Assembly: GCF_023115465.1 (NCBI RefSeq)
Contig: NZ_CP096034.1
Coordinates: 4,464,001-4,528,000, forward strand
Origin: Gottfriedia acidiceleris
GTDB lineage: Bacteria; Bacillota; Bacilli; Bacillales; Bacillaceae_G
Direction of reading: 5' to 3'
DNA: 64,000 bases
In this document: one piece after another, positions 1-64,000 of the stretch
Layout of the letters: every line of letters begins with the position of its first letter
Numbering within the stretch: the stretch's first letter is position 1
Translations under genes and position numbers: made by a program
The notes under the pieces: generated by a model
The model's database searches: none
What the model saw: the letters and a program-made list of their open reading frames with translations, nothing else
Told to the model about the DNA's origin: nothing

Positions 1-182
1 AAGGTAGTAACACTGCTATTCGAGTGGAACAAGCTAATGTCGTTGAGCAATACTTAAAAGCAAAAAAAATAATCGTCTCTGCCCGAAATGACGTTTTACG
101 TGTAGCTCCTCATTTCTACAATACAGATGATGAAGTTGTACGCGCGATTGAGGAAATTGCTTATGCAATTAGGAAATGCTAA
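1..182 (+). CDS. PLP-dependent aminotransferase, class V fold (C-terminal part)
   Basis: An open frame enters from the left edge (first full codon at base 3) and stops with TAA at 180-182. The visible 59 residues include SARNDVLRVAPHFYNTDDEV, which is typical of the last strand and helix of class V aminotransferases of the kynureninase/cysteine desulfurase type. The active-site lysine and most of the PLP fold lie outside the window, so the substrate cannot be told. The next gene starts inside its last codons (163), which suggests translational coupling. Confidence 0.7.
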   Translation, partial: GSNTAIRVEQANVVEQYLKAKKIIVSARNDVLRVAPHFYNTDDEVVRAIEEIAYAIRKC

Positions 183-789
183 CAAAAAACTATATTTTAA
201 AAAATCAATTCTAGTAATTGTCGGAACAATTTTGGTCGCACTTACCTATTACTTTTTCCAGGTGCCAAATGGAATTGTAGCTCCTGGACTTGGTGGTATC
301 TGTATGTTGATAGTTAAATTTTTACCTTTTCCATTAGGGATTCTTTACTTTTTATTAAACATACCACTATTTTTAATTGGATACCGAGCAGTTGGTGTAC
401 CATTTGCATTGCTTAGTTTACTCGGAATGTGTAGTTTATCATTCTTCTTAACTCTCTTCTCCTCACTACCAGGCCCGAATCTTCCGTTAATAGGATGTAT
501 ACTCAGTGGGATTTTGTCAGGAATGGGGATTGGGATTGTGATTCTAGCAGGTGGTACAACTGGAGGTCTTGATATAGCAAGTGTAGTAATCAATAAAGAA
601 TTCCCGAATTTTTCTATTGGAAAAACGATGATGGTTATAAATGGAGTTGTCCTTTTGAGTTCCTTAATCGGAGAAGGATTACAGCGAACTTTCCTCACGT
701 TTTTTAGTATGCTGATTGCCGGAAAAAGTGTTGATTGGACGTTATCTTATAGAAAAAATTCAAGAAAGGTGGCGAAACAATATGAATGA
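163..789 (+). CDS. YitT-family integral membrane protein, short form
   Basis: The protein is 208 residues and mostly hydrophobic, with about five or six membrane segments. The stretches NIPLFLIGYRAVG and GTTGGLDIASVVINK are characteristic of the YitT/YczE membrane family, whose transport role is not established. Classical YitT proteins are about 280 residues and end in a soluble DUF2179 domain; this one stops after the membrane part. I chose ATG 163 because AGGAA stands 8 bases before it; an upstream ATG at 127 has no ribosome site and lies deep in the aminotransferase. Its last eight bases overlap the amino-acid permease start, so the three plus-strand genes look like one operon. Confidence 0.75.
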   Translation: MQLGNANKKLYFKKSILVIVGTILVALTYYFFQVPNGIVAPGLGGICMLIVKFLPFPLGILYFLLNIPLFLIGYRAVGVPFALLSLLGMCSLSFFLTLFSSLPGPNLPLIGCILSGILSGMGIGIVILAGGTTGGLDIASVVINKEFPNFSIGKTMMVINGVVLLSSLIGEGLQRTFLTFFSMLIAGKSVDWTLSYRKNSRKVAKQYE

Positions 790-2197
790 AAACAAAACTG
801 TAATTGAACGAGAAGGAGGACTAAGTCGTTCACTAAGTAGTAGACAGCTGACCATGATTGGAATTGGTGGCGCAATTGGTACCGGTTTATTTATGGGAAG
901 TGGCATTGCAATTGGATACGCTGGACCTGGGGTTATTCTAAGTTATATTATTGCTGCATTCATAGCAGTCATAATGATGTTTAGTTTATCTGAAATGGCA
1001 GTTGTGCACCCGACAGCCGGTTCATTCGGTACTTATGCAGAGATGTATTTAAATCCTTGGGCAGGTTTCCTTATTCGCTACACATATTGGGCGGCACAAG
1101 TAATCGCAATTGGTGGAGAAGCTGTTGCGGTTGGACTGTACATGCAGTATTGGTTCCCAAGTATTCCCGTTTGGTTATGGACACTTGGATTTGGTATTGC
1201 TTTAGTCCTTGTGAACAGCAGGTCTGTTTCCAACTTTGGTCAAATCGAGTATTGGTTTGCAATGATTAAAGTCGTTGCTATTGTACTGTTCATAGTTTTT
1301 GGTGTTTCGCTCCTATTTGGAATTGGACATTCACACTCTGTTGGTTTCCACCATTATACCGATCAGCACGGGTTCCTACCTAATGGATTTAAAGGTGTTT
1401 GGATGGCTGTACTTATGGCAATCTTTAGTTTTTATGGTGTAGAGATTGTCGCTGTAACAGCAGGGGAATCTAAAGATCCAAAAAAAGCTATTCCTAAAGC
1501 AATGAAGAGCATGGTCCTACGTTTGTTTTTATTCTATATTCTATCATTAGGAATCATCGTTGCTGTTATCCCTTGGATGCAAGCAGGTGCCCATGAGGTT
1601 TCTGGATCACCGTTTGTAAAAGTCTTTGAGAGTTCTGGTGTTAGATATGCGGCCGGCATTATGAATTTTGTTATCTTAACCGCTGCACTATCCAGTATGA
1701 ATACTAATTTATACTTAACATCACGTATGTTATTCTCCTTATCTCGTGGAGATTATGCTCCAAAATCATTCGGTATATTATCTAAAAATGGTACGCCAGT
1801 AACCGCAATTTTCATTTCAAGTGCAGGTGTATTAATCGCAACTGTATTGTCTATGTACTACCCAGATACATTTAACAAATTATTTGGTATCTCAATCTTT
1901 GGTGGTATTTTAGTATGGCTTATGATTTTAATTAGTCATCTTCGTTTTAGAAAAACCGTTCACCTTCATTATAACGAGCCATTACCAGTTAAAGCACCGC
2001 TCTTTCCATTTCTTCAATGGATCGGAATACTACTACTTAGTGGTATCTTAATAACAATGGCATTTTCACCGGATTGGAACTCAGCTTGGAAAATTGGTGT
2101 TCCGTGGGTCATATTAGTATCAATTGGCTACTGGATCCAAAAAAATCGCAAATCAATTTTATACAAACATAATTCAAATAATAAATCTGCACTTTAA
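782..2197 (+). CDS. Amino-acid permease (APC superfamily, AAT type)
   Basis: The protein has 471 residues with twelve predicted membrane helices. After a short cytoplasmic tail comes LTMIGIGGAIGTGLFMGSG, the first-helix signature of APC amino-acid transporters that binds the substrate alpha-carboxylate and amine. EMAVVHPTAGSFGTYAE in helix 3 and NSRSVSNFGQIEYWFAMIK fit the bacterial AAT family (AapA, RocE, LysP, GabP group). The substrate cannot be assigned from sequence alone. ATG 782 is preceded by AAGGTGG at proper spacing and overlaps the end of the YitT gene; an in-frame upstream ATG at 716 is unlikely. A strong terminator follows, so this is the last gene of the unit. Confidence 0.85.
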   Translation: MNENKTVIEREGGLSRSLSSRQLTMIGIGGAIGTGLFMGSGIAIGYAGPGVILSYIIAAFIAVIMMFSLSEMAVVHPTAGSFGTYAEMYLNPWAGFLIRYTYWAAQVIAIGGEAVAVGLYMQYWFPSIPVWLWTLGFGIALVLVNSRSVSNFGQIEYWFAMIKVVAIVLFIVFGVSLLFGIGHSHSVGFHHYTDQHGFLPNGFKGVWMAVLMAIFSFYGVEIVAVTAGESKDPKKAIPKAMKSMVLRLFLFYILSLGIIVAVIPWMQAGAHEVSGSPFVKVFESSGVRYAAGIMNFVILTAALSSMNTNLYLTSRMLFSLSRGDYAPKSFGILSKNGTPVTAIFISSAGVLIATVLSMYYPDTFNKLFGISIFGGILVWLMILISHLRFRKTVHLHYNEPLPVKAPLFPFLQWIGILLLSGILITMAFSPDWNSAWKIGVPWVILVSIGYWIQKNRKSILYKHNSNNKSAL

Positions 2198-2237
2198 TTT
2201 ATTAACTCAAATTTTTTTAAAGATTGTTAGAAAAACA

Positions 2238-2286
2238 AAAAGACAGGTATAAAAGAGGAAATCGCCTTTTATCTCTGTCTCTTTTT
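2238..2286 (+). terminator. Rho-independent terminator after the permease
   Basis: AAAGACAGGTATAAAAG pairs imperfectly with CTTTTATCTCTGTCT across a short loop, and a T-rich tract follows on the plus strand. Confidence 0.8.
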
Positions 2287-2606
2287 ATTCTATTTATTGA
2301 TTTAACGATTTCTCAACCTTTACAGTTTTAATAGACTAAGCGCTAATAAACTTAGGCAGTACATTAGCTCCGTTATCGTAGCATTGTATGGCTGACTTGA
2401 GAATTTTCTTAATATGTAGAACATAAATGCTGTCTTCCCTACTATGGAACCAAGCTGAGAAGTAAAATTCGCTAGAAATAACCATAAAAAATTTTTGTTT
2501 AATTTTCAGATAAAGACTCGTAAGATTTTTTTGAAGTTTCCCTAACTTTTCGTATAATCACTGCCATCATATACCAAAATAATCGTAATCAGTTATTTTA
2601 AATGGG
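2287..2606. other. Intergenic stretch with no recognised gene
   Basis: About 320 bases of AT-rich sequence between the permease terminator and a small membrane-protein gene. No ORF with a ribosome site, RNA fold or repeat was recognised. It should contain the promoter of the next gene, but no convincing -35/-10 pair was found. Confidence 0.5.
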
Positions 2607-2873
2607 GTGCGGGAATTGAAGGTGTTTTGGGTATTTCTATGTTTATTTATTCTAGAGATGTGCTTATTGGAAGGGATCGACTTATATAATGGGGATGAAT
2701 TTCCTCACTTACTAACGAATATAAAGCTTAGCAAAACCGAACTAGTAGGTGAAGATTATGTATTAATTTTCTTTTTTACCGTACCATTCGGCATTGCCAA
2801 AATCGTCCTATCGTATATGAAAAAACTAAAAAAGAAACGAAATCAAGAACAAAATCAAAATACTTCTAATTAA
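2607..2873 (+). CDS. Small two-helix membrane protein, function unknown
   Basis: The frame encodes 88 residues. Residues 7-25 (VFWVFLCLFILEMCLLEGI) and about 51-71 (YVLIFFFTVPFGIAKIVLSY) are hydrophobic helices, and the tail is lysine- and asparagine-rich (KKLKKKRNQEQNQN). The start is probably GTG 2607; the nearby ATG 2602 is in another frame and stops at once. A terminator follows directly, which supports a real transcription unit. I do not recognise the family. The upstream ribosome site is G-rich but not canonical. Confidence 0.55.
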   Translation: MRELKVFWVFLCLFILEMCLLEGIDLYNGDEFPHLLTNIKLSKTELVGEDYVLIFFFTVPFGIAKIVLSYMKKLKKKRNQEQNQNTSN

Positions 2874-2877
2874 ATCG

Positions 2878-2918
2878 AAAGAGAATGCAGTTAGAGCTTC
2901 TAAGCTGCATTCTCTTTT
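2878..2918 (+). terminator. Terminator between convergent genes
   Basis: AAAGAGAATGCAG pairs with CTGCATTCTCTTT around a 14-base loop and a T-rich tract follows on the plus strand. The hairpin also covers the last codons of the minus-strand germination permease gene. Confidence 0.85.
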
Positions 2919-4024
2919 ATTTTTGTTTTTGCTTTTTTTTGGATAACTGCAATGACTAACAGAACAGTAGGAATAATGATTTGTAAAGGTATATGTAAAT
3001 AGTAAGGCACAATGTCGAACCCCTCTTTATAGTGCTCTAAATAGTCAGGTGCCATCCATACGGAACAAATTACTATGATGACTGCAATTGGATATGTAAG
3101 TGTATCCGATTTTTTCACTTTAAATAAATCTGCCGCTCCTATAATCGCACAAAAGAAAAAAACCGTTATCTTAATAAATCCCCCTACAGCAATTACAATG
3201 ACAATAATTGAATCGAGTCTTTGAATAAAATCAGCAATATTGATATAACTAATTGCTGTTAAGATAGGATAAGTTGCTCTAACCACCGTATTTGCTCCTA
3301 AAATACAAATATTAAGCATTGTTACTAAAGTTAAAAGCAGTCCTGCAAACATTAATCCAGGAATACCGACCTTCCATGCATAATCGGGTTTCTTTAAATA
3401 AGGTAAAAGCATAGTGAATACAACCATTTCACCAAATGGAAATGTAACCGTTAAAGGGTAAGCCTCTTTTATTACCGTTTTCCAACCGGTCTCTAGTACA
3501 GGTCTTAAATTATCAGTTTTTATTATGCCTGCAATTACTTCAAAACCAATTATTGATACGATTATCATGATGATTACGATAAACAAAAACTCACATATTC
3601 TACCGAATACTTCAAAGCCTTTAAAGACCGCATACATACATAAAAACATAAATAAAATACCAATTGAAATAAGAGAGGACGCGTTGTAAAGTGTAATCAC
3701 TAGTAATTCTTCAAAGTCTCTAAGAACTCGTGCTCCTATATAAATAAAATAGAGAATATAAACCAATGCTAGAAATTTGCCTGCAAACTTCCCTAAAATA
3801 GATTGAACATATCTCGTAAATGGTAACTCAGGATACAGGTCAAATAATTTGATGTAAACACAAAATAGTAAGCATCCAGTAACCAAAGCAATTAAAACAC
3901 TAATCCAAGCATCCTGCATTGCACCAGATGCAAGTCCTACTAATGTAGCGCTCCCCATTTCAAATAAAAATATAATACTAAAGTATTGGTAGGCACCTAT
4001 TGATAATTTTCGATTCATTAGCAT
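2900..4024 (-). CDS. Spore germination receptor B subunit (GerAB-type permease)
   Basis: The protein is 374 residues with ten hydrophobic segments, and belongs to the GerAB branch of the APC-like transporters, the membrane subunit that holds the germinant-binding site in the spore inner membrane. N-terminal features such as YFSIIFLFEMGSATLVGLASG and TRYVQSILGKFAGK match the family. It is the last gene of an A-C-B operon, 11 bases after the C subunit. B. subtilis gerK has the same A-C-B order, whereas gerA and gerB are A-B-C. The germinant cannot be predicted. Confidence 0.88.
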   Translation of the reverse strand: MLMNRKLSIGAYQYFSIIFLFEMGSATLVGLASGAMQDAWISVLIALVTGCLLFCVYIKLFDLYPELPFTRYVQSILGKFAGKFLALVYILYFIYIGARVLRDFEELLVITLYNASSLISIGILFMFLCMYAVFKGFEVFGRICEFLFIVIIMIIVSIIGFEVIAGIIKTDNLRPVLETGWKTVIKEAYPLTVTFPFGEMVVFTMLLPYLKKPDYAWKVGIPGLMFAGLLLTLVTMLNICILGANTVVRATYPILTAISYINIADFIQRLDSIIVIVIAVGGFIKITVFFFCAIIGAADLFKVKKSDTLTYPIAVIIVICSVWMAPDYLEHYKEGFDIVPYYLHIPLQIIIPTVLLVIAVIQKKAKTKIKENAA

Positions 4025-4035
4025 TCCCTTCTTTT

Positions 4036-5217
4036 CTAAAATGGATAAGCTTTTTTTCTCATACCTACATTATTTATTTGAACATCAACATTAACTTTCA
4101 CTTTTGCTTTTTGAAATTGGTCATTCCAATTTTTCTCATATTTTTTAAAAACTTTTGGTTCCGATAAATGTAGTTTTTCTCCAAAACCAAAAATATCTGC
4201 CCCATAACCTTGTGCTTCTTTAATCCCTTTTTCAATTGTTTCCTTTACTGCTTTCTCACTTAATAATTCATATTTTTCAAGTGTTTTTGCTTGGTCGAAA
4301 TTGTCATTACAAAGTACTTCATCAATAATAGCAATAGCTTTTACATTTATGCTAATACTTGGTATCTTATTTTTCATTTTAATCTTCGTGTCGGTTTTCA
4401 AACGGGTAATCTCCATCGAATCATATTCTTTTTTGCTGCATTTTATTTGTATATTCGTTTCCTTTATAGCATTATCAACTATTTGAACCGATTTTGCAGG
4501 AGGACCATCTAACCATCCAACTAACTTTCCTTTTTTAATAACCCCTAGTCCTTCAATCTTGTTATAGGATGATTTAACACTTGAAAAATTATCAAGCGTT
4601 TCAGATTTCTCAGTTTCATTTTCTAAAATTGCACCATTAACGACCGGTTCTCTACCACTACTTGAAAGGGCTGCTATTACTTGACGCATTTGTATTTCTT
4701 GATTTTCTCCTAGTAGTGAAGACGTATTCTTAATTTTTCCTACGATTGATTTAGCCGGTAATTTATCAAGAGCAGGTAAGTTATTCATTACTTTATAAAC
4801 ACTGTCGTTCCTTGCAATAATGACCGGAATGTTAACACGTATTTTGGAATCCCTCTCAAATACGTCAAATATATAATTTAATGATTTTTTTTTTGCTAAG
4901 TTTTCACCAATGACAACGAGTGCTACGTGAGAATATATATTTGAACGAGAAACACTTTTTGTAATATTTCGCGCCGCTTCTGAAATCGTTCTACCTTTTT
5001 GTTCTAGAGAAATAACTGGTGTACCTATTGAACCAGTTATACTTGCAATTGCACTCGGATTAATGATTTGAAGGACCATATTGTATTGATTATCTTTCGG
5101 TAAATAATCGACACCCATGGCTACCACGATTGATACACTGTTTAATTCTTTATAATTAGAACAACTCACCAAAAGTAAACTTGTAATAAGAATTAAGATT
5201 ATACATTTTCTTTTCAT
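4036..5217 (-). CDS. Spore germination receptor C subunit (Ger(x)C lipoprotein)
   Basis: The protein is 393 residues. It starts with a lipoprotein signal whose lipobox LVSC places the lipidated cysteine at residue 19, followed directly by SNYKELNSVSIVVAMGVDY, the conserved start of Ger(x)C proteins. This subunit sits on the outer face of the spore inner membrane and is needed for receptor assembly. GADIFGFGEKLH near residue 340 and the KVNVDVQINNVG tail are family features. It follows the A subunit by two bases, so the two genes are tightly coupled. Confidence 0.9.
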   Translation of the reverse strand: MKRKCIILILITSLLLVSCSNYKELNSVSIVVAMGVDYLPKDNQYNMVLQIINPSAIASITGSIGTPVISLEQKGRTISEAARNITKSVSRSNIYSHVALVVIGENLAKKKSLNYIFDVFERDSKIRVNIPVIIARNDSVYKVMNNLPALDKLPAKSIVGKIKNTSSLLGENQEIQMRQVIAALSSSGREPVVNGAILENETEKSETLDNFSSVKSSYNKIEGLGVIKKGKLVGWLDGPPAKSVQIVDNAIKETNIQIKCSKKEYDSMEITRLKTDTKIKMKNKIPSISINVKAIAIIDEVLCNDNFDQAKTLEKYELLSEKAVKETIEKGIKEAQGYGADIFGFGEKLHLSEPKVFKKYEKNWNDQFQKAKVKVNVDVQINNVGMRKKAYPF

Positions 5218-5219
5218 AC

Positions 5220-6743
5220 TTATTCTCCAGTACTTTGTTCTTTAACCGTTTTTGGATTTCCTTGACTAGGTACAACTAAAATTGTATCTTTTTGACTTTT
5301 TATACGAAATGGTGCAAATGGTGCGAAATATGGTTCTCCAAAAGATCGTAAGCTACACATATGTAATAATATAATTAAACCACCAATCAAAATTCCAAAT
5401 AAACCAATGTAAGCTGCTGCTAATAATAATATAAACCTAAGAATCCTTGCGGCAATTGACATATTATAATAAGGGATCGTAAAGCTAGCAATCGCTGTAA
5501 TCGATACGATGATTACCATTGACGCAGATACAAACCCTGCTTGTACAGCTGCTTGCCCTAAGATTAAGGCTCCAACGATTGAAAGCGCCTGACCAACCGC
5601 TCTTGGCATTCGAATTCCAGCTTCACGTAATACTTCAAAAATTAGTTCCATACCAAGAGCTTCAACAATTGCTGGCAAAGGTACACCTTCACGTTGGGCA
5701 GCCAAACTTACTAATAATACAGTTGGAATTACAGCCTGATGAAATGAAGTAATTGCAATGAAAATGCCAGGTGCAAATAAGGCAGTCCAAAAGGACATAT
5801 AACGCAGCAATCTTAAAAAAGTACCAATATATGAGCTTTGATAATAATCCTCAGGAGATTGAAAAAACTGTGTAAATGTAGCTGGTAAAATTAAGACAAA
5901 AGGTGTACCAGCTGTGAAAATAGCCACACGACCTTCCAGTAAGTTACCTACTACAGCATCGGGTCTTTCTGAGTTAATCATTGTAGGAAAAATAGTTTTT
6001 TGATCGTTCTGAATATAGTTTTCAATATAGCTGGATTCTAGGATTTCATCTGCATTAATAGCCTCTAAACGATATTTTACTTCCCTTAACAGCTCTTCAT
6101 CTACAACACCTTTTATATACATTATTTCTACGTCTGTTCTCGTTACTTCACCTATTTTCATTGACTCTATTCGTAGCGCTGGGTGCTGGATTCTATTACG
6201 AATCAGAGAAGTATTAGTACGTAAGCTCTCTGTGAAGCTATCCTTTGGTCCTCTGATTACAGTTTGCGTTGAAGGCTCTGATATACTTCTAGATTGGACC
6301 ATTTTTGTACATGCAACTAAGAAGTTACTATCATGATCTAAAAGAACAACGGTATCTCCAATCAGTAATGCCGATAAGAGATTTGTATAGCTTGATTGTG
6401 ATTTTAAACTCGAAACAGCTATTACGCTTTTTAACCCATTCTCTAAATCTGTTAATGACAGCGTTGTTTCTTTTTCCGAATTAATTTTAACGATTTTATT
6501 AATGATTCCATCATTTACTAATTTCTCATTTGAAATTCCGTCAATATGGATCACAGCAAAAGAATACTGCATACCTTCCCCAAGTGTTTCATGACGAATC
6601 ACAAGGTCGGAGCTATCTCCAAAATCATCTTTTATTCTTTTTATATTTTCTAAAATGTCCTTACTTAAAGAGCGCGATATGTTATTTTGAAAGGGAATTT
6701 TTTTATTTGTAGCTGCACTATTGGTTTCTTTGTAGTTAAACAC
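5220..6743 (-). CDS. Spore germination receptor A subunit (GerA family)
   Basis: A soluble N-terminal half (FGDSSDLVIR, ESSYIENYIQND) is followed by a membrane half with TPFVLILPATFTQFFQSPED, QREGVPLPAIVEALGMELIF and EAGIRMPRAVGQALSIVGAL, all classic GerAA motifs. The A subunit works with B and C in the germinant receptor. I prefer GTG 6743 (507 residues) because GGGGCGGTG lies just upstream. The longer ATG at 6803 (527 residues) has no ribosome site, and a sigma-G-like promoter seems to lie inside that extension. This is the first gene of the operon and should be transcribed in the forespore. Confidence 0.88.
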   Translation of the reverse strand: MFNYKETNSAATNKKIPFQNNISRSLSKDILENIKRIKDDFGDSSDLVIRHETLGEGMQYSFAVIHIDGISNEKLVNDGIINKIVKINSEKETTLSLTDLENGLKSVIAVSSLKSQSSYTNLLSALLIGDTVVLLDHDSNFLVACTKMVQSRSISEPSTQTVIRGPKDSFTESLRTNTSLIRNRIQHPALRIESMKIGEVTRTDVEIMYIKGVVDEELLREVKYRLEAINADEILESSYIENYIQNDQKTIFPTMINSERPDAVVGNLLEGRVAIFTAGTPFVLILPATFTQFFQSPEDYYQSSYIGTFLRLLRYMSFWTALFAPGIFIAITSFHQAVIPTVLLVSLAAQREGVPLPAIVEALGMELIFEVLREAGIRMPRAVGQALSIVGALILGQAAVQAGFVSASMVIIVSITAIASFTIPYYNMSIAARILRFILLLAAAYIGLFGILIGGLIILLHMCSLRSFGEPYFAPFAPFRIKSQKDTILVVPSQGNPKTVKEQSTGE

Positions 6744-6770
6744 TTTTTTCACCGCCCCATAATCATGGCT

Positions 6771-6801
6771 TATTATTCTTATACTTTTTCCAAAATATTT
6801 C
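6771..6801 (-). promoter_or_regulatory. Possible sigma-G promoter of the germination operon
   Basis: On the minus strand GAAATA is followed after 18 bases by AATAATA (6771-6777), close to the sigma-G -10 consensus CATAMTA; the -35 match is weak (4 of 6 against TGMATA). Transcription would start about 20 bases before the preferred GTG start. Family knowledge says ger operons are forespore genes; the site itself is inferred. Confidence 0.4.
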
Positions 6802-6840
6802 ATTTAATGTATTGTTTTCTAAGTGATTTATTTTGCACAC

Positions 6841-6868
6841 AAAAAAAAGGCTGTCTCATGAGACACCC
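6841..6868 (-). terminator. Terminator of the UDP-glucose dehydrogenase gene
   Basis: The perfect palindrome TGTCTCATGAGACA, extended by flanking G/C pairs, is followed by nine T on the minus strand. Confidence 0.85.
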
Positions 6869-6965
6869 CGCTTCACTTTTGCTATAAAAAATTTTTTCCA
6901 CTAGTTTGCTCAATCTTTAAAAATGCCGTGTCTTATGTATGCAACTTTAGAGTCCAACTCTATAT

Positions 6966-8297
6966 TTATTTACTAATAAGCTGTGGGATTGGATTCACTG
7001 GCTTTCGACCGATTGAGTAATAGTGGATGTTCTTTTTTTGCATTTTAGTTAATTCAAAACAGTTACGTCCATCAATTACTAACGGAAGCTTCATTAAATC
7101 CTCATACAATTGGACATTAGTTTCTACGATTTCTCTCCATTCTGTCAAAATTAGTGTAGCCTCTTTATCACGAATAGTTTCCTTTACATTTATTGAATAA
7201 TTTATAGAATCTCCGAATACTTTTCTTAATTCAGGTAAGGCATACGGATCATATACTGTTATTTTAGTACCTTCACTGATGAACTGATTAATTAAATCGA
7301 TAGAAGGTGCATGTCGAATATCATTTGTATTTGGTTTAAAGCTAACTCCTAATATTGCAATTTCTTTATTTTTTAAATCCCCAAAAATAGATTTTGTTAA
7401 TTCAAAAAGTTTTAATTTCTGTTGATTATTAATTGTAATAACAGATTTTAATAGTTTTAAATCTACACCTACTAGCTCAGCCTCTTTTACTAAAGCAGTC
7501 GTATCCTTTGGGAAACAAGATCCGCCATATCCAATTCCAGCTTTTAAAAATTTTGAACCAATTCGGTGGTCTAGCCCGATACCATGAGCAACATGATCAA
7601 CATTAGCATCCAGTTTTTCACAGATCATGGCAATTTCATTAATAAAACTTATTTTAGTAGCTAAAAATGCATTAGATGCATACTTAATCATTTCGGCACT
7701 TCTTGCATCTGTTGTATAAATAGCCGTATTAAATGGTTTATATAATTCCTTTACCAATTCAGTTGCACTTTGACTTTCGGAACCAATGACAATTCGATCA
7801 CCATTAAATAGATCGTATAGTGCAGAACCTTCCCTTAAAAATTCAGGATTTGATACAATATCAATCGTTAAATGGCGAGGGGCATTTTCTAACATTATTC
7901 TCTGAACTGCCTCATTCGTTCCAACTGGAACAGTGCTTTTAATAACAACTGTTAGATTTTTTTTAGCATTGATTGCAATCTCTTTCGCAACATTTTTTAA
8001 ATAGTGCAAATTTGCTGTTCCATCTGGAAGTTCTGGTGTACCGACCGCAATAAATATGATATCTGCATGGCTATAAGCTTCTTTGAAATTTGTTGTAAAC
8101 TCAATTTTATTAAGGAAAATATTTTCTAATAATGACTCTTTCAAACCCGGTTCAAAAATAGGACAAATTCCCTTTTGCAGTAATTGAATTTTTTCAACAT
8201 CAATATCAACACACGTTACATTATAACCAACTGAAGCAAATGAAACTCCTGTAGTAAGACCAACATACCCCGTACCAGCAACAACTATATGCGTCAT
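6966..8297 (-). CDS. tuaD: UDP-glucose 6-dehydrogenase
   Basis: The 443-residue enzyme oxidises UDP-glucose to UDP-glucuronate with two NAD+, feeding acidic cell-surface polymers. The Rossmann motif GTGYVG is at residues 8-13, the central NPEFLREGSA motif is near residue 150, and the catalytic cysteine lies in YGGSCFPKDT at residue 261. The C-terminal domain has GVSFKPNTNDIRHAPS. In B. subtilis, tuaD belongs to the teichuronic acid operon; here the gene stands alone between its own terminator and the mbl terminator, so the polymer it serves is not shown. The symbol is by similarity (Ugd/TuaD/YwqF cannot be separated). Confidence 0.88.
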   Translation of the reverse strand: MTHIVVAGTGYVGLTTGVSFASVGYNVTCVDIDVEKIQLLQKGICPIFEPGLKESLLENIFLNKIEFTTNFKEAYSHADIIFIAVGTPELPDGTANLHYLKNVAKEIAINAKKNLTVVIKSTVPVGTNEAVQRIMLENAPRHLTIDIVSNPEFLREGSALYDLFNGDRIVIGSESQSATELVKELYKPFNTAIYTTDARSAEMIKYASNAFLATKISFINEIAMICEKLDANVDHVAHGIGLDHRIGSKFLKAGIGYGGSCFPKDTTALVKEAELVGVDLKLLKSVITINNQQKLKLFELTKSIFGDLKNKEIAILGVSFKPNTNDIRHAPSIDLINQFISEGTKITVYDPYALPELRKVFGDSINYSINVKETIRDKEATLILTEWREIVETNVQLYEDLMKLPLVIDGRNCFELTKMQKKNIHYYSIGRKPVNPIPQLISK

Positions 8298-8721
8298 AGT
8301 TCATCTCCATCCTATACAATTAATCAGTAAAGATAAAAAAATCTTTAACACTGCCTAAAGTAATAAAATTTACTTTTAATTGCAAAGTCAGTTTTGATCT
8401 CAATAGGTCTACTGCTTTTTAAATAGATTAGATAACGATCCCATCAACCTTTTTCCGATTTTCTTTAGATAAAGTCCGTTAAACTAGAGGAGCGTTTTAC
8501 ATAATTTTAAGATGTTAGAGTTTTAAGTATTAAATCATATGTACTTTTCACCTTGATAATCCATGTTTTACAATTACTTAATTTAACCTTTAAATGGAGC
8601 GTTTTAAACTTTGATACTCTCCTTTTCTCTTTTCCAACTTTAACTACCTTCTTGTTCATCTTAACTTTACAAAACCTAAACAATTTTCTTACAAAGATAA
8701 CTGCTCCTAATAAATTCAAAA
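8298..8721. other. Intergenic stretch between ugd and mbl
   Basis: This AT-rich stretch carries the ugd upstream region and ends at the mbl terminators. Weak pyrimidine-rich blocks (AACCTTT, AAACTTT, CAACTTT, TAACTTT at 8586, 8607, 8636, 8663) recur at irregular spacing. A lysine-rich 70-codon minus-strand frame (8507-8719) has no good ribosome site and overlaps an opposite frame of similar length, so I do not call it a gene. Confidence 0.5.
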
Positions 8722-8722
8722 C

Positions 8723-8755
8723 AAAAAAATCCCAAGCACTATATGCTTGAGATTT
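8723..8755 (-). terminator. Terminator of mbl
   Basis: On the minus strand AAATCTCAAGC, a short loop and GCTTGGGATTT are followed by a run of T. A second, similar hairpin (TCTCAAGCTATGTAGCTTGA) lies just before it at about 8766-8786, giving a tandem pair with a shared core. Confidence 0.85.
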
Positions 8756-8788
8756 CAGTGTGTATTCAAGCTACATAGCTTGAGATTT

Positions 8789-9790
8789 TTATTTTAAGTA
8801 ACGACTTGGAATTTTATCAATATTTTCTAACATTATTCCAGTACCTACTGCAACACATTGCATTGGATCTTCAGCGATGAAAACAGGTACTTTTAATTCT
8901 TCAGCAAGTAAAATATCTATTCCATGAAGTAATGCTCCGCCACCAGTAAGAATAACTCCACGATCAATAATATCAGCTGATAATTCAGGTGGTGTACGCT
9001 CTAATACTGTTTTTGCAGCTTGTACGATTAAGTAAACTGGTTCACTTAATGCTCTTTGAATTTCATCAGATTGTACAGTAATTGTGCGAGGTAATCCAGT
9101 TACCATATCACGTCCACGAATATCGATTGATTCATTTCTTGCGCCAGGGAAAACAGTACCTACTTCAATTTTAATTTGCTCTGCAGTACGCTCTCCAATT
9201 AGCAGTTTGTATTCACGTTTGATATAGTTTAAAATCTCCATATCAAACTTGTCCCCTGCCATTTTAATTGAAGAGGCGGTGACGATATCTCCCATCGATA
9301 AAACAGCGACATCGGTTGTCCCACCGCCAATATCAATTACCATGTTACCACTTGGTTGGAATATATCCATTCCAGCACCGATTGCAGCAACCTTTGGCTC
9401 TTCTTCAAGATAAACTTGTTTACCGCCACTCTTTTCAGCAGCTTCACGAATTGCTTTTTGTTCAACAGATGTGATGTTTGTTGGACAACAAATCAAAATA
9501 CGCGGCTTTGACATGAATCCCTTTACATCTAATTTATTTATAAAATGACGTAGCATTGCTTCAGTAATATCAAAGTCAGCAATTACACCGTCTTTAAGTG
9601 GACGAATTGCTACGATATTACCAGGTGTACGACCTACCATGCGGCTTGCTTCTTCCCCTACTGCTAATACTTTACCGCTACTACGCTCTATTGCAACTAC
9701 AGAAGGTTCGTTTAATACGATTCCCTTACCTTTAACATGTATTAAGACATTGGCTGTACCAAGATCTATTCCGATATCCTTAGAAAACAT
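8789..9790 (-). CDS. mbl: Cell-shape protein Mbl (MreB-like actin)
   Basis: The 333-residue actin homologue polymerises at the membrane and guides lateral wall synthesis. The phosphate-1 loop DIGIDLGTANVLIHVKGKG is at the N-terminus, phosphate-2 is DIGGGTTDVAVLS, and the adenosine motif is GVILTGGGALLHG. Identity as Mbl rather than MreB comes from the neighbour spoIIID, as in B. subtilis, and from the absence of mreCD. I chose ATG 9790 because AAGGAGG precedes it and the mature start MFSKDIGIDLG matches B. subtilis MFARDIGIDLG; the longer in-frame start at 9853 has no support. Confidence 0.93.
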   Translation of the reverse strand: MFSKDIGIDLGTANVLIHVKGKGIVLNEPSVVAIERSSGKVLAVGEEASRMVGRTPGNIVAIRPLKDGVIADFDITEAMLRHFINKLDVKGFMSKPRILICCPTNITSVEQKAIREAAEKSGGKQVYLEEEPKVAAIGAGMDIFQPSGNMVIDIGGGTTDVAVLSMGDIVTASSIKMAGDKFDMEILNYIKREYKLLIGERTAEQIKIEVGTVFPGARNESIDIRGRDMVTGLPRTITVQSDEIQRALSEPVYLIVQAAKTVLERTPPELSADIIDRGVILTGGGALLHGIDILLAEELKVPVFIAEDPMQCVAVGTGIMLENIDKIPSRYLK

Positions 9791-9947
9791 TCCTTTTGGC
9801 TCCTCCTTATTCACTATACTCATGAGCAGTTCCCCGAATACGTTCCATACCAAAATATAATTTTACCATAAAGAACTACTTTTAGTAATTAATATTTGTG
9901 AACAGGAGGTTAAATATTTCTAATTTTGTTTTCAAGGCTCAGAAACC

Positions 9948-10217
9948 CTATTTAGTCACTTTCTCAACGTCTTCTTTTTGATACTTTTGCTTTGTAGCCT
10001 CTCCACCGCGTAAGTGACGAATTGATTTGTGATAATCCAAAATTTCCTTTACTTCATTTGCCAAATCTGGATTGATTTCCGGTAGGCGTTCTGTTAAATC
10101 TTTGTGAACTGTACTTTTTGACACTCCAAACTCTTTAGCAATTACGCGAACTGTTTTCTTCGTCTCCACGATATATTTCCCAATCTTGATCGTTCTCTCT
10201 TTGATGTAATCGTGCAC
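9948..10217 (-). CDS. spoIIID: Sporulation transcription factor SpoIIID
   Basis: This 89-residue DNA-binding protein switches genes on and off in the mother cell during the sigma-E to sigma-K transition. VRVIAKEFGVSKSTVHKDL forms the helix-turn-helix (about 23-41), and LANEVKEILDYHKSIRHLRG is the conserved C-terminal helix region. The start is GTG 10217 (sequence V-HDYIKERTIKIG), preceded by GAGGAGGAGA, and equals the known B. subtilis start. An in-frame GTG at 10346 also has a purine-rich site and would add 43 residues; see findings. The gene lies between mbl and spoIIQ as in B. subtilis. Confidence 0.95.
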   Translation of the reverse strand: MHDYIKERTIKIGKYIVETKKTVRVIAKEFGVSKSTVHKDLTERLPEINPDLANEVKEILDYHKSIRHLRGGEATKQKYQKEDVEKVTK

Positions 10218-10385
10218 ACTACTCTCCTCCTCTAAATGGATGTGAGAAGCGTGAAATGAGACTCGTTTTGACTGACTAAGCTGCTCTTTTTCCTGCTCTG
10301 ACTGACCTGCTGAGGTACATTTATTTTGACTAGGTAGAAAATCCACGATTCCTCACCTCAAACACCTCTTTGATGGGTTTATAAC

Positions 10386-10414
10386 ATTGTATTAGCAAAG
10401 GTGTCTAACTATGC
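10386..10414 (-). promoter_or_regulatory. Sigma-E promoter of spoIIID
   Basis: On the minus strand GCATAGT (10408-10414) and AATACAAT (10386-10393) are separated by exactly 14 bases; the -10 matches CATACAMT at seven of eight positions. spoIIID is a known sigma-E gene in B. subtilis. The predicted start lies about 160 bases before the GTG start, leaving a long leader. Confidence 0.65.
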
Positions 10415-10425
10415 ACAATTATCAG

Positions 10426-10479
10426 AAAAAAACAAGTGCCCAACACATATGGGGTATGATTCCCACGTGTTAGGCACTT
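10426..10479 (-). terminator. Terminator of spoIIQ
   Basis: AAGTGCCTAACACGTGGG pairs with its partner around ATCATA and a T run follows on the minus strand. The stem resembles the murA terminator at 15106-15152 (shared TGCC, ACCCCA, GGGCA blocks), so the two appear to be copies of one hairpin family. Confidence 0.8.
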
Positions 10480-10496
10480 TGTGAATTGCTTAATTA

Positions 10497-11291
10497 TTAT
10501 TGTTGAATTTTATTTCCATCTGAATCAGTATTAGAAGAACCTTCTTGATTGTCATCTGATACATTACCAGAAGTATTCATTGTATTAGATTCTTTTGTTT
10601 CACTTTTTGAATTTTCAGAACTAATAATTGATGAAACATCTTGTCCTTGGTATTTCTCTGGATTAATTGCTACACCATCTTTACGTAATTCATAATGAAC
10701 ATGAATGCCATTTTCTTTGCCAATTAAAGCTGTTCCAGCTGTTCCAAGAACTTGTCCTTGTGAAACTTTTGTTCCTGGCTCAACACTTACAGATTTTAAG
10801 CTTTGGTAATATGAAACTAATCCGTTACCACTTTCTACTACAACTACATAACCTAACTCAGCATCTTTTTGAGCTTTTGTTACAGTACCACTAAGAGCTG
10901 CGGTTACATCAAATTCTTTTCCACTTTTATCAACTAAATCCATACCAGTGTTGATCGTGAAAGTATTATTATCCATTTGGATTAATGATGCTTGTTGCTC
11001 ATCTTTTGAAGCAGAGTCATCATAATAATGACTTTTAACTTGAACTGTCGCATCCTTCGAAACAGGATAAGTTAATTTTTCTTCTGGCTGTGAAGCTGGA
11101 ATTGCTTCTGGCTCTCTCGTATCAACTGTAGTTCCAGTTTTTGTTGGAGTTGGAGCATTACTGTATTGATACCATAACGCACCTGTCAAAATAACTGCTG
11201 CACTCACTAAATAAATTGCTGGTACTACCCAACGCTTTCTTAACATTTTAATAACCTTTTGAGAAGTTTTTTTGTTTTGTTCCTCTCTCAT
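10497..11291 (-). CDS. spoIIQ: Forespore engulfment protein SpoIIQ (LytM/M23 domain)
   Basis: The 264-residue protein has a cytoplasmic start, one membrane helix (WVVPAIYLVSAAVILTGALW, about 21-40), an extracytoplasmic LytM domain and a Ser/Asn/Asp-rich tail. It forms the forespore half of the SpoIIQ-SpoIIIAH channel across the intermembrane space. The second zinc motif HVHYELRKDG is present, but the usual first histidine (HxGxD) is replaced: the sequence reads NTGMDL. The domain is therefore probably inactive as a peptidase, as in B. subtilis SpoIIQ. Start ATG 11291 has AGAGGTG before it; upstream ATGs fall inside the sigma-F promoter. Confidence 0.95.
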   Translation of the reverse strand: MREEQNKKTSQKVIKMLRKRWVVPAIYLVSAAVILTGALWYQYSNAPTPTKTGTTVDTREPEAIPASQPEEKLTYPVSKDATVQVKSHYYDDSASKDEQQASLIQMDNNTFTINTGMDLVDKSGKEFDVTAALSGTVTKAQKDAELGYVVVVESGNGLVSYYQSLKSVSVEPGTKVSQGQVLGTAGTALIGKENGIHVHYELRKDGVAINPEKYQGQDVSSIISSENSKSETKESNTMNTSGNVSDDNQEGSSNTDSDGNKIQQ

Positions 11292-11309
11292 CCTTATCAC
11301 CTCTGCCAT

Positions 11310-11339
11310 CATTGTCAACAGATTTCTGGAATTATATAC
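11310..11339 (-). promoter_or_regulatory. Sigma-F promoter of spoIIQ
   Basis: GTATA (11335-11339) and GTTGACAATG (11310-11319) are separated by exactly 15 bases, matching GYWTA-N15-GGNRANAHTR at all -35 positions and nine of ten -10 positions. Position and factor agree with the known sigma-F control of spoIIQ and exclude the longer start codons. Confidence 0.75.
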
Positions 11340-11375
11340 GCAATTTAGAAAATTTTAGTTCGACAAAATTCTTAC

Positions 11376-11492
11376 TTTTCCACACAATTTCAAACTAATT
11401 CACATTAATCCACAAAAAACTAGAAAAATATTAACAAATGAAAGCGATTTATCCACAATTCCACAAGGTTTATACACAATATTTGTGGATAA
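11376..11492. repeat. DnaA-box cluster upstream of spoIIQ
   Basis: Five near-consensus boxes (TTATCCACA) lie in 117 bases: TTTTCCACA 11376, TAATCCACA 11406, TTATCCACA 11449, TTATACACA 11470 and the reverse TGTGGATAA 11484. Two are perfect. The cluster lies between the spoIIQ promoter and the T-box promoter in AT-rich DNA. Confidence 0.6.
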
Positions 11493-11531
11493 GTTAATAA
11501 ACCTCATTATAAAGTTAATAAAATATTTTTC

Positions 11532-11560
11532 TTGCATTTTTCTTTTTTACAAAATATAAT
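11532..11560 (+). promoter_or_regulatory. Sigma-A promoter of the T-box unit
   Basis: TTGCAT (11532-11537) and a perfect TATAAT (11555-11560) are separated by 17 bases. Transcription would begin near 11567, about 65 bases before the conserved T-box stem I. Confidence 0.6.
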
Positions 11561-11631
11561 CACACTACAAGCTTGTACGATGTATTAAATACTTAAACTT
11601 AAAAATTATTTCAGTGATTATATATTTTTTT

Positions 11632-11944
11632 GCGATGATGAAGAAGAGTAGATTATATGAAAGTTTCAGAGAGCTGACGGTTGGTGCAAGTCAGTACGGA
11701 CATATTTTTGAATGGGCTTCTGAGCACCCAAACCGAACCATTTATTTATGCAGTAGGCTTTGGCGGACGTCTCACCGATAAAAGAGACAGGTATTCAAAC
11801 TCATGTTTCGATACTGCTTTTTGTCACAAGGTAGTTCAATTCATTTGTTTTGATACTGCAAAGTGAGTCTAAACGTTTTTAGACTAATTAAGGTGGCACC
11901 ACGGGAGTCCTCGTCCTTTTTATAAGGCGGGGACTCTTTTTTTG
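11632..11944 (+). promoter_or_regulatory. T-box riboswitch leader (tRNA-sensing)
   Basis: The leader has the T-box order: stem I start GATGAAGAAGAGTA, CAGAGAG, GGTGCAAGTC distal loop, AGTAGG, then the T-box motif AAGGTGGCACCACGGG (11890-11905) and a terminator stem GAGTCCTCGTCC/GGCGGGGACTC with T7 (11905-11943). Uncharged tRNA should stabilise the antiterminator and allow expression of the peptide-binding protein. The specifier codon is not certain: TGC (Cys) at 11749-11751 sits directly before AGTAGG, next to a plausible UAUAUGAA/UUUAUUUA helix. The variable T-box base is C, however, which predicts a tRNA with discriminator G, while tRNA-Cys usually has U. Confidence 0.9.
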
Positions 11945-11973
11945 TACCCAAAAATAAGGAGAGAAAAAATAAA

Positions 11974-13593
11974 ATGATATTTACTAAGAAAACCTTTATA
12001 GCAATTACTTTATTATTCACATTGGCACTAGCAGGTTGTGGACAACAATCAAATCAGGCAGCTTCGAAGACTAATGATCACACGTTACATTTAATGGATA
12101 CTTCAGATATTGTAAGTCTTGATAGTTCTCTAGCTTTAGATGGACCATCATTAAATGCACTTAATAGTGTAATGGAAGGTCTTTATATGCCAAATGAAAA
12201 AGGAGAATACGTTCCCGCTGCTGCATTGTCACACAAAGTTAGTACGGACGGTAAAGTTTATACATTTACTTTAAGGGATACTAACTATTCAAATGGAGAT
12301 CCAGTAACAGCAAAAGATTTTGTTTTTGCAATGAAACGAGCAGTTGATCCAAATACTAAAGCTCAGTTCGCATACGATTTATATGATATTGAAAACGCAA
12401 AAGAAATTAACCAAGGAAAGTTACCTGTGGATAAACTCGGGGTAACTGCACTAGATGATAAAACATTACAAATTAAACTTGAACGCCCTATTCCATATTT
12501 CATTCAACTGACTAGTTTACCGATGTTCTTCCCGTTAAATGAAAAATTCGTTAAGGAACAAGGTAGCAAATATGGTTTAGAAGCAAATACAACTTTATAT
12601 AATGGTCCATACGTTGTAAGTAAATGGGATCATGAAGTTGGATTCACAATGACAAAAAATCCACAATACTATGATAAAAGGAATGTCCATGTAAATAAAA
12701 TTGACGTTAAAATCATGAAAGAAACAACAACTGCCGTTAATCTCTATGAAACAGGTGAACTTGATCAAGCGATTATAGATTCTAATGTTATCGATCGTTA
12801 TAAGGGGAATAAGGAACTAAACAAACTAGCTATGCCAATTGTCTCTTACATCAGCTTTAACCAAAAAAATACATTTTTAGCAAATCTAAAAGTACGTAAG
12901 GCAATCGCAAATGGCTTTAATAAAGAGGACATTAGTACAACGATACTAAACGATGGTTCGATTCCTACTGATCGAATTATTCCTAAAGGTTTAGTAAAAA
13001 ACTCTAAAGGCGTCGACTTTGTTAGGTCAACCTCTCATCCTTCTACAGTAAGTTTAGAGGAGGCTAAATCACTGTTTAAAGAAGCTTTATCTGAAAGTGG
13101 TAAGTCAAAAGCTACAATTTCATTACTAGTAAGTGATAGCAATACATCACGTAAAATTGGTGAATATTTAAAATCACAATTAGAAACGAATTTAAAAGGT
13201 CTAACAGTTAATATTGTCGTACAACCTGCACAACAAAAATTCGAATTGCGTCAGCAAGGAAACTATGATCTCTCTCTAGATACATGGGGTGCAGATTATC
13301 CAGATCCAACGACTTATTTAGAGTTATTTACATCTAAATCGGCTTTAAATGTATTAAATTATAAAAATGCTAAATATGACGATTTTGTTCAAAAAGCAAA
13401 TACAATCAGCTTACAAAACGAAACAGAACGTACTCAGCTCCTTCATAATGCTGAAGACCTTTTACTAGATGATGCTGCGATTGCTCCAGTTTATCAAGCT
13501 GGCTATGTATACTTGCAAAAATCAAATGTAAAAAACATAAAGGTACGTCCATTTGTTGGATATTTTTATTATAAATTTGCTCAAAAGCAGTAA
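11974..13593 (+). CDS. Peptide ABC transporter substrate-binding lipoprotein (OppA/DppE type)
   Basis: The 539-residue protein begins with a lipoprotein signal whose lipobox LAGC puts the lipid on Cys22. Family motifs (Solute-binding family 5) include NSVMEGLYMPNEKGEYVPAA, YTFTLRDTNYSNGDPVTAKD and DTWGADYPDPTTYLELF. It should bind oligopeptides outside the membrane and hand them to a permease. No permease or ATPase genes lie beside it, so it is an orphan that must share a transporter encoded elsewhere. The upstream T-box ties its expression to starvation for one amino acid, which supports a role in peptide scavenging. A terminator follows about 120 bases later. Confidence 0.9.
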   Translation: MIFTKKTFIAITLLFTLALAGCGQQSNQAASKTNDHTLHLMDTSDIVSLDSSLALDGPSLNALNSVMEGLYMPNEKGEYVPAAALSHKVSTDGKVYTFTLRDTNYSNGDPVTAKDFVFAMKRAVDPNTKAQFAYDLYDIENAKEINQGKLPVDKLGVTALDDKTLQIKLERPIPYFIQLTSLPMFFPLNEKFVKEQGSKYGLEANTTLYNGPYVVSKWDHEVGFTMTKNPQYYDKRNVHVNKIDVKIMKETTTAVNLYETGELDQAIIDSNVIDRYKGNKELNKLAMPIVSYISFNQKNTFLANLKVRKAIANGFNKEDISTTILNDGSIPTDRIIPKGLVKNSKGVDFVRSTSHPSTVSLEEAKSLFKEALSESGKSKATISLLVSDSNTSRKIGEYLKSQLETNLKGLTVNIVVQPAQQKFELRQQGNYDLSLDTWGADYPDPTTYLELFTSKSALNVLNYKNAKYDDFVQKANTISLQNETERTQLLHNAEDLLLDDAAIAPVYQAGYVYLQKSNVKNIKVRPFVGYFYYKFAQKQ

Positions 13594-13710
13594 GGGCTAA
13601 GAAAAGAAATGGATTGTAGGATTATAAGGAGCTGAAATGATTGCAGAAATAATATGTTATTTATGCAATTAAATTTCTTAATTTCCAAAATAAAATACTT
13701 TATTAAATCA

Positions 13711-13760
13711 AAAAACACTCTAAACGGACGAATCTTAGTTCGATTTAGAGTGTCTTTTAT
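13711..13760 (+). terminator. Terminator of the peptide-binding protein gene
   Basis: ACACTCTAAA pairs with TTTAGAGTGT, with an inner CGGACGAA/TTAGTTCG pairing, followed by CTTTT on the plus strand. Confidence 0.8.
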
Positions 13761-13803
13761 GTTATATTCTTCTTTTCATAAAAAACCGATCTTAGGGGTT
13801 AAA

Positions 13804-13832
13804 CAAAAAAAACAGACCTTAATAAGGTCTGT
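13804..13832 (-). terminator. Terminator of spoIID
   Basis: ACAGACCTTATTAAGGTCTG is a perfect palindrome core and is followed by eight T on the minus strand. Confidence 0.85.
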
Positions 13833-13875
13833 CCAGAGTTAAAACTACACAAAATTTGAGTTACAGTCCGAACTC

Positions 13876-14889
13876 TCAAAGCTTCTTTAATAGGTCATAA
13901 TCCTTCTTACTAAGCTTCTTTATGTTGATTCCCTTATAATAATACTTAACGATCTCATCGTATGTTTTTCCTTGCTTAGCAAGCTCATTTGCACCGTATT
14001 GACTCATACCTACTCCATGACCAAAACCTTTTGTTGTAATGATGATTTCATTACCTGAACGCTCCCATGAAAAATCTGTAGAACGTAGGTTTAGTTTTTC
14101 TCTAATTTCTTTACCTGAGAGAGTTTTTTTACCAAACGCCACTTGTTCTACACGTTTACCTTGTGTTCTCATCGTGACTTTCCCTATGTCTGACTTATTA
14201 ATTTTTACATTAAGTTTCTTTTCGAAATCACTTATTGTAAATGATTTTTTTGATACATAGTTTGGAGCAACGGAATCCCAAGGACTCGGTACGCTTTTTA
14301 AATATGGTACACTATTTTTCCAATATTCTTCGGAGTTTTCTGTGTATCCATTGCTTGTGGAGAAGAATGAAGCAGTTATAGGTTGTCCATTGTATGTTAA
14401 TATTTGTCCTTCAGTGGCTTTTACAGCTTTTTCAATTTTAGCTATATTTTTATCATATTCAGCGCCATATCTTCTCTTCAGGTCATCGCGATCCTGAAAG
14501 ACTTGAAAATTAACAGAATCATCAACAATTCCACCCTCATCAAGTGGTTTTCCTTCTTTCAATCGTTTGATGATAAATGTTCTTGCACTTAAACTTTGTG
14601 CTTTTAGTGCTTCTGTTTCAAATTTGGCTGGCATTTCTGATGCTACTACTCCTAGTACGTATTCCTCGATTGGTAGTTTTTCAACTTTTTGAGTTTTTGT
14701 TCTAAATACTTCAATACTTAGATTGTCATTTTTGTTCGCTGCTGCGACTTGGTTTGCTTTTTTCTGTAGTTGATCAACCAATCTACCATCTGTGTGGCTA
14801 TGAAATGGTAGAACAAGCAATGTAGGGATAAGAATAACGACTGAGCAAGTAGTTAATCCTGCAGTGATTAATGTTTTAAATGACTTCAT
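13876..14889 (-). CDS. spoIID: Stage II sporulation protein D (lytic transglycosylase)
   Basis: The 337-residue protein has one N-terminal membrane helix (about 8-29) and a SpoIID/LytB catalytic domain. It cuts glycan strands during engulfment, together with SpoIIM and SpoIIP. Conserved parts are VLGVVASEMPAKFETEALKA, containing the catalytic glutamate of ASEMP, and GFGHGVGMSQYGANELAKQG near residue 290. The start ATG 14889 follows AGGAGG. Order murA-spoIID-spoIIQ equals B. subtilis, with the T-box unit inserted between spoIID and spoIIQ. It should be a sigma-E gene, but I found no convincing sigma-E pair in its upstream region. Confidence 0.95.
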   Translation of the reverse strand: MKSFKTLITAGLTTCSVVILIPTLLVLPFHSHTDGRLVDQLQKKANQVAAANKNDNLSIEVFRTKTQKVEKLPIEEYVLGVVASEMPAKFETEALKAQSLSARTFIIKRLKEGKPLDEGGIVDDSVNFQVFQDRDDLKRRYGAEYDKNIAKIEKAVKATEGQILTYNGQPITASFFSTSNGYTENSEEYWKNSVPYLKSVPSPWDSVAPNYVSKKSFTISDFEKKLNVKINKSDIGKVTMRTQGKRVEQVAFGKKTLSGKEIREKLNLRSTDFSWERSGNEIIITTKGFGHGVGMSQYGANELAKQGKTYDEIVKYYYKGINIKKLSKKDYDLLKKL

Positions 14890-15105
14890 ATTTTCCTCCT
14901 ATCCATTTCAAAACAACTTTAAATGACAATTTTCAACTAATTGCCGTTTCTAAAGATAATTTATGTACATGGACAAGCATTTAGAACAAATAATAGATTG
15001 AATTCAAATTAGATTCTTTTTACAAATTGTATTTTTTTTTATTATTTTTAGAATATTTTATAAGGTTTCTGCCTATAACTGATAGTAGAAAGTTGCATGA
15101 AAATG

Positions 15106-15152
15106 CAAAAATGCCCGACTCTATGTGGGGTAACACAAAGTGCCAGGCATTT
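15106..15152 (-). terminator. Terminator of murA
   Basis: AAATGCCTGGCACTTTGTGT pairs with ACATAGAGTCGGGCATTT around TACCCC and T5 follows on the minus strand. It is a sequence relative of the spoIIQ terminator hairpin. Confidence 0.75.
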
Positions 15153-15167
15153 GAATTAGTTTTTAGT

Positions 15168-16472
15168 TTACGCTTGTAAATCTTTTAGTGTTTCTTCCTC
15201 TACAGCTGTGCTTGGTTCGTTTACACGTTCAATGTCCGCTCCAAGTGCAGCAAGCTTTTCATGGAAATTTACATAACCACGATCTAAATGTTTTAATTCA
15301 GTAACACGAGTATATCCATCAACAACAAGACCAGCAAGGATAAGTGATGCAGCAGCACGTAAATCCGTAGCAGCTACTTCTGCTCCTTGAAGATCATTCG
15401 GTCCATGAATAATAGTTGATCGACCTTCAATTTTAATATTTGCATTCATGCGACGGAATTCTTCCACGTGCATAAAACGATTTTCGAATACTGTTTCAGT
15501 AATCATGCCTGTTCCATTAGCTTTTAATAGAAGTGCCATCATTTGTGATTGCATATCTGTTGGGAAGCCTGGGTGAGGCATCGTTTTGATGTCTACAGGT
15601 TTTAAATTGTCTGTACCAATTACTCGAAGACCTTCTTCCTCTTCAATAATTGTTACTCCCATTTCACGCATTTTCGCTACAACTGAGCTTAAATGTTCTG
15701 GAACTGCATTTTCAATTAATACGTTTCCATTCGTGATTGCTGCTGCTACCATAAATGTTCCAGCTTCAATACGGTCTGGAATAATGTGATGAGTTGTACC
15801 AAATAATGTTGGTACACCTTCAATTCGAATAGTGCCTGTTCCAGCTCCACGAACTTTACCACCCATTGCATTAATGAAATTTGCTAAGTCAACAATTTCA
15901 GGTTCTTTTGCAGCATTTTCAAGAATTGTTGTTCCTTCTGCAAGTGAAGCTGCAGACATAATATTTTCTGTTGCACCTACGCTTGGGAAATCTAAATAGA
16001 TTTTTGCCCCTTTTAAACGACCGTTTGATTTTGCTTCTACAAAACCATTACCAACCGTAATTTGAGCTCCCATTGCTTCAAATCCTTTTAAGTGCTGTTC
16101 AATTGGTCTAGATCCAATCGCACATCCACCTGGTAACGCTACACGTGCATGACCATTTCTAGCTAAAAGTGGTCCCATTACAAGAATAGATGCTCGCATT
16201 TTACGAACATATTCAAATGGCGCTTCAACATGTAAATCCTTTGAAGCATCAACTGTTACTGTATTATTTTTGAACCCAACTTCTGTATTTAAATTACGAA
16301 GAACTTCGTTAATCGTGTATACGTCAGATAGAGTTGGTACGTCATGAATTATATTTTTTCCTTCACTAGCTAGTAGCGCTGCAGCAAGAACTGGTAAGAC
16401 AGCATTTTTTGCACCCTCTACACGAACTGTGCCTTGAAGCTGTTTCCCGCCACGGACAATGATTTTATCCAA
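15168..16472 (-). CDS. murA: UDP-N-acetylglucosamine 1-carboxyvinyltransferase
   Basis: The 434-residue enzyme transfers enolpyruvate from PEP to UDP-GlcNAc, the first committed step of peptidoglycan synthesis and the fosfomycin target. [19 protein letters not shown] holds Lys22, and the catalytic cysteine is in [13 protein letters not shown] at residue 117. The C-terminal motif is [13 protein letters not shown]. By position (ywmB-murA-spoIID) this is the MurAA copy; part of a second copy, MurAB, lies at the right end of the window. Confidence 0.95.
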
Positions 16473-16504
16473 ACTTTTCCCCTCCGTGTCCTAAAATAGA
16501 TCTA

Positions 16505-17224
16505 TCAATATTCTACTGTTATAATCGGTGTGCCAATAATAATTGTCGTTGATTTATCAACATTGTTTTCACGAATTGCAATTTGTAAATTAATTTTTTT
16601 GCCATTTGCAACCAGAGCGTCATTCCACTGTTCAGTATATGCTGAAACAGAGACGAATGCCCCTTCTTTTATTTCTTCAATTTTTGTTGCTTTAAAAGTC
16701 CCCAAAAAATCATTTTTTATACCCTGCAAAACACCTTCAAGTTTACCACCCATTGTCCCCTTTATACAAGTAAAAAAAGTAGGTTCTTTACTAAAAATAT
16801 TTTCCAATGAGTTCTTTATAAGTTTATTCGTTTCTTTTTCAGCATGCTGGTCCCATTTAGTCCCACTAAGCTCATAAATTACATAGCTGCTGTTATTGCC
16901 AGTAGATGTAACAACGATTCTTTCTGTGACCAAATTATGGTTAAACGTACCAATTATTTTATTACCATTGTCTGCTTTCGTCCACTTAAAATTTTTAAAA
17001 TCGTCTTTATATTTACTGATTATTTTGGACACCGAAGTATTCATTTTAGCTTCTCTTGCGTATAAATTCCAACTTGTAACCGAAATGTCTTTTTTATTTA
17101 ATACGTCTGCAAAACGGTTCAATTGGCCTACACCTGTATCAGCCATACCGATTTTACCCCAATTAAAAAATAATGCAGAAGCAAAAGTAATCGTAATTAA
17201 AAATAAGTACATAGTTTTTTTCAT
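16505..17224 (-). CDS. ywmB: YwmB-family exported protein
   Basis: The 239-residue protein has an N-terminal signal or anchor helix (YLFLITITFASALFFNWG) and matches the YwmB (TATA-box-binding-like, DUF1779) family by size and by its place directly before murA. The function is unknown. Its ribosome site AGAGAGGGG, 7 bases before ATG 17224, is completely paired in a 9-bp hairpin with CCCCTCTCT (17232-17269), so translation may be controlled by RNA folding. Confidence 0.8.
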   Translation of the reverse strand: MKKTMYLFLITITFASALFFNWGKIGMADTGVGQLNRFADVLNKKDISVTSWNLYAREAKMNTSVSKIISKYKDDFKNFKWTKADNGNKIIGTFNHNLVTERIVVTSTGNNSSYVIYELSGTKWDQHAEKETNKLIKNSLENIFSKEPTFFTCIKGTMGGKLEGVLQGIKNDFLGTFKATKIEEIKEGAFVSVSAYTEQWNDALVANGKKINLQIAIRENNVDKSTTIIIGTPIITVEY

Positions 17225-17231
17225 ATATAAT

Positions 17232-17269
17232 CCCCTCTCTTACTTCCATTTTTCACAGGTAGAGAGGGG
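17232..17269 (-). promoter_or_regulatory. Hairpin covering the ywmB ribosome binding site
   Basis: CCCCTCTCT and AGAGAGGGG form a perfect 9-bp stem with a 20-base loop. The downstream arm is the ywmB Shine-Dalgarno sequence. There is no T tract after it, so it is not a normal terminator. Confidence 0.55.
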
Positions 17270-17304
17270 TTTATACGATACATCGTAACATACTTTTTGA
17301 CAAA

Positions 17305-17541
17305 TTATTTCAATAAATATGTGATGTTTTTTGTATATTGAAGATAGTCTAAGAAAAAACTACTTACAGCAGAAGAAATTGTAATCGTTAATAGCACCAT
17401 AAAAAGTCGAATTTGGGCGACATGGCCTTTTTTCATAATACTCTCCCACTTAATTGCTGTTAAAGCCCACCAAGTTAAAATAATGAAAAATAAATGGACA
17501 ATTATTGCTAATAAAGCTTCTGTCCCAACTAAAGCTTCCAT
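17305..17541 (-). CDS. ywzB: DUF1146-family small membrane protein (YwzB)
   Basis: The 78-residue protein has two membrane helices (LLAIIVHLFFIILTWWAL and FMVLLTITISSAVSSFFL). The motif WWALTAIKWE and the place before ywmB-murA are those of YwzB/DUF1146 proteins, whose function is unknown. ATG 17541 is preceded by AGAGGAC at normal spacing. Confidence 0.85.
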   Translation of the reverse strand: MEALVGTEALLAIIVHLFFIILTWWALTAIKWESIMKKGHVAQIRLFMVLLTITISSAVSSFFLDYLQYTKNITYLLK

Positions 17542-17677
17542 TTTTTACGTCCTCTTTCCGCTCGATTTTTATAGAAAAACCTTTTAGAATGCCTATTTGC
17601 TTTTTTTGCCTATGTTTTCTTGATGCAAGCAAGTTCAAACAGTCTAAAAACCTAATTTTATACTTTCTCTACAAATT

Positions 17678-17707
17678 AAAAAGTGTAGGAATCACCCTAC
17701 ACTTTTA
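17678..17707 (-). terminator. Terminator of the nuo operon
   Basis: AAAGTGTAGG and CCTACACTTT form a 10-bp stem with a short loop, and T5 follows on the minus strand just after nuoN. Confidence 0.85.
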
Positions 17708-17720
17708 GTTTAAATATATT

Positions 17721-19217
17721 TTACGCCATAAAGAAGTCTTTCACAATGTCTAGCTTATGAAATATATCTAATGCTAAAGATGGTTTAATACCCAATACAA
17801 TTGTTAAAACGGCACAAACCAATACAACGAATAGATGTGTCTTAGGAAGTACGACTTTACGCTCTTCACTACTTCTAAAGAAAATAGTTTGAAGGATGCC
17901 GAAATAGTAAAAATAAGATACTACTGTAGTTAAAAGTAGAATGCCACCTAATACAAAATATCCTTTAACTTGGACGAAAGCCCCCAAGAAAATATTTAAC
18001 TTTCCTATAAACCCTGCAGTTAATGGAATACCTGCTAGCGATAAAACAAATATTGTCATGGTAATCGCTAAAAATGGATTTGTTTTAATTAGCCCTGCAA
18101 ATGATGATAATGAGTCAGATCCCCTTTGTTGTTGTACATTGTAGACAATTGTTAAAATACCGATTGTCATGAATGTATAAGCTAATAAATAGAACCAGAT
18201 TCCCTCAAACATGAATGGTGAAATACTTACAAATGCAACTAGAACATAACCTCCGTGTGCAATACCCGAGTATGCAAGTATACGCTTTAGACTGTTTTGT
18301 TTTAAAGCAATCGTATTACCAATAATCATCGATAACGCGGCCAATGTAGCAACAACTGGTTGCATTACTTCAAATACAGATTTTTGTTCCTTCATCAATA
18401 ATGCACCCGTGAAAATTGCTAAGAAGATGCGAAGTACGATAATAAACCCGCCTGTTTTTGAAACTGTTGCTAAGAATGCTGTTACAGGAGTTGGAGCACC
18501 TTCATATACATCTGGCGCCCACATATGGAACGGAACAGACGCTAGTTTAAATGATAATCCAACAAACACTAGCACAAATGCTAGGATCATTAGAAATTCA
18601 TTACTGCTTGGAATTCCTTGTTGAAGTGCCACATTCATTTCAGTAATGTTTGTTGTACCTGTTAAGCCATAAGTATAGCTTAGTCCGAATAATGTAATTG
18701 CAGTTGAAATACCACCGTTAATTACATACTTAAGTGCTGCCTCAGAAGAGCCTTCTCTTCTCTTTTGAATGCCAACTAGAATATAAGATGAAATCGAAAG
18801 TAACTCTAATCCAACAAATAATGTGATTAAATCACTACTTGAAGCCATATACATTGCTCCAATTAACGCTGTAATAAACAATGTGTAGTATTCTGAGCGC
18901 TCTGTAATTGATTTATCTCCAAGAGCAAGTAATAAAACTAAGATTGCTCCGATTAATAAAATAGTTTTAAAGAGAAGCCCAAATGAATCAAGTTTAAACG
19001 ACCCCGCTAGTAGACTTATTGGTTTATGTGAATAAAGTGTGATTAACCATACTAGTGATCCAACAACGCTTAGTAAACCAACCCATCCGACTATTTTACG
19101 ACTCGCATTTTTAGGTAGTAAGAGTTCAAGAGTTAATAGAAGAAGCGCAGCAGCGACTAGAATAATCTCAGGACCCATTGTTCCCCATTGAAATTCAGAT
19201 AATGCTTTCCAAGTCAT
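17721..19217 (-). CDS. nuoN: Complex I membrane subunit NuoN
   Basis: The 498-residue antiporter-like subunit has about fourteen membrane helices and is one of three proton-pumping modules (with L and M). VGLELLSISSYILVG, the helix-4/5 glutamate region, and FKLASVPFHMWAPDVYEGAP, the conserved lysine/broken-helix loop, are present. It is the last gene of the operon, four bases after nuoM. Confidence 0.93.
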   Translation of the reverse strand: MTWKALSEFQWGTMGPEIILVAAALLLLTLELLLPKNASRKIVGWVGLLSVVGSLVWLITLYSHKPISLLAGSFKLDSFGLLFKTILLIGAILVLLLALGDKSITERSEYYTLFITALIGAMYMASSSDLITLFVGLELLSISSYILVGIQKRREGSSEAALKYVINGGISTAITLFGLSYTYGLTGTTNITEMNVALQQGIPSSNEFLMILAFVLVFVGLSFKLASVPFHMWAPDVYEGAPTPVTAFLATVSKTGGFIIVLRIFLAIFTGALLMKEQKSVFEVMQPVVATLAALSMIIGNTIALKQNSLKRILAYSGIAHGGYVLVAFVSISPFMFEGIWFYLLAYTFMTIGILTIVYNVQQQRGSDSLSSFAGLIKTNPFLAITMTIFVLSLAGIPLTAGFIGKLNIFLGAFVQVKGYFVLGGILLLTTVVSYFYYFGILQTIFFRSSEERKVVLPKTHLFVVLVCAVLTIVLGIKPSLALDIFHKLDIVKDFFMA

Positions 19218-19220
19218 CTT

Positions 19221-20729
19221 CTATACACCTCTAATCCCTTGAATGATAAAATCCACTGATGACACAATCATATCATTTACGAAAGCTGGGTATACACCAA
19301 GCAGGACAATCGCAAATACTAAAATAACTGAAGCGATTGCTTCGCGTTTTGACAAATCAGTGAATGATGAAATAAATTCACTAGTTTTACCGAAGCTTAA
19401 TTGTAAAATTGCTCTTAAAATATAAGCTGCAGTTAAGATGATTCCTAACGTCCCTACTGTTGCAATTGCTTTATGAGATTGGAAAAGGCCAACAAATGAT
19501 AGCCATTCTCCTACGAACCCTGATAGACCTGGTAAACCTAACGATGCCATACCGCCAAAAAGTAATAAGCCAGCAAGTCTTGGAGCTGATTTTGAAAGAC
19601 CAGAAATACGGTCAAAACTAGTAGTATCACCTCGATTTTCTAACATGCCAACTATTAAAAATAGAAGTGCTGCAATTAAACCGTGAGATACTGATTGTAA
19701 AATTGCTCCTTGGATTCCAGCGCTATTCATTGCTGCTAATCCAATAATAACAATCCCCATATGTGAGAAACTTGAATATGCCAATACAGAACGTAATTCC
19801 TTTTGGATTAAAGCAATATAAGCTCCGTAAAGTAAATTAATTACACCAATTATCGCAAGAGCAACCGACATTTTTTCAAATTGCTCTGGGAAAACACCTA
19901 AAGCAAAACGAATTAAACCGTAAGTTCCAATTTTTAACAGGATACCAGCGTGAATGATTACTACAGCAGGGTTTGCTTGAGTATGAACATTCACCATCCA
20001 TCGGTGGAACGGGAATAATGGTAGTTTGATTGCAAATGCAATTAATAAACAAATTAATAGAACCATTTTTAAATGCTCTGAAATTGGACTAACAGTTTGT
20101 TGTCCTGCTGGAATGATGTTTGCTAAAACTTCATAATTTGTTGTGCCTGTGCGAGCAAATAGGACAGCAATAACAAATAATAAGAATGCAGATCCTAATC
20201 CGTTATAAATTAAGAACTGGTATCCAGCACGTTCACTATCAAATCGGCCCCATTTACCAATTAAGAAGAACATTGGAACTAACGTTAATTCAAAGAATAA
20301 GAAGAATAATACTAAGTTCTGAGCTGCAAATACACCAAACATTCCTACTTGTAAAATAAATAGTAGTTGATAAAAGCCTTTTGAACCTTTATTAATAGAG
20401 AAACCTGCTATTACAGCGATTAATGAGATAATACCAGTAAGTAAAATCATCACTAATGATAGACCGTCTACTCCAAGCTCAAACTTAACTTGAAACAATC
20501 TAGTTGATCCAGCGAAAAACTTTCCAAATGAAAACCAATCATATGAAATATTCCAATCTTTTAAACTAGAATGGTTTTGACCTGCTATATAAGCTAGTAT
20601 AGTAACTGCAAATGATAAAACCGAAGTCAATAATGCCCAAAGCTTATAAGAATTCTTTGGAGCAAAAGAAACTAGTAATAATCCCAATAAAGGTGAGAAA
20701 ACAACCCATAATAAGAAATGAGACATCAT
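19221..20729 (-). CDS. nuoM: Complex I membrane subunit NuoM
   Basis: The 502-residue antiporter-like subunit contains FFELTLVPMFFLIGKWG with the key helix-5 glutamate and AIKLPLFPFHRWMVNVHTQA with the conserved lysine, both in the proton path. The start ATG at 20729 overlaps the stop of nuoL (ATGA), giving translational coupling; GGGGGG lies upstream. Confidence 0.93.
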   Translation of the reverse strand: MMSHFLLWVVFSPLLGLLLVSFAPKNSYKLWALLTSVLSFAVTILAYIAGQNHSSLKDWNISYDWFSFGKFFAGSTRLFQVKFELGVDGLSLVMILLTGIISLIAVIAGFSINKGSKGFYQLLFILQVGMFGVFAAQNLVLFFLFFELTLVPMFFLIGKWGRFDSERAGYQFLIYNGLGSAFLLFVIAVLFARTGTTNYEVLANIIPAGQQTVSPISEHLKMVLLICLLIAFAIKLPLFPFHRWMVNVHTQANPAVVIIHAGILLKIGTYGLIRFALGVFPEQFEKMSVALAIIGVINLLYGAYIALIQKELRSVLAYSSFSHMGIVIIGLAAMNSAGIQGAILQSVSHGLIAALLFLIVGMLENRGDTTSFDRISGLSKSAPRLAGLLLFGGMASLGLPGLSGFVGEWLSFVGLFQSHKAIATVGTLGIILTAAYILRAILQLSFGKTSEFISSFTDLSKREAIASVILVFAIVLLGVYPAFVNDMIVSSVDFIIQGIRGV

Positions 20730-22582
20730 AAGTTGTACCCCCCTGTCACAACGATTGCTAATAAGATTAGTGCAAGACCAAGTATTGTGATAAATCCATA
20801 AGTTTGAACTTGACCACTTTGCAGCCTTGAACCAATTCCACCGACACTACTTACAATTCCTTTTACTAGAACTGCAAGCCCTTCAATTACAAAACGCTCA
20901 ATTGCAAACATTACATGTCCGATTGCAAACATACCTTTTACGATTGAACTGTTATATAATTCATCAATATAGTATTTATTAAGAAGAATCTCATAGAATA
21001 ATCCATTTTCTTCTTGTTTAGTTTGCTTCAATTTTCTTCCATACATATTGTAAGCAAGCGTAATACCAGCTAAAGAAACAAGCGTTGCTACGATCATAAT
21101 CCAATATGGCTCATGATTATGCTCAGCAATTGTAAATGGAGCTCCATCTAATAAAAACTCATTTAAGTGACGACCAAAGAATGGTGTATTAATATAACCT
21201 GCAAATATAGCAAGGATCCCTAATAAAGACATTGGTAGAACCATTGACATTGGTGACTCATGAGCACCTTTTGTCTTCTCTTCTCCAGTGAAAACTAAGA
21301 AATATAAACGGAACATATAGAAGGAAGTAAAGAATGCTGCAATTAAAGCTACTACGAATAAAGCGTAGTTTCCCTTTTCCCAAGTTGCAGCTAAAATCTC
21401 ATCCTTACTAAAGAAACCAGATAGTAATGGTACACCTGTTATAGCTAATGTACCGATTAAGAATAGTGTAGATGTCCATTTCATTTTCTGACGTAATCCA
21501 CCCATTTTAAAGATATCTTGAGTGTGCACGGCATGAATAACACTACCTGCTGCTAAGAATAACAATGCTTTAAAAAACGCATGAGTTGTTAAGTGAAAAA
21601 TACTTGCTGTATAACCACCTACACCTAATGCAAGCATCATATAACCCAATTGACTGACTGTAGAGTATGCTAGTACTCGCTTAATATCTCTTTGCACAAG
21701 TCCAATACTCGCTGCAAAGATTGCTGTAAATCCTCCGACAATCGCAACTACCGTTAAAGCAGTTCCACTAGCAATAAAGATAGGATAAGTCGTTGCTACT
21801 AAGTAAACACCGGCAGCTACCATTGTTGCTGCGTGAATTAATGCAGAAACAGGTGTTGGACCTTCCATCGCATCAGGAAGCCATGTATGAAGTGGGAACT
21901 GACCTGATTTACCCATTGCTCCTACGAAAATTAGAATCGCAATAAGTGTTAACGTACCAGTACTCACTTGTCCACCTTGGATTACATTGAAAATTTGATC
22001 GAAATCAAAGCTCTTTGTTTTCCAAAATAATAGTACCATCCCGATAAATAAACCAACGTCCCCTATTCTCGTCATAATGAACGCTTTTTTAGCCGCGGCT
22101 TTTGCTTCCTCTTTATAAAAGTAGAAACCAACAAGTAAAAATGAACCTAAACCTACTAACTCCCAGAATACATAAAGTTGTAGAATGCTAGGTGAAATGA
22201 CAAGTGCTAACATCGCAAATGTAAATAACCCTAAGTATGCGAAAAACACTGTAATTCTGTCATCCTCTTCCATATATGCTGTTGAATAAATATGTACTAA
22301 TGTACTAACAAACGTAACGATTACTAACATTAACGAATTTAGTGCATTTACTACATATCCAACGTGAATATCGATATTCCCAATTGTTAACCAAGTGTAT
22401 AGTTTCTGCACTGTATCCCCTTGTAGACGGTCAAATAAGACGAACAAGGAGATGATGAATGAGATTCCTGTTAAAGTTGCTCCTAAAATCCCACTACCTT
22501 TCTTTCCTTTTGTACCAGCTAATAGTAGGATTAGAAAGGAAATTAGCGGAAGTACCGGAACAAGCCAAGCATACTGCATCAT
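20726..22582 (-). CDS. nuoL: Complex I membrane subunit NuoL
   Basis: The 618-residue subunit is the distal antiporter module. It contains FWELVGLGSFLLVGFYF (helix-5 glutamate) and GKSGQFPLHTWLPDAMEGPT (lysine and lateral-helix loop). A C-terminal extension after about residue 520 includes the long amphipathic connecting helix region. ATG 22582 follows AGGAGG; a TTG one codon earlier is less likely. Confidence 0.94.
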   Translation of the reverse strand: MMQYAWLVPVLPLISFLILLLAGTKGKKGSGILGATLTGISFIISLFVLFDRLQGDTVQKLYTWLTIGNIDIHVGYVVNALNSLMLVIVTFVSTLVHIYSTAYMEEDDRITVFFAYLGLFTFAMLALVISPSILQLYVFWELVGLGSFLLVGFYFYKEEAKAAAKKAFIMTRIGDVGLFIGMVLLFWKTKSFDFDQIFNVIQGGQVSTGTLTLIAILIFVGAMGKSGQFPLHTWLPDAMEGPTPVSALIHAATMVAAGVYLVATTYPIFIASGTALTVVAIVGGFTAIFAASIGLVQRDIKRVLAYSTVSQLGYMMLALGVGGYTASIFHLTTHAFFKALLFLAAGSVIHAVHTQDIFKMGGLRQKMKWTSTLFLIGTLAITGVPLLSGFFSKDEILAATWEKGNYALFVVALIAAFFTSFYMFRLYFLVFTGEEKTKGAHESPMSMVLPMSLLGILAIFAGYINTPFFGRHLNEFLLDGAPFTIAEHNHEPYWIMIVATLVSLAGITLAYNMYGRKLKQTKQEENGLFYEILLNKYYIDELYNSSIVKGMFAIGHVMFAIERFVIEGLAVLVKGIVSSVGGIGSRLQSGQVQTYGFITILGLALILLAIVVTGGYNL

Positions 22583-22599
22583 CAAATTCCACCTCCTAT

Positions 22600-22914
22600 T
22601 TATCTTTTCAATGAATCAGCTTCATCGATATTAACTGTCTGACGATGACGATACCATGCGATTAAAATTGCCACGCCCACTGCAGCCTCAGCAGCTGCAA
22701 CTGAAATCGTAAATAATGAAAAAATTTGTCCTGTTAACGAAGGTGCTACACCAAGCTTACTAAATGCCACTAAATTAATATTTGCAGCATTTAACATTAA
22801 CTCAATACAAATTAACACAATTACTGTGTTTCGTTTTGTTAATGCACCATATAATCCGATACAAAATAAAATTAGCGCTAAAAGAAGATAAGCATTAATT
22901 GGAACTGAACTCAT
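22600..22914 (-). CDS. nuoK: Complex I membrane subunit NuoK
   Basis: The 104-residue protein has three membrane helices. [18 protein letters not shown] carries the conserved glutamate of helix 2 that links the quinone-site side to the antiporter modules; [18 protein letters not shown] is the helix-3 signature. Its start overlaps the nuoJ stop by four bases. Confidence 0.93.
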
Positions 22915-23429
22915 TCCTTCGTACCCTCCTCTTTTGAATCATCTGATTTTGCTAAAATGATCGCACCTACTAAAGCAATAAGCAATAATACAGACATTAC
23001 TTCAAATGGCACGATATGATTTGTAAATAGTTGTAATCCAATATTTTTCGTATTATTTGTTGCTAAATCAACATCTGATGCATCGATTGAAAGTCCGTTT
23101 ACTCCTAAAAACATAACGACTCCAAATGCAACAACACCGATTAACGCAGCAATATTTCTCCAATTTCTTTTTGGCTTTTCACTTTCAATATCATGTTTCG
23201 TTAACATAATTCCAAAAATCATTAAGATTGTTACTGCACCTGAGTAAATAAGAATTTGAACAACAGCTACGAATTCGGCTGATAGAAGGACATAAATCCC
23301 TGCAATACTTATGAATGTTAAAACAAGTGAAAGCATCATATGCATAACTTTCGTTGAGTTTAACATCATAACGCCACCTAAAATGGCTGATAAAGAAAGA
23401 AGAAAGAAAGCAACTACGAAACCACTCAT
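22911..23429 (-). CDS. nuoJ: Complex I membrane subunit NuoJ
   Basis: The 172-residue protein has five membrane helices. [20 protein letters not shown] is the conserved helix-3 region with the tyrosine that undergoes pi-bulge changes in complex I. Its start overlaps the nuoI stop codon by four bases. Confidence 0.92.
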
Positions 23430-23845
23430 GCTTTATTCTCCTTTCGAATGTTTTGATCGTTTTCATCAAGCCATTGAAGGTCTTTAAACAATTCATCACG
23501 TGAATATTCAGCAAGTTCAAAGTTATTTGTCATAATAATCGCTTCTGTAGGACAAACTTCTGTACATAAATCACATAGAATACAAATTTCGAAATTTATA
23601 TCGTATGTGTCGATAATTTTTCCTTTTTTCGTAGGATCAGGATGTTTTTTTCCAGTTAATGTAATACAGTCTGTTGGACAGATTGCTGAACATTGATTAC
23701 AAACAATACATTTTTCTGGATAAAACTTTTGAATACCACGAAAACGATCTGGTAACGGAATCGGCTGATTTGGATAATCATACGTCACTTTCTCGCGCGT
23801 TAAATTTTGAAGAGTATATTTTAATCCTTTTACTAACCCAATCAT
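23426..23845 (-). CDS. nuoI: Complex I iron-sulfur subunit NuoI
   Basis: The 139-residue protein holds two 4Fe-4S clusters (N6a and N6b) ligated by CIVCNQCSAICPTDC and CILCDLCTEVCPTEA. It normally carries electrons from the NuoG side to NuoB; here there is no NuoEFG in the operon, so it is the candidate docking surface for another electron donor. Confidence 0.94.
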   Translation of the reverse strand: MIGLVKGLKYTLQNLTREKVTYDYPNQPIPLPDRFRGIQKFYPEKCIVCNQCSAICPTDCITLTGKKHPDPTKKGKIIDTYDINFEICILCDLCTEVCPTEAIIMTNNFELAEYSRDELFKDLQWLDENDQNIRKENKA

Positions 23846-23876
23846 GACTCACACCCCTTTAGATTGGTCTATTTGT

Positions 23877-24878
23877 TTAGAAGAACAAGCTTTTTACTAA
23901 TGCAGTTATTAAAATATTAGCTAATGAAACTGGTAATAATACCTTCCATCCGAACTCCATTAATTGGTCAGCACGTAAACGTGGGAACGTTACACGGAAC
24001 CAAATTAATAAATATAAAATTACACTAAATTTTAATGAGAACCATACAGCTCCGGGAATAAAATCTAGACCCGCAATTGGCTTCCACCCGCCTAAAAATA
24101 GAATCGTAATTAACGAACACATTGCAAAAAAGTAAACATACTCAGAAAGCATAAAAAATGCCCAACGGAATCCTGAAAACTCTGTATGATAACCTGCTAC
24201 AAGTTCTGACTCAGCCTCTGGTAAGTCAAAAGGTGTACGGTTTAATTCAGCTACAGCTGCAATTAAGAAAACGATAAAAGCAATCGGCTGAGTTACAATG
24301 AACCATACATTCTCCTGTGCATTAACAATATCATTTAAATTTAAGCTTCCAGTTAATAAAATAACACCTAATACGCTCATTACTAACGGAATTTCATATG
24401 AAATCATTTGTGCTGCTGCACGCATACCACCAATAAGTGAGTACTTATTATTTGAAGCCCAACCCGCTGTGACAACCCCAACTGTTGTTAATCCTGAAAC
24501 AGCAATATAGTAAAGCAATCCAACACCTATATCAGCAAACTGTAAGTTCTCCGTGAAAGGTAGAGTTGCTAATACCATAAACGCTGGTGCAAATGCGATG
24601 ATCGGTGCAAGTATAAATAATGGTTTATCTGCCGCTTTCGGAATTGTATCTTCTTTTAAAAGTAGTTTTAATACGTCAGCAACAGTTTGAAGTAAACCAT
24701 AGCGTCCACCAACTTGGTTAGGTCCAATACGCCCTTGCATGAAACCCATTACTTTACGTTCTGATAGGATTCCAAATGTTACAAAACCTAAAACTACAAA
24801 TAGAAAAATAACGCCTAAGCCTAAATAGATGAGAAAATTTATCCAAGACGGTGTACTTTGTAGAAGATTTTCGATCAT
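23877..24878 (-). CDS. nuoH: Complex I membrane subunit NuoH
   Basis: The 333-residue subunit has eight membrane helices and forms the quinone chamber with NuoB and NuoD. GRIGPNQVGGRYGLLQTVAD and ELNRTPFDLPEAESELVAGY are the invariant cytoplasmic loops with charged residues near the quinone. The nuoD stop and nuoH start overlap as TAATG. Confidence 0.95.
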   Translation of the reverse strand: MIENLLQSTPSWINFLIYLGLGVIFLFVVLGFVTFGILSERKVMGFMQGRIGPNQVGGRYGLLQTVADVLKLLLKEDTIPKAADKPLFILAPIIAFAPAFMVLATLPFTENLQFADIGVGLLYYIAVSGLTTVGVVTAGWASNNKYSLIGGMRAAAQMISYEIPLVMSVLGVILLTGSLNLNDIVNAQENVWFIVTQPIAFIVFLIAAVAELNRTPFDLPEAESELVAGYHTEFSGFRWAFFMLSEYVYFFAMCSLITILFLGGWKPIAGLDFIPGAVWFSLKFSVILYLLIWFRVTFPRLRADQLMEFGWKVLLPVSLANILITALVKSLFF

Positions 24879-25978
24879 TATCCATCTACCTCCCCAAGCA
24901 CAATATCAATACCACCTAAAATAGTAATTAAGTTTGCGATGTTTTCACCTTTTAATAACTTTGGAAGAATTTGCAGGTTATAAAAAGATGGTCGTCTAAA
25001 CTTCAAACGATACGGCTCTTTTTTGCCATCACTTGCAATATAGCAACCGATTTCTCCACGCGGTGACTCAATTCTTACGTATCCTTCACCTTTAGGAGCT
25101 TTGATGATTTTAGGAACTTTTGCTAAAATATCACCTTCAGCAGGGAATTGTTCAACAGCTTGTTCTAAAATCTTTAATGATTCTTCAATTTCTAGCATTC
25201 TACACATATATCGATCCCATGCATCGCCAACTGTTCCCACTGGGACATCGAAATCAAAACGATCGTATATAGAATATGGAGCATCTTTTCGTAGATCATA
25301 TTTAACACCAGTACAACGAAGATTTGCACCACTTAATGAAAAATTAATTGCATCTTCTTGTGAATATGCACCAATACCTTTTACACGATTAATAAAGATT
25401 TCATTACCTGAAACTAAATCGTGATATCCTTTTAATTGCTCTCTCATATAAGGAATAAACTCTTTTACTTTTTCAATCCAACCTTCAGGAGCATCCCACT
25501 TTACCCCACCAACACGCATGTAGTTAAAAGTCAATCTCGCTCCACAAAGTTCGTTTAATAGATTGATAATCATTTCACGCTCGCGGAAAGCATAAAGGAA
25601 CGGACTCACTGCCCCAATATCTAGAAGGTTTGTACCCCACCAAACTAAATGACTAGCAATACGCCCTAATTCCATTGAAATAACGCGTAAATACTCTGCG
25701 CGATCTGGAACTTTAATATCCATCATTGTTTCAACAGCATGGCAGATAACATAGTTATTTGTCATTGCTGATAGATAATCCATACGGTCTGTATATGGAA
25801 TAATCTGTGTATATTGAAGATTTTCAGCGATTTTCTCTGTACCACGGTGTAGATAACCGATGACAGGTGTCGCCTCCTTAATGATCTCTCCATCAATCTT
25901 TAACACAAGACGAAATACACCGTGTGTACTTGGATGCTGAGGTCCGACATTTAATAGCATTTCTTCCGTACGAATCAT
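24878..25978 (-). CDS. nuoD: Complex I subunit NuoD (49-kDa type)
   Basis: The 366-residue protein is a relative of the large subunit of NiFe hydrogenases that lacks the metal cysteines. GPQHPSTHGVFRLVLKIDGE contains the conserved HPSTHG loop near the quinone head group, and YLHRGTEKIAENLQYTQIIP and SPRGEIGCYIASDG are also present. It is a separate gene from nuoC, unlike the fused nuoCD of E. coli. Confidence 0.95.
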   Translation of the reverse strand: MIRTEEMLLNVGPQHPSTHGVFRLVLKIDGEIIKEATPVIGYLHRGTEKIAENLQYTQIIPYTDRMDYLSAMTNNYVICHAVETMMDIKVPDRAEYLRVISMELGRIASHLVWWGTNLLDIGAVSPFLYAFREREMIINLLNELCGARLTFNYMRVGGVKWDAPEGWIEKVKEFIPYMREQLKGYHDLVSGNEIFINRVKGIGAYSQEDAINFSLSGANLRCTGVKYDLRKDAPYSIYDRFDFDVPVGTVGDAWDRYMCRMLEIEESLKILEQAVEQFPAEGDILAKVPKIIKAPKGEGYVRIESPRGEIGCYIASDGKKEPYRLKFRRPSFYNLQILPKLLKGENIANLITILGGIDIVLGEVDG

Positions 25979-25986
25979 GGCTTATC

Positions 25987-27321
25987 CTACACCCCCTCGT
26001 CAAATTGAACGTAATCTTTTCTTAGTGGATAGCCAACCCAATTATCTGGCAGTAAGATCCGCTCCAATTTTGGATGACCTTCAAACTGAATACCAAGTAA
26101 GTCGTAAGTCTCACGCTCTGGCCAGTTTGCACCTTCCCATATTGGAGTAATACTATCAACAATAGGTTGTTGACGGTCTGCTCTTACTTTTAAAGCGATT
26201 CCATGGTTACGTTTATATGAATATATGTAAGAGTAAACTTCCATGTACTCAACAAAATCAGTTCCATGTAATCCAGATAAATAAGTAAATTGTAGCTGTT
26301 CATTATTCTTTAAGAACTGCGCTACTTTAAAATAAGCATCCCTTTTAATTGTAAAAGTTGGATCATGTTTAGAAAGCGTATTTATAGTTGCTTCCTCAAT
26401 AACATCCGCTCCAAACTCTTTTTCAATTAATGACTTTACTTCATCTAACAATGGTTGATTGTGAGAAGGCTTCACTTCTTCAACTGCAGCCTCTTTACCA
26501 GCATCTGTTTTACCTTTCGCTTTTGCCGCTGCTGCTGCTTTTGCCTTCGCAACTGCAATTGCCTTCGCTTTTGCTTTTGCCGCTTCATCGTCTGAACCAG
26601 CAGTTGCTGTGCCTTCTCCACCCGCTGCTTTTTGTTTTGCCAATGCCGCTGCCTTTGCTTTTGCTGCTGCTACTGCTTTTGCCTTCGCCGCTGCAATTGC
26701 TTTCGCTTTTTCATCTTCTGCACCATCTGCTGAAGCTTCTCCACCTTCTGCTGCTTTTTGCTTCGCTAACGCCGCTGCCTTTGCTTTTGCTGCCGCTACT
26801 GCTTTTGCCTTCGCCTCTGCTAAGGCCTTCGCCTTATCATCTTCAGTAGTCGCCTCTTGCTCTTCTGCATGAGCCTGTTCGCCTGATTCCGCTGCTTTTT
26901 GTTTTGCAATTACTGCTGCCTTTGCTTTTGCTGCCGCTACTGCTTTTGCCTTCGCTGCTGCTAAAGCCTTTGCCTTATCATCATCAGAAGTTGTCTCTGG
27001 CTCTTCTGCTTGAGCCTGTTCACTTGCTTCTGCTGCTTTCTGTTTTGCGATTGCTGCCGCCTTTGCCTTCGCCGCTGCTACTGCTTTTGCTTTCGCTAGT
27101 GCAAGTGCTTTCGCTTTTTCATCTTCTGAAGCTGGTTCCTCTTGTTTATCATCATTTTCAACAGTAGGCTCCTCAACTACAGGAACTTCTTCTTTTTGGA
27201 CTTCAGTATTTTTTGCAACTTCCTTTTCTGCCTTCAACTGTTCCATTTTACGTCGAGCCGCTTCTTTAGCCCTCTCAGCTGCTTCTTTCTTTAACTGTTC
27301 TTTTGACTTATCTTCACTCAC
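25987..27321 (-). CDS. nuoC: Complex I subunit NuoC with Ala/Lys repeat N-terminus
   Basis: The 444-residue protein has two parts. Residues 1-66 are highly charged. Residues 67-277 consist of five tandem, imperfect 38-48-residue repeats built from [15 protein letters not shown] and QKAAE separated by acidic linkers, predicted to be long helices. From about residue 285 comes the normal 30-kDa domain, ending in [18 protein letters not shown] and GYPLRKDY. Ordinary NuoC is about 170-200 residues. The start is GTG 27321, overlapping the nuoB stop. Alanine/lysine-rich NuoC extensions are also known from the B. cereus group. Confidence 0.93.
26491..27123 (-). repeat. Tandem coding repeats inside nuoC
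   Basis: Five in-frame repeats of roughly 115-145 bases encode AKAKA(V/A)[14 protein letters not shown] blocks joined by DDK/EEP-type acidic linkers. The copies differ mainly at third positions and in the linkers. Opposite-strand frames rich in leucine or alanine in this stretch are shadows of the repeats. Confidence 0.85.
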
Positions 27322-27836
27322 TTATTCGTCACCTGCTTTCCAGTTTTAGCTTCGTAACGAATCTTTTCTTTCAATTTGTTAATACCATAAATTAATGCTG
27401 CTGGATTCGGAGGGCATCCAGGGATATACACATCTACTGGAACAATCTGGTCCACTCCTTTAACAACTGCATACGAGTTAACATATGGACCACCAGCAGT
27501 CGCACATGAGCCCATCGCAATTACCCATTTTGGTTCTGGCATTTGATCGTAAAGGCGTTTAACAATTGGCGCCATCTTTTTCGTTACAGTTCCTGAAACA
27601 ATCATACAGTCAGATTGACGAGGAGAAGTACGGAAAAATGATCCAAATCGGTCTAAGTCATAATGAGATGAACCTACACCCATCATTTCGATTGCACAAC
27701 AAGCTAACCCGAATGTTAATGGCCATAACGAGTTACTTCTTGCCCATGCCTTCACTTCTTCCAGAGTCGTAAAAAAAATATTCTTTTGGAGTTCTTCCAT
27801 TTCAGCAACAGAAATTCCATCTAACTTCATAACCAT
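27318..27836 (-). CDS. nuoB: Complex I iron-sulfur subunit NuoB
   Basis: The 172-residue protein binds cluster N2, the last electron carrier before quinone. [10 protein letters not shown] (adjacent cysteines), [10 protein letters not shown] and [10 protein letters not shown] give the four ligands. ATG 27836 follows AAGGTG and overlaps the end of nuoA; an in-frame ATG seven codons earlier is less well placed. Confidence 0.94.
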
Positions 27837-28195
27837 TTCAACACCTTCTTCTTCCAAGCATAAATAAGTCCAAGCAGTAGCATAAGAATAAAAATAATCA
27901 TCTCTACAAAAGCAAAAAGCCCTAATTGATCATATGCAACAGCCCACGGATATAAGAAAACAGTTTCAACATCAAAAATAACGAATAATAGCGCAAAAAT
28001 GTAATATCCAGCGTGGAAACGAACCTTCGCATCATGAAATGGTTCAATACCACTTTCATAGGTCGTTGCTTTTGCTTCAGTTGGTACATTCGGTCTTAAA
28101 ATTTTACCTATTACTGAGAGTGCGACAACTGGAAGCGCAATTCCTATAACTAGAAACACAACTACGATCACATAATTATTTAAATAAGCATTCAC
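27827..28195 (-). CDS. nuoA: Complex I membrane subunit NuoA
   Basis: The 122-residue protein has three membrane helices. [20 protein letters not shown] and [20 protein letters not shown] are the NuoA signature. It is the first gene of an operon A-B-C-D-H-I-J-K-L-M-N. GAGGAGGGA precedes the ATG. Confidence 0.94.
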
Positions 28196-28298
28196 GAAAC
28201 TTGTCCCTCCTCTAACTAAAGAGCTCTACATTATATACTTATTATAAATATAATGTATTTTTCATTAATTTTTACTATTCAGTTTTGTAATCGTATTC

Positions 28299-28328
28299 AT
28301 TATAACAAATGTGACAAAAACGTGTCGA
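28299..28328 (-). promoter_or_regulatory. Probable sigma-A promoter of the nuo operon
   Basis: TCGACA (28323-28328) and a perfect TATAAT (28299-28304) are separated by 18 bases on the minus strand, leaving a leader of about 95 bases before nuoA. The remaining DNA between nuoA and the efflux gene (28196-28579) is AT-rich and otherwise holds DnaA boxes and one terminator. Confidence 0.5.
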
Positions 28329-28478
28329 TATTTATTGCCATTAATCAAAAAATTGAATAATATAGTTGGAAAATAAATTCTAATATTCTTACATTATCAT
28401 ATATCTATGTCGTTCTAATAAATTTCTAATATTTCAATTGTCATTACCAGTTATTAAAATTGTATATCAGTATAAGAG

Positions 28479-28509
28479 TTATCCACAAATCCACAGAAAG
28501 TTATTCACA
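28479..28509. repeat. DnaA-box group upstream of nuoA
   Basis: TTATCCACA (28479, perfect), AAATCCACA (28487, 7 of 9) and TTATTCACA (28501, 8 of 9) lie in the same direction within 31 bases. Confidence 0.4.
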
Positions 28510-28542
28510 ATTCCCACAAATTAAAAAATAGTGATAATTGTC

Positions 28543-28572
28543 GAAAAAAAACCAGTTCAACACATGAACTGG
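28543..28572 (-). terminator. Terminator of the efflux operon
   Basis: CCAGTTCATGTGTTGAACTGG forms a stem with an 8-bp core and is followed by eight T on the minus strand. Confidence 0.85.
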
Positions 28573-28579
28573 CCTTATT

Positions 28580-30352
28580 TTAAGATGCAATCGTTTTTGA
28601 AGACTGCTTATTTTGATTTTTAGTTTTAGACTGTGCAAACTTTCTACTTTTTGTACTTCCCATAAAGAATGAAAGTACTAATGCAATACCAGACAGTGCA
28701 GTTGCAAAGATAAATGCATCATTGATTCCATTTATAGATGCTAATTTAGACGCCTGACTATAAAGCGTAGTAACTGCTAAAGCTCCACCTTGAGAAGGGG
28801 TTACTCCAGCTGCACCAGCTAACTGTGCGCCTGTTTGGTGAACCCAATCCATAATGAACGGATTCGTTGACGTTACTTCATTTGAGAAGTCTGCCATGTG
28901 ATTAGTCGTTTGAGTCGTCATAATTGTAACAAGGACTGCTGTACCTACCGAACCTGCAACTTGTCTTAGTGTATTTTGAGTTGCAGTACCATGCGAAATC
29001 ATCTTAAGTGGTAATTTATTTAACCCAGCAGTCATAATTGGCATCATAATAAATGACATACCGAATGAACGTAAAGTATAGAAAAACATAATTTTTAAAT
29101 ATGGTGTATCAATAGACAATTTAGTGAACTCATACGTTGTAAATGTCATAATAAGTAAACCAAAAATCGCTAAAGGACGGATACCATATTTATCGAACAA
29201 TTTACCCGTAATTGGTCCGAGCGCACCCATTATTAAAGAACCAGGAAGTAATAATAATCCTGCTTTAATTGGTGTAAACCCACGAATGTTTTGTAAATAA
29301 AGAGGTAGTAAAATCATCCCACCGTATAAAGCAGTCGTAACGATTAAGTTAATTAATAATGTGTAAGTAAATGAAAAAGATTTAAATACTTTTAAATTTA
29401 TTAATGGTTGTTTAGCAGTTAATTCTCTCCACACAAATAAACCTAAGCTGATACATGCAATTACTAAAGAAAGAACTACTTCAGTGCTACCCCAACCTTT
29501 ATTACCAGCTTCACTGAATCCATATAATAAACTTCCGAATCCAAGTGACGAGCTTATTACTCCCCAAATATCCAAAGTTGGAAATGAACGTTTACGTGAA
29601 ATATGAAACCAAGCATTAGACAAAATAATTGAAATGACACCTAACACAGCCATTCCATAAAATAAGAAATGCCATGAATAATCTTGTACTACATACCCAG
29701 TTATTGTTGGACCAATAGCTGGTGCCAGGATCATTGCAATCCCCATTAATCCCATTGCTGCCCCACGCTTTTCAGGCGGGAAGATCGTCATAAAGATATT
29801 CATACCAAGCGGCATTAAAATACCAGCCCCGACAGCTTGAACTACGCGACCTGCCATCATAACTGGGAAGTTTCCTGATAAAGCACAAATGATTGAACCG
29901 ATTGTAAAGGCAATCATCGAAAAGATAAATAATTTTCGATAGGTAAATGTATCAACTAAGTAAGCACTGACCGGAATTAAAATACCATTCACTAGCATAA
30001 AACCAGTAGATAACCATTGTGCAGTTGAAGTAGTTACATTAAAATCTGCCATTAACTTCGGTAAAGCAACATTTATTAATGTCTGATTTAAAATAGACAC
30101 GAACATCCCTAGTAATAGTACTGTCAAAACTTTTCCCATGCTAAAGCTCTGTTTTTCACTTGACTCTGATGGAATTGATTTCTTTTGAATTTCTTCAGTT
30201 GTTTCTATTTTATTTGGTTCTTCCGATTGGACCATTTCTTCTCTTTTATTTTTTTTTAGGTCATTTTCTTTATTTTTTAATACGATACGATTAATAACAA
30301 AGAAAACAATTAAGCAAAACCCTCCATATGCAATAATCATTCCTGTAGACAT
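28580..30352 (-). CDS. MFS drug exporter, DHA2 (EmrB/QacA) family
   Basis: The 590-residue protein has the 14-helix DHA2 core starting near residue 75 (LLGMFVSILNQTLINVALPK), motif A-like LVDTFTYRKLF and motif C-like MGIAMILAPAIGPTITGYVV. It has an unusual N-terminal extension: one hydrophobic helix (residues 5-24) and a charged linker of about 45 residues rich in E, K and S. It is the second gene after a periplasmic-adaptor-type partner, an EmrAB arrangement, and should export drugs or other hydrophobic compounds by proton antiport. Confidence 0.88.
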   Translation of the reverse strand: MSTGMIIAYGGFCLIVFFVINRIVLKNKENDLKKNKREEMVQSEEPNKIETTEEIQKKSIPSESSEKQSFSMGKVLTVLLLGMFVSILNQTLINVALPKLMADFNVTTSTAQWLSTGFMLVNGILIPVSAYLVDTFTYRKLFIFSMIAFTIGSIICALSGNFPVMMAGRVVQAVGAGILMPLGMNIFMTIFPPEKRGAAMGLMGIAMILAPAIGPTITGYVVQDYSWHFLFYGMAVLGVISIILSNAWFHISRKRSFPTLDIWGVISSSLGFGSLLYGFSEAGNKGWGSTEVVLSLVIACISLGLFVWRELTAKQPLINLKVFKSFSFTYTLLINLIVTTALYGGMILLPLYLQNIRGFTPIKAGLLLLPGSLIMGALGPITGKLFDKYGIRPLAIFGLLIMTFTTYEFTKLSIDTPYLKIMFFYTLRSFGMSFIMMPIMTAGLNKLPLKMISHGTATQNTLRQVAGSVGTAVLVTIMTTQTTNHMADFSNEVTSTNPFIMDWVHQTGAQLAGAAGVTPSQGGALAVTTLYSQASKLASINGINDAFIFATALSGIALVLSFFMGSTKSRKFAQSKTKNQNKQSSKTIAS

Positions 30353-30364
30353 TGAAATTCCTCC

Positions 30365-31027
30365 TTACTTATGGATACGAACAGAAACATTCATTCCTGG
30401 AACAATTTCAAATGACTTATTATGATCTAAAGCAATTCTTACAGGTACAACCTGCTCAACTTTCGTATAGTTTGCATTAGAGTTTCCAGAAGGTAATAAA
30501 CTAAATGTATTTGCAGTTGTTAATCCAACAAATTCCACAGTACCTGTTAAAGTAGTATCTGGATATGCGTCAACATACACATCAACCTCTTGACCTTTTT
30601 TCACATCTTCTACTTCAGTTTCTTTAATATTCGCAGTAACCCAAAGATTATCTAAGTTATATGCATAACCAAGAGTTGAACCTGTTCCAACTAATTGATC
30701 TTTAATCGCATTTGCTTGAACAATCGTAGCATTTGTTGGTACTGAAACTGATACTTCATGTGCAGTATCTCCAGCTGTTTGAGGCGCAGTTAAAACTTTC
30801 CCGATTGATTCATTTGGTGAAAATGTCTTTCCGAATGTACCTGACCATGACTCAAGCTTACCAGCAGCAGGAGATGAAATAACAATTTGTTGCCCATCTA
30901 TTTTTGCATTATCCGTTTTTATATAATTTGTTGTTTGATCATAATAGTAATAACCAGCAAATCCACCAGCAACTAATATGATTAAAGTAATTATGTTAAC
31001 AAACACCATTTTCTTCATGTTCCCCAT
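30365..31027 (-). CDS. HlyD/EmrA-type efflux adaptor
   Basis: The 220-residue protein has one N-terminal membrane helix (VFVNIITLIILVAGGFAGYY) and a biotinyl-lipoyl-like hairpin: NAKIDGQQIVISSPAAGKLE and ATIVQANAIKDQLVGTGSTL flank a region with almost no coiled-coil insert. Such short adaptors accompany EmrB-type exporters in Firmicutes. It lies 12 bases upstream of the exporter gene in the same operon. Confidence 0.85.
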   Translation of the reverse strand: MGNMKKMVFVNIITLIILVAGGFAGYYYYDQTTNYIKTDNAKIDGQQIVISSPAAGKLESWSGTFGKTFSPNESIGKVLTAPQTAGDTAHEVSVSVPTNATIVQANAIKDQLVGTGSTLGYAYNLDNLWVTANIKETEVEDVKKGQEVDVYVDAYPDTTLTGTVEFVGLTTANTFSLLPSGNSNANYTKVEQVVPVRIALDHNKSFEIVPGMNVSVRIHK

Positions 31028-31130
31028 AAATAAAATTCCTCCTTAATTTTTAATCGTTTCTCTATATAGGTAACAAAAGTAAAGCAACACATTGTCGTTT
31101 TACTTCTCATAGTTTTTAATTATAATTGAT

Positions 31131-31156
31131 TTATAAACGTACTCAACCGTTAATAA
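31131..31156. promoter_or_regulatory. Candidate operator for the TetR-type regulator
   Basis: TTATAAACG and CGTTAATAA form an inverted repeat (8 of 9 pairs) around an 8-base spacer in the divergent promoter region. A second near-palindrome, GTTGTTTAAGCAAC, lies at 31167-31180. TetR regulators commonly bind such sites in the gap between themselves and the efflux genes. Confidence 0.5.
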
Positions 31157-31235
31157 TTAAAAATTTGTTGTTTAAGCAACACTACTGTTATTAACTGTTT
31201 AATTTCTTAAAGTTATTTAATAAAGGAGTTTTAAA

Positions 31236-31856
31236 ATGAGCATAAAAAATAATCTCGACCCTCGTGTCATTCGAACTAGACAACTTTTACAAGATGCATT
31301 AATTACGCTACTATCAGATAAAGAATTCGAAGCGATCAGTGTACAAGATATAACTAAAAAAGCAAATGTTAACAGAGCAACCTTTTATAGCCATTACGAA
31401 GACAAATACCAAATGGTCCGCCAAATCGTTAGAGAAAAACTAGTTGATTTGGATAGCGCCATGAAAAATGTAGATTTTAGTAAATATGACGGAAACACAA
31501 ACTCACTCGATGAAATGGCCTTAAAATCCTATTTCCATCTATTCGAACATATCGAAAAAAACAGTTACTTCTACAAGGTCCTCCTAAAAAGACAAGGACC
31601 AAATATATTTAGAAGAAGACTTTACGAAGTATTATCAACAACGTTCGAAAAAGGCATTGCATTCATACAACCAAAAAAGAGTAAATACCTTGTTCCAGGT
31701 GACCTACTAGTAAGTTATTTATCAGGTGCAACTCTCAGCGTAATTTCATTTTGGGTTGAAAATGACATGCCATACACAAAAAAACACATGGCAGAATACC
31801 TTTTAAAAATCTCAAGAAATGGTGTTTTAACAACAGCGGGATTGGAATTAAACTAA
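31236..31856 (+). CDS. TetR/AcrR-family transcriptional regulator
   Basis: The 206-residue protein starts with a TetR helix-turn-helix: VRTRQLL-type helix 1, then FEAISVQDITKKANVNRATF with the recognition helix NRATFYSHYEDK at about 47-58. The C-terminal ligand domain is of the TetR_C_7-like, low-complexity type and its ligand is unknown. It is divergent from the two efflux genes, so local repression of that operon is the simplest model. GGAG lies 8 bases before the ATG. Confidence 0.88.
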   Translation: MSIKNNLDPRVIRTRQLLQDALITLLSDKEFEAISVQDITKKANVNRATFYSHYEDKYQMVRQIVREKLVDLDSAMKNVDFSKYDGNTNSLDEMALKSYFHLFEHIEKNSYFYKVLLKRQGPNIFRRRLYEVLSTTFEKGIAFIQPKKSKYLVPGDLLVSYLSGATLSVISFWVENDMPYTKKHMAEYLLKISRNGVLTTAGLELN

Positions 31857-32335
31857 AAAGAGGATTGCTGTGACAGCTCGTATAAATAGTGTATTTTGTC
31901 TTTTTTTGTTCCTGATGATGGTAGGTTTAGTTTGGGTAGGAGTCTAGAAGCGTTGTACATAGAGGGTATATGGAGAAAATCTCTAACTTGTTTATTGTTT
32001 ATCGAGTTTCCAATTAACAAAAAGTAATCAACTAAAGCATTATTATGTGCTACTTTTGAAACATAAAAGCATTACTTGCAAATCCAGTTCCCTTTATCTC
32101 GAACCATTGAAAACTGATGACAATTAATGCAAATTACACCAGTTAGTAGTTCATTTTTACCAATATTGTACTTATCTAATATATTTCGATCTAAAAGCTG
32201 ATGTTGCTTTATTAACAGTTTAGCTAATCTCCTTATTTCTTTTTGCGTATAAAAAGATGTGCCTTTTTTATTTGCATTTTCTCGTATATTTAATTGCAGT
32301 TTTCTAAATTTTAATTGTAGTTTTACAAAATTTAA
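31853..32335 (-). pseudogene. Remnant of a NERD-domain protein gene (C-terminal part)
   Basis: Translating the minus strand gives one frame broken only by TAA at 32072-32074. Before it reads EIRRLAKLLIKQHQLLD, then KYNIGKNELLTGVICINCHQ and MVRDKGNWICK; after it reads CFYVSKVAHNNALVDYFLLI and NNKQVRDFLHIPSMYNASRL. This is the zinc-ribbon and C-terminal region of the Bacillus NERD (nuclease-related) proteins as I know them. The stop falls inside the second CxxC (CK-stop-C). There is no start codon, and the N-terminal NERD nuclease domain is missing; its place is taken by the 21-bp repeats. The frame ends at TAG 31853-31855, touching the regulator gene. Confidence 0.65.
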
Positions 32336-32654
32336 TTACAGTAGCCAGAATTTATTTGCACTTTCATTAATTTAATTAGCCGTTTTACAATTTTTAATTG
32401 AAGTTTCTTCGATTTTATTTGCACCTACAGTTTATTTGCTACTATTTAAATTTATTTGCACGCTCAATCTGTTTAATTGCACCTTCTTAACTTTTTATTC
32501 CACCTACCTAGACTTTAGACTTTAATTGTCATAACTTGTCTATTCATCACTCATATAATTTTATTTGCATATTCAATCTGTTTTTTTGCACCTGCATAAT
32601 ACATAATTACAGTAACTTCTATTTTTTATTGCATCTACTCTAAAGTTAATTGCA
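32267..32654. repeat. Array of degenerate ~21-bp repeats, core TTTAWTTGCA
   Basis: The decamer TTTATTTGCA/TTTAATTGCA and its variants start at 32267, 32289, 32310, 32331, 32351, 32371, 32393, 32414, 32431, 32451, 32472, 32493, 32521, 32560, 32581, 32602, 32624 and 32645. Most steps are 20-22 bases, with one double step (32521 to 32560). About 19 periods are covered. The DNA between cores is not conserved. The reverse complement, TGCAAATAAA, reads as codons of a V-Q-I-N/K-type heptad in places and runs into the NERD remnant frame. Confidence 0.8.
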
Positions 32655-32683
32655 CCCATCAGTTTACTAATCGCCCACCAAAC

Positions 32684-32717
32684 AAAAAAAGAGCCCCAAA
32701 AAAGGGCTCTTTTTTTA
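32684..32717 (-). terminator. Terminator of the atp operon
   Basis: GAGCCC and GGGCTC form a stem around a 7-base A/T loop, with T runs on both strands. Confidence 0.85.
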
Positions 32718-32718
32718 A

Positions 32719-33120
32719 TTACTTAAATTGTGCTACGTTTAAACGGTTCATTGCTTTGTGTAAAGCAAGTTCAGCACGTTTGATATCTGTGTCAGGTCGT
32801 CTTTCTTGTAGACGTTTTTCTGCACGTTTTTTTGCTTCTACTGCACGCTCAACATCGATTTCAGTTGATGCTTCAGCAGATTGAGCCAATATTGTAACGG
32901 CTTCAGGTCGAATTTCAATGAATCCTCCACTAACTGCAACGTAATCTGTTCCAGCTGGTGATTTAATTTTAACAGGTGCTGTTGCTAACGGTGCCACAGT
33001 TGAAATGTGTCCTGGTAAAATACCTAGCTCACCACTAGTTGCTTTCGTGCTAACGAATTCTGTTTCGCCTTCATAAGCCGGTCCATTAGGAGTGACGATA
33101 CTGACTTTCATTGTCTTCAT
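32719..33120 (-). CDS. atpC: ATP synthase epsilon subunit
   Basis: The 133-residue subunit of the F1 central stalk has the N-terminal beta sandwich ([40 protein letters not shown]) and a C-terminal helical hairpin that can inhibit ATP hydrolysis. It is the last gene of the operon. Confidence 0.95.
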
Positions 33121-33203
33121 AGTGAACTCCTCCTGTCTAGCTTCGTGAGCTAATCAAGTTCATTCAAATAGAATGATGAACAAGCCTTTCGATTAGACAA
33201 TTA

Positions 33204-34652
<1,449 letters not shown>

Positions 34653-34679
34653 TCAATTTATATAGCCGTTGTAAGCAGA

Positions 34680-35540
<861 letters not shown>

Positions 35541-35619
35541 TCACCACCTTTTGGTAAACAGTTAAATGAAGGACGAGCTAGAGCCCGATCCTTCAAATCC
35601 AGATATTTAAATCGCCTTC

Positions 35620-37143
<1,524 letters not shown>

Positions 37144-37150
37144 CTACAAA

Positions 37151-37690
37151 CTATTTTGCGATTAATTCACGTTCAATTCGAACAAGTTTATTTTTTAAAC
37201 TGCCGTCAAAAATACGGTTTCCTACACGAACTTTATAACCACCGATTAAAGATGGATCAATTTCGTTTTTCAAACGTATTGAGTTTTTACCTAATTTAGA
37301 AGCGAATAACGCTCCAATTTTATCTAGTTCTTCCGAAGACATTGCCGTTACAGAGTAAACTGTTGCATCTGCAATATTACGAGTTTCATTCGCAATTTTT
37401 ACATATTCAGTTACTAAGTTAGAAATAGTGCTCATTCGCCCACGATCAACTAATAAGCATACTAGATTTAATACCGTTTCAGAGATTGAAGCAAACGTGT
37501 CATTTAAGACAGACTTTTTGCTTTCTTTTGTGATACCAGGGTGTTGTAAAAACTTATTTAATTCTAAGTTTCCTACATACTCCTTTTTCACTACTTGTAA
37601 GTCATGTTCAACAGTTTCTACTAAATTTTGTTCAGTTGCTAATTCAAAAAGAGCGTTTGCGTAGCGTTTTGCAACTAATTCGTTACTCAT
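37151..37690 (-). CDS. atpH: ATP synthase delta subunit
   Basis: The 179-residue peripheral-stalk subunit has the six-helix N-terminal domain (VAKRYANALFELATEQNLVE) and the C-terminal strand region DPSLIGGYKVRVGNRIFDGS. It overlaps the atpF stop by four bases. Confidence 0.94.
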   Translation of the reverse strand: MSNELVAKRYANALFELATEQNLVETVEHDLQVVKKEYVGNLELNKFLQHPGITKESKKSVLNDTFASISETVLNLVCLLVDRGRMSTISNLVTEYVKIANETRNIADATVYSVTAMSSEELDKIGALFASKLGKNSIRLKNEIDPSLIGGYKVRVGNRIFDGSLKNKLVRIERELIAK

Positions 37691-38217
37691 TTAGCTTCGC
37701 CTACTTCTTTAAGATATTGATCAAAAATAGCAGATTGGTCTTCAGACTTCACTTCTTTTTCAAGTACTTTAGAAGCAATTAATACAGATAATGAAGCAAC
37801 TTGTTGTTGAACTGATTGTACTGCAAGCTCTTTCTCACGAGTAATTTCACGTTTAGCGCTTTCTTTCAAGTTTTCAGCTTCTGCTTTTGCTGCGGCAACG
37901 ATTTCTTCACGTTGTACATCAGCTTGCTTTCTAGCTTTCTCAAGAAGCTCACGAGCTTCAGTTCGAGCAGCAACTAACTCTTGCTTTTGCTCTTCAACTA
38001 GTTTCATTGCATCAGCGTTGTTTTTCTCAGCTGAATCTAATTGATTAGCGATGTGATCTTCACGTTGTTTCATAATTCCCATTACTGGTCCTAAAGCATA
38101 CTTTTTCAGAAGAGCAAGTAAAATCAGGAATATTACTAATTGATACACGACATTGCCCCAAGGTACACCAGAAACATGCCCTGCTTCAGCTAATACGAAT
38201 AGTGATCCGTTTAACAC
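37687..38217 (-). CDS. atpF: ATP synthase b subunit
   Basis: The 176-residue peripheral-stalk subunit has one membrane helix (about 21-40) and then a long charged coiled coil (LLKKYALGPVMGIMKQREDH onward). The start is GTG 38217, preceded by AGGGAGTG at 7 bases. Confidence 0.94.
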   Translation of the reverse strand: MLNGSLFVLAEAGHVSGVPWGNVVYQLVIFLILLALLKKYALGPVMGIMKQREDHIANQLDSAEKNNADAMKLVEEQKQELVAARTEARELLEKARKQADVQREEIVAAAKAEAENLKESAKREITREKELAVQSVQQQVASLSVLIASKVLEKEVKSEDQSAIFDQYLKEVGEAK

Positions 38218-38336
38218 AAGCTTTCACTCCCTTCAAGGGTTTCATTTAATTATTTTTTTATAACATAGCCCTAATCTCTTACCGACCTGGACTTAACTTT
38301 CAAAAGGAATCCTTCAAACACTTAGTGTCATAAAGG

Positions 38337-38372
38337 AATGGCGAAGTAAATGTGAACACAAACCTCGCCATT
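38337..38372 (-). other. Hairpin in the atpE-atpF gap
   Basis: AATGGCGA and TCGCCATT form an 8-bp stem about 20 bases after the atpE stop. On the minus (transcribed) strand no T run follows, so it should not end transcription; the T run is on the other strand. It may protect or process the atpE end of the mRNA. Confidence 0.5.
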
Positions 38373-38392
38373 TTTTAATAATTTGTATAATC

Positions 38393-38647
<255 letters not shown>

Positions 38648-38683
38648 TTATAATAATTTTTAACTAACTACTTAATGAGCAGA

Positions 38684-39800
<1,117 letters not shown>

Positions 39801-39804
39801 GTAA

Positions 39805-40029
39805 CTAGTCCCCTGGTGTGAATTGCTTAACTAATTTAAGCGTGCCGTAGATTCCAGTAAATAATCCTAACAGTAAAAAGATGATCATAAATACTGGTAC
39901 TGGCCAATTAAAAAATGAATCAATCCATCTTCCTAAAAAGATGCCTATGAGAATAGAACCGACAAGCTGAGCTAGAATGGAAGACATGAGTGCCATTGCT
40001 TTAAGAGGATGTTGATTGTTGTTTTTCAT
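39805..40029 (-). CDS. AtpZ/AtpI-family small membrane protein
   Basis: The 74-residue protein has two membrane helices and the signature LGRWIDSFFNWPVPVFMIIF of AtpZ proteins, which are thought to supply divalent cations or assist c-ring assembly. It is the first gene of the atp operon. ATG 40029 follows GGAGGG; a longer in-frame start at 40086 has no site. Confidence 0.85.
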   Translation of the reverse strand: MKNNNQHPLKAMALMSSILAQLVGSILIGIFLGRWIDSFFNWPVPVFMIIFLLLGLFTGIYGTLKLVKQFTPGD

Positions 40030-40220
40030 ACAAAATCCCTCCATGTCAATTTTCATTCTCGAAAAAATTGCCAAAAGTCTTATCATGGTTAATTCTACAA
40101 CAAATATTTGCTAAAATCTCTAAACATTGAAAACGTTCACAAATTGTTCACAAAACGTTCAAAAAATTTTAATAACATAGTATTTACATACAATGAAAAC
40201 CCTTTTAAACATTCATGTTA

Positions 40221-40250
40221 AGCATACAATATGTTACAAAAATGTGTCAA
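40221..40250 (-). promoter_or_regulatory. Possible sigma-A promoter of the atp operon
   Basis: A perfect TTGACA (40245-40250) is followed after 18 bases by TATGCT (40221-40226, 4 of 6). The leader would be about 185 bases and includes repeated TGTGAAC words on the minus strand. Confidence 0.4.
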
Positions 40251-40291
40251 TTACCTAAATTAAAAAACTATTAAAAATTACTTACCAATTT

Positions 40292-42496
40292 TTAGTCTTC
40301 AACATAAATTTTAGCGACGTTGACGTAAGATTCCGTTGCACTTTCATATTGTTTACGTTTATAAAAGATCACAAACTTATAAATTCCACTTTTAGGAAAG
40401 TCTTTTAAAACTAATTCCTTTTTGATAATTCCCCTTTTACTATTCTCCTGTTCATCAATGACACCCAACAAACGGAATGTTTCTGATTCAAAAACAGCGA
40501 TTTTGTATTCCTCAACCTTACTTGGTAAATAAAGTTCATATTTATAGCGATTTTTACCTTTTACTCTACCAAAGTGAAATCCCATTACTGACGGAAAGTT
40601 CGGTTCTCCTTGTAGTAATAAAAACGGCATTCTTAGATTTTCATCATCATTTGTACTAAACGTAATTGCTCCATCATAAAATCCATCTCTTAATACTTTC
40701 GTATCAACTGTTGCTGTAAGATTAATCTTTTTGCTAGTGTGCGCTGGAATTGTAAAAGGCTTAGGTAATACCCATTGTATTCCAGTCGCTGGCTGATTAT
40801 TTATAGCTGTAACTTGTTTTGGCATATTTGATTTATTAGATATTTTTACGACAAAATCTTTCTTAACTTGTAAATCTGTTTTTCTCGTTACTCCTAAAGA
40901 TAAAGACGTCGGGAATAATGTTGTCTCAGTCTCTAGTGCTTTTTCAATATCTAATCTTCCAGCACCTTGTTCGTACGCATGATACATCTTTTTATTATTC
41001 TTATATAATGGTATTGCTGTATTGACTAGCACACTTTTTAAATCTTCCATACTCCAATCTGGGTGCAATTGTTTTACTAGAGCAGCTGCTCCAGCAACGT
41101 GTGGACTTGCCATACTCGTTCCTTGAAGTGCTAAATATCCACCAGGAATTGTACTTTTTATTTGTACACCTGGAGCTAATAAATCCGGCTTCATTTGCCA
41201 AGTACCTGTTACTGGTCCTCTAGAACTGAAATCGGCTAGAATATCAACCTTCTTTTCATGTCCAGTTTTAGCTTCCACTTTATTTTTTTCAATGATTTTC
41301 TTGATCATTAAGCCTTCTTTTCTTGAAATAGTCGCAGCTGGAACAGTAAATTTACCTTTAATTTGTCCGATGAAATTTCCATCAATATTATTAAAGACAA
41401 TAACAGCTTTAGCACCAGCATCTTGAGCATTTTTTACTTTATCAGTGAATGTGATTTTTCCCCTTTCAATCAAGACAATTTTGTTTTTTACTCTTTTTAA
41501 ATCACGCTTTTCCCCATATTTCTTAAACACAAATCGCCCATTTAAACTTTTACTCCATTTAGCAGATCCGATCATTGGACTAATAATGGTCTCTTTATTT
41601 TTCACATGTATAGATGGGAAGAGGACAGGCGGATAGCTCGCACCAACTGTTAAAGCTTTTGATGCAGTTGCGGGAGAACCGACAGTCCAAAGACCTGGTC
41701 CAGAGTTTCCTGCAGCCGTAATTGCTAGTACACCCTTCTCTACTGCCTTATCTAACGCAATACTTGTCGGCCAGTCTGGTCCATTGACATCATTACCTAG
41801 TGATAAATTAATAATATCTACTTTATCCTTTACTGCTCGCTCAATTGCAGCCATAACAGTTTCAGATGTACCAACACCACCAGGTCCAAGAGCACGGTAT
41901 GCATAGATTGTTGCCTTAGGCGCAACGCCTTTTCTTTTTCCATTAGCCGCTATTACACCAGCTACATGAGTACCATGAAACGTACTCTTTTCTTCAAGTT
42001 TAGTTTCCATAGGGTCTTTATCTAAATCAATCGTATCGTAACCGCCACCATAATTTGATTTCAAATCAGGATGTCTGTAATCTACACCAGTATCGATTAC
42101 TCCTACCTTAACGCCTTCACCCGTAATCTTTCTTCCTCTTTGATCCTTATATAATTGAGCTTCATCTGCTCCAATAAAAGGGATGCTATCTTCTAAATGA
42201 GCTCTATAAGTTGTAACAAAATGCATATCCTTTACTAACGGCATTTTAGCTAACTGTGATAACTCTTCAAGAGAACCCGATACTGAAAAACCATAGTACG
42301 TCTCAGTGTATTGTTGCCTTACGGTTACATTTGGGAAACGTTCACCAATATATTTTATGGCCTGTGTAATCATTCCATCTTTAATCGAAATTAAAGCTAC
42401 CTGTTTTTGTTGTACATGTGCATTTACATAAACATCTTTAAATGGAAATAGTAAAAAAACTAGACAAATAATTATTTTAAGAAAGTAATTTTTCAT
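40292..42496 (-). CDS. Secreted subtilisin-family protease, Vpr-like
   Basis: The 734-residue protein has a signal peptide (about 1-26), an inhibitor I9 propeptide, and an S8 domain with the triad at Asp135 (VGVIDTGVDY), His174 (HGTHVAG) and Ser in GTSMASPHVAGAA. A PA domain (residues about 300-400, AKAVIVFNNIDGNFIGQIKG) is inserted before the serine, as in Vpr. A Fn3-like C-terminal domain follows. It should be an extracellular protease for peptide supply, which fits the peptide-binding lipoprotein in this window. No terminator is evident between it and the atp promoter. Confidence 0.9.
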   Translation of the reverse strand: MKNYFLKIIICLVFLLFPFKDVYVNAHVQQKQVALISIKDGMITQAIKYIGERFPNVTVRQQYTETYYGFSVSGSLEELSQLAKMPLVKDMHFVTTYRAHLEDSIPFIGADEAQLYKDQRGRKITGEGVKVGVIDTGVDYRHPDLKSNYGGGYDTIDLDKDPMETKLEEKSTFHGTHVAGVIAANGKRKGVAPKATIYAYRALGPGGVGTSETVMAAIERAVKDKVDIINLSLGNDVNGPDWPTSIALDKAVEKGVLAITAAGNSGPGLWTVGSPATASKALTVGASYPPVLFPSIHVKNKETIISPMIGSAKWSKSLNGRFVFKKYGEKRDLKRVKNKIVLIERGKITFTDKVKNAQDAGAKAVIVFNNIDGNFIGQIKGKFTVPAATISRKEGLMIKKIIEKNKVEAKTGHEKKVDILADFSSRGPVTGTWQMKPDLLAPGVQIKSTIPGGYLALQGTSMASPHVAGAAALVKQLHPDWSMEDLKSVLVNTAIPLYKNNKKMYHAYEQGAGRLDIEKALETETTLFPTSLSLGVTRKTDLQVKKDFVVKISNKSNMPKQVTAINNQPATGIQWVLPKPFTIPAHTSKKINLTATVDTKVLRDGFYDGAITFSTNDDENLRMPFLLLQGEPNFPSVMGFHFGRVKGKNRYKYELYLPSKVEEYKIAVFESETFRLLGVIDEQENSKRGIIKKELVLKDFPKSGIYKFVIFYKRKQYESATESYVNVAKIYVED

Positions 42497-42603
42497 TCAA
42501 TGCAGGTTCTCCTTTATATAAGATATTTTCTTTTTAGCTTTCTCACTAATCGTTCATTCATGTATAAAAAGGTAATTTTCTCTAGAACCTACAAAGTTTT
42601 CAA

Positions 42604-42662
42604 AATAAAAAAAGACTAACTCTAGGTAAAGCATTGAGCTTCCCTAAGAAGTTAGTCTTTTT
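42604..42662 (-). terminator. Terminator of the amiS/ureI-like gene
   Basis: AAAAAGACTAACT pairs with AGTTAGTCTTTTT at the base of a long hairpin, with T5 on the minus strand. Confidence 0.8.
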
Positions 42663-42671
42663 GTATAATCA

Positions 42672-43304
42672 TTAATTTTTTAATTCAGGTTGATTAAACA
42701 ACTGGAATTTTTTATTTGTAACATACGCTTTAACTTCATGGATAACAAAATACAATATTGATGCTCCTAAAACTACGATCCATGCATTTGAAATGACTGT
42801 CTCCTGCCAAATCCCTAAAAGCATAAAAAATGCAGGAAGAGTAATGGTAGTCCAAGATTGAATCATTGCAACGATACCTGTGTATCGTTCTATTTTCTTA
42901 CCTAATACTAGACCAGCAAAGAATAGATACCATAAATATGCCCACATAACCCATAATAGTCCGTTAACAACATCGTGAATAATCGCAAAGTTCACGAAAG
43001 CCCAAAGTACAGACATGATGGATACCCAAAGTGAAAACCATCCTAAGCCAGTTCCATTAAAACCTTTAAGATTTGTAAATCCATTATATAAATAAGTAAT
43101 ACCAAAAAAGAAAATACTTGCCGTATTAAATAATTCCCACTTACCAGCACCTAAATGCATTAATAAGTAAATAGGAAAAACGATTTGTAATGTACCAACA
43201 AATAAGTTTAATAATGCTGCACTTTTAGCATTGGCTTTATTTAATAAAACAAGACTATTTAAAAACAGAGTTGCACCAGATAAAAGTAAACCTACAGCTC
43301 CCAT
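42672..43304 (-). CDS. AmiS/UreI-family urea or amide channel
   Basis: The 210-residue protein has six membrane helices. LLLSGATLFLNSLVLLNKAN and VNGLLWVMWAYLWYLFFAGL match the AmiS/UreI family of hexameric channels that carry urea or short-chain amides. Neither urease nor amidase genes lie nearby, so its partner enzyme must be elsewhere. It stands alone between two terminators. Confidence 0.85.
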   Translation of the reverse strand: MGAVGLLLSGATLFLNSLVLLNKANAKSAALLNLFVGTLQIVFPIYLLMHLGAGKWELFNTASIFFFGITYLYNGFTNLKGFNGTGLGWFSLWVSIMSVLWAFVNFAIIHDVVNGLLWVMWAYLWYLFFAGLVLGKKIERYTGIVAMIQSWTTITLPAFFMLLGIWQETVISNAWIVVLGASILYFVIHEVKAYVTNKKFQLFNQPELKN

Positions 43305-43371
43305 AGTGACTTGTTAAAAAGAAAATTGTTAAAAATTCACTTTTTAACTCAACCCTCCTACTTTAAGATTA

Positions 43372-43410
43372 GAAAAAAAATACAAGCGCCTGATCTAAAT
43401 CAAACGCTTG
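43372..43410 (-). terminator. Terminator of nupC
   Basis: CAAGCG and CGCTTG pair around a 16-base loop and TATTTTTTTT follows on the minus strand. Confidence 0.8.
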
Positions 43411-43417
43411 GATTAAA

Positions 43418-44602
43418 TTATTTTAAAACGATCCCTACGATAATTGCCGTTAATACACTTACTAATGTTGCACCAAATAATAATTTTAAACCAAAACGAG
43501 CGACAACATTTCCTTGTTTTTCATGTAAACCTTTAACCGCACCTGCAATAATACCAATTGATGAGAAGTTAGCAAATGACACTAGGAATACTGATACAAT
43601 TCCTAACGTACGAGTTGAGAAATGTTTACCTTCTTTTGCTAAATCCATCATTGCAACGAACTCATTTGAAACAAGTTTTGTTGCCATAATACTACCTGCG
43701 TCAACTGCTTCTTTAAATGGTACACCCATAATGAATGCAAATGGAGCAAATACATAACCTAAAATCCCTTGGAATGAGATTCCAAAAATCATATCAAAAA
43801 TATTATTAATTCCACCGATTAATGCAACAAATCCTATTAACATCGCTGCAACGATGATTGCTACTTTAAAACCATCTAAAATATACTCACCTAGCATCTC
43901 GAAGAATGTTTGTTTTTCTTCTTCTTGTACTGTTAAGATATCCTCTTCAGCTGAAACAGTGTAAGGATTGATAATTGATGAAATAATAAATCCGCCAAAT
44001 AAGTTTAAGACAATTGCTGTTACTACATATTTTGGTTCAACCATTGTCATATATGCACCTACGATTGACATAGATACTGTTGACATTGCTGATGCACAAA
44101 GTGTATATAAACGATTTTTTGGTAAATGACCTAATTGTTTTTTTACTGAAATGAAAACTTCAGATTGTCCTAAAATTGCAGAAGCTACTGCATTGTAAGA
44201 CTCTAATTTACCCATACCATTGATTTTGCTTAAAATTAACCCGATGTATTTAATAACAAACGGTAATATCTTTGTATATTGTAAGATACCAATTAAAGCA
44301 GAAATGAATACGATTGGTAATAATACACCTGTGAAGAAGGGAAATGCACCTTCATTTGCCATTCCGCCAAATACGAAATTAACCCCTTCAGCAGCATATT
44401 CTAATAACTTTCCAAATCCGTTTGAAATTCCTTTAATTAATACTAAACCAACTTCTGTATTTAATAATAAGAATGCTAATATGATTTGAACAACGACCAT
44501 AATTACTACTGGACGGTATTTAATGTTTTTACGATCACTACTAGCGATGAAAGCAAGACCGAAAACAACTAGTAGTCCAATAAGAGCAATAATATATTTC
44601 AT
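43418..44602 (-). CDS. nupC: Concentrative nucleoside transporter NupC
   Basis: The 394-residue CNT-family symporter imports nucleosides with protons. [26 protein letters not shown] and [20 protein letters not shown] are the nucleoside- and ion-binding regions, and the sequence closely tracks B. subtilis NupC. ATG 44602 follows GGGGGAG. It is the last gene of a deoR-deoC-cdd-nupC group. Confidence 0.93.
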
Positions 44603-44641
44603 GTTTCTCCCCCGAAAATCCAATAAATTTTTTATTTAATA

Positions 44642-44656
44642 TATAAGCGCTTTCAA
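44642..44656 (-). promoter_or_regulatory. Catabolite-responsive element (cre) before nupC
   Basis: TTGAAAGCGCTTATA matches the CcpA site WTGNAARCGNWWWCA at all but one position, 40 bases upstream of the nupC start. Between it and cdd lie the palindrome GATGTCAGACATC (44681-44693) and a direct copy of GATGTCAGAC (44706-44715). Confidence 0.6.
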
Positions 44657-44720
44657 AACGAACACAACTTTTATTTGTTGGATGTCAGACATCATATAGA
44701 CGTTAGATGTCAGACAAGGA

Positions 44721-45131
44721 TTAACCTTGTAAATCTTTTGAACTGAATGATCCAGGAAGTAACTCCTTAACAGTTGTTTCAGCGATGTCACCTTTTAAGT
44801 TGGTCAAGTATACTTTTGTATTTTCATCACTAAATTCTGCGATAACTTGTCTACACGCACCACATGGTGAAATTGGCCCTTCAGTATCCCCTACTATTGC
44901 GATTGATTCGATTTTTGCTGAACCATTACCCGCAGCTATCGCACTAAATATAGCAGTTCTTTCTGCACAATTAGTTAGTCCATAAGAAGCATTTTCAACG
45001 TTACAACCTGTGTAGACTGTTTGGTTATTCAATAAAATTGCTGCACCTACTTTAAACTTTGAGTAAGGAGCGTATGCGTTTTCACGAGCCTTTAAAGCTT
45101 CGTTGATTAATGATTTTGTATTTGTATTCAT
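44721..45131 (-). CDS. cdd: Cytidine deaminase
   Basis: The 136-residue zinc enzyme converts cytidine and deoxycytidine to uridine forms. NCAERTAIF holds the first zinc cysteine-glutamate motif (CAE type) and PCGACRQV the other two cysteines. In B. subtilis, cdd lies elsewhere; here it sits between deoC and nupC, where pdp might be expected. Confidence 0.94.
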   Translation of the reverse strand: MNTNTKSLINEALKARENAYAPYSKFKVGAAILLNNQTVYTGCNVENASYGLTNCAERTAIFSAIAAGNGSAKIESIAIVGDTEGPISPCGACRQVIAEFSDENTKVYLTNLKGDIAETTVKELLPGSFSSKDLQG

Positions 45132-45272
45132 ATTTATATCACCCTTTAACGAATTGTTAGGTAATTCTTTATTAAAGTGTGTGAGTTTTGTCTTCGCTTT
45201 ACCATATTACCAACGTAATAGCTAAAGAGCAATAACTCACTCACTTTTTTTTATTTTAAAATTATTTTGAAT

Positions 45273-45938
45273 TTAATAAGCTGTGTTAGCTTCTTCACCT
45301 TGAACAATTTTAACACCTGAACTTGTTCCGATACGGTTTGCACCAGCAGCTACTACATTTTCAACATCTTTTAAGTTACGAACACCGCCAGAAGCTTTAA
45401 CGCCTACGTTTTCTCCAACAGTTTTACGCATTAATGCAACGTCTTCTACAGTTGCTCCACCAGTTGAAAATCCTGTTGATGTTTTTACAAAGTCTGCACC
45501 AGCTTTAACTGATAATTTACATGCTCTAACTTTTTCTTCATCAGTTAAAAGACAAGTCTCAATAATTACTTTTACTAAAGCTTTACCTTTAGCAGCTTCA
45601 ACAACTGCACGTACATCTCTTTCAACTAATTCGTCATTTTTTTCTTTTAATGCAGAAATATTGATAACCATATCAACTTCCTCAGCACCATTTTCAATTG
45701 CGTTAGTAGTTTCGAATGCTTTTACTTCAGGAGTGTTTGCTCCTAGAGGGAAACCAATTACCGTACAAACCTTTACAGAAGAATCCTTTAATAATTCACT
45801 TGCATAAGATACCCAAGTAGGATTGATACAAACTGATGCAAAGCTAAACTCTTTTGCTTCTTCAGCTAGTTTTGCAATTTCTTCTCTTTTTGCGTCAGCT
45901 CGTAATAATGTGTGATCTACTAATTTTGCGTAATTCAT
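45273..45938 (-). CDS. deoC: Deoxyribose-phosphate aldolase
   Basis: The 221-residue class I aldolase splits 2-deoxyribose 5-phosphate into acetaldehyde and glyceraldehyde 3-phosphate. The Schiff-base lysine is in DFVKTSTGF and the proton-relay lysine in VKASGGVR. It is the first structural gene after the regulated promoter at 46009-46060. Confidence 0.94.
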
Positions 45939-46008
45939 ATTTAGTCGCTCCCTTAATGGTTTTATTATAAAAAATGTTTATTTATTGAGTTATCTTAAAT
46001 ATGTCTAT

Positions 46009-46060
46009 ACTATAACATCGCTATGAAATTTTGTAAAACACAAATTGAACTTATGTTCAA
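46009..46060 (-). promoter_or_regulatory. deoC promoter with DeoR operators
   Basis: TTTACA (46032-46037) and TATAGT (46009-46014) are separated by 17 bases. The palindrome TTGAACTTATGTTCAA (46045-46060) lies directly upstream, and TGAAATTTTGT (plus strand, from 46024) overlaps the promoter and resembles the B. subtilis DeoR operator ATTGAACAAAATTTCAAT. Together they suggest DeoR repression by looping or occlusion. Confidence 0.65.
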
Positions 46061-46079
46061 GGTTATTTTTTCCTATTAA

Positions 46080-46142
46080 ATAAAAAAAAGGGCTGTCTCA
46101 TAAGTCAGCTCAACTGACACAAAAGACACGTCCCTTTTAATT
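46080..46142 (-). terminator. Terminator of deoR
   Basis: GGGACGTGTCT pairs with AGACAGCCC, an inner GTCAGTTGAGCTGAC stem sits on top, and T8 follows on the minus strand. The arm GGCTGTCTCAT is shared with the ugd terminator. Confidence 0.8.
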
Positions 46143-46257
46143 GTAAAAATATCTAATTTTTGGGGTACTCACTATGGGGAAACCCTTTTTTAAGAGCTCT
46201 AGAGAACATGAAGTATGAAAGTAGCAAAGTCTTTTAATTACTTAATCTTCCACTTGC

Positions 46258-47199
46258 TTATTCCTGCTCTAGCAATCTTTTTGCAGTAAATTGATCAGTT
46301 ATTAATATGTTTGCATATTTACCCATTAAAGCTCCGTGAATAGCGTTTATTTTTCTTTCTCCACCTGCGACTAAAATTGACTTTTCTTTACTTCTAAGCT
46401 CATCTAACTCAATTCCAATCGTTCGTCGATTGAGAATTTCAGAATAAATATTTCCTTCTTTATCAAAAAAGCGTGAGCAAATGTCTCCAACAGCATATGT
46501 TTGTAAATCCGTCTCTTCCTTCTCGTTTAAGTAGCCAACTCTAAATAACAGGGCATCTTTTTTAACAGTTCCTACAGTAAAAATTGCGATATTTGATTGT
46601 TTTCCCAAATCGATTAATCGACCAATATGGCGATCTTCCTCGACCATTTGTTTTACTTGTGGATTATCAAATATAACTGGTAGTGGTAAATATCTTGGAA
46701 CGGTGTTAAATGCTTCGGCAAACAAATTAACCGTTTCAGATGCATAAGTATTCGTTTTAGAGTAACTTACTCCACCGTTTAGCTGAATTACTTCTACACC
46801 CTTTACTTGTTTATTACTTAACTTCGTTGCAATATGATACATCGTTGTTCCCCAAGTTACTCCTACAATATCACCATCATGGACTAAATCTACTAACACA
46901 TCCGCAGCTTTTTTAGTAATTGTTTGCAATACTTCATTGTAGTCATCAATTGGTGAATAGCAAACCTCAACAGATTGTAAATTATATTTCTTCTTTAACC
47001 CTCGGGCTAAATCTTGATTGCCTTCTAGGGGGTCAATAATTTCAATACGGACATATCCCAATTCCTTTGCTTGTTGAAGTAACCTAGATACAGTTGGACG
47101 AGAGATTCCTAATTGTGTTGCGATCTCTTGTTGACTAAAGTCAGAATCATAGTATAGTCTTGCTGCATCTATTATTAACCTTTGTTTTTCGAGTGACAT
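46258..47199 (-). CDS. deoR: Deoxyribonucleoside regulator DeoR (SorC family)
   Basis: The 313-residue protein has an N-terminal helix-turn-helix (DFSQQEIATQLGISRPTVSR) and a sugar-binding SorC domain (VGVTWGTTMYHIATKLSN, FTVGTVKKDALLFRVGYLNE). B. subtilis DeoR represses dra-nupC-pdp and is released by deoxyribose 5-phosphate. It has its own terminator before the deoC promoter, so it is a separate unit. Confidence 0.93.
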   Translation of the reverse strand: MSLEKQRLIIDAARLYYDSDFSQQEIATQLGISRPTVSRLLQQAKELGYVRIEIIDPLEGNQDLARGLKKKYNLQSVEVCYSPIDDYNEVLQTITKKAADVLVDLVHDGDIVGVTWGTTMYHIATKLSNKQVKGVEVIQLNGGVSYSKTNTYASETVNLFAEAFNTVPRYLPLPVIFDNPQVKQMVEEDRHIGRLIDLGKQSNIAIFTVGTVKKDALLFRVGYLNEKEETDLQTYAVGDICSRFFDKEGNIYSEILNRRTIGIELDELRSKEKSILVAGGERKINAIHGALMGKYANILITDQFTAKRLLEQE

Positions 47200-47399
47200 T
47201 CCCTAATCCCCTTTAACTTACCAATCCTTATTTCACGTTCAAATTTTTAATTATTATACCCCTTTTAATTTAAAGAAAACTCGTCGACTGATGAGCCTTT
47301 TAGACGAAGGCAGAGGCGTAGTTGCACTTATACTTAATTGCTATATTTGGCAGAATTTCGAGTAAGCTAACGAGTTGCCAATTTATACTTCCAAAATGT

Positions 47400-47430
47400 G
47401 AAAAAAGCTCTCCTATGCTAGGAAAGCTTT
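47400..47430 (-). terminator. Terminator of upp
   Basis: AAAGCTTTCCTAGCATAGG and GAGAGCTTTTTT make a compact hairpin ending in six T on the minus strand. Confidence 0.8.
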
Positions 47431-47440
47431 AAAAATGTAA

Positions 47441-48070
47441 TTACTTTGTACCGAATAAACGATCTCCAGCGTCGCCAAGCCCAGGAACAATATAACCATG
47501 ATCGTTTAATTTTTCATCTAGGGCAGCTATGTAAATGTCCACATCTGGGTGTGCTTTTTGTAAAACTTCAACACCTTCTGGAGCTGCAATTAAGCACATA
47601 AATTTAATATTTTTAGCGCCTCGTGTTTTTAATGAGTTGATTGCTTCAACTGCAGATCCACCTGTCGCAAGCATTGGATCAATCACAATGAAGTCACGCT
47701 CTTCTACATCTGTAGGAAGTTTAACATAATATTCAACCGGTTTTAAAGTCTCAGGATCGCGGTATAATCCAACATGTCCGACTTTAGCTGCAGGAACTAA
47801 TTGAAGGAACCCATCAACCATTCCTAAACCTGCACGTAAAATTGGTACAATGCCTAATTTTTTACCAGCAATAACTTTCGCCTTTGCAGTTGCTACTGGT
47901 GTTTGAATTTCAACTTCCTGTAATGGTAGATCTCGTGTGATTTCAAATGCCATTAAGCCCGCAACCTCATCAACTAGTGCACGAAATTCTTTTGTTCCAG
48001 TGTCTTTTCTACGAATTAAAGAAACTTTATGCTGAATTAACGGATGATCAAAAACGTATACTTTACTCAC
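47441..48070 (-). CDS. upp: Uracil phosphoribosyltransferase
   Basis: The 209-residue enzyme makes UMP from uracil and PRPP. The PRPP loop is [16 protein letters not shown] and the uracil-binding end is [21 protein letters not shown] 48070 follows AAGGAG and gives the standard length; the six extra upstream codons are not needed. Confidence 0.96.
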
Positions 48071-48249
48071 TTTTTTCGCTCCTTGCAAATACTTATTAAT
48101 TTATTATTCTTAAAAAGAATACCGAAAGCGGTTAAATAATTCAAGCCACATCATACAATCGCTTGAATTAATTTAGCTCTTTTTTACAATCAAACTTCAA
48201 TATTTCCTTTTTTTACTAATCTAACTACTATTTTGACCCATTTTGAATA

Positions 48250-48328
48250 AAAAACTCCTCTTCCTCATTATTAAAAGTCAGAGAAGTTTTATCTTACACG
48301 CAAAGAGAGAACCTATTGGTTCCCTCTT
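48250..48328 (-). terminator. Two hairpins after doxX
   Basis: AAAGAG-GAACC/GGTTC-CTCTTT (48302-48328) is followed downstream by AAAACTTCTC/GAGGAGTTTTTT (48250-48290), the latter with a T run. Confidence 0.65.
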
Positions 48329-48340
48329 TGGTGTGTATAG

Positions 48341-48859
48341 TTAAGATGCTTTACTTAAATTATGATCTGATACTTTTGGAGTAAAAGAATTTTTTCTATT
48401 AAAAAACTTGCGAATATAATAATCTAATCCGATACGTCCTGCATTTGAACCAGCAATTATAATAAATATTCCTAATAATACCATTTGTGGATTAGTGCTA
48501 GTTGTACCACTAAACATAAATGCGAAGTTCATCATTAAACCAAAGAACATTGCTGTTTTTGTAAAACATCCAAGAATAAGTCCAAGTCCGATTGCGAATT
48601 CTCCAATAGGTACTATAAAGTTAAATAAATCGATGTTTGGTATTGCAAAGTTTGTAAGGAAGTCTGCCCACCAGCCTTGAACTGCTGGATGTTCACCTGT
48701 GGCGCTTTTAACTGCAAACCCTAAAAATCCTGAAGCATCGAATCCGCCAGCTGATAACTTACCCCAACCTGCATGGATCCACTCATATCCTAAATAAAGA
48801 CGAATAATAGTTAAGAAACCAGATGCAATTTTATTAGTTCTTAAAAAATTAATAAACAT
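48341..48859 (-). CDS. DoxX-family membrane protein
   Basis: The 172-residue protein has four membrane helices. GYEWIHAGWGKLSAGGFDAS and IVPIGEFAIGLGLILGCFTK are DoxX/DoxD family motifs; relatives include a subunit of thiosulfate:quinone oxidoreductase and mycobacterial proteins acting with superoxide dismutase, but the role in Bacillus is not established. A long AT-rich upstream region carries two TGTGA-N6-TCACA palindromes, which suggests redox or oxygen control. GGAGG precedes the ATG. Confidence 0.85.
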   Translation of the reverse strand: MFINFLRTNKIASGFLTIIRLYLGYEWIHAGWGKLSAGGFDASGFLGFAVKSATGEHPAVQGWWADFLTNFAIPNIDLFNFIVPIGEFAIGLGLILGCFTKTAMFFGLMMNFAFMFSGTTSTNPQMVLLGIFIIIAGSNAGRIGLDYYIRKFFNRKNSFTPKVSDHNLSKAS

Positions 48860-48907
48860 AATTTTTTGCCTCCGTTTAAAAATTTTTAATTGCTGTTTAC
48901 ATGAGTT

Positions 48908-48981
48908 ATTGTACTTTATTTAAACTAACAAATGTGAAGTTTTTCACAAGTTTAAATGAACTTTTTGTGAACTTCATCACA
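48908..48981 (-). promoter_or_regulatory. doxX promoter with two Fnr/Rex-type sites
   Basis: TGTGA-N6-TCACA palindromes lie at 48933-48948 (TGTGAAGTTTTTCACA) and 48966-48981 (TGTGAACTTCATCACA), their centres 33 bases apart. A TACAAT -10 candidate lies at 48908-48913, so the near site would be centred close to -40, the class II activator position. Confidence 0.6.
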
Positions 48982-48984
48982 AAA

Positions 48985-49053
48985 TAAAAAAATAAAGCTA
49001 TCTTTAGTAAGACTGCACCTTCAATGTTGAAAATACAGTTCTAAAGATAGCTT
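48985..49053 (-). terminator. Terminator of glyA
   Basis: AAGCTATCTTTAG and CTAAAGATAGCTT form a 13-bp stem with a large loop, then TATTTTTTT on the minus strand. Confidence 0.8.
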
Positions 49054-49070
49054 ACTTTATACTTTATTTA

Positions 49071-50312
49071 TTAAAATGTAGGGTATAATTCGTATTTGCT
49101 AGATAAAGCATTAACTCGATTACGAGATGCTTCTAGTACTTCTTGATTTTCGTGGTTTTTTAATGTTTCAGCAATGATTGATGCAATTTCATCCATATCC
49201 TCTAAAGTAAATCCTCTTGAAGTTACAGCAGCAGTACCGATACGGATACCACTTGTTACAAATGGACTTGCTGGATCAAATGGAATTGTATTTTTGTTAC
49301 ATGTAATACCAACCTCATCTAATACGTGCTCAGCCACTTTACCAGTTAACTCTAATGAACGAACATCAATTAAAATTAAGTGATTATCTGTGCCACCTGA
49401 TACTAAGTTTAAGCCGTGAGATTTTAAGCCTTCTGCTAAACGAGCAGCGTTATCGATGATCGCTTGTGCATACTTTTTAAAATCTTCTTGTAACGCTTCA
49501 CCAAATGATACAGCTTTTGCTGCAATTACGTGCATTAATGGTCCACCTTGAATTCCAGGGAAGATTGATTTATCAATCGCTTTTGCGAATTCTTCTTTAC
49601 ATAAAATCATACCACCGCGTGGTCCACGTAATGTTTTATGAGTAGTTGTTGTAACAAAATCAGCATATGGAACTGGATTTTGATGAAGACCTGTTGCTAC
49701 TAAACCAGCGATATGTGCCATATCAACCATTAAGTAAGCTCCAACTTCATCTGCAATTTCTCTGAATTTTTTAAAGTCAATTGCTCTTGGATAAGCACTT
49801 GCACCAGCTACAATTAATTTAGGCTTATGAGCTTTAGCTTTTTCTAATACATCTTCATAGTTAATTACTTGAGTTTCTGGATCTACTCCATACTCAACGA
49901 AGTTATACTGTACTCCACTGAAGTTTACTGGACTTCCGTGAGTTAAATGACCACCATGTGATAAATTCATACCTAATACTGTATCACCATGTTTTAAAAT
50001 AGTGAAATAAACTGCCATATTCGCTTGAGCACCTGAATGAGGTTGAACATTTACGTGTTCTGCTCCGAAAATTTCTTTTGCACGGTCTCTTGCAATGTTT
50101 TCTGTGATATCAACATATTCACAACCGCCATAGTATCGTTTGCTTGGATATCCTTCAGCATATTTATTTGTTAATACTGAACCTTGGGCTTCCATTACTG
50201 CTTCGCTTACAAAGTTTTCAGAAGCAATTAACTCGATTTTAGTACGTTGTCTACCTAACTCTAACTGTATTGCCTCATACAATGATGGATCTTGCTTTTT
50301 TAAATTTTCCAC
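49071..50312 (-). CDS. glyA: Serine hydroxymethyltransferase
   Basis: The 413-residue PLP enzyme interconverts serine and glycine and charges tetrahydrofolate. The PLP lysine is in [29 protein letters not shown] and [11 protein letters not shown] are further signatures. GTG 50312 follows GGGGGAT and matches the family N-terminus; an ATG 11 codons earlier reads through the ribosome site. Confidence 0.96.
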
Positions 50313-50480
50313 AGTTATATCCCCCTTTTTGTAAAACACGAACATTACTAGTATAAATTTACTATATTATTCGATAAAACGACCGAATTCCTTTCTATTT
50401 TACCATGTTTTGCATTAAAAATGAAAGATATATCTTTCAACTTACTAACATTTAATTATTCTATAATAATATAAAACGCT

Positions 50481-51047
50481 TTATTTCAAGTCTTCGTCTA
50501 TTGAGTATAATGCACGTGCTCCACCAATTAACTTTGGACGAGTCTTTGCCGCCGTTATATGAGCTTGTCCAACTTGTTTAATACTCGTTCTTAAGGGAAC
50601 TGCTACGTGCTTTAAATGCATCCCGATTAAAGTATCACCAATATCAATCCCTGCATCTGCTTTAATGTGTTCAACAATTACAGCATCATCTAAATGTCTA
50701 AATGCGAATGAAGCAAGAGCTCCTCCTGCAGTTCGAACTGGTATCACAGTTACCTCGTCGAGTTGTAAACTTTTTGCCGTCTTTCTTTGAACAACTAATG
50801 CTCTGTTCAAATGTTCACAGCATTGAAAGGCTAATTGTACTCCTGTTTCATCTTGAAAAGCCTTAATCTCATTAAATAAAACTTCCGCTACTTCTATTGT
50901 TCCTGAAGTTCCAATTCTTTGTCCGCTAACCTCACTAGTGCTACATCCAATGACTAAAACATGGTCACTTGTAAAATTCACATGATCATTTAGCTCGTTT
51001 AATAATGATTTTATTTGCTCGGCAACTAACCTTAACTCTTCATTCAT
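50481..51047 (-). CDS. ywlG: YwlG, TIGR01440/DUF436 family protein
   Basis: The 188-residue protein matches the DUF436 family ([49 protein letters not shown]). Its function is unknown. It lies between glyA and rpiB, as in B. subtilis. ATG 51047 follows AAAGGAG. Confidence 0.9.
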
Positions 51048-51130
51048 ATGTTTTACTCCTTTCGACTCATTATTAAAGAAGCCGATAATCTTCACATTAT
51101 GTTTTGGATTAACGGCTTCTCGTTTAGATT

Positions 51131-51580
51131 TTATAATTGATGATTTTTTTCGTAGTCTTTAATTTTATTTACTCGATTTTCATGTCGACCGCCTTCAAAC
51201 TCAGTCGTTAACCATATTTTCGCAATGTCTCTTGCCAGACCAGGTCCAATTACTCGTTCCCCCATAGCTAGAATGTTTGTATCATTATGTTCACGAGTTG
51301 CTTTTGCACTGAAAGTATCATGTACTAATGCACATCGAATTCCTTCAACTTTATTTGCGGCAATTGACATACCAATTCCTGTCCCACAAATTAATATTCC
51401 ACGATCTACTTCTCCATTTGCAACTTTTTGTGCAACTGGGAATGCATAATCTGGGTAGTCTACAGATGTACCACACTCACAGCCATAATCTTCGTATTCA
51501 ATACCCATTTCATCCATTAAATTCATGATTTCTTGACGAATATTTAATCCACCGTGATCAGATGCTATTGCTACTTTCAT
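51131..51580 (-). CDS. rpiB: Ribose-5-phosphate isomerase B family protein
   Basis: The 149-residue protein has the RpiB/LacAB fold: VAIASDHGG with the active-site Asp-His, [13 protein letters not shown], and the catalytic cysteine motif [18 protein letters not shown]. subtilis YwlF occupies this place. ATG 51580 follows GGGGG. Confidence 0.92.
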
Positions 51581-51704
51581 TAGATAACCCCCGTATTGAT
51601 CTCTTTGATTCAATTTTCTTTTGTATTGAATTAACTTCAATTTCTATCTTACACTATTATGTTCAGATTTAGGGCATCTAATTAACATCCAATTACTGAT
51701 TAAA

Positions 51705-52145
51705 TTAATATTCGTTTTGTTTCCGTACAATCTGTTTTATCAACTCTTCTAATTCACCCAAAGTATTCTCATATGTTGTTAATGACCCTCCATAAGGGTC
51801 AGAAATATCTTTAGCTTGACCGTTTATATATTCATAAAACGTAAAGATTCTATCTTTATATTGAGGAAACCTAGAAACTAACATTTGTTTATGGCTCAAT
51901 GTCATTGATAAGACTTTCGAAGACCATTCCAAAAGATCTTCATTTACTTGCTGCGAGGAATGGTTTGTTTCAATCCCTTTATTTTTTAGTGCCAATATTG
52001 CATTTTGGGAAGCAGGGTCGCCTGGCATTGCAAATACTCCAGCAGACTTGACCTGATAGAACTTATTACCATGATGTCTTAATAGTGCTTCTGCCATTGG
52101 GCTTCTACATGTATTTCCGGTACAAACAAATAATATATTTTCCAT
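51705..52145 (-). CDS. ywlE: Protein arginine phosphatase YwlE
   Basis: The 146-residue low-molecular-weight phosphatase has the P-loop CTGNTCRS at residues 8-15 and the general acid motif SDPYGG. The threonine in N-T-C of the P-loop is the residue that makes YwlE selective for phosphoarginine rather than phosphotyrosine, so it should oppose the kinase McsB. Confidence 0.93.
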   Translation of the reverse strand: MENILFVCTGNTCRSPMAEALLRHHGNKFYQVKSAGVFAMPGDPASQNAILALKNKGIETNHSSQQVNEDLLEWSSKVLSMTLSHKQMLVSRFPQYKDRIFTFYEYINGQAKDISDPYGGSLTTYENTLGELEELIKQIVRKQNEY

Positions 52146-52195
52146 CTTAATACCTCACCCTCATTTATCTGAACGTTTTATTTTATCTATTTTAC

Positions 52196-52242
52196 TAAAA
52201 AATAAAAGGATGGGGCAATTGTCTCCAATTTTCTCCATCCTT
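52196..52242 (-). terminator. Terminator of mntP
   Basis: AAGGATGG pairs with CCATCCTT, further pairing lies inside (GGAGACAATT), and a TTTTATTTTTT tract follows on the minus strand. Confidence 0.8.
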
Positions 52243-52267
52243 AGCTCTTATTCACCATATGTATCTT

Positions 52268-52825
52268 TTAAGAAAAAAATAGTAGTTTTATGCCGAAAAT
52301 CAATAAGAATGAACCACCTAATAGTTCTCCAAATTTACCAAGTTCCTGTTCTACTCTTCTTCCTAATAGTAATCCAGCCCAAGTTAAAATTGTACTGATT
52401 ATACCAAATAATAAAATGGTTAGCCATGTTTTAGCACCGAATGTTCCTAAGCTAATACCAACCGAAAAGCTGTCCACACTTACACTAAATGCAAAAAGAA
52501 GTAAACCAACTCCTGTCGGTGAATATTTATTTTCTTCTTTTCCAAATAAAGTTGCATAAATCATGTGAAAACCTATTCCCATTAATAAAAATCCGCCGAG
52601 TAATACAGCAAATCGTCCCAGATTTTCGGATAACTCATATCCAATGATCATTCCTAATAAGGGCATTATTACATGAAACAGTCCGATTACAATGCCGATA
52701 TTAATGATCTGTTTAAATTTTAGTTGTATAACTCCCATTCCTAACCCAACTGAGAATGCATCTAAACCTAGCGCAGATCCCATAATAGTTAATGTAATTA
52801 GTTCATTGATTAATGAGCTACTCAT
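52268..52825 (-). CDS. mntP: Manganese efflux pump MntP
   Basis: The 185-residue protein has six membrane helices in two related halves: GSALGLDAFSVGLGMGV and LFAFSVSVDSFSVGISLG both carry the acidic DxFS motif of MntP (YebN/YwlD) pumps. I looked for a yybP-ykoY manganese riboswitch upstream and saw none. Confidence 0.9.
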   Translation of the reverse strand: MSSSLINELITLTIMGSALGLDAFSVGLGMGVIQLKFKQIINIGIVIGLFHVIMPLLGMIIGYELSENLGRFAVLLGGFLLMGIGFHMIYATLFGKEENKYSPTGVGLLLFAFSVSVDSFSVGISLGTFGAKTWLTILLFGIISTILTWAGLLLGRRVEQELGKFGELLGGSFLLIFGIKLLFFS

Positions 52826-52884
52826 GCTTCCCCCCCTAGGACTTGCTATTAAAAGATATGCACGTCCTACAAATGATATGAGGG

Positions 52885-53042
52885 AAATAAATAAAATTTA
52901 ATCTTAAATTTTGGGCATGACCTATTACCAAATTTTCGTAAGGAGGTTAGTGAGGTTGATTTCCACTACTGGATGCTCGCTTTCCATGGGCCGAGATTCT
53001 TTAGCCTCCTCAATTTGTAGGTCATCTAAATTTTATTGATAT
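52885..53042. repeat. Intergenic MITE-like repeat with inverted ends
   Basis: ATGACCTA (52917-52924) and TAGGTCAT (53018-53025) are perfect inverted copies, and the flanking ATAAAATTTA and CAAATT words extend the symmetry with gaps. Inside, AGGAGGTTA pairs with TAGCCTCCT around GTTGATTTCC and CTCGCTTTCCATGGGCC, words that recur in Bacillaceae intergenic repeats. No ORF is present. This covers most of the 322-base gap between mntP and ywlC. Confidence 0.5.
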
Positions 53043-53147
53043 GATAAAACTGCTCAAAAATATTAACATTCAAAATCATTAGAACATCAAAAAATGAATT
53101 ATATGATCAATAAAGTTCACTTAATATAAGTTTGACCATTTTATAGT

Positions 53148-54194
53148 TCAACACTCTGTAATAACCGAATGTCCACAAGCTTTCCACAGACGATTCATAA
53201 TGGCAATTCCAATTCCTTCATAAGGGAAAGTTTCGCAATAGATGATATCAACATGTTCTTCATTAAATTGGCGAATACAATCATATAATGCAGCCGCTAC
53301 GGTTGATAAGTCACTACGTTTACCACATGTAAGAACAACATCTGCAGCATCATATTTCGATGAATTTTCTTCCGTTGTTAATATCCCTACTCTTTTTCCC
53401 TCTGTTTTGGAATTGTGTATAAGTTTGTGCATAAACTCAATACTTCCATTTACAAGGTGCATTTGAGCATCTGGTGCATAATGTTTATATTTCATCCCAG
53501 GTGATTTTGGTGCTTCATTTTCCTTCATTGTTGCTGGATCTACTTCAACCGTAGGAATGATTTCCTTTATCATTTCTGGTGTAATACTACCGGGCCTTAA
53601 TATTGTAAAAATATCTTGAGAACAGTCAATCACTGTCGATTCCACTCCGACTCCTGTACTACCACCATCTACAATCCCTACAATTCGTCCATTTAAATCT
53701 TCAAATACATGCTTAGCAGAAGTTGGACTAGGCTTGCCTGAAGTATTTGCACTTGGTGCTGCTATTGGCAAATTACAAGCTTCAATTAACGCTAGAGCAA
53801 CTGGATGATCAGGCATTCTTATTCCAACAGTGGATAACCCTGCCGTTACATATTTTGAAACATGTTTTTTACTTTTTAAAATTAATGTTAATGGTCCTGG
53901 CCAAAAAGCATCCATTAGTTTTTTTGCATCTAATGGAATTTCTTCAACTAAATTATCTAACTGTTCTTTGTTAGCAATATGTACAATAAGGGGATTATCA
54001 CTTGGTCTACCTTTTGCTTGGAAGATTCGTTGGACCGCTTCATCTGAAAGAGCATTTGCTCCTAAGCCATAAACTGTTTCTGTTGGAAAAGCGACAACTT
54101 GTCCTAACTGTAAATTTTTTGCTGCATCCACAATCTGTGGGTAAACTTCTTCTTTATTCACAGGATTATCCACATACCATATTTTCGTTTCCAT
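53148..54194 (-). CDS. ywlC: Threonylcarbamoyl-AMP synthase (TsaC/Sua5, YwlC)
   Basis: The 348-residue protein makes threonylcarbamoyl-AMP for the t6A37 modification of ANN-decoding tRNAs. The YrdC domain contains GQVVAFPTETVYGLGANALS and KGRPSDNPLIVHI; the C-terminal Sua5 domain starts after SPGMKYKHYAPDAQ. ATG 54194 follows AGAGAGGTG. Confidence 0.93.
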   Translation of the reverse strand: METKIWYVDNPVNKEEVYPQIVDAAKNLQLGQVVAFPTETVYGLGANALSDEAVQRIFQAKGRPSDNPLIVHIANKEQLDNLVEEIPLDAKKLMDAFWPGPLTLILKSKKHVSKYVTAGLSTVGIRMPDHPVALALIEACNLPIAAPSANTSGKPSPTSAKHVFEDLNGRIVGIVDGGSTGVGVESTVIDCSQDIFTILRPGSITPEMIKEIIPTVEVDPATMKENEAPKSPGMKYKHYAPDAQMHLVNGSIEFMHKLIHNSKTEGKRVGILTTEENSSKYDAADVVLTCGKRSDLSTVAAALYDCIRQFNEEHVDIIYCETFPYEGIGIAIMNRLWKACGHSVITEC

Positions 54195-54248
54195 ACGTAG
54201 CACCTCTCTCTAGAGTGAATAATAGTGTATATTTTACAAATTTAGACA

Positions 54249-54327
54249 TTATCCAAAGAATGAAAAGCAAGTTTTATCCACAAATTGTGGATAAAACTTG
54301 CTAATTTGTGGATAACTTTGTGTATAG
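54249..54327. repeat. DnaA-box cluster with a perfect 33-bp palindrome
   Basis: Boxes: TTATCCAAA 54249, TTATCCACA 54274, TGTGGATAA 54286, TGTGGATAA 54307, and TGTGTATAG 54319 (weaker). The central pair forms a perfect 16-bp inverted repeat with one unpaired base (54268-54300) that abuts the ywlB stop codon and may also terminate its transcript. A DnaA-bound region near ywlC is described in B. subtilis to my knowledge. Confidence 0.65.
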
Positions 54328-54759
54328 TTCTTTTTGATAAACTAATACTTCTTCATTCGTAATCGTAGTTTGGTAATGCTTCATTTCTTTAATACTGTTT
54401 GAAACATTTTCCTGTTCGACTTGCCCAAAACCTAATAAAAGGAATAAGTCTTGAACTACATGCTGTCTTGTTAATAAATATACTTTACTAATCATTTCAT
54501 CTTTTAGTTTTTCAAGAACACTTTGTAAAAAGAGTACCATATGCTGTGAGTAAATGGTAGGTGCAACTACTAGTGATCTTAATAACGCTTCTTCTCCATC
54601 TTGTTCATATCCTATAACAGCTTGTGCTTTCCCAAACTCATCTTCCATTATGAAAAAAGATTCTTGTTGCTCCTCAAGTCCGTTTGTAGATAATCCTGCT
54701 TGTCCCAAGAATGAAAAAATTGTTTCAAAATCTTCCTGAATCGCTGAACGTATTTTCAT
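54301..54759 (-). CDS. ywlB: GNAT-type acetyltransferase-like protein (YwlB position)
   Basis: The 152-residue protein starts with MKIRSAIQEDFETIFSFLGQ, a GNAT first strand and helix, and has LLRSLVVAPTIYSQHMVLFL as the acetyl-CoA binding strand and loop, although the usual Q/RxxGxG/A pyrophosphate loop is poorly preserved. The substrate is unknown. Position between spoIIR and ywlC agrees with ywlB. Confidence 0.75.
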   Translation of the reverse strand: MKIRSAIQEDFETIFSFLGQAGLSTNGLEEQQESFFIMEDEFGKAQAVIGYEQDGEEALLRSLVVAPTIYSQHMVLFLQSVLEKLKDEMISKVYLLTRQHVVQDLFLLLGFGQVEQENVSNSIKEMKHYQTTITNEEVLVYQKELYTKLSTN

Positions 54760-54816
54760 AAAAAAACCTCCCTAGTATGCTTGTAATACTTTATGCACAT
54801 AGGGAGATTGCTAGAA

Positions 54817-55623
54817 CTAAAATAATTGCTTTAACATTTGTACAAAGAAGCTCTCTACCTTAATCTCATCTTTTGGTTCTTCACCAGGTAGAGTGGAAGC
54901 CACAACCGCATCTTCACTGCTCTTTACCTCAGTATCATCCTGGATAGATGATTCATTGTTTTGTTTTGTTGCAATATTAGCATCATCATCGCTTAAACGT
55001 AATGCTTCTTGTTTTTTAAACTCTCTTTTTGGTTCATTTTCGATTTTTGTTTCATGATCAACCTTTTGTTGCGATTGTAGTGACTCTTTACTTAAAGTTG
55101 CATCACCGTTTGAAAAATCTAGGAAACATAATGGTGGAAACAATACGCACCACCAGTTTGCCCCTTGACCTGCACCAAGTTTAATTAAAACCGCTTCGTA
55201 ATCACCAGCAGGATATAAGAAACTACCATATAATTTTGTAGGGAATTTAACTTTTTTAGAGTAAGTAATTGAAAATGATTGATTTGAGCCTTCTTCTTTA
55301 ATAACACGTGCAACTGTTTTTTGTAAGTCTGGAATATGACTTTTAATCACCTTTTGTCCCTCTTCAAAAGTTGTTAAATCTTTTACCCAAGTATTAATTT
55401 GAGCATTAACTTCATCTCGAACTTTACGTTTAAGAGCTTGATCTTCACTAGAATCGCTATTTGCTAGAATTCGTAGTCGTACAGCTTTCTTAGGAATTAC
55501 GACCATTTCATTACCTTTTGCATTTGTATCTCGAAGTGGCATTAACACTGATGAACTAATCAATAATATGATAAATAAAGATATAATTTTATATGTTATT
55601 TTTGTTTTATTTTTAGTTTTCAT
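54817..55623 (-). CDS. spoIIR: Sporulation signal protein SpoIIR
   Basis: The 268-residue protein is secreted from the forespore into the intermembrane space, where it triggers SpoIIGA to process pro-sigma-E. An N-terminal membrane segment (about 13-30) is followed by VRLRILANSDSSEDQALKRK and the conserved GANWWCVLFPPLCFLDFS. After that comes an acidic, low-complexity tail of about 80 residues, longer than in B. subtilis. ATG 55623 follows GGTGGAGAG and lies just after a sigma-F promoter. Confidence 0.94.
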   Translation of the reverse strand: MKTKNKTKITYKIISLFIILLISSSVLMPLRDTNAKGNEMVVIPKKAVRLRILANSDSSEDQALKRKVRDEVNAQINTWVKDLTTFEEGQKVIKSHIPDLQKTVARVIKEEGSNQSFSITYSKKVKFPTKLYGSFLYPAGDYEAVLIKLGAGQGANWWCVLFPPLCFLDFSNGDATLSKESLQSQQKVDHETKIENEPKREFKKQEALRLSDDDANIATKQNNESSIQDDTEVKSSEDAVVASTLPGEEPKDEIKVESFFVQMLKQLF

Positions 55624-55646
55624 TCTCTCCACCATCCCTCTAGGAA

Positions 55647-55676
55647 CAGTGTAGACAATTTGATTATTTCTTAAAC
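55647..55676 (-). promoter_or_regulatory. Sigma-F promoter of spoIIR
   Basis: GTTTA (55672-55676) and GTCTACACTG (55647-55656) are separated by exactly 15 bases, matching GYWTA and eight of ten positions of GGNRANAHTR. spoIIR is a known sigma-F gene. Confidence 0.65.
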
Positions 55677-55802
55677 ACTAGTATTCTATTTTTTTTAATC
55701 GATTCTTTATTAGATTTGATAGTAAATGAAGATTTCCAATTTAGGGTACTCGTTTTCTAAAAGCTTTCTTTATTTCCAAGTGATCTTTCAAATCTTTTTT
55801 CT

Positions 55803-56660
55803 CTAACAGTTTATCTGCTTTTTAATATAATCCATATACAACGAAACAATATCTATATTTGATACTGTATATAAAGTTCTACTTCCTACTACGTCTTCAA
55901 TTTCATTTAGAATTAGTTGGTTATTGGCATCAAACATGAAGTCAATTCCTACAAAGTCGAAATCAAAGTGATCTACTATTTTCTGAATAATTTCTTTTTC
56001 ATTTTGGGAAAGTTCGTAAAGCATTGCACCTCCGCCAAGGGAAAAATTCGCTCGAAAGTCTTTTTCTGAATATCTTAAAACAGCTGCAACAATTTCTTTA
56101 CCGATAATGAAAACTCTTAAATCCTTACCTAATTGCTCTGCAACGTTTTGAATTAATAATTCATCAAAATTTGAGTTTTGCACAATCTCCAGTAGCTCTT
56201 CTTGATTATTTATAAAATATACTTCATTTCCGCCTCTTCCTGTGCAATTCTTAAGCACACAAGGGAATTGGACTGTATCAAAGGATTTTATCATTGTATT
56301 TTTTTTATAATAAAATGTGTCTAGCATTGGAATACCTAGATTAGAAAGCTTCTGATGTGTTAGAAACTTGTGATTGGCCATTGTTGAAATCGCCAGGTTA
56401 TTAAATGTTCTAATTCCCATTTCTTCAAAGTGAGAAGATAATATTTGTGATATGGATCTCATGATCACAAAGGCCGGTTTGCTTAATTCTTTACCTTGAT
56501 CGTAAAGTATATTAACACCATTTCGAATACCTATTACAATATCTTCTGTATACAGTAACTTTAACTCAAATCCATTTTCCAATGCTCCGCTTACTAGCCA
56601 GTCGATATACGTTCTGTTTCTTTCTGCATCTGCCTCGGAATAGATTAGCCAACCAATCAT
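55803..56660 (-). CDS. RimK-type ATP-grasp ligase, second of a pair
   Basis: The 285-residue protein has the ATP-grasp order: lid and P-loop FPCVLKNCTGRGGNEVYFIN near 130-150, ELLIQNVAEQLGKDLRVFII, LRYSEKDFRANFSLGG, and DFVGIDFMFDANNQLILNEI. The last metal-binding motif, normally ExN, reads EIED here, so one ligand differs from its neighbour. Its ATG overlaps the stop of the first ligase (ATGA), and the two share the LR-SE-DFRAN-GG block. Related enzymes join an amino acid or peptide carboxylate to an amine; the substrate is unknown. Confidence 0.8.
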   Translation of the reverse strand: MIGWLIYSEADAERNRTYIDWLVSGALENGFELKLLYTEDIVIGIRNGVNILYDQGKELSKPAFVIMRSISQILSSHFEEMGIRTFNNLAISTMANHKFLTHQKLSNLGIPMLDTFYYKKNTMIKSFDTVQFPCVLKNCTGRGGNEVYFINNQEELLEIVQNSNFDELLIQNVAEQLGKDLRVFIIGKEIVAAVLRYSEKDFRANFSLGGGAMLYELSQNEKEIIQKIVDHFDFDFVGIDFMFDANNQLILNEIEDVVGSRTLYTVSNIDIVSLYMDYIKKQINC

Positions 56661-57562
56661 ACGTTTTTCTCCAAGTCCTCAATAATATAATCAATAATAT
56701 ATTTCGTCGTATCCACGTCTGTACATAGATAAATATTTTTGAAATGTGCGTTTGAGTTAACTTCACATATATATGTTTTACCATCTTCTCCAAACAATAA
56801 GTCAATCCCTGCAAAATCTGCTCCTAATATTTCAGAGCATTTAAGTGCTAAATTGATTTGGTCTTCTGTCGGCTCATACTTATACATCTTTCCACCATTT
56901 GTAACATTTGCCCGAAAATCTGATTCTGATTTTCTTAACACTGCTGTTACTACTTGTTTACCTACTACTTGGATGCGAATATCAGTCCCTCTGCTTGATT
57001 CTATAAACTCTTGATAAATATGCGGTTTGTGCTTTAGTTCGTCTACCTTCTTAAAAAAATCTTCTCTATTCTCAACTAAATAAACTTGTCTACCGAATGA
57101 ACCGAATGACTCTTTTATTATTAAAGGAAAGCCTAATTCCTGTATAACTTCATCGTAAAAATCATAGTTTGTTAAATCACAATTAGGGAATAACAGCGGA
57201 GCCGTAATTGTTTTTGGCATAGGTATATCGAAGTTGGATAATGCCTGAAAAGTTAAAGCCTTATCATCACAGACTTCAATCGTTCTTGCAGAATTATATA
57301 ATTTTAGCCCCATATTTTCTAAATGCCTTGCTAAATGAACATCCTTGTCCCAAAAGATTACAAAATCAGGTTTTTCATTGGCGAATTTTCCTTTTAAAAC
57401 CGATTGACCTTTTTCGATTACTGGGATTAGTTCATAATGTTTAACTAAAGAAACATCTATTCCTTTTGCGATTGCTGTATCTTGTAACCATTCGAATAGT
57501 TCAGTAAATTTTGTAGCTGTAATATGACCATTAAATACAATCCAACCTTTAAACTTTTTCAT
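56657..57562 (-). CDS. RimK-type ATP-grasp ligase, first of a pair
   Basis: The 301-residue protein has FPLIIKESFGSFGRQVYLVE as the ATP-binding loop, YQEFIESSRGTDIRIQVVG, LRKSESDFRANVTNGG, and ICEVNSNAHFKNIY with the canonical ExN metal ligands. It resembles RimK/LysX-like peptide ligases and YheC/D-type enzymes. I prefer ATG 57562 (MKKFKGWIVFNGH), but 57619 would add a lysine-rich stretch, and neither start has a strong ribosome site. The pair forms its own unit between the prmC terminator and spoIIR. Confidence 0.8.
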   Translation of the reverse strand: MKKFKGWIVFNGHITATKFTELFEWLQDTAIAKGIDVSLVKHYELIPVIEKGQSVLKGKFANEKPDFVIFWDKDVHLARHLENMGLKLYNSARTIEVCDDKALTFQALSNFDIPMPKTITAPLLFPNCDLTNYDFYDEVIQELGFPLIIKESFGSFGRQVYLVENREDFFKKVDELKHKPHIYQEFIESSRGTDIRIQVVGKQVVTAVLRKSESDFRANVTNGGKMYKYEPTEDQINLALKCSEILGADFAGIDLLFGEDGKTYICEVNSNAHFKNIYLCTDVDTTKYIIDYIIEDLEKNV

Positions 57563-57636
57563 TGTATCTATCTTCTTTCGTAATGATTTTTGTTTTTTCT
57601 TGATTGAAATTTTCCTCATCTTTTACAACTTTAACA

Positions 57637-57690
57637 CAAAAAAAAGAATCGTAATACATGGACTTTTGCTAGTCAACATCATTACGATTC
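57637..57690 (-). terminator. Terminator of prfA-prmC
   Basis: GAATCGTAAT and ATTACGATTC form a 10-bp stem with a large loop and nine T follow on the minus strand. Confidence 0.85.
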
Positions 57691-57700
57691 ACTATTTAAA

Positions 57701-58561
57701 TTAGCCATTTATCATATAAACCATACGGTCTTTGCCATTTATATCGAAAACGACTTCAACGTTTGAATTCGGGTAAGCTTTCCTTAATATGTCTGCAACC
57801 TGTTCACCTTGATTGACACCTACTTCAAATGCAACCAGTGATTTTTCTTTTAATACTTTAGGTAAGTCATCTGCAAAACGACGGTAAAAATCTAGACCAT
57901 CTTCGCCACCTACTAACGCACGGTATGGCTCGTGATCCTTAACTACTTCATCTAAACTCAACCAATCTTCATGCGGAATATACGGCGGATTTGATACAAC
58001 AATATCAACTGTCTTGTTTTCTTCAATAAAGTAATTCAGTAAATCATTGTGTATAAAGTGGACGTTTGCCTTTAACTCGTGTGCATTCCGTTTAGCAACT
58101 TGAATAGATTCTTCTGCAATATCAACTGTATGAACTATTAGTTGGTTATTTTCAAGCGCAAGTGAGATGGCAATCGCCCCACTACCTGTTCCAACATCTA
58201 CTAGTTCAAGTTGTTCTGTATTTTTCCAATGCTTTTGAATACGATGTAGTACACCTTCCACTAACTCCTCTGTTTCTGGTCTTGGAATTAGTACTTCTTC
58301 ATTAACGAAGAACTTTCGGCCATAAAAGTATTCATATCCTATTAAATATTGGATTGGTTGCCCATCTATGTGCTTATGAACCAATTCTTTAAACTGTATC
58401 CAATGATTCTCTTTTAAATCTTCTCTCATATTTAGCAATAATTCTGTTCGATTGTAGTCCAAAATATGTTTTAATACAATTTCACCCACATTTTCATCAC
58501 GACCGTGTTCTTGTAAAAAAGAAGAAGCCCATTTTAGGGCTTCATATATCTTTTTTGTCAT
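57701..58561 (-). CDS. prmC: Release factor glutamine methyltransferase
   Basis: The 286-residue SAM enzyme methylates the glutamine of the GGQ motif in release factors. The SAM motif is LVDVGTGSGAIAISLALE and the catalytic motif VVSNPPYIPHEDW. It starts one base inside the prfA stop, a typical coupling of enzyme and substrate genes. Confidence 0.95.
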   Translation of the reverse strand: MTKKIYEALKWASSFLQEHGRDENVGEIVLKHILDYNRTELLLNMREDLKENHWIQFKELVHKHIDGQPIQYLIGYEYFYGRKFFVNEEVLIPRPETEELVEGVLHRIQKHWKNTEQLELVDVGTGSGAIAISLALENNQLIVHTVDIAEESIQVAKRNAHELKANVHFIHNDLLNYFIEENKTVDIVVSNPPYIPHEDWLSLDEVVKDHEPYRALVGGEDGLDFYRRFADDLPKVLKEKSLVAFEVGVNQGEQVADILRKAYPNSNVEVVFDINGKDRMVYMING

Positions 58562-59628
58562 TATTGACTTTGTTCCATGCGTTTTGCTTGATCATCCATA
58601 ATTAACGCATTAATAATCTCGTCGATTTTACCTTCAACAATTTGATCAAGCTTTTGAATTGTTAATCCAATACGGTGGTCAGTTACACGGTTTTGTGGGT
58701 AGTTATAAGTACGGATACGTTCAGAACGGTCACCTGTACCTACAGCTTGTTTACGATTTTGATCGTATTCTGCTTGTACTTCTCTTTGGAATTTATCATA
58801 AACCCTAGCGCGAAGAACCTTCATCGCTTTTTCTTTATTCTTAATTTGTGATTTTTCATCCTGACATGATACAACAGTATTTGTTGGAATATGAGTTAAA
58901 CGCACTGCAGACATCGTAGTATTTACTGATTGACCACCAGGACCACTAGAAGCAAATGTATCTACACGAATATCTTTTTCATGAATTTCAATTTCAACTT
59001 CTTCAGCTTCTGGTAAAACTGCTACAGTTGCAGTTGAAGTATGAATTCGTCCACCTGATTCTGTTTCAGGAACACGTTGAACACGGTGTGCTCCATTTTC
59101 AAATTTTAGTTTTGAGTATGCGCCTTTACCATTGATCATAAAGATAATCTCTTTAAAGCCACCTAGCTCTGTATAGTTACCTTCAATGATTTCTGTTTTC
59201 CATCCGTTAACCTCAGCAAAACGGCTGTACATACGATATAACGTAGCAGCAAATAATGCAGCTTCGTCTCCGCCCGCAGCACCACGAATCTCAACGATAA
59301 CGTTTTTATCATCGTTAGGATCTTTTGGAATTAAAAGGATTTTTAAACGTTCTTCTAGATCCTTTGATTCGTTTTCCAAATCATTTAATTCTTCTTTAAC
59401 CATTTCGCGCATATCAGCATCAAGTTTCTCTTCAAGCATAGCTTTTGCATCTTTAATTTGCTCTTTAACTGATTTGTATTGACGGTATACATCAACTGTT
59501 TCTTGTATGTCTGATTGTTCTTTTGAGTATTCACGTAACTTTTTTGAATCGTTTATAATTTCCGGGTCACTAAGTAAATCGTTTAATCTATCATAGCGAT
59601 CCTCTACAGCTTGTAATCGATCAAACAT
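58561..59628 (-). CDS. prfA: Peptide chain release factor 1
   Basis: The 355-residue factor reads UAA and UAG. The codon-recognition tripeptide is PET in [15 protein letters not shown], and the peptidyl-hydrolysis loop is [20 protein letters not shown] 59628 follows GAGGTGAAAA; an ATG three codons earlier is not needed. Confidence 0.96.
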
Positions 59629-59663
59629 AATTTTCACCTCGACATTTTGGTCTTAACTATATA

Positions 59664-59693
59664 TCGAAAGAAGCGATTCTAAATCGCTTCTTT
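59664..59693 (-). terminator. Hairpin downstream of tdk
   Basis: AAAGAAGCGATT and AATCGCTTCTTT pair around a short loop. Only a weak T tract follows on the minus strand, so termination may be partial. Confidence 0.55.
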
Positions 59694-59818
59694 AATTCTA
59701 ATTTATTGTCCAGTTCCGAAAGCTAGCTCTTCGATCATATTCCATTCTGAGCTGGGCGAGCTTTCTCCACATTTCTTAGTATATGGTCTTAGTAGCTAAT
59801 TTTCAACCTACTGTAAAA

Positions 59819-60433
59819 TTAATCATTCTGACTTTGAAGTGCTGGTTGAATTGATTTCGTTGGTACTTCGTGACAGTGACGACATCTTGGTTCGTACGAT
59901 TCAGATGCACCTACTAAAATAATAGGGTCTTCAAATAAAGCTGGTTTACCATTTATTAATCTTTGAGTTCTACTTGCAGGTGATCCGCATGAAGCGCAAA
60001 CTGCGTTTAATTTTGTTACATGTTCTGCAATTGATAATATTTCAGGCACTTTACCAAAAGGTAAGCCTCTAAAATCCTGGTCTAAACCTGCACAAATTAC
60101 ACGTTTCCCAGAGTTAGCAAGTTGTTGAACTACCATAACTATTTCATCGTCAAAGAATTGAATCTCGTCAATTGCAACTACTTCAACTTCTTCTGTAACG
60201 TATTTAAGAATATGTGATGAGTGTGTTACTGCATAAGCAGGTACTTTCATTCCTGTGTGAGACACCACTTCTACTTCACTGTATCGATTATCAATTGATG
60301 GCTTGAATGTCACACAACTTTGCTTAGCAAACTGTGTACGACGAACACGGCGAATTAGTTCCTCTGATTTTCCAGAAAACATACTTCCGCAAATCATTTC
60401 AATCCAACCGTTTTTTTTCATCATAAAGAACAT
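59819..60433 (-). CDS. tdk: Thymidine kinase
   Basis: The 204-residue type II kinase has the P-loop [15 protein letters not shown], the base-binding [11 protein letters not shown], and zinc ligands [13 protein letters not shown] and CRHCHE. It completes the deoxynucleoside salvage functions in this window. ATG 60433 follows AAAGGTGAG. Confidence 0.95.
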
Positions 60434-60596
60434 TATGTGTCTCACCTTTCTATTTCAGTACAAAGACTATTTTATTATTTATTTTAAACGCCGGTTCATT
60501 CAGCAGTAATTATAATTCGTGTAAGTATCTTTTAGTATTTATATAAAAATTCACTAAATTGAATTAGACTTATATGTTATTTGACTATAAATGCGT

Positions 60597-60635
60597 AAAA
60601 AAAGCAGGCAAAGTAGCAATAACTCGCCTGCTTTT
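60597..60635 (-). terminator. Terminator of rpmE2
   Basis: AAAAGCAGGC pairs with GCCTGCTTTT and a T run follows on the minus strand. Confidence 0.85.
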
Positions 60636-60643
60636 CATCAATA

Positions 60644-60889
60644 TTACTTAAGGCCGTATTTTTTGTTGAAACGTTCAACACGTCCTGCAGCGTTAGCAAA
60701 TTTCTGACGTCCAGTGTAGAATGGGTGAGAATCAGAAGAAACCTCAACTTTGATTAGAGGGTAAGTTTCGCCATCTTCCCATTCGATTGTTTCGTTAGAA
60801 TATTTTGTTGATCCGCTTAAGAATTTGAAACCAGTGTTAATATCCATAAACACTACTTTCTTGTAATTAGGATGAATATTCGCTTTCAT
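60644..60889 (-). CDS. rpmE2: Ribosomal protein L31 type B (zinc-free)
   Basis: The 81-residue protein begins [17 protein letters not shown] and ends [20 protein letters not shown]. It has none of the cysteines of the zinc-binding type A L31, and carries the [20 protein letters not shown] insert of type B. It occupies the rho-tdk gap that holds type A rpmE in B. subtilis. ATG 60889 follows GGAAGGAG; the longer frame to 60955 is not needed. Confidence 0.94.
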
Positions 60890-61048
60890 GTCTTTCATCT
60901 CCTTCCGCCCTGAAATCCTTGAAATCAGAGTTATAAGAAACCATGTGTATACCACATAATTTACATTTCACATACAAATGAAATTATAGCAACTAACCCG
61001 GGAGAATGCAACCCACTATTTCTCTTTCAGATTGCTTATATCTTCCAA

Positions 61049-62323
61049 CTATTTATTTGAGACTGGCGTTTTTCTACTTTCTTCAGTCATTGTATTGAAG
61101 AAATCTTCATTTGTTTTCGTTTGACGAAGCATTCTGAAATAACGTTCAACAAAGTCTGGAATATCTGACATTGTTTTTCGCATTAACCATAGCTTGTCCA
61201 GATGATCTTTTGGTATTAATAGATCTTCTTTACGTGTTCCAGAACGACGAATGTCAATTGCTGGGAAGATACGGCGTTCAGCTAATGAACGATCTAAGTG
61301 AAGTTCCATATTACCGGTACCTTTGAATTCCTCATAAATAACATCATCCATACGGGAGCCAGTGTCGATTAGAGCTGTTGCTAAAATCGTTAAACTTCCA
61401 CCTTCTTCGATATTACGTGCAGCACCGAAGAATCGTTTTGGTCTATGGAATGCAGCAGGATCAATACCACCTGATAACGTACGACCACTTGGTGGAATAA
61501 CTAAATTATACGCACGAGCAAGCCTAGTAATACTATCCATTAAAATAATTACATCTTTCTTGTGCTCTACTAGTCTCATAGCGCGCTCTAAAACTAATTC
61601 AGCAACCTTTATATGACTATCAGGAGTTTCGTCGAAAGTCGAACTTACAACATCTCCTTTTACAGAACGTTCAATGTCCGTTACCTCTTCTGGTCGCTCA
61701 TCAATTAGTAATACAATTAGTTCAGCTTCTGGGTGATTTGTTGTGATGCTATTTGCAATTTCTTTTAATAACTCTGTCTTACCGGCTTTTGGAGGGGCAA
61801 CAATTAAACCACGTTGACCAAATCCTACTGGGGCGATCATATCAATAATTCTTGTAGAAAACTTAGCAGGAGATGTTTCAAGCTTCATTTGTCTATTTGG
61901 ATATAATGCAGTTAATCCCGGGAAGTGAACACGTTCTTTAGCATTCTCAGGATCGTCTCCATTGACTGCTTCTACTTGAAGTAGACCAAAGTATCTTTCA
62001 TTTTCCTTCGGTGGACGTACTTTTCCAGAAACCTTATCACCATTTCGCATATCAAAACGACGAATTTGAGATGCAGAAATATAAATATCTTCTGAACTCG
62101 GTGAATAATTAATTGGACGTAAGAATCCATATCCTTCTGAAGGGATAATTTCTAGTACACCTTCCATGAACATTAATCCATCTTTTTCCGCTTGCGCTTT
62201 AAGGATTGCAAAAATAAGTTCTTTTTTCGTTAATTTGCTGTAATACGAAATTTTCATTACTTTTGCGTGTTCATACAAATCTTTTAATTTCATGTTTTCT
62301 AATGCAGAGATTGTTAAACTCAT
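61049..62323 (-). CDS. rho: Transcription termination factor Rho
   Basis: The 424-residue hexameric helicase has the N-terminal Rho helix region ([20 protein letters not shown]), the cold-shock RNA-binding domain ([20 protein letters not shown]), Walker [17 protein letters not shown], and Walker [17 protein letters not shown] followed by the R-loop region [20 protein letters not shown]. Confidence 0.96.
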
Positions 62324-62678
62324 ATAACACCACTCTTTACTTTTATTCGTTCAAATTAGGGTTTTCTTAATTCGGAAGGTTATTTAGAAGGTTTTTTGAA
62401 GGAAACTTACATAAAGTATTACTCTTTAGTGTAACCTTTTCCCCTAAAAATATTCTAAGTAATTAGAATTAATAGGTTTACTATCTATTGAGATTATAAT
62501 TCGAAAGAGTTTTTTATGCCAACTATTTTTCGACTAAACTATTTAATGACTCTTCCCCTTGGTAAATAAAGGAAAGAGTCATTATTCTACTAAATTAATA
62601 TCTAGATTCCGATTTCGTTAACATAGAATTTTGATTCATTATTAACCCTCATCAAAACCAAGATTTTAAGCTGTTTGA
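62324..62678. other. Gap between glpX and rho
   Basis: This AT-rich 355-base stretch contains one hairpin (AATGACTCTT/AAGAGTCATT, 62545-62583) without a clear T tract, which may end the glpX transcript, and the short repeat GAAGGTT-N9-GAAGGTT at about 62376. No ORF, RNA family or clear rho promoter was recognised. Confidence 0.5.
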
Positions 62679-63644
62679 TTATTTAATAACTAGGTTTGGT
62701 TTTTTGTTTAGGCTGTGACGTCCATCTACAAAACGAACAGTTCCTGATTTAGCACGCATAACTAAGGATTGCGTAGAACCTACATTCCCTTTGTATTGTA
62801 CACCTTTTAGTAATTCTCCATCAGTTACACCAGTTGCAGCAAAAATTGCGTCGTCACCCTTAACTAAATCGTCCATATATAATACACGGTTTGGATCTTC
62901 AATACCCATGCGTTTGCAACGTTCGATCTCTTCTTCATTTTGAGGTAATAACTTTCCTTGAAGTTCTCCACCTAAGCATTTTAAAGCAACTGCAGCGATT
63001 ACTCCTTCTGGCGCACCACCGCTTCCAAATAAAATATCAACACCTGTGTGATCAAAAGCTGTGTTAATTGCACCCGCAACATCACCATCGTTAATTAGCT
63101 TAATTCGAGCACCTGCTGAGCGAATTTCTTCAATTAACTTCGCATGACGTTCTCTATTTAATACTGTTGCAACAACTTCATTAATATTTTTTCCTTTTGC
63201 TTTTGCTACAGCTGTTAAGTTGTCAAGAACAGATGCATTAATATCAACTTTACCAACAGCTTCAGGTCCAACTGCAAGTTTCTCCATGTACATATCAGGA
63301 GCATGCAATAAATTGCCATGGTCTGCAATTGCAATAACTGCTAAAGCATTCCATCCACCAGATGCCACGATATTTGTACCTTCAAGTGGGTCAACTGCTA
63401 CGTCCACTCTTGGACCATATCCATTACCAAGTTTCTCACCGATATAAAGCATTGGAGCCTCGTCCATTTCGCCTTCTCCAATTACAACTGTTCCCTTCAT
63501 AGGAATCGTATCAAATACGTCACGCATTGCTGTTGTAGCAGCATCATCTGCTTCATCCTTTTTACCTAAACCCATCCATTTTGCAGATGCTAGTGCCGCT
63601 GCCTCAGTAACACGTACTAACTCCATTGATAAACTTCTTTCCAT
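62679..63644 (-). CDS. glpX: Fructose-1,6-bisphosphatase, class II
   Basis: The 321-residue GlpX-type enzyme works in gluconeogenesis. Metal- and substrate-binding motifs are [33 protein letters not shown] and [20 protein letters not shown]. It lies between rho and murAB, as in B. subtilis. Confidence 0.94.
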
Positions 63645-63711
63645 TCAAAACTCCCCCTTTGATGTAAATGAAAACTATCTAATTATGTTATGAGTATGTA
63701 AACACCCAATC

Positions 63712-64000
63712 TTACGCATTTTTTAATTGTTCAACTTCTTGCTTAGTTAGCTGAACACGCCAAACATTAGCTCCTAATCCTAAAAGCTTTTCAACTAAAT
63801 CCTCATACCCTCTGTCAACATGCTCTAATCCAGTTAGCTCTGTTTTACCTTCTGCAATTAAGCCTGCTATAACTAAAGCTGCCCCAGCACGTAAATCACT
63901 TGCTTTTACACGGCCGCCTTGTAACTGTGTAGGACCGGAAATTATAGCCGTACTACCTTCGACTTTAATCGTTGCACTCATTCTTCTAAGCTCATCAATA
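63712..64000 (-). CDS. murAB: UDP-N-acetylglucosamine 1-carboxyvinyltransferase 2 (C-terminal part)
   Basis: The frame is open to the right edge, reading [20 protein letters not shown] and then [20 protein letters not shown], the MurA C-terminal signature. The internal ATG at 63981 is not a start. By neighbours (glpX) and sequence this is the second MurA, MurAB/MurZ. The catalytic cysteine lies outside the window. Confidence 0.9.

Follow-up and report, generated by a model that had tools for sequence, protein, structure and literature searches.

Tandem 20–21-bp repeats that tend to lie behind terminators in Gottfriedia, and their constrained core as a possible protein-binding site

The stretch of DNA analysed here (the window, 64,000 nucleotides of Gottfriedia acidiceleris, NCBI RefSeq assembly GCF_023115465.1, contig NZ_CP096034.1, positions 4,464,001 to 4,528,000 of the forward strand) carries a tandem repeat array behind the terminator of the ATP-synthase (atp) operon. 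In the direction in which this operon is transcribed, the locus reads as follows:

32719..33120, minus strand: atpC, an open reading frame (ORF) matched in 13 of 13 genomes of the genus; the gene upstream of the array, with which the array shares its orientation
32684..32716, minus strand: intrinsic terminator of the atp operon, a GAGCCC..GGGCTC hairpin with a T tract in the sequence, transcriptionally upstream of the array
32655..32683, minus strand: G-rich linker on the transcribed strand from the terminator to the first unit, read by eye
32267..32654, minus strand: 21-bp repeat array of about 18 units, with the core TGCAAWTAAA on the atp-operon strand and TTTAWTTGCA on the plus strand
32072..32266, minus strand: what remains of the C-terminal part of a NERD-domain gene, adjoining the array at its distal end; 48 aa align with the NERD protein of locus L156 at 77% identity

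The window array is confirmed as real and lies far above chance. Seven exact copies of TTTAWTTGCA occur on the plus strand between 32267 and 32654, compared with a mean of 0.04 and a maximum of 1 in 1000 dinucleotide shuffles; there are 14 copies with up to one mismatch (shuffles: mean 0.58, maximum 4) and 16 with up to two (mean 3.9, maximum 10). A preliminary description of this DNA had proposed autocorrelation as a check, and the value at lag 21, 0.469, indeed exceeds the best value of lags 20–22 in the shuffles (mean 0.351, SD 0.018, maximum 0.410). It had also counted 18 cores at near-constant steps of 20–22 bases: the 18 in-phase cores are recovered only when up to three mismatches are permitted, and the mostly 20–22-bp steps are broken by steps of 17 (32414–32431), 28 (32493–32521) and 39 bp (32521–32560), so that the steps vary more than described. 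TRF recognizes the array in pieces only (32289–32406 and 32472–32516, period 21). The terminator scan used throughout places the atp-operon terminator 30 bp ahead of the array; a second scan for promoters and terminators did not list the hairpin at 32684..32716, and the promoter scan gave five weak matches against 4.3 expected. A similar G-rich stretch follows the atpC terminator in loci L155–L163, including L161 and L162, which have no array. Elsewhere in the window, an ORF on the minus strand (25987–27321), which we take from its C-terminus to be NADH dehydrogenase subunit C-like, contains a long alanine-lysine coding repeat at 26613–27131.

Similar arrays are dispersed over the same genome (G000), where exact core pairs at 10–12 bp spacing occur 26 times (reversed-pattern control, 0), core pairs with up to two mismatches at 11-bp spacing 91 times (control, 1), and the single core TTTANTTGCA 354 times (reversed control, 115). 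Grouped by eye, about 26 loci contain at least two core pairs; 17 loci besides the window were taken, 13 of which hold an array by the counting rule. The preliminary description had let its case depend on similar arrays in related genomes, and exact core pairs were found in nine of the 60 genomes searched, namely the own genome and eight of the 12 other members of the genus. Similarity of the upstream flanks joins own-genome loci, such as L010 behind fumA, to loci of G. acidiceleris, G. luciferensis and Bacillus sp. FJAT-25509. At least 80 stretches in named genomes have three consecutive exact cores. Among the matches listed, most belong to Gottfriedia, related Bacillus sp. and Gracilibacillus (period 20) and a few to Cytobacillus oceanisediminis, Metabacillus kandeliae, Fictibacillus aquaticus and Bacillus sp., and six of the stretches listed (L063, L064, L075, L076, L085 and L087) are unrelated, ordinary near-identical satellites. 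L064 and L076 lie on contigs of Planctomycetaceae metagenome-assembled genomes (MAGs) and are near-perfect 21-bp satellites in which the core TGCAAATAAA is present by chance. Viral contigs contain 42 stretches with one core pair apiece. At L020 (G000:C1:3657685-3657715), a possibly intragenic site, the spacer of a core pair is identical in G000, G005, G007, G008 and G010 and unlike the array spacers.

The six satellites are included in the first, 100-array orientation count, the first terminator count, the set of 340 units, the flank grouping, the curvature set and the centre base counts, and are all excluded from a recount over 94 arrays and from one further step count. The 109 array entries of the flank grouping and the curvature set count at least two loci twice (window/L155 and L010/L168), and some genomes may coincide; the 94-array recount is free of both doubled loci.

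Consecutive cores are most often 21 bp (314 steps) or 20 bp (162) apart and less often 18 (18) or 17 bp (7) (94 arrays, 88/92 loci), and the mean of steps between 19 and 23 bp is 20.7 bp (94 arrays, six satellites removed), which supports the earlier reading of the period as about two helical turns. A set of 340 units with period 21 has a degenerate spacer after the core TGCAAWTAAA and, within this spacer, a weaker RAAAC box; the information of the core is inflated in this set because the cores were selected by it, and the six unrelated satellite loci are included. Comparison of orthologs (pairs with runs of N left out) gave mismatches of 0.061 in the core versus 0.205 in the spacers for 201 units from 78 locus pairs, whose spacers had to be at least 60% alike. 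For 465 slots placed 21 bp from a neighbouring core irrespective of their own sequence, mismatches were 0.082 in the core, 0.042 at its six inner positions and 0.201 in the spacers, i.e., the inner positions differ about five times less than the spacers; orthologous pairs share lineages, and hence none of these counts is independent.

The central base of the core is almost exclusively A or T. Changes at the core centre are exchanges between A and T in 27 of 31 cases versus 235 of 826 changes in the spacers (Fisher p = 4e-11, from pairs that are not independent). The centre base counts themselves favour A/T because the loci were collected with A/T-centre patterns; in a count that avoids this collection bias, the nine array-bearing genomes contain four pairs whose first centre is G or C (control, 0) versus 316 in which both centres are A or T. 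A centre that accepts A/T exchange but neither G nor C suggests a readout of double-stranded DNA, and the earlier proposal of a multi-site array for a putative protein gains from both the core constraint and the A/T-only centre. By eye, a second array type (core TCGCAAWTAAA, period about 20) stands behind atpC, after the TGCAAWTAAA type or in its place, in L165 (G008), L159 (G005), L156 (G007) and L157 (G006). Behind the atpC terminator of L167 (G004), an array-like stretch has another core, GAATAAC..GAAA, with a step of about 20–21 bp by eye and a non-significant autocorrelation (z 1.6).

If the strand that reads TGCAAWTAAA is taken as sense, the upstream gene lies on the same strand in 77 of the 95 arrays with an upstream call in the first count of 100 arrays. 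In a count per region, from which array-born ORFs and five MAG loci were removed (five of the six satellites out, L063 kept as tandem antisense), the 74 intergenic regions with an array divide into 25 convergent, 36 tandem sense, 12 tandem antisense and one divergent, compared with 29 convergent, 219 tandem and 64 divergent among the 312 other regions of the same loci. The preference for tandem sense over antisense (p = 0.0007) and for convergent over divergent regions (p = 9e-10) carries optimistic p values because orthologous loci were counted repeatedly. In 56 of 92 arrays, the 250 bp upstream contain a sense terminator, at a median distance of 35 bp, compared with 21 of 88 at the mirror position (56/98 and 23/92 with the six unrelated satellite loci kept); in the remaining 36 of the 92 arrays, the same scan detected no upstream terminator. 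Three of the 12 antisense arrays among the 48 tandem regions are one orthologous locus and one is satellite L063; L017, from the orthologous trio, has a 62-aa ORF on the same strand ahead of the array, and no tRNA gene precedes an antisense array in the 12 loci searched for them.

Arrays follow the atpC terminator in eight of 13 genomes of the genus, and in some of these the second array type is seen by eye in tandem with the first. Downstream of fumA, 6–20 near-exact cores are present in seven of the 12 genomes with enough flank, G005 has one unit-like vestige, and G001, G004, G008 and G009 have none or one. Genome-wide pairs with up to two mismatches number 87 in G008, close to the 91 of the own genome, 10 in G001, five in G011 (control, 1), three in G004 and none in G009. 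Three of the five approximate pairs of G011 are near-identical to their G000 counterparts; these three may be vestiges or belong to coding sequence. The atpC plus fumA tree (midpoint root, five forks weakly supported) unites the nine array bearers and G011 on a starred branch and nests G011 inside this group on another such branch; with the tree rooted at its midpoint, the absence of arrays from G011 is a loss only if the root falls outside the array-bearer group.

Repeats of this kind have been reported before. In the part of their text available, Subirana and Messeguer (2021; PMC8161180) describe Bacillus repeats of 20–21 and 52 nt with constant size and variable sequence, which are mostly noncoding and form several arrays per genome, with a short sequence common within a species and specific to it; they note the two helical turns, propose a polymerising protein or a small RNA, and call the repeats enigmatic because their length is conserved and their sequence is not. 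As far as the class is set out there, the window array is a member of the 20–21-nt repeats: steps of 21 and 20 bp predominate in the 94 arrays, no ORF of 40 aa spans the window array and 20- and 21-bp steps are mixed, and each genome has several arrays with a short, species-specific sequence, whose core also occurs in some other genera. The words terminator, downstream, orientation, intergenic, luciferensis and acidiceler do not occur in the available text of PMC8161180, nor do terminator and orientation in that of PMC6749651 or terminator and downstream in that of PMC8625621. Our literature search returned no report of placement behind terminators, and a 2020 predecessor in J. Bacteriol. could contain one. 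As far as the literature was searched, what is added here to the repeats of PMC8161180 is that the arrays are found preferentially behind intrinsic terminators, that most of them have one orientation relative to the gene upstream and almost none stand between divergent genes; that orthologous cores change far less than spacers and have A or T almost exclusively at the centre; that the placement recurs with an unrelated core in one further genome (G107) and weakly in another (G088); and that the nested species G011 is without arrays.

Among other known elements, three invite comparison. Plasmid centromeres of the ParR/parC type consist of tandem direct repeats of about 20 bp that are helically phased and read by one protein; the arrays are likewise helically phased direct repeats, but chromosomal and spread over about 26 loci. 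CRISPR also combines a short conserved repeat with a variable spacer, with longer repeats and unique spacers of similar length, whereas the arrays have a 10-bp core, 10–11-bp degenerate spacers that are partly alike between orthologs and about 26 dispersed loci, and the window array was rightly set apart from CRISPR in the preliminary description. BIME/REP and DNA-uptake-type extragenic elements share the 3′-end intergenic position and the species-specific sequence, but the array core is non-palindromic and the tandem period regular.

Our preferred reading, to which we give a probability of roughly 0.4, is that the arrays are helically phased double-stranded DNA sites for a putative lineage-specific protein and form a boundary behind operons. 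The asymmetric 10-bp TGCAAWTAAA sites would stand behind a transcription terminator, on the strand of the upstream operon, and because they are repeated every 20–21 bp the cores would face the same side of the helix. A putative sequence-specific protein could then occupy neighbouring cores along a single face of the DNA, possibly as an oligomer, and the bound complex may serve as a boundary or architectural complex behind operons that, for instance, curbs readthrough or antisense transcription or pins a supercoiling domain; we infer such a boundary role from place and strand. Units would be gained and lost through local recombination, with the core held by selection. Placement and conserved core together suggest an undiscovered DNA-binding system, and terminator placement, strand preference and the constrained core turn the puzzle of a repeat conserved in size into testable questions about the reader protein, about polymerase stop or supercoil organisation, and about core differences between lineages.

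The orientation bias toward the upstream gene would also suit an RNA element, in which sense readthrough or antisense RNA is functional, for example with Rho recruited by the antisense RNA or a protein bound by the sense RNA. Purines make up 0.638 of the sense strand in the 94-array set, so that antisense RNA would be pyrimidine-rich, and 52-nt repeats of B. coagulans were seen in RNA-seq according to the available part of PMC8625621. We nevertheless consider an RNA element unlikely: exchange of A and T at the core centre would not be expected of RNA recognition, the window array folds no better than shuffles (z +1.74 sense, +0.44 antisense), the arrays of G088 are without purine bias (0.515), and the array lies behind the terminator wherever one is seen. 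Rfam gave no match at the gathering score over window positions 31000–34000 and four matches below it, of which SSRC38 (E 0.8) overlaps the array end. A neutral or selfish satellite that spreads by slippage, unequal recombination and conversion wherever insertion is tolerated, with no host function, is about as improbable in our estimate. It would fit the strong copy-number variation across orthologous loci, the multi-unit blocks repeated in L172 (by eye), the absence of arrays from G011 and the upstream proteins of the own-genome arrays, which by eye are mutually unrelated and have no common function; yet decay should strike core and spacer equally, contrary to the fivefold difference at the inner core, and the orientation bias and the scarcity of divergent regions need an added cause, which for the scarcity could be promoter avoidance.

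Phased A/T tracts that bend the DNA, as proposed earlier, or a gyrase or supercoil-apex site formed by them are less probable still. The two-helical-turn period, an AA signal at periods 10–10.5 over shuffles and a mean net bend of 69 versus 53 degrees in shuffles speak for curvature (wedge-angle bend model, applied to the 78 of 109 entries that were long enough and free of N). Against it, the mean z is 0.8, 32% of the 78 arrays lie under their own shuffles, the 3′ flanks reach 65 degrees, and the window array, for which a curvature prediction had been proposed as a check, has a z of 0.47; the AA peak is equally strong at period 7, and the 10.5 peak may thus be a mere harmonic of the 21-bp repeat. 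The preliminary description had also considered the decayed remains of a coding heptad expansion that had grown into the adjacent NERD gene; in favour of it, 21 bp equal seven codons and the NERD remnant adjoins the window array. This origin is highly improbable and we reject it: the ORF list contains no ORF of at least 40 aa across the window array, the frame is broken by frequent 20- and 18-bp steps, and the 14 arrays examined in the own genome all stand in gaps between ORFs and follow unrelated genes. The arrays have no special tie to NERD genes, and judged by eye no NERD protein was recognised among the upstream proteins of the own-genome arrays, on the upstream side to which this inspection applied. 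In G007 (L156), a longer, intact NERD gene follows the array, and some arrays elsewhere contain chance open frames.

The proposed protein-binding sites could be part of a lineage-diversified boundary system of the Bacillaceae, in which 10-bp cores, spaced two helical turns apart behind terminators and set in a preferred orientation, would be read by a putative protein whose site specificity changes fast. We regard this wider reading as rather doubtful; if it were true, each lineage would have its own core dialect with period, placement and polarity kept, and loss of the protein would entail loss of all arrays, as in G011. A second genus (G107) keeps the placement with an unrelated core, GAGTTCTGAA (66 pairs; control, 0): with sense fixed from the array behind atpC of each genome, the upstream gene of the G107 arrays is on the same strand in 15 of 17, and a terminator lies upstream in 10 of 17 compared with four of 17 at the mirror position. 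The third genus (G088, core GACCGATATA) does so weakly, with 9/14 on the same strand and a terminator upstream in 3/14 versus 4/14 at the mirror position. The difference in core identity between genera argues against a single conserved protein, which would not explain it. Most of the best 27 atpC flanks outside the genus, taken from 120 genomes, gave no periodicity signal, with lags picked as the best of a range. Among these 27, a 20–21-bp periodicity with other cores is clear in L197 and L199 and weak in L187 and L198, the flanks of L205 and L207 peak at lags 53 and 52 and so resemble the 52-nt repeats already published, and L202 has a strong 42-bp repeat behind atpC.
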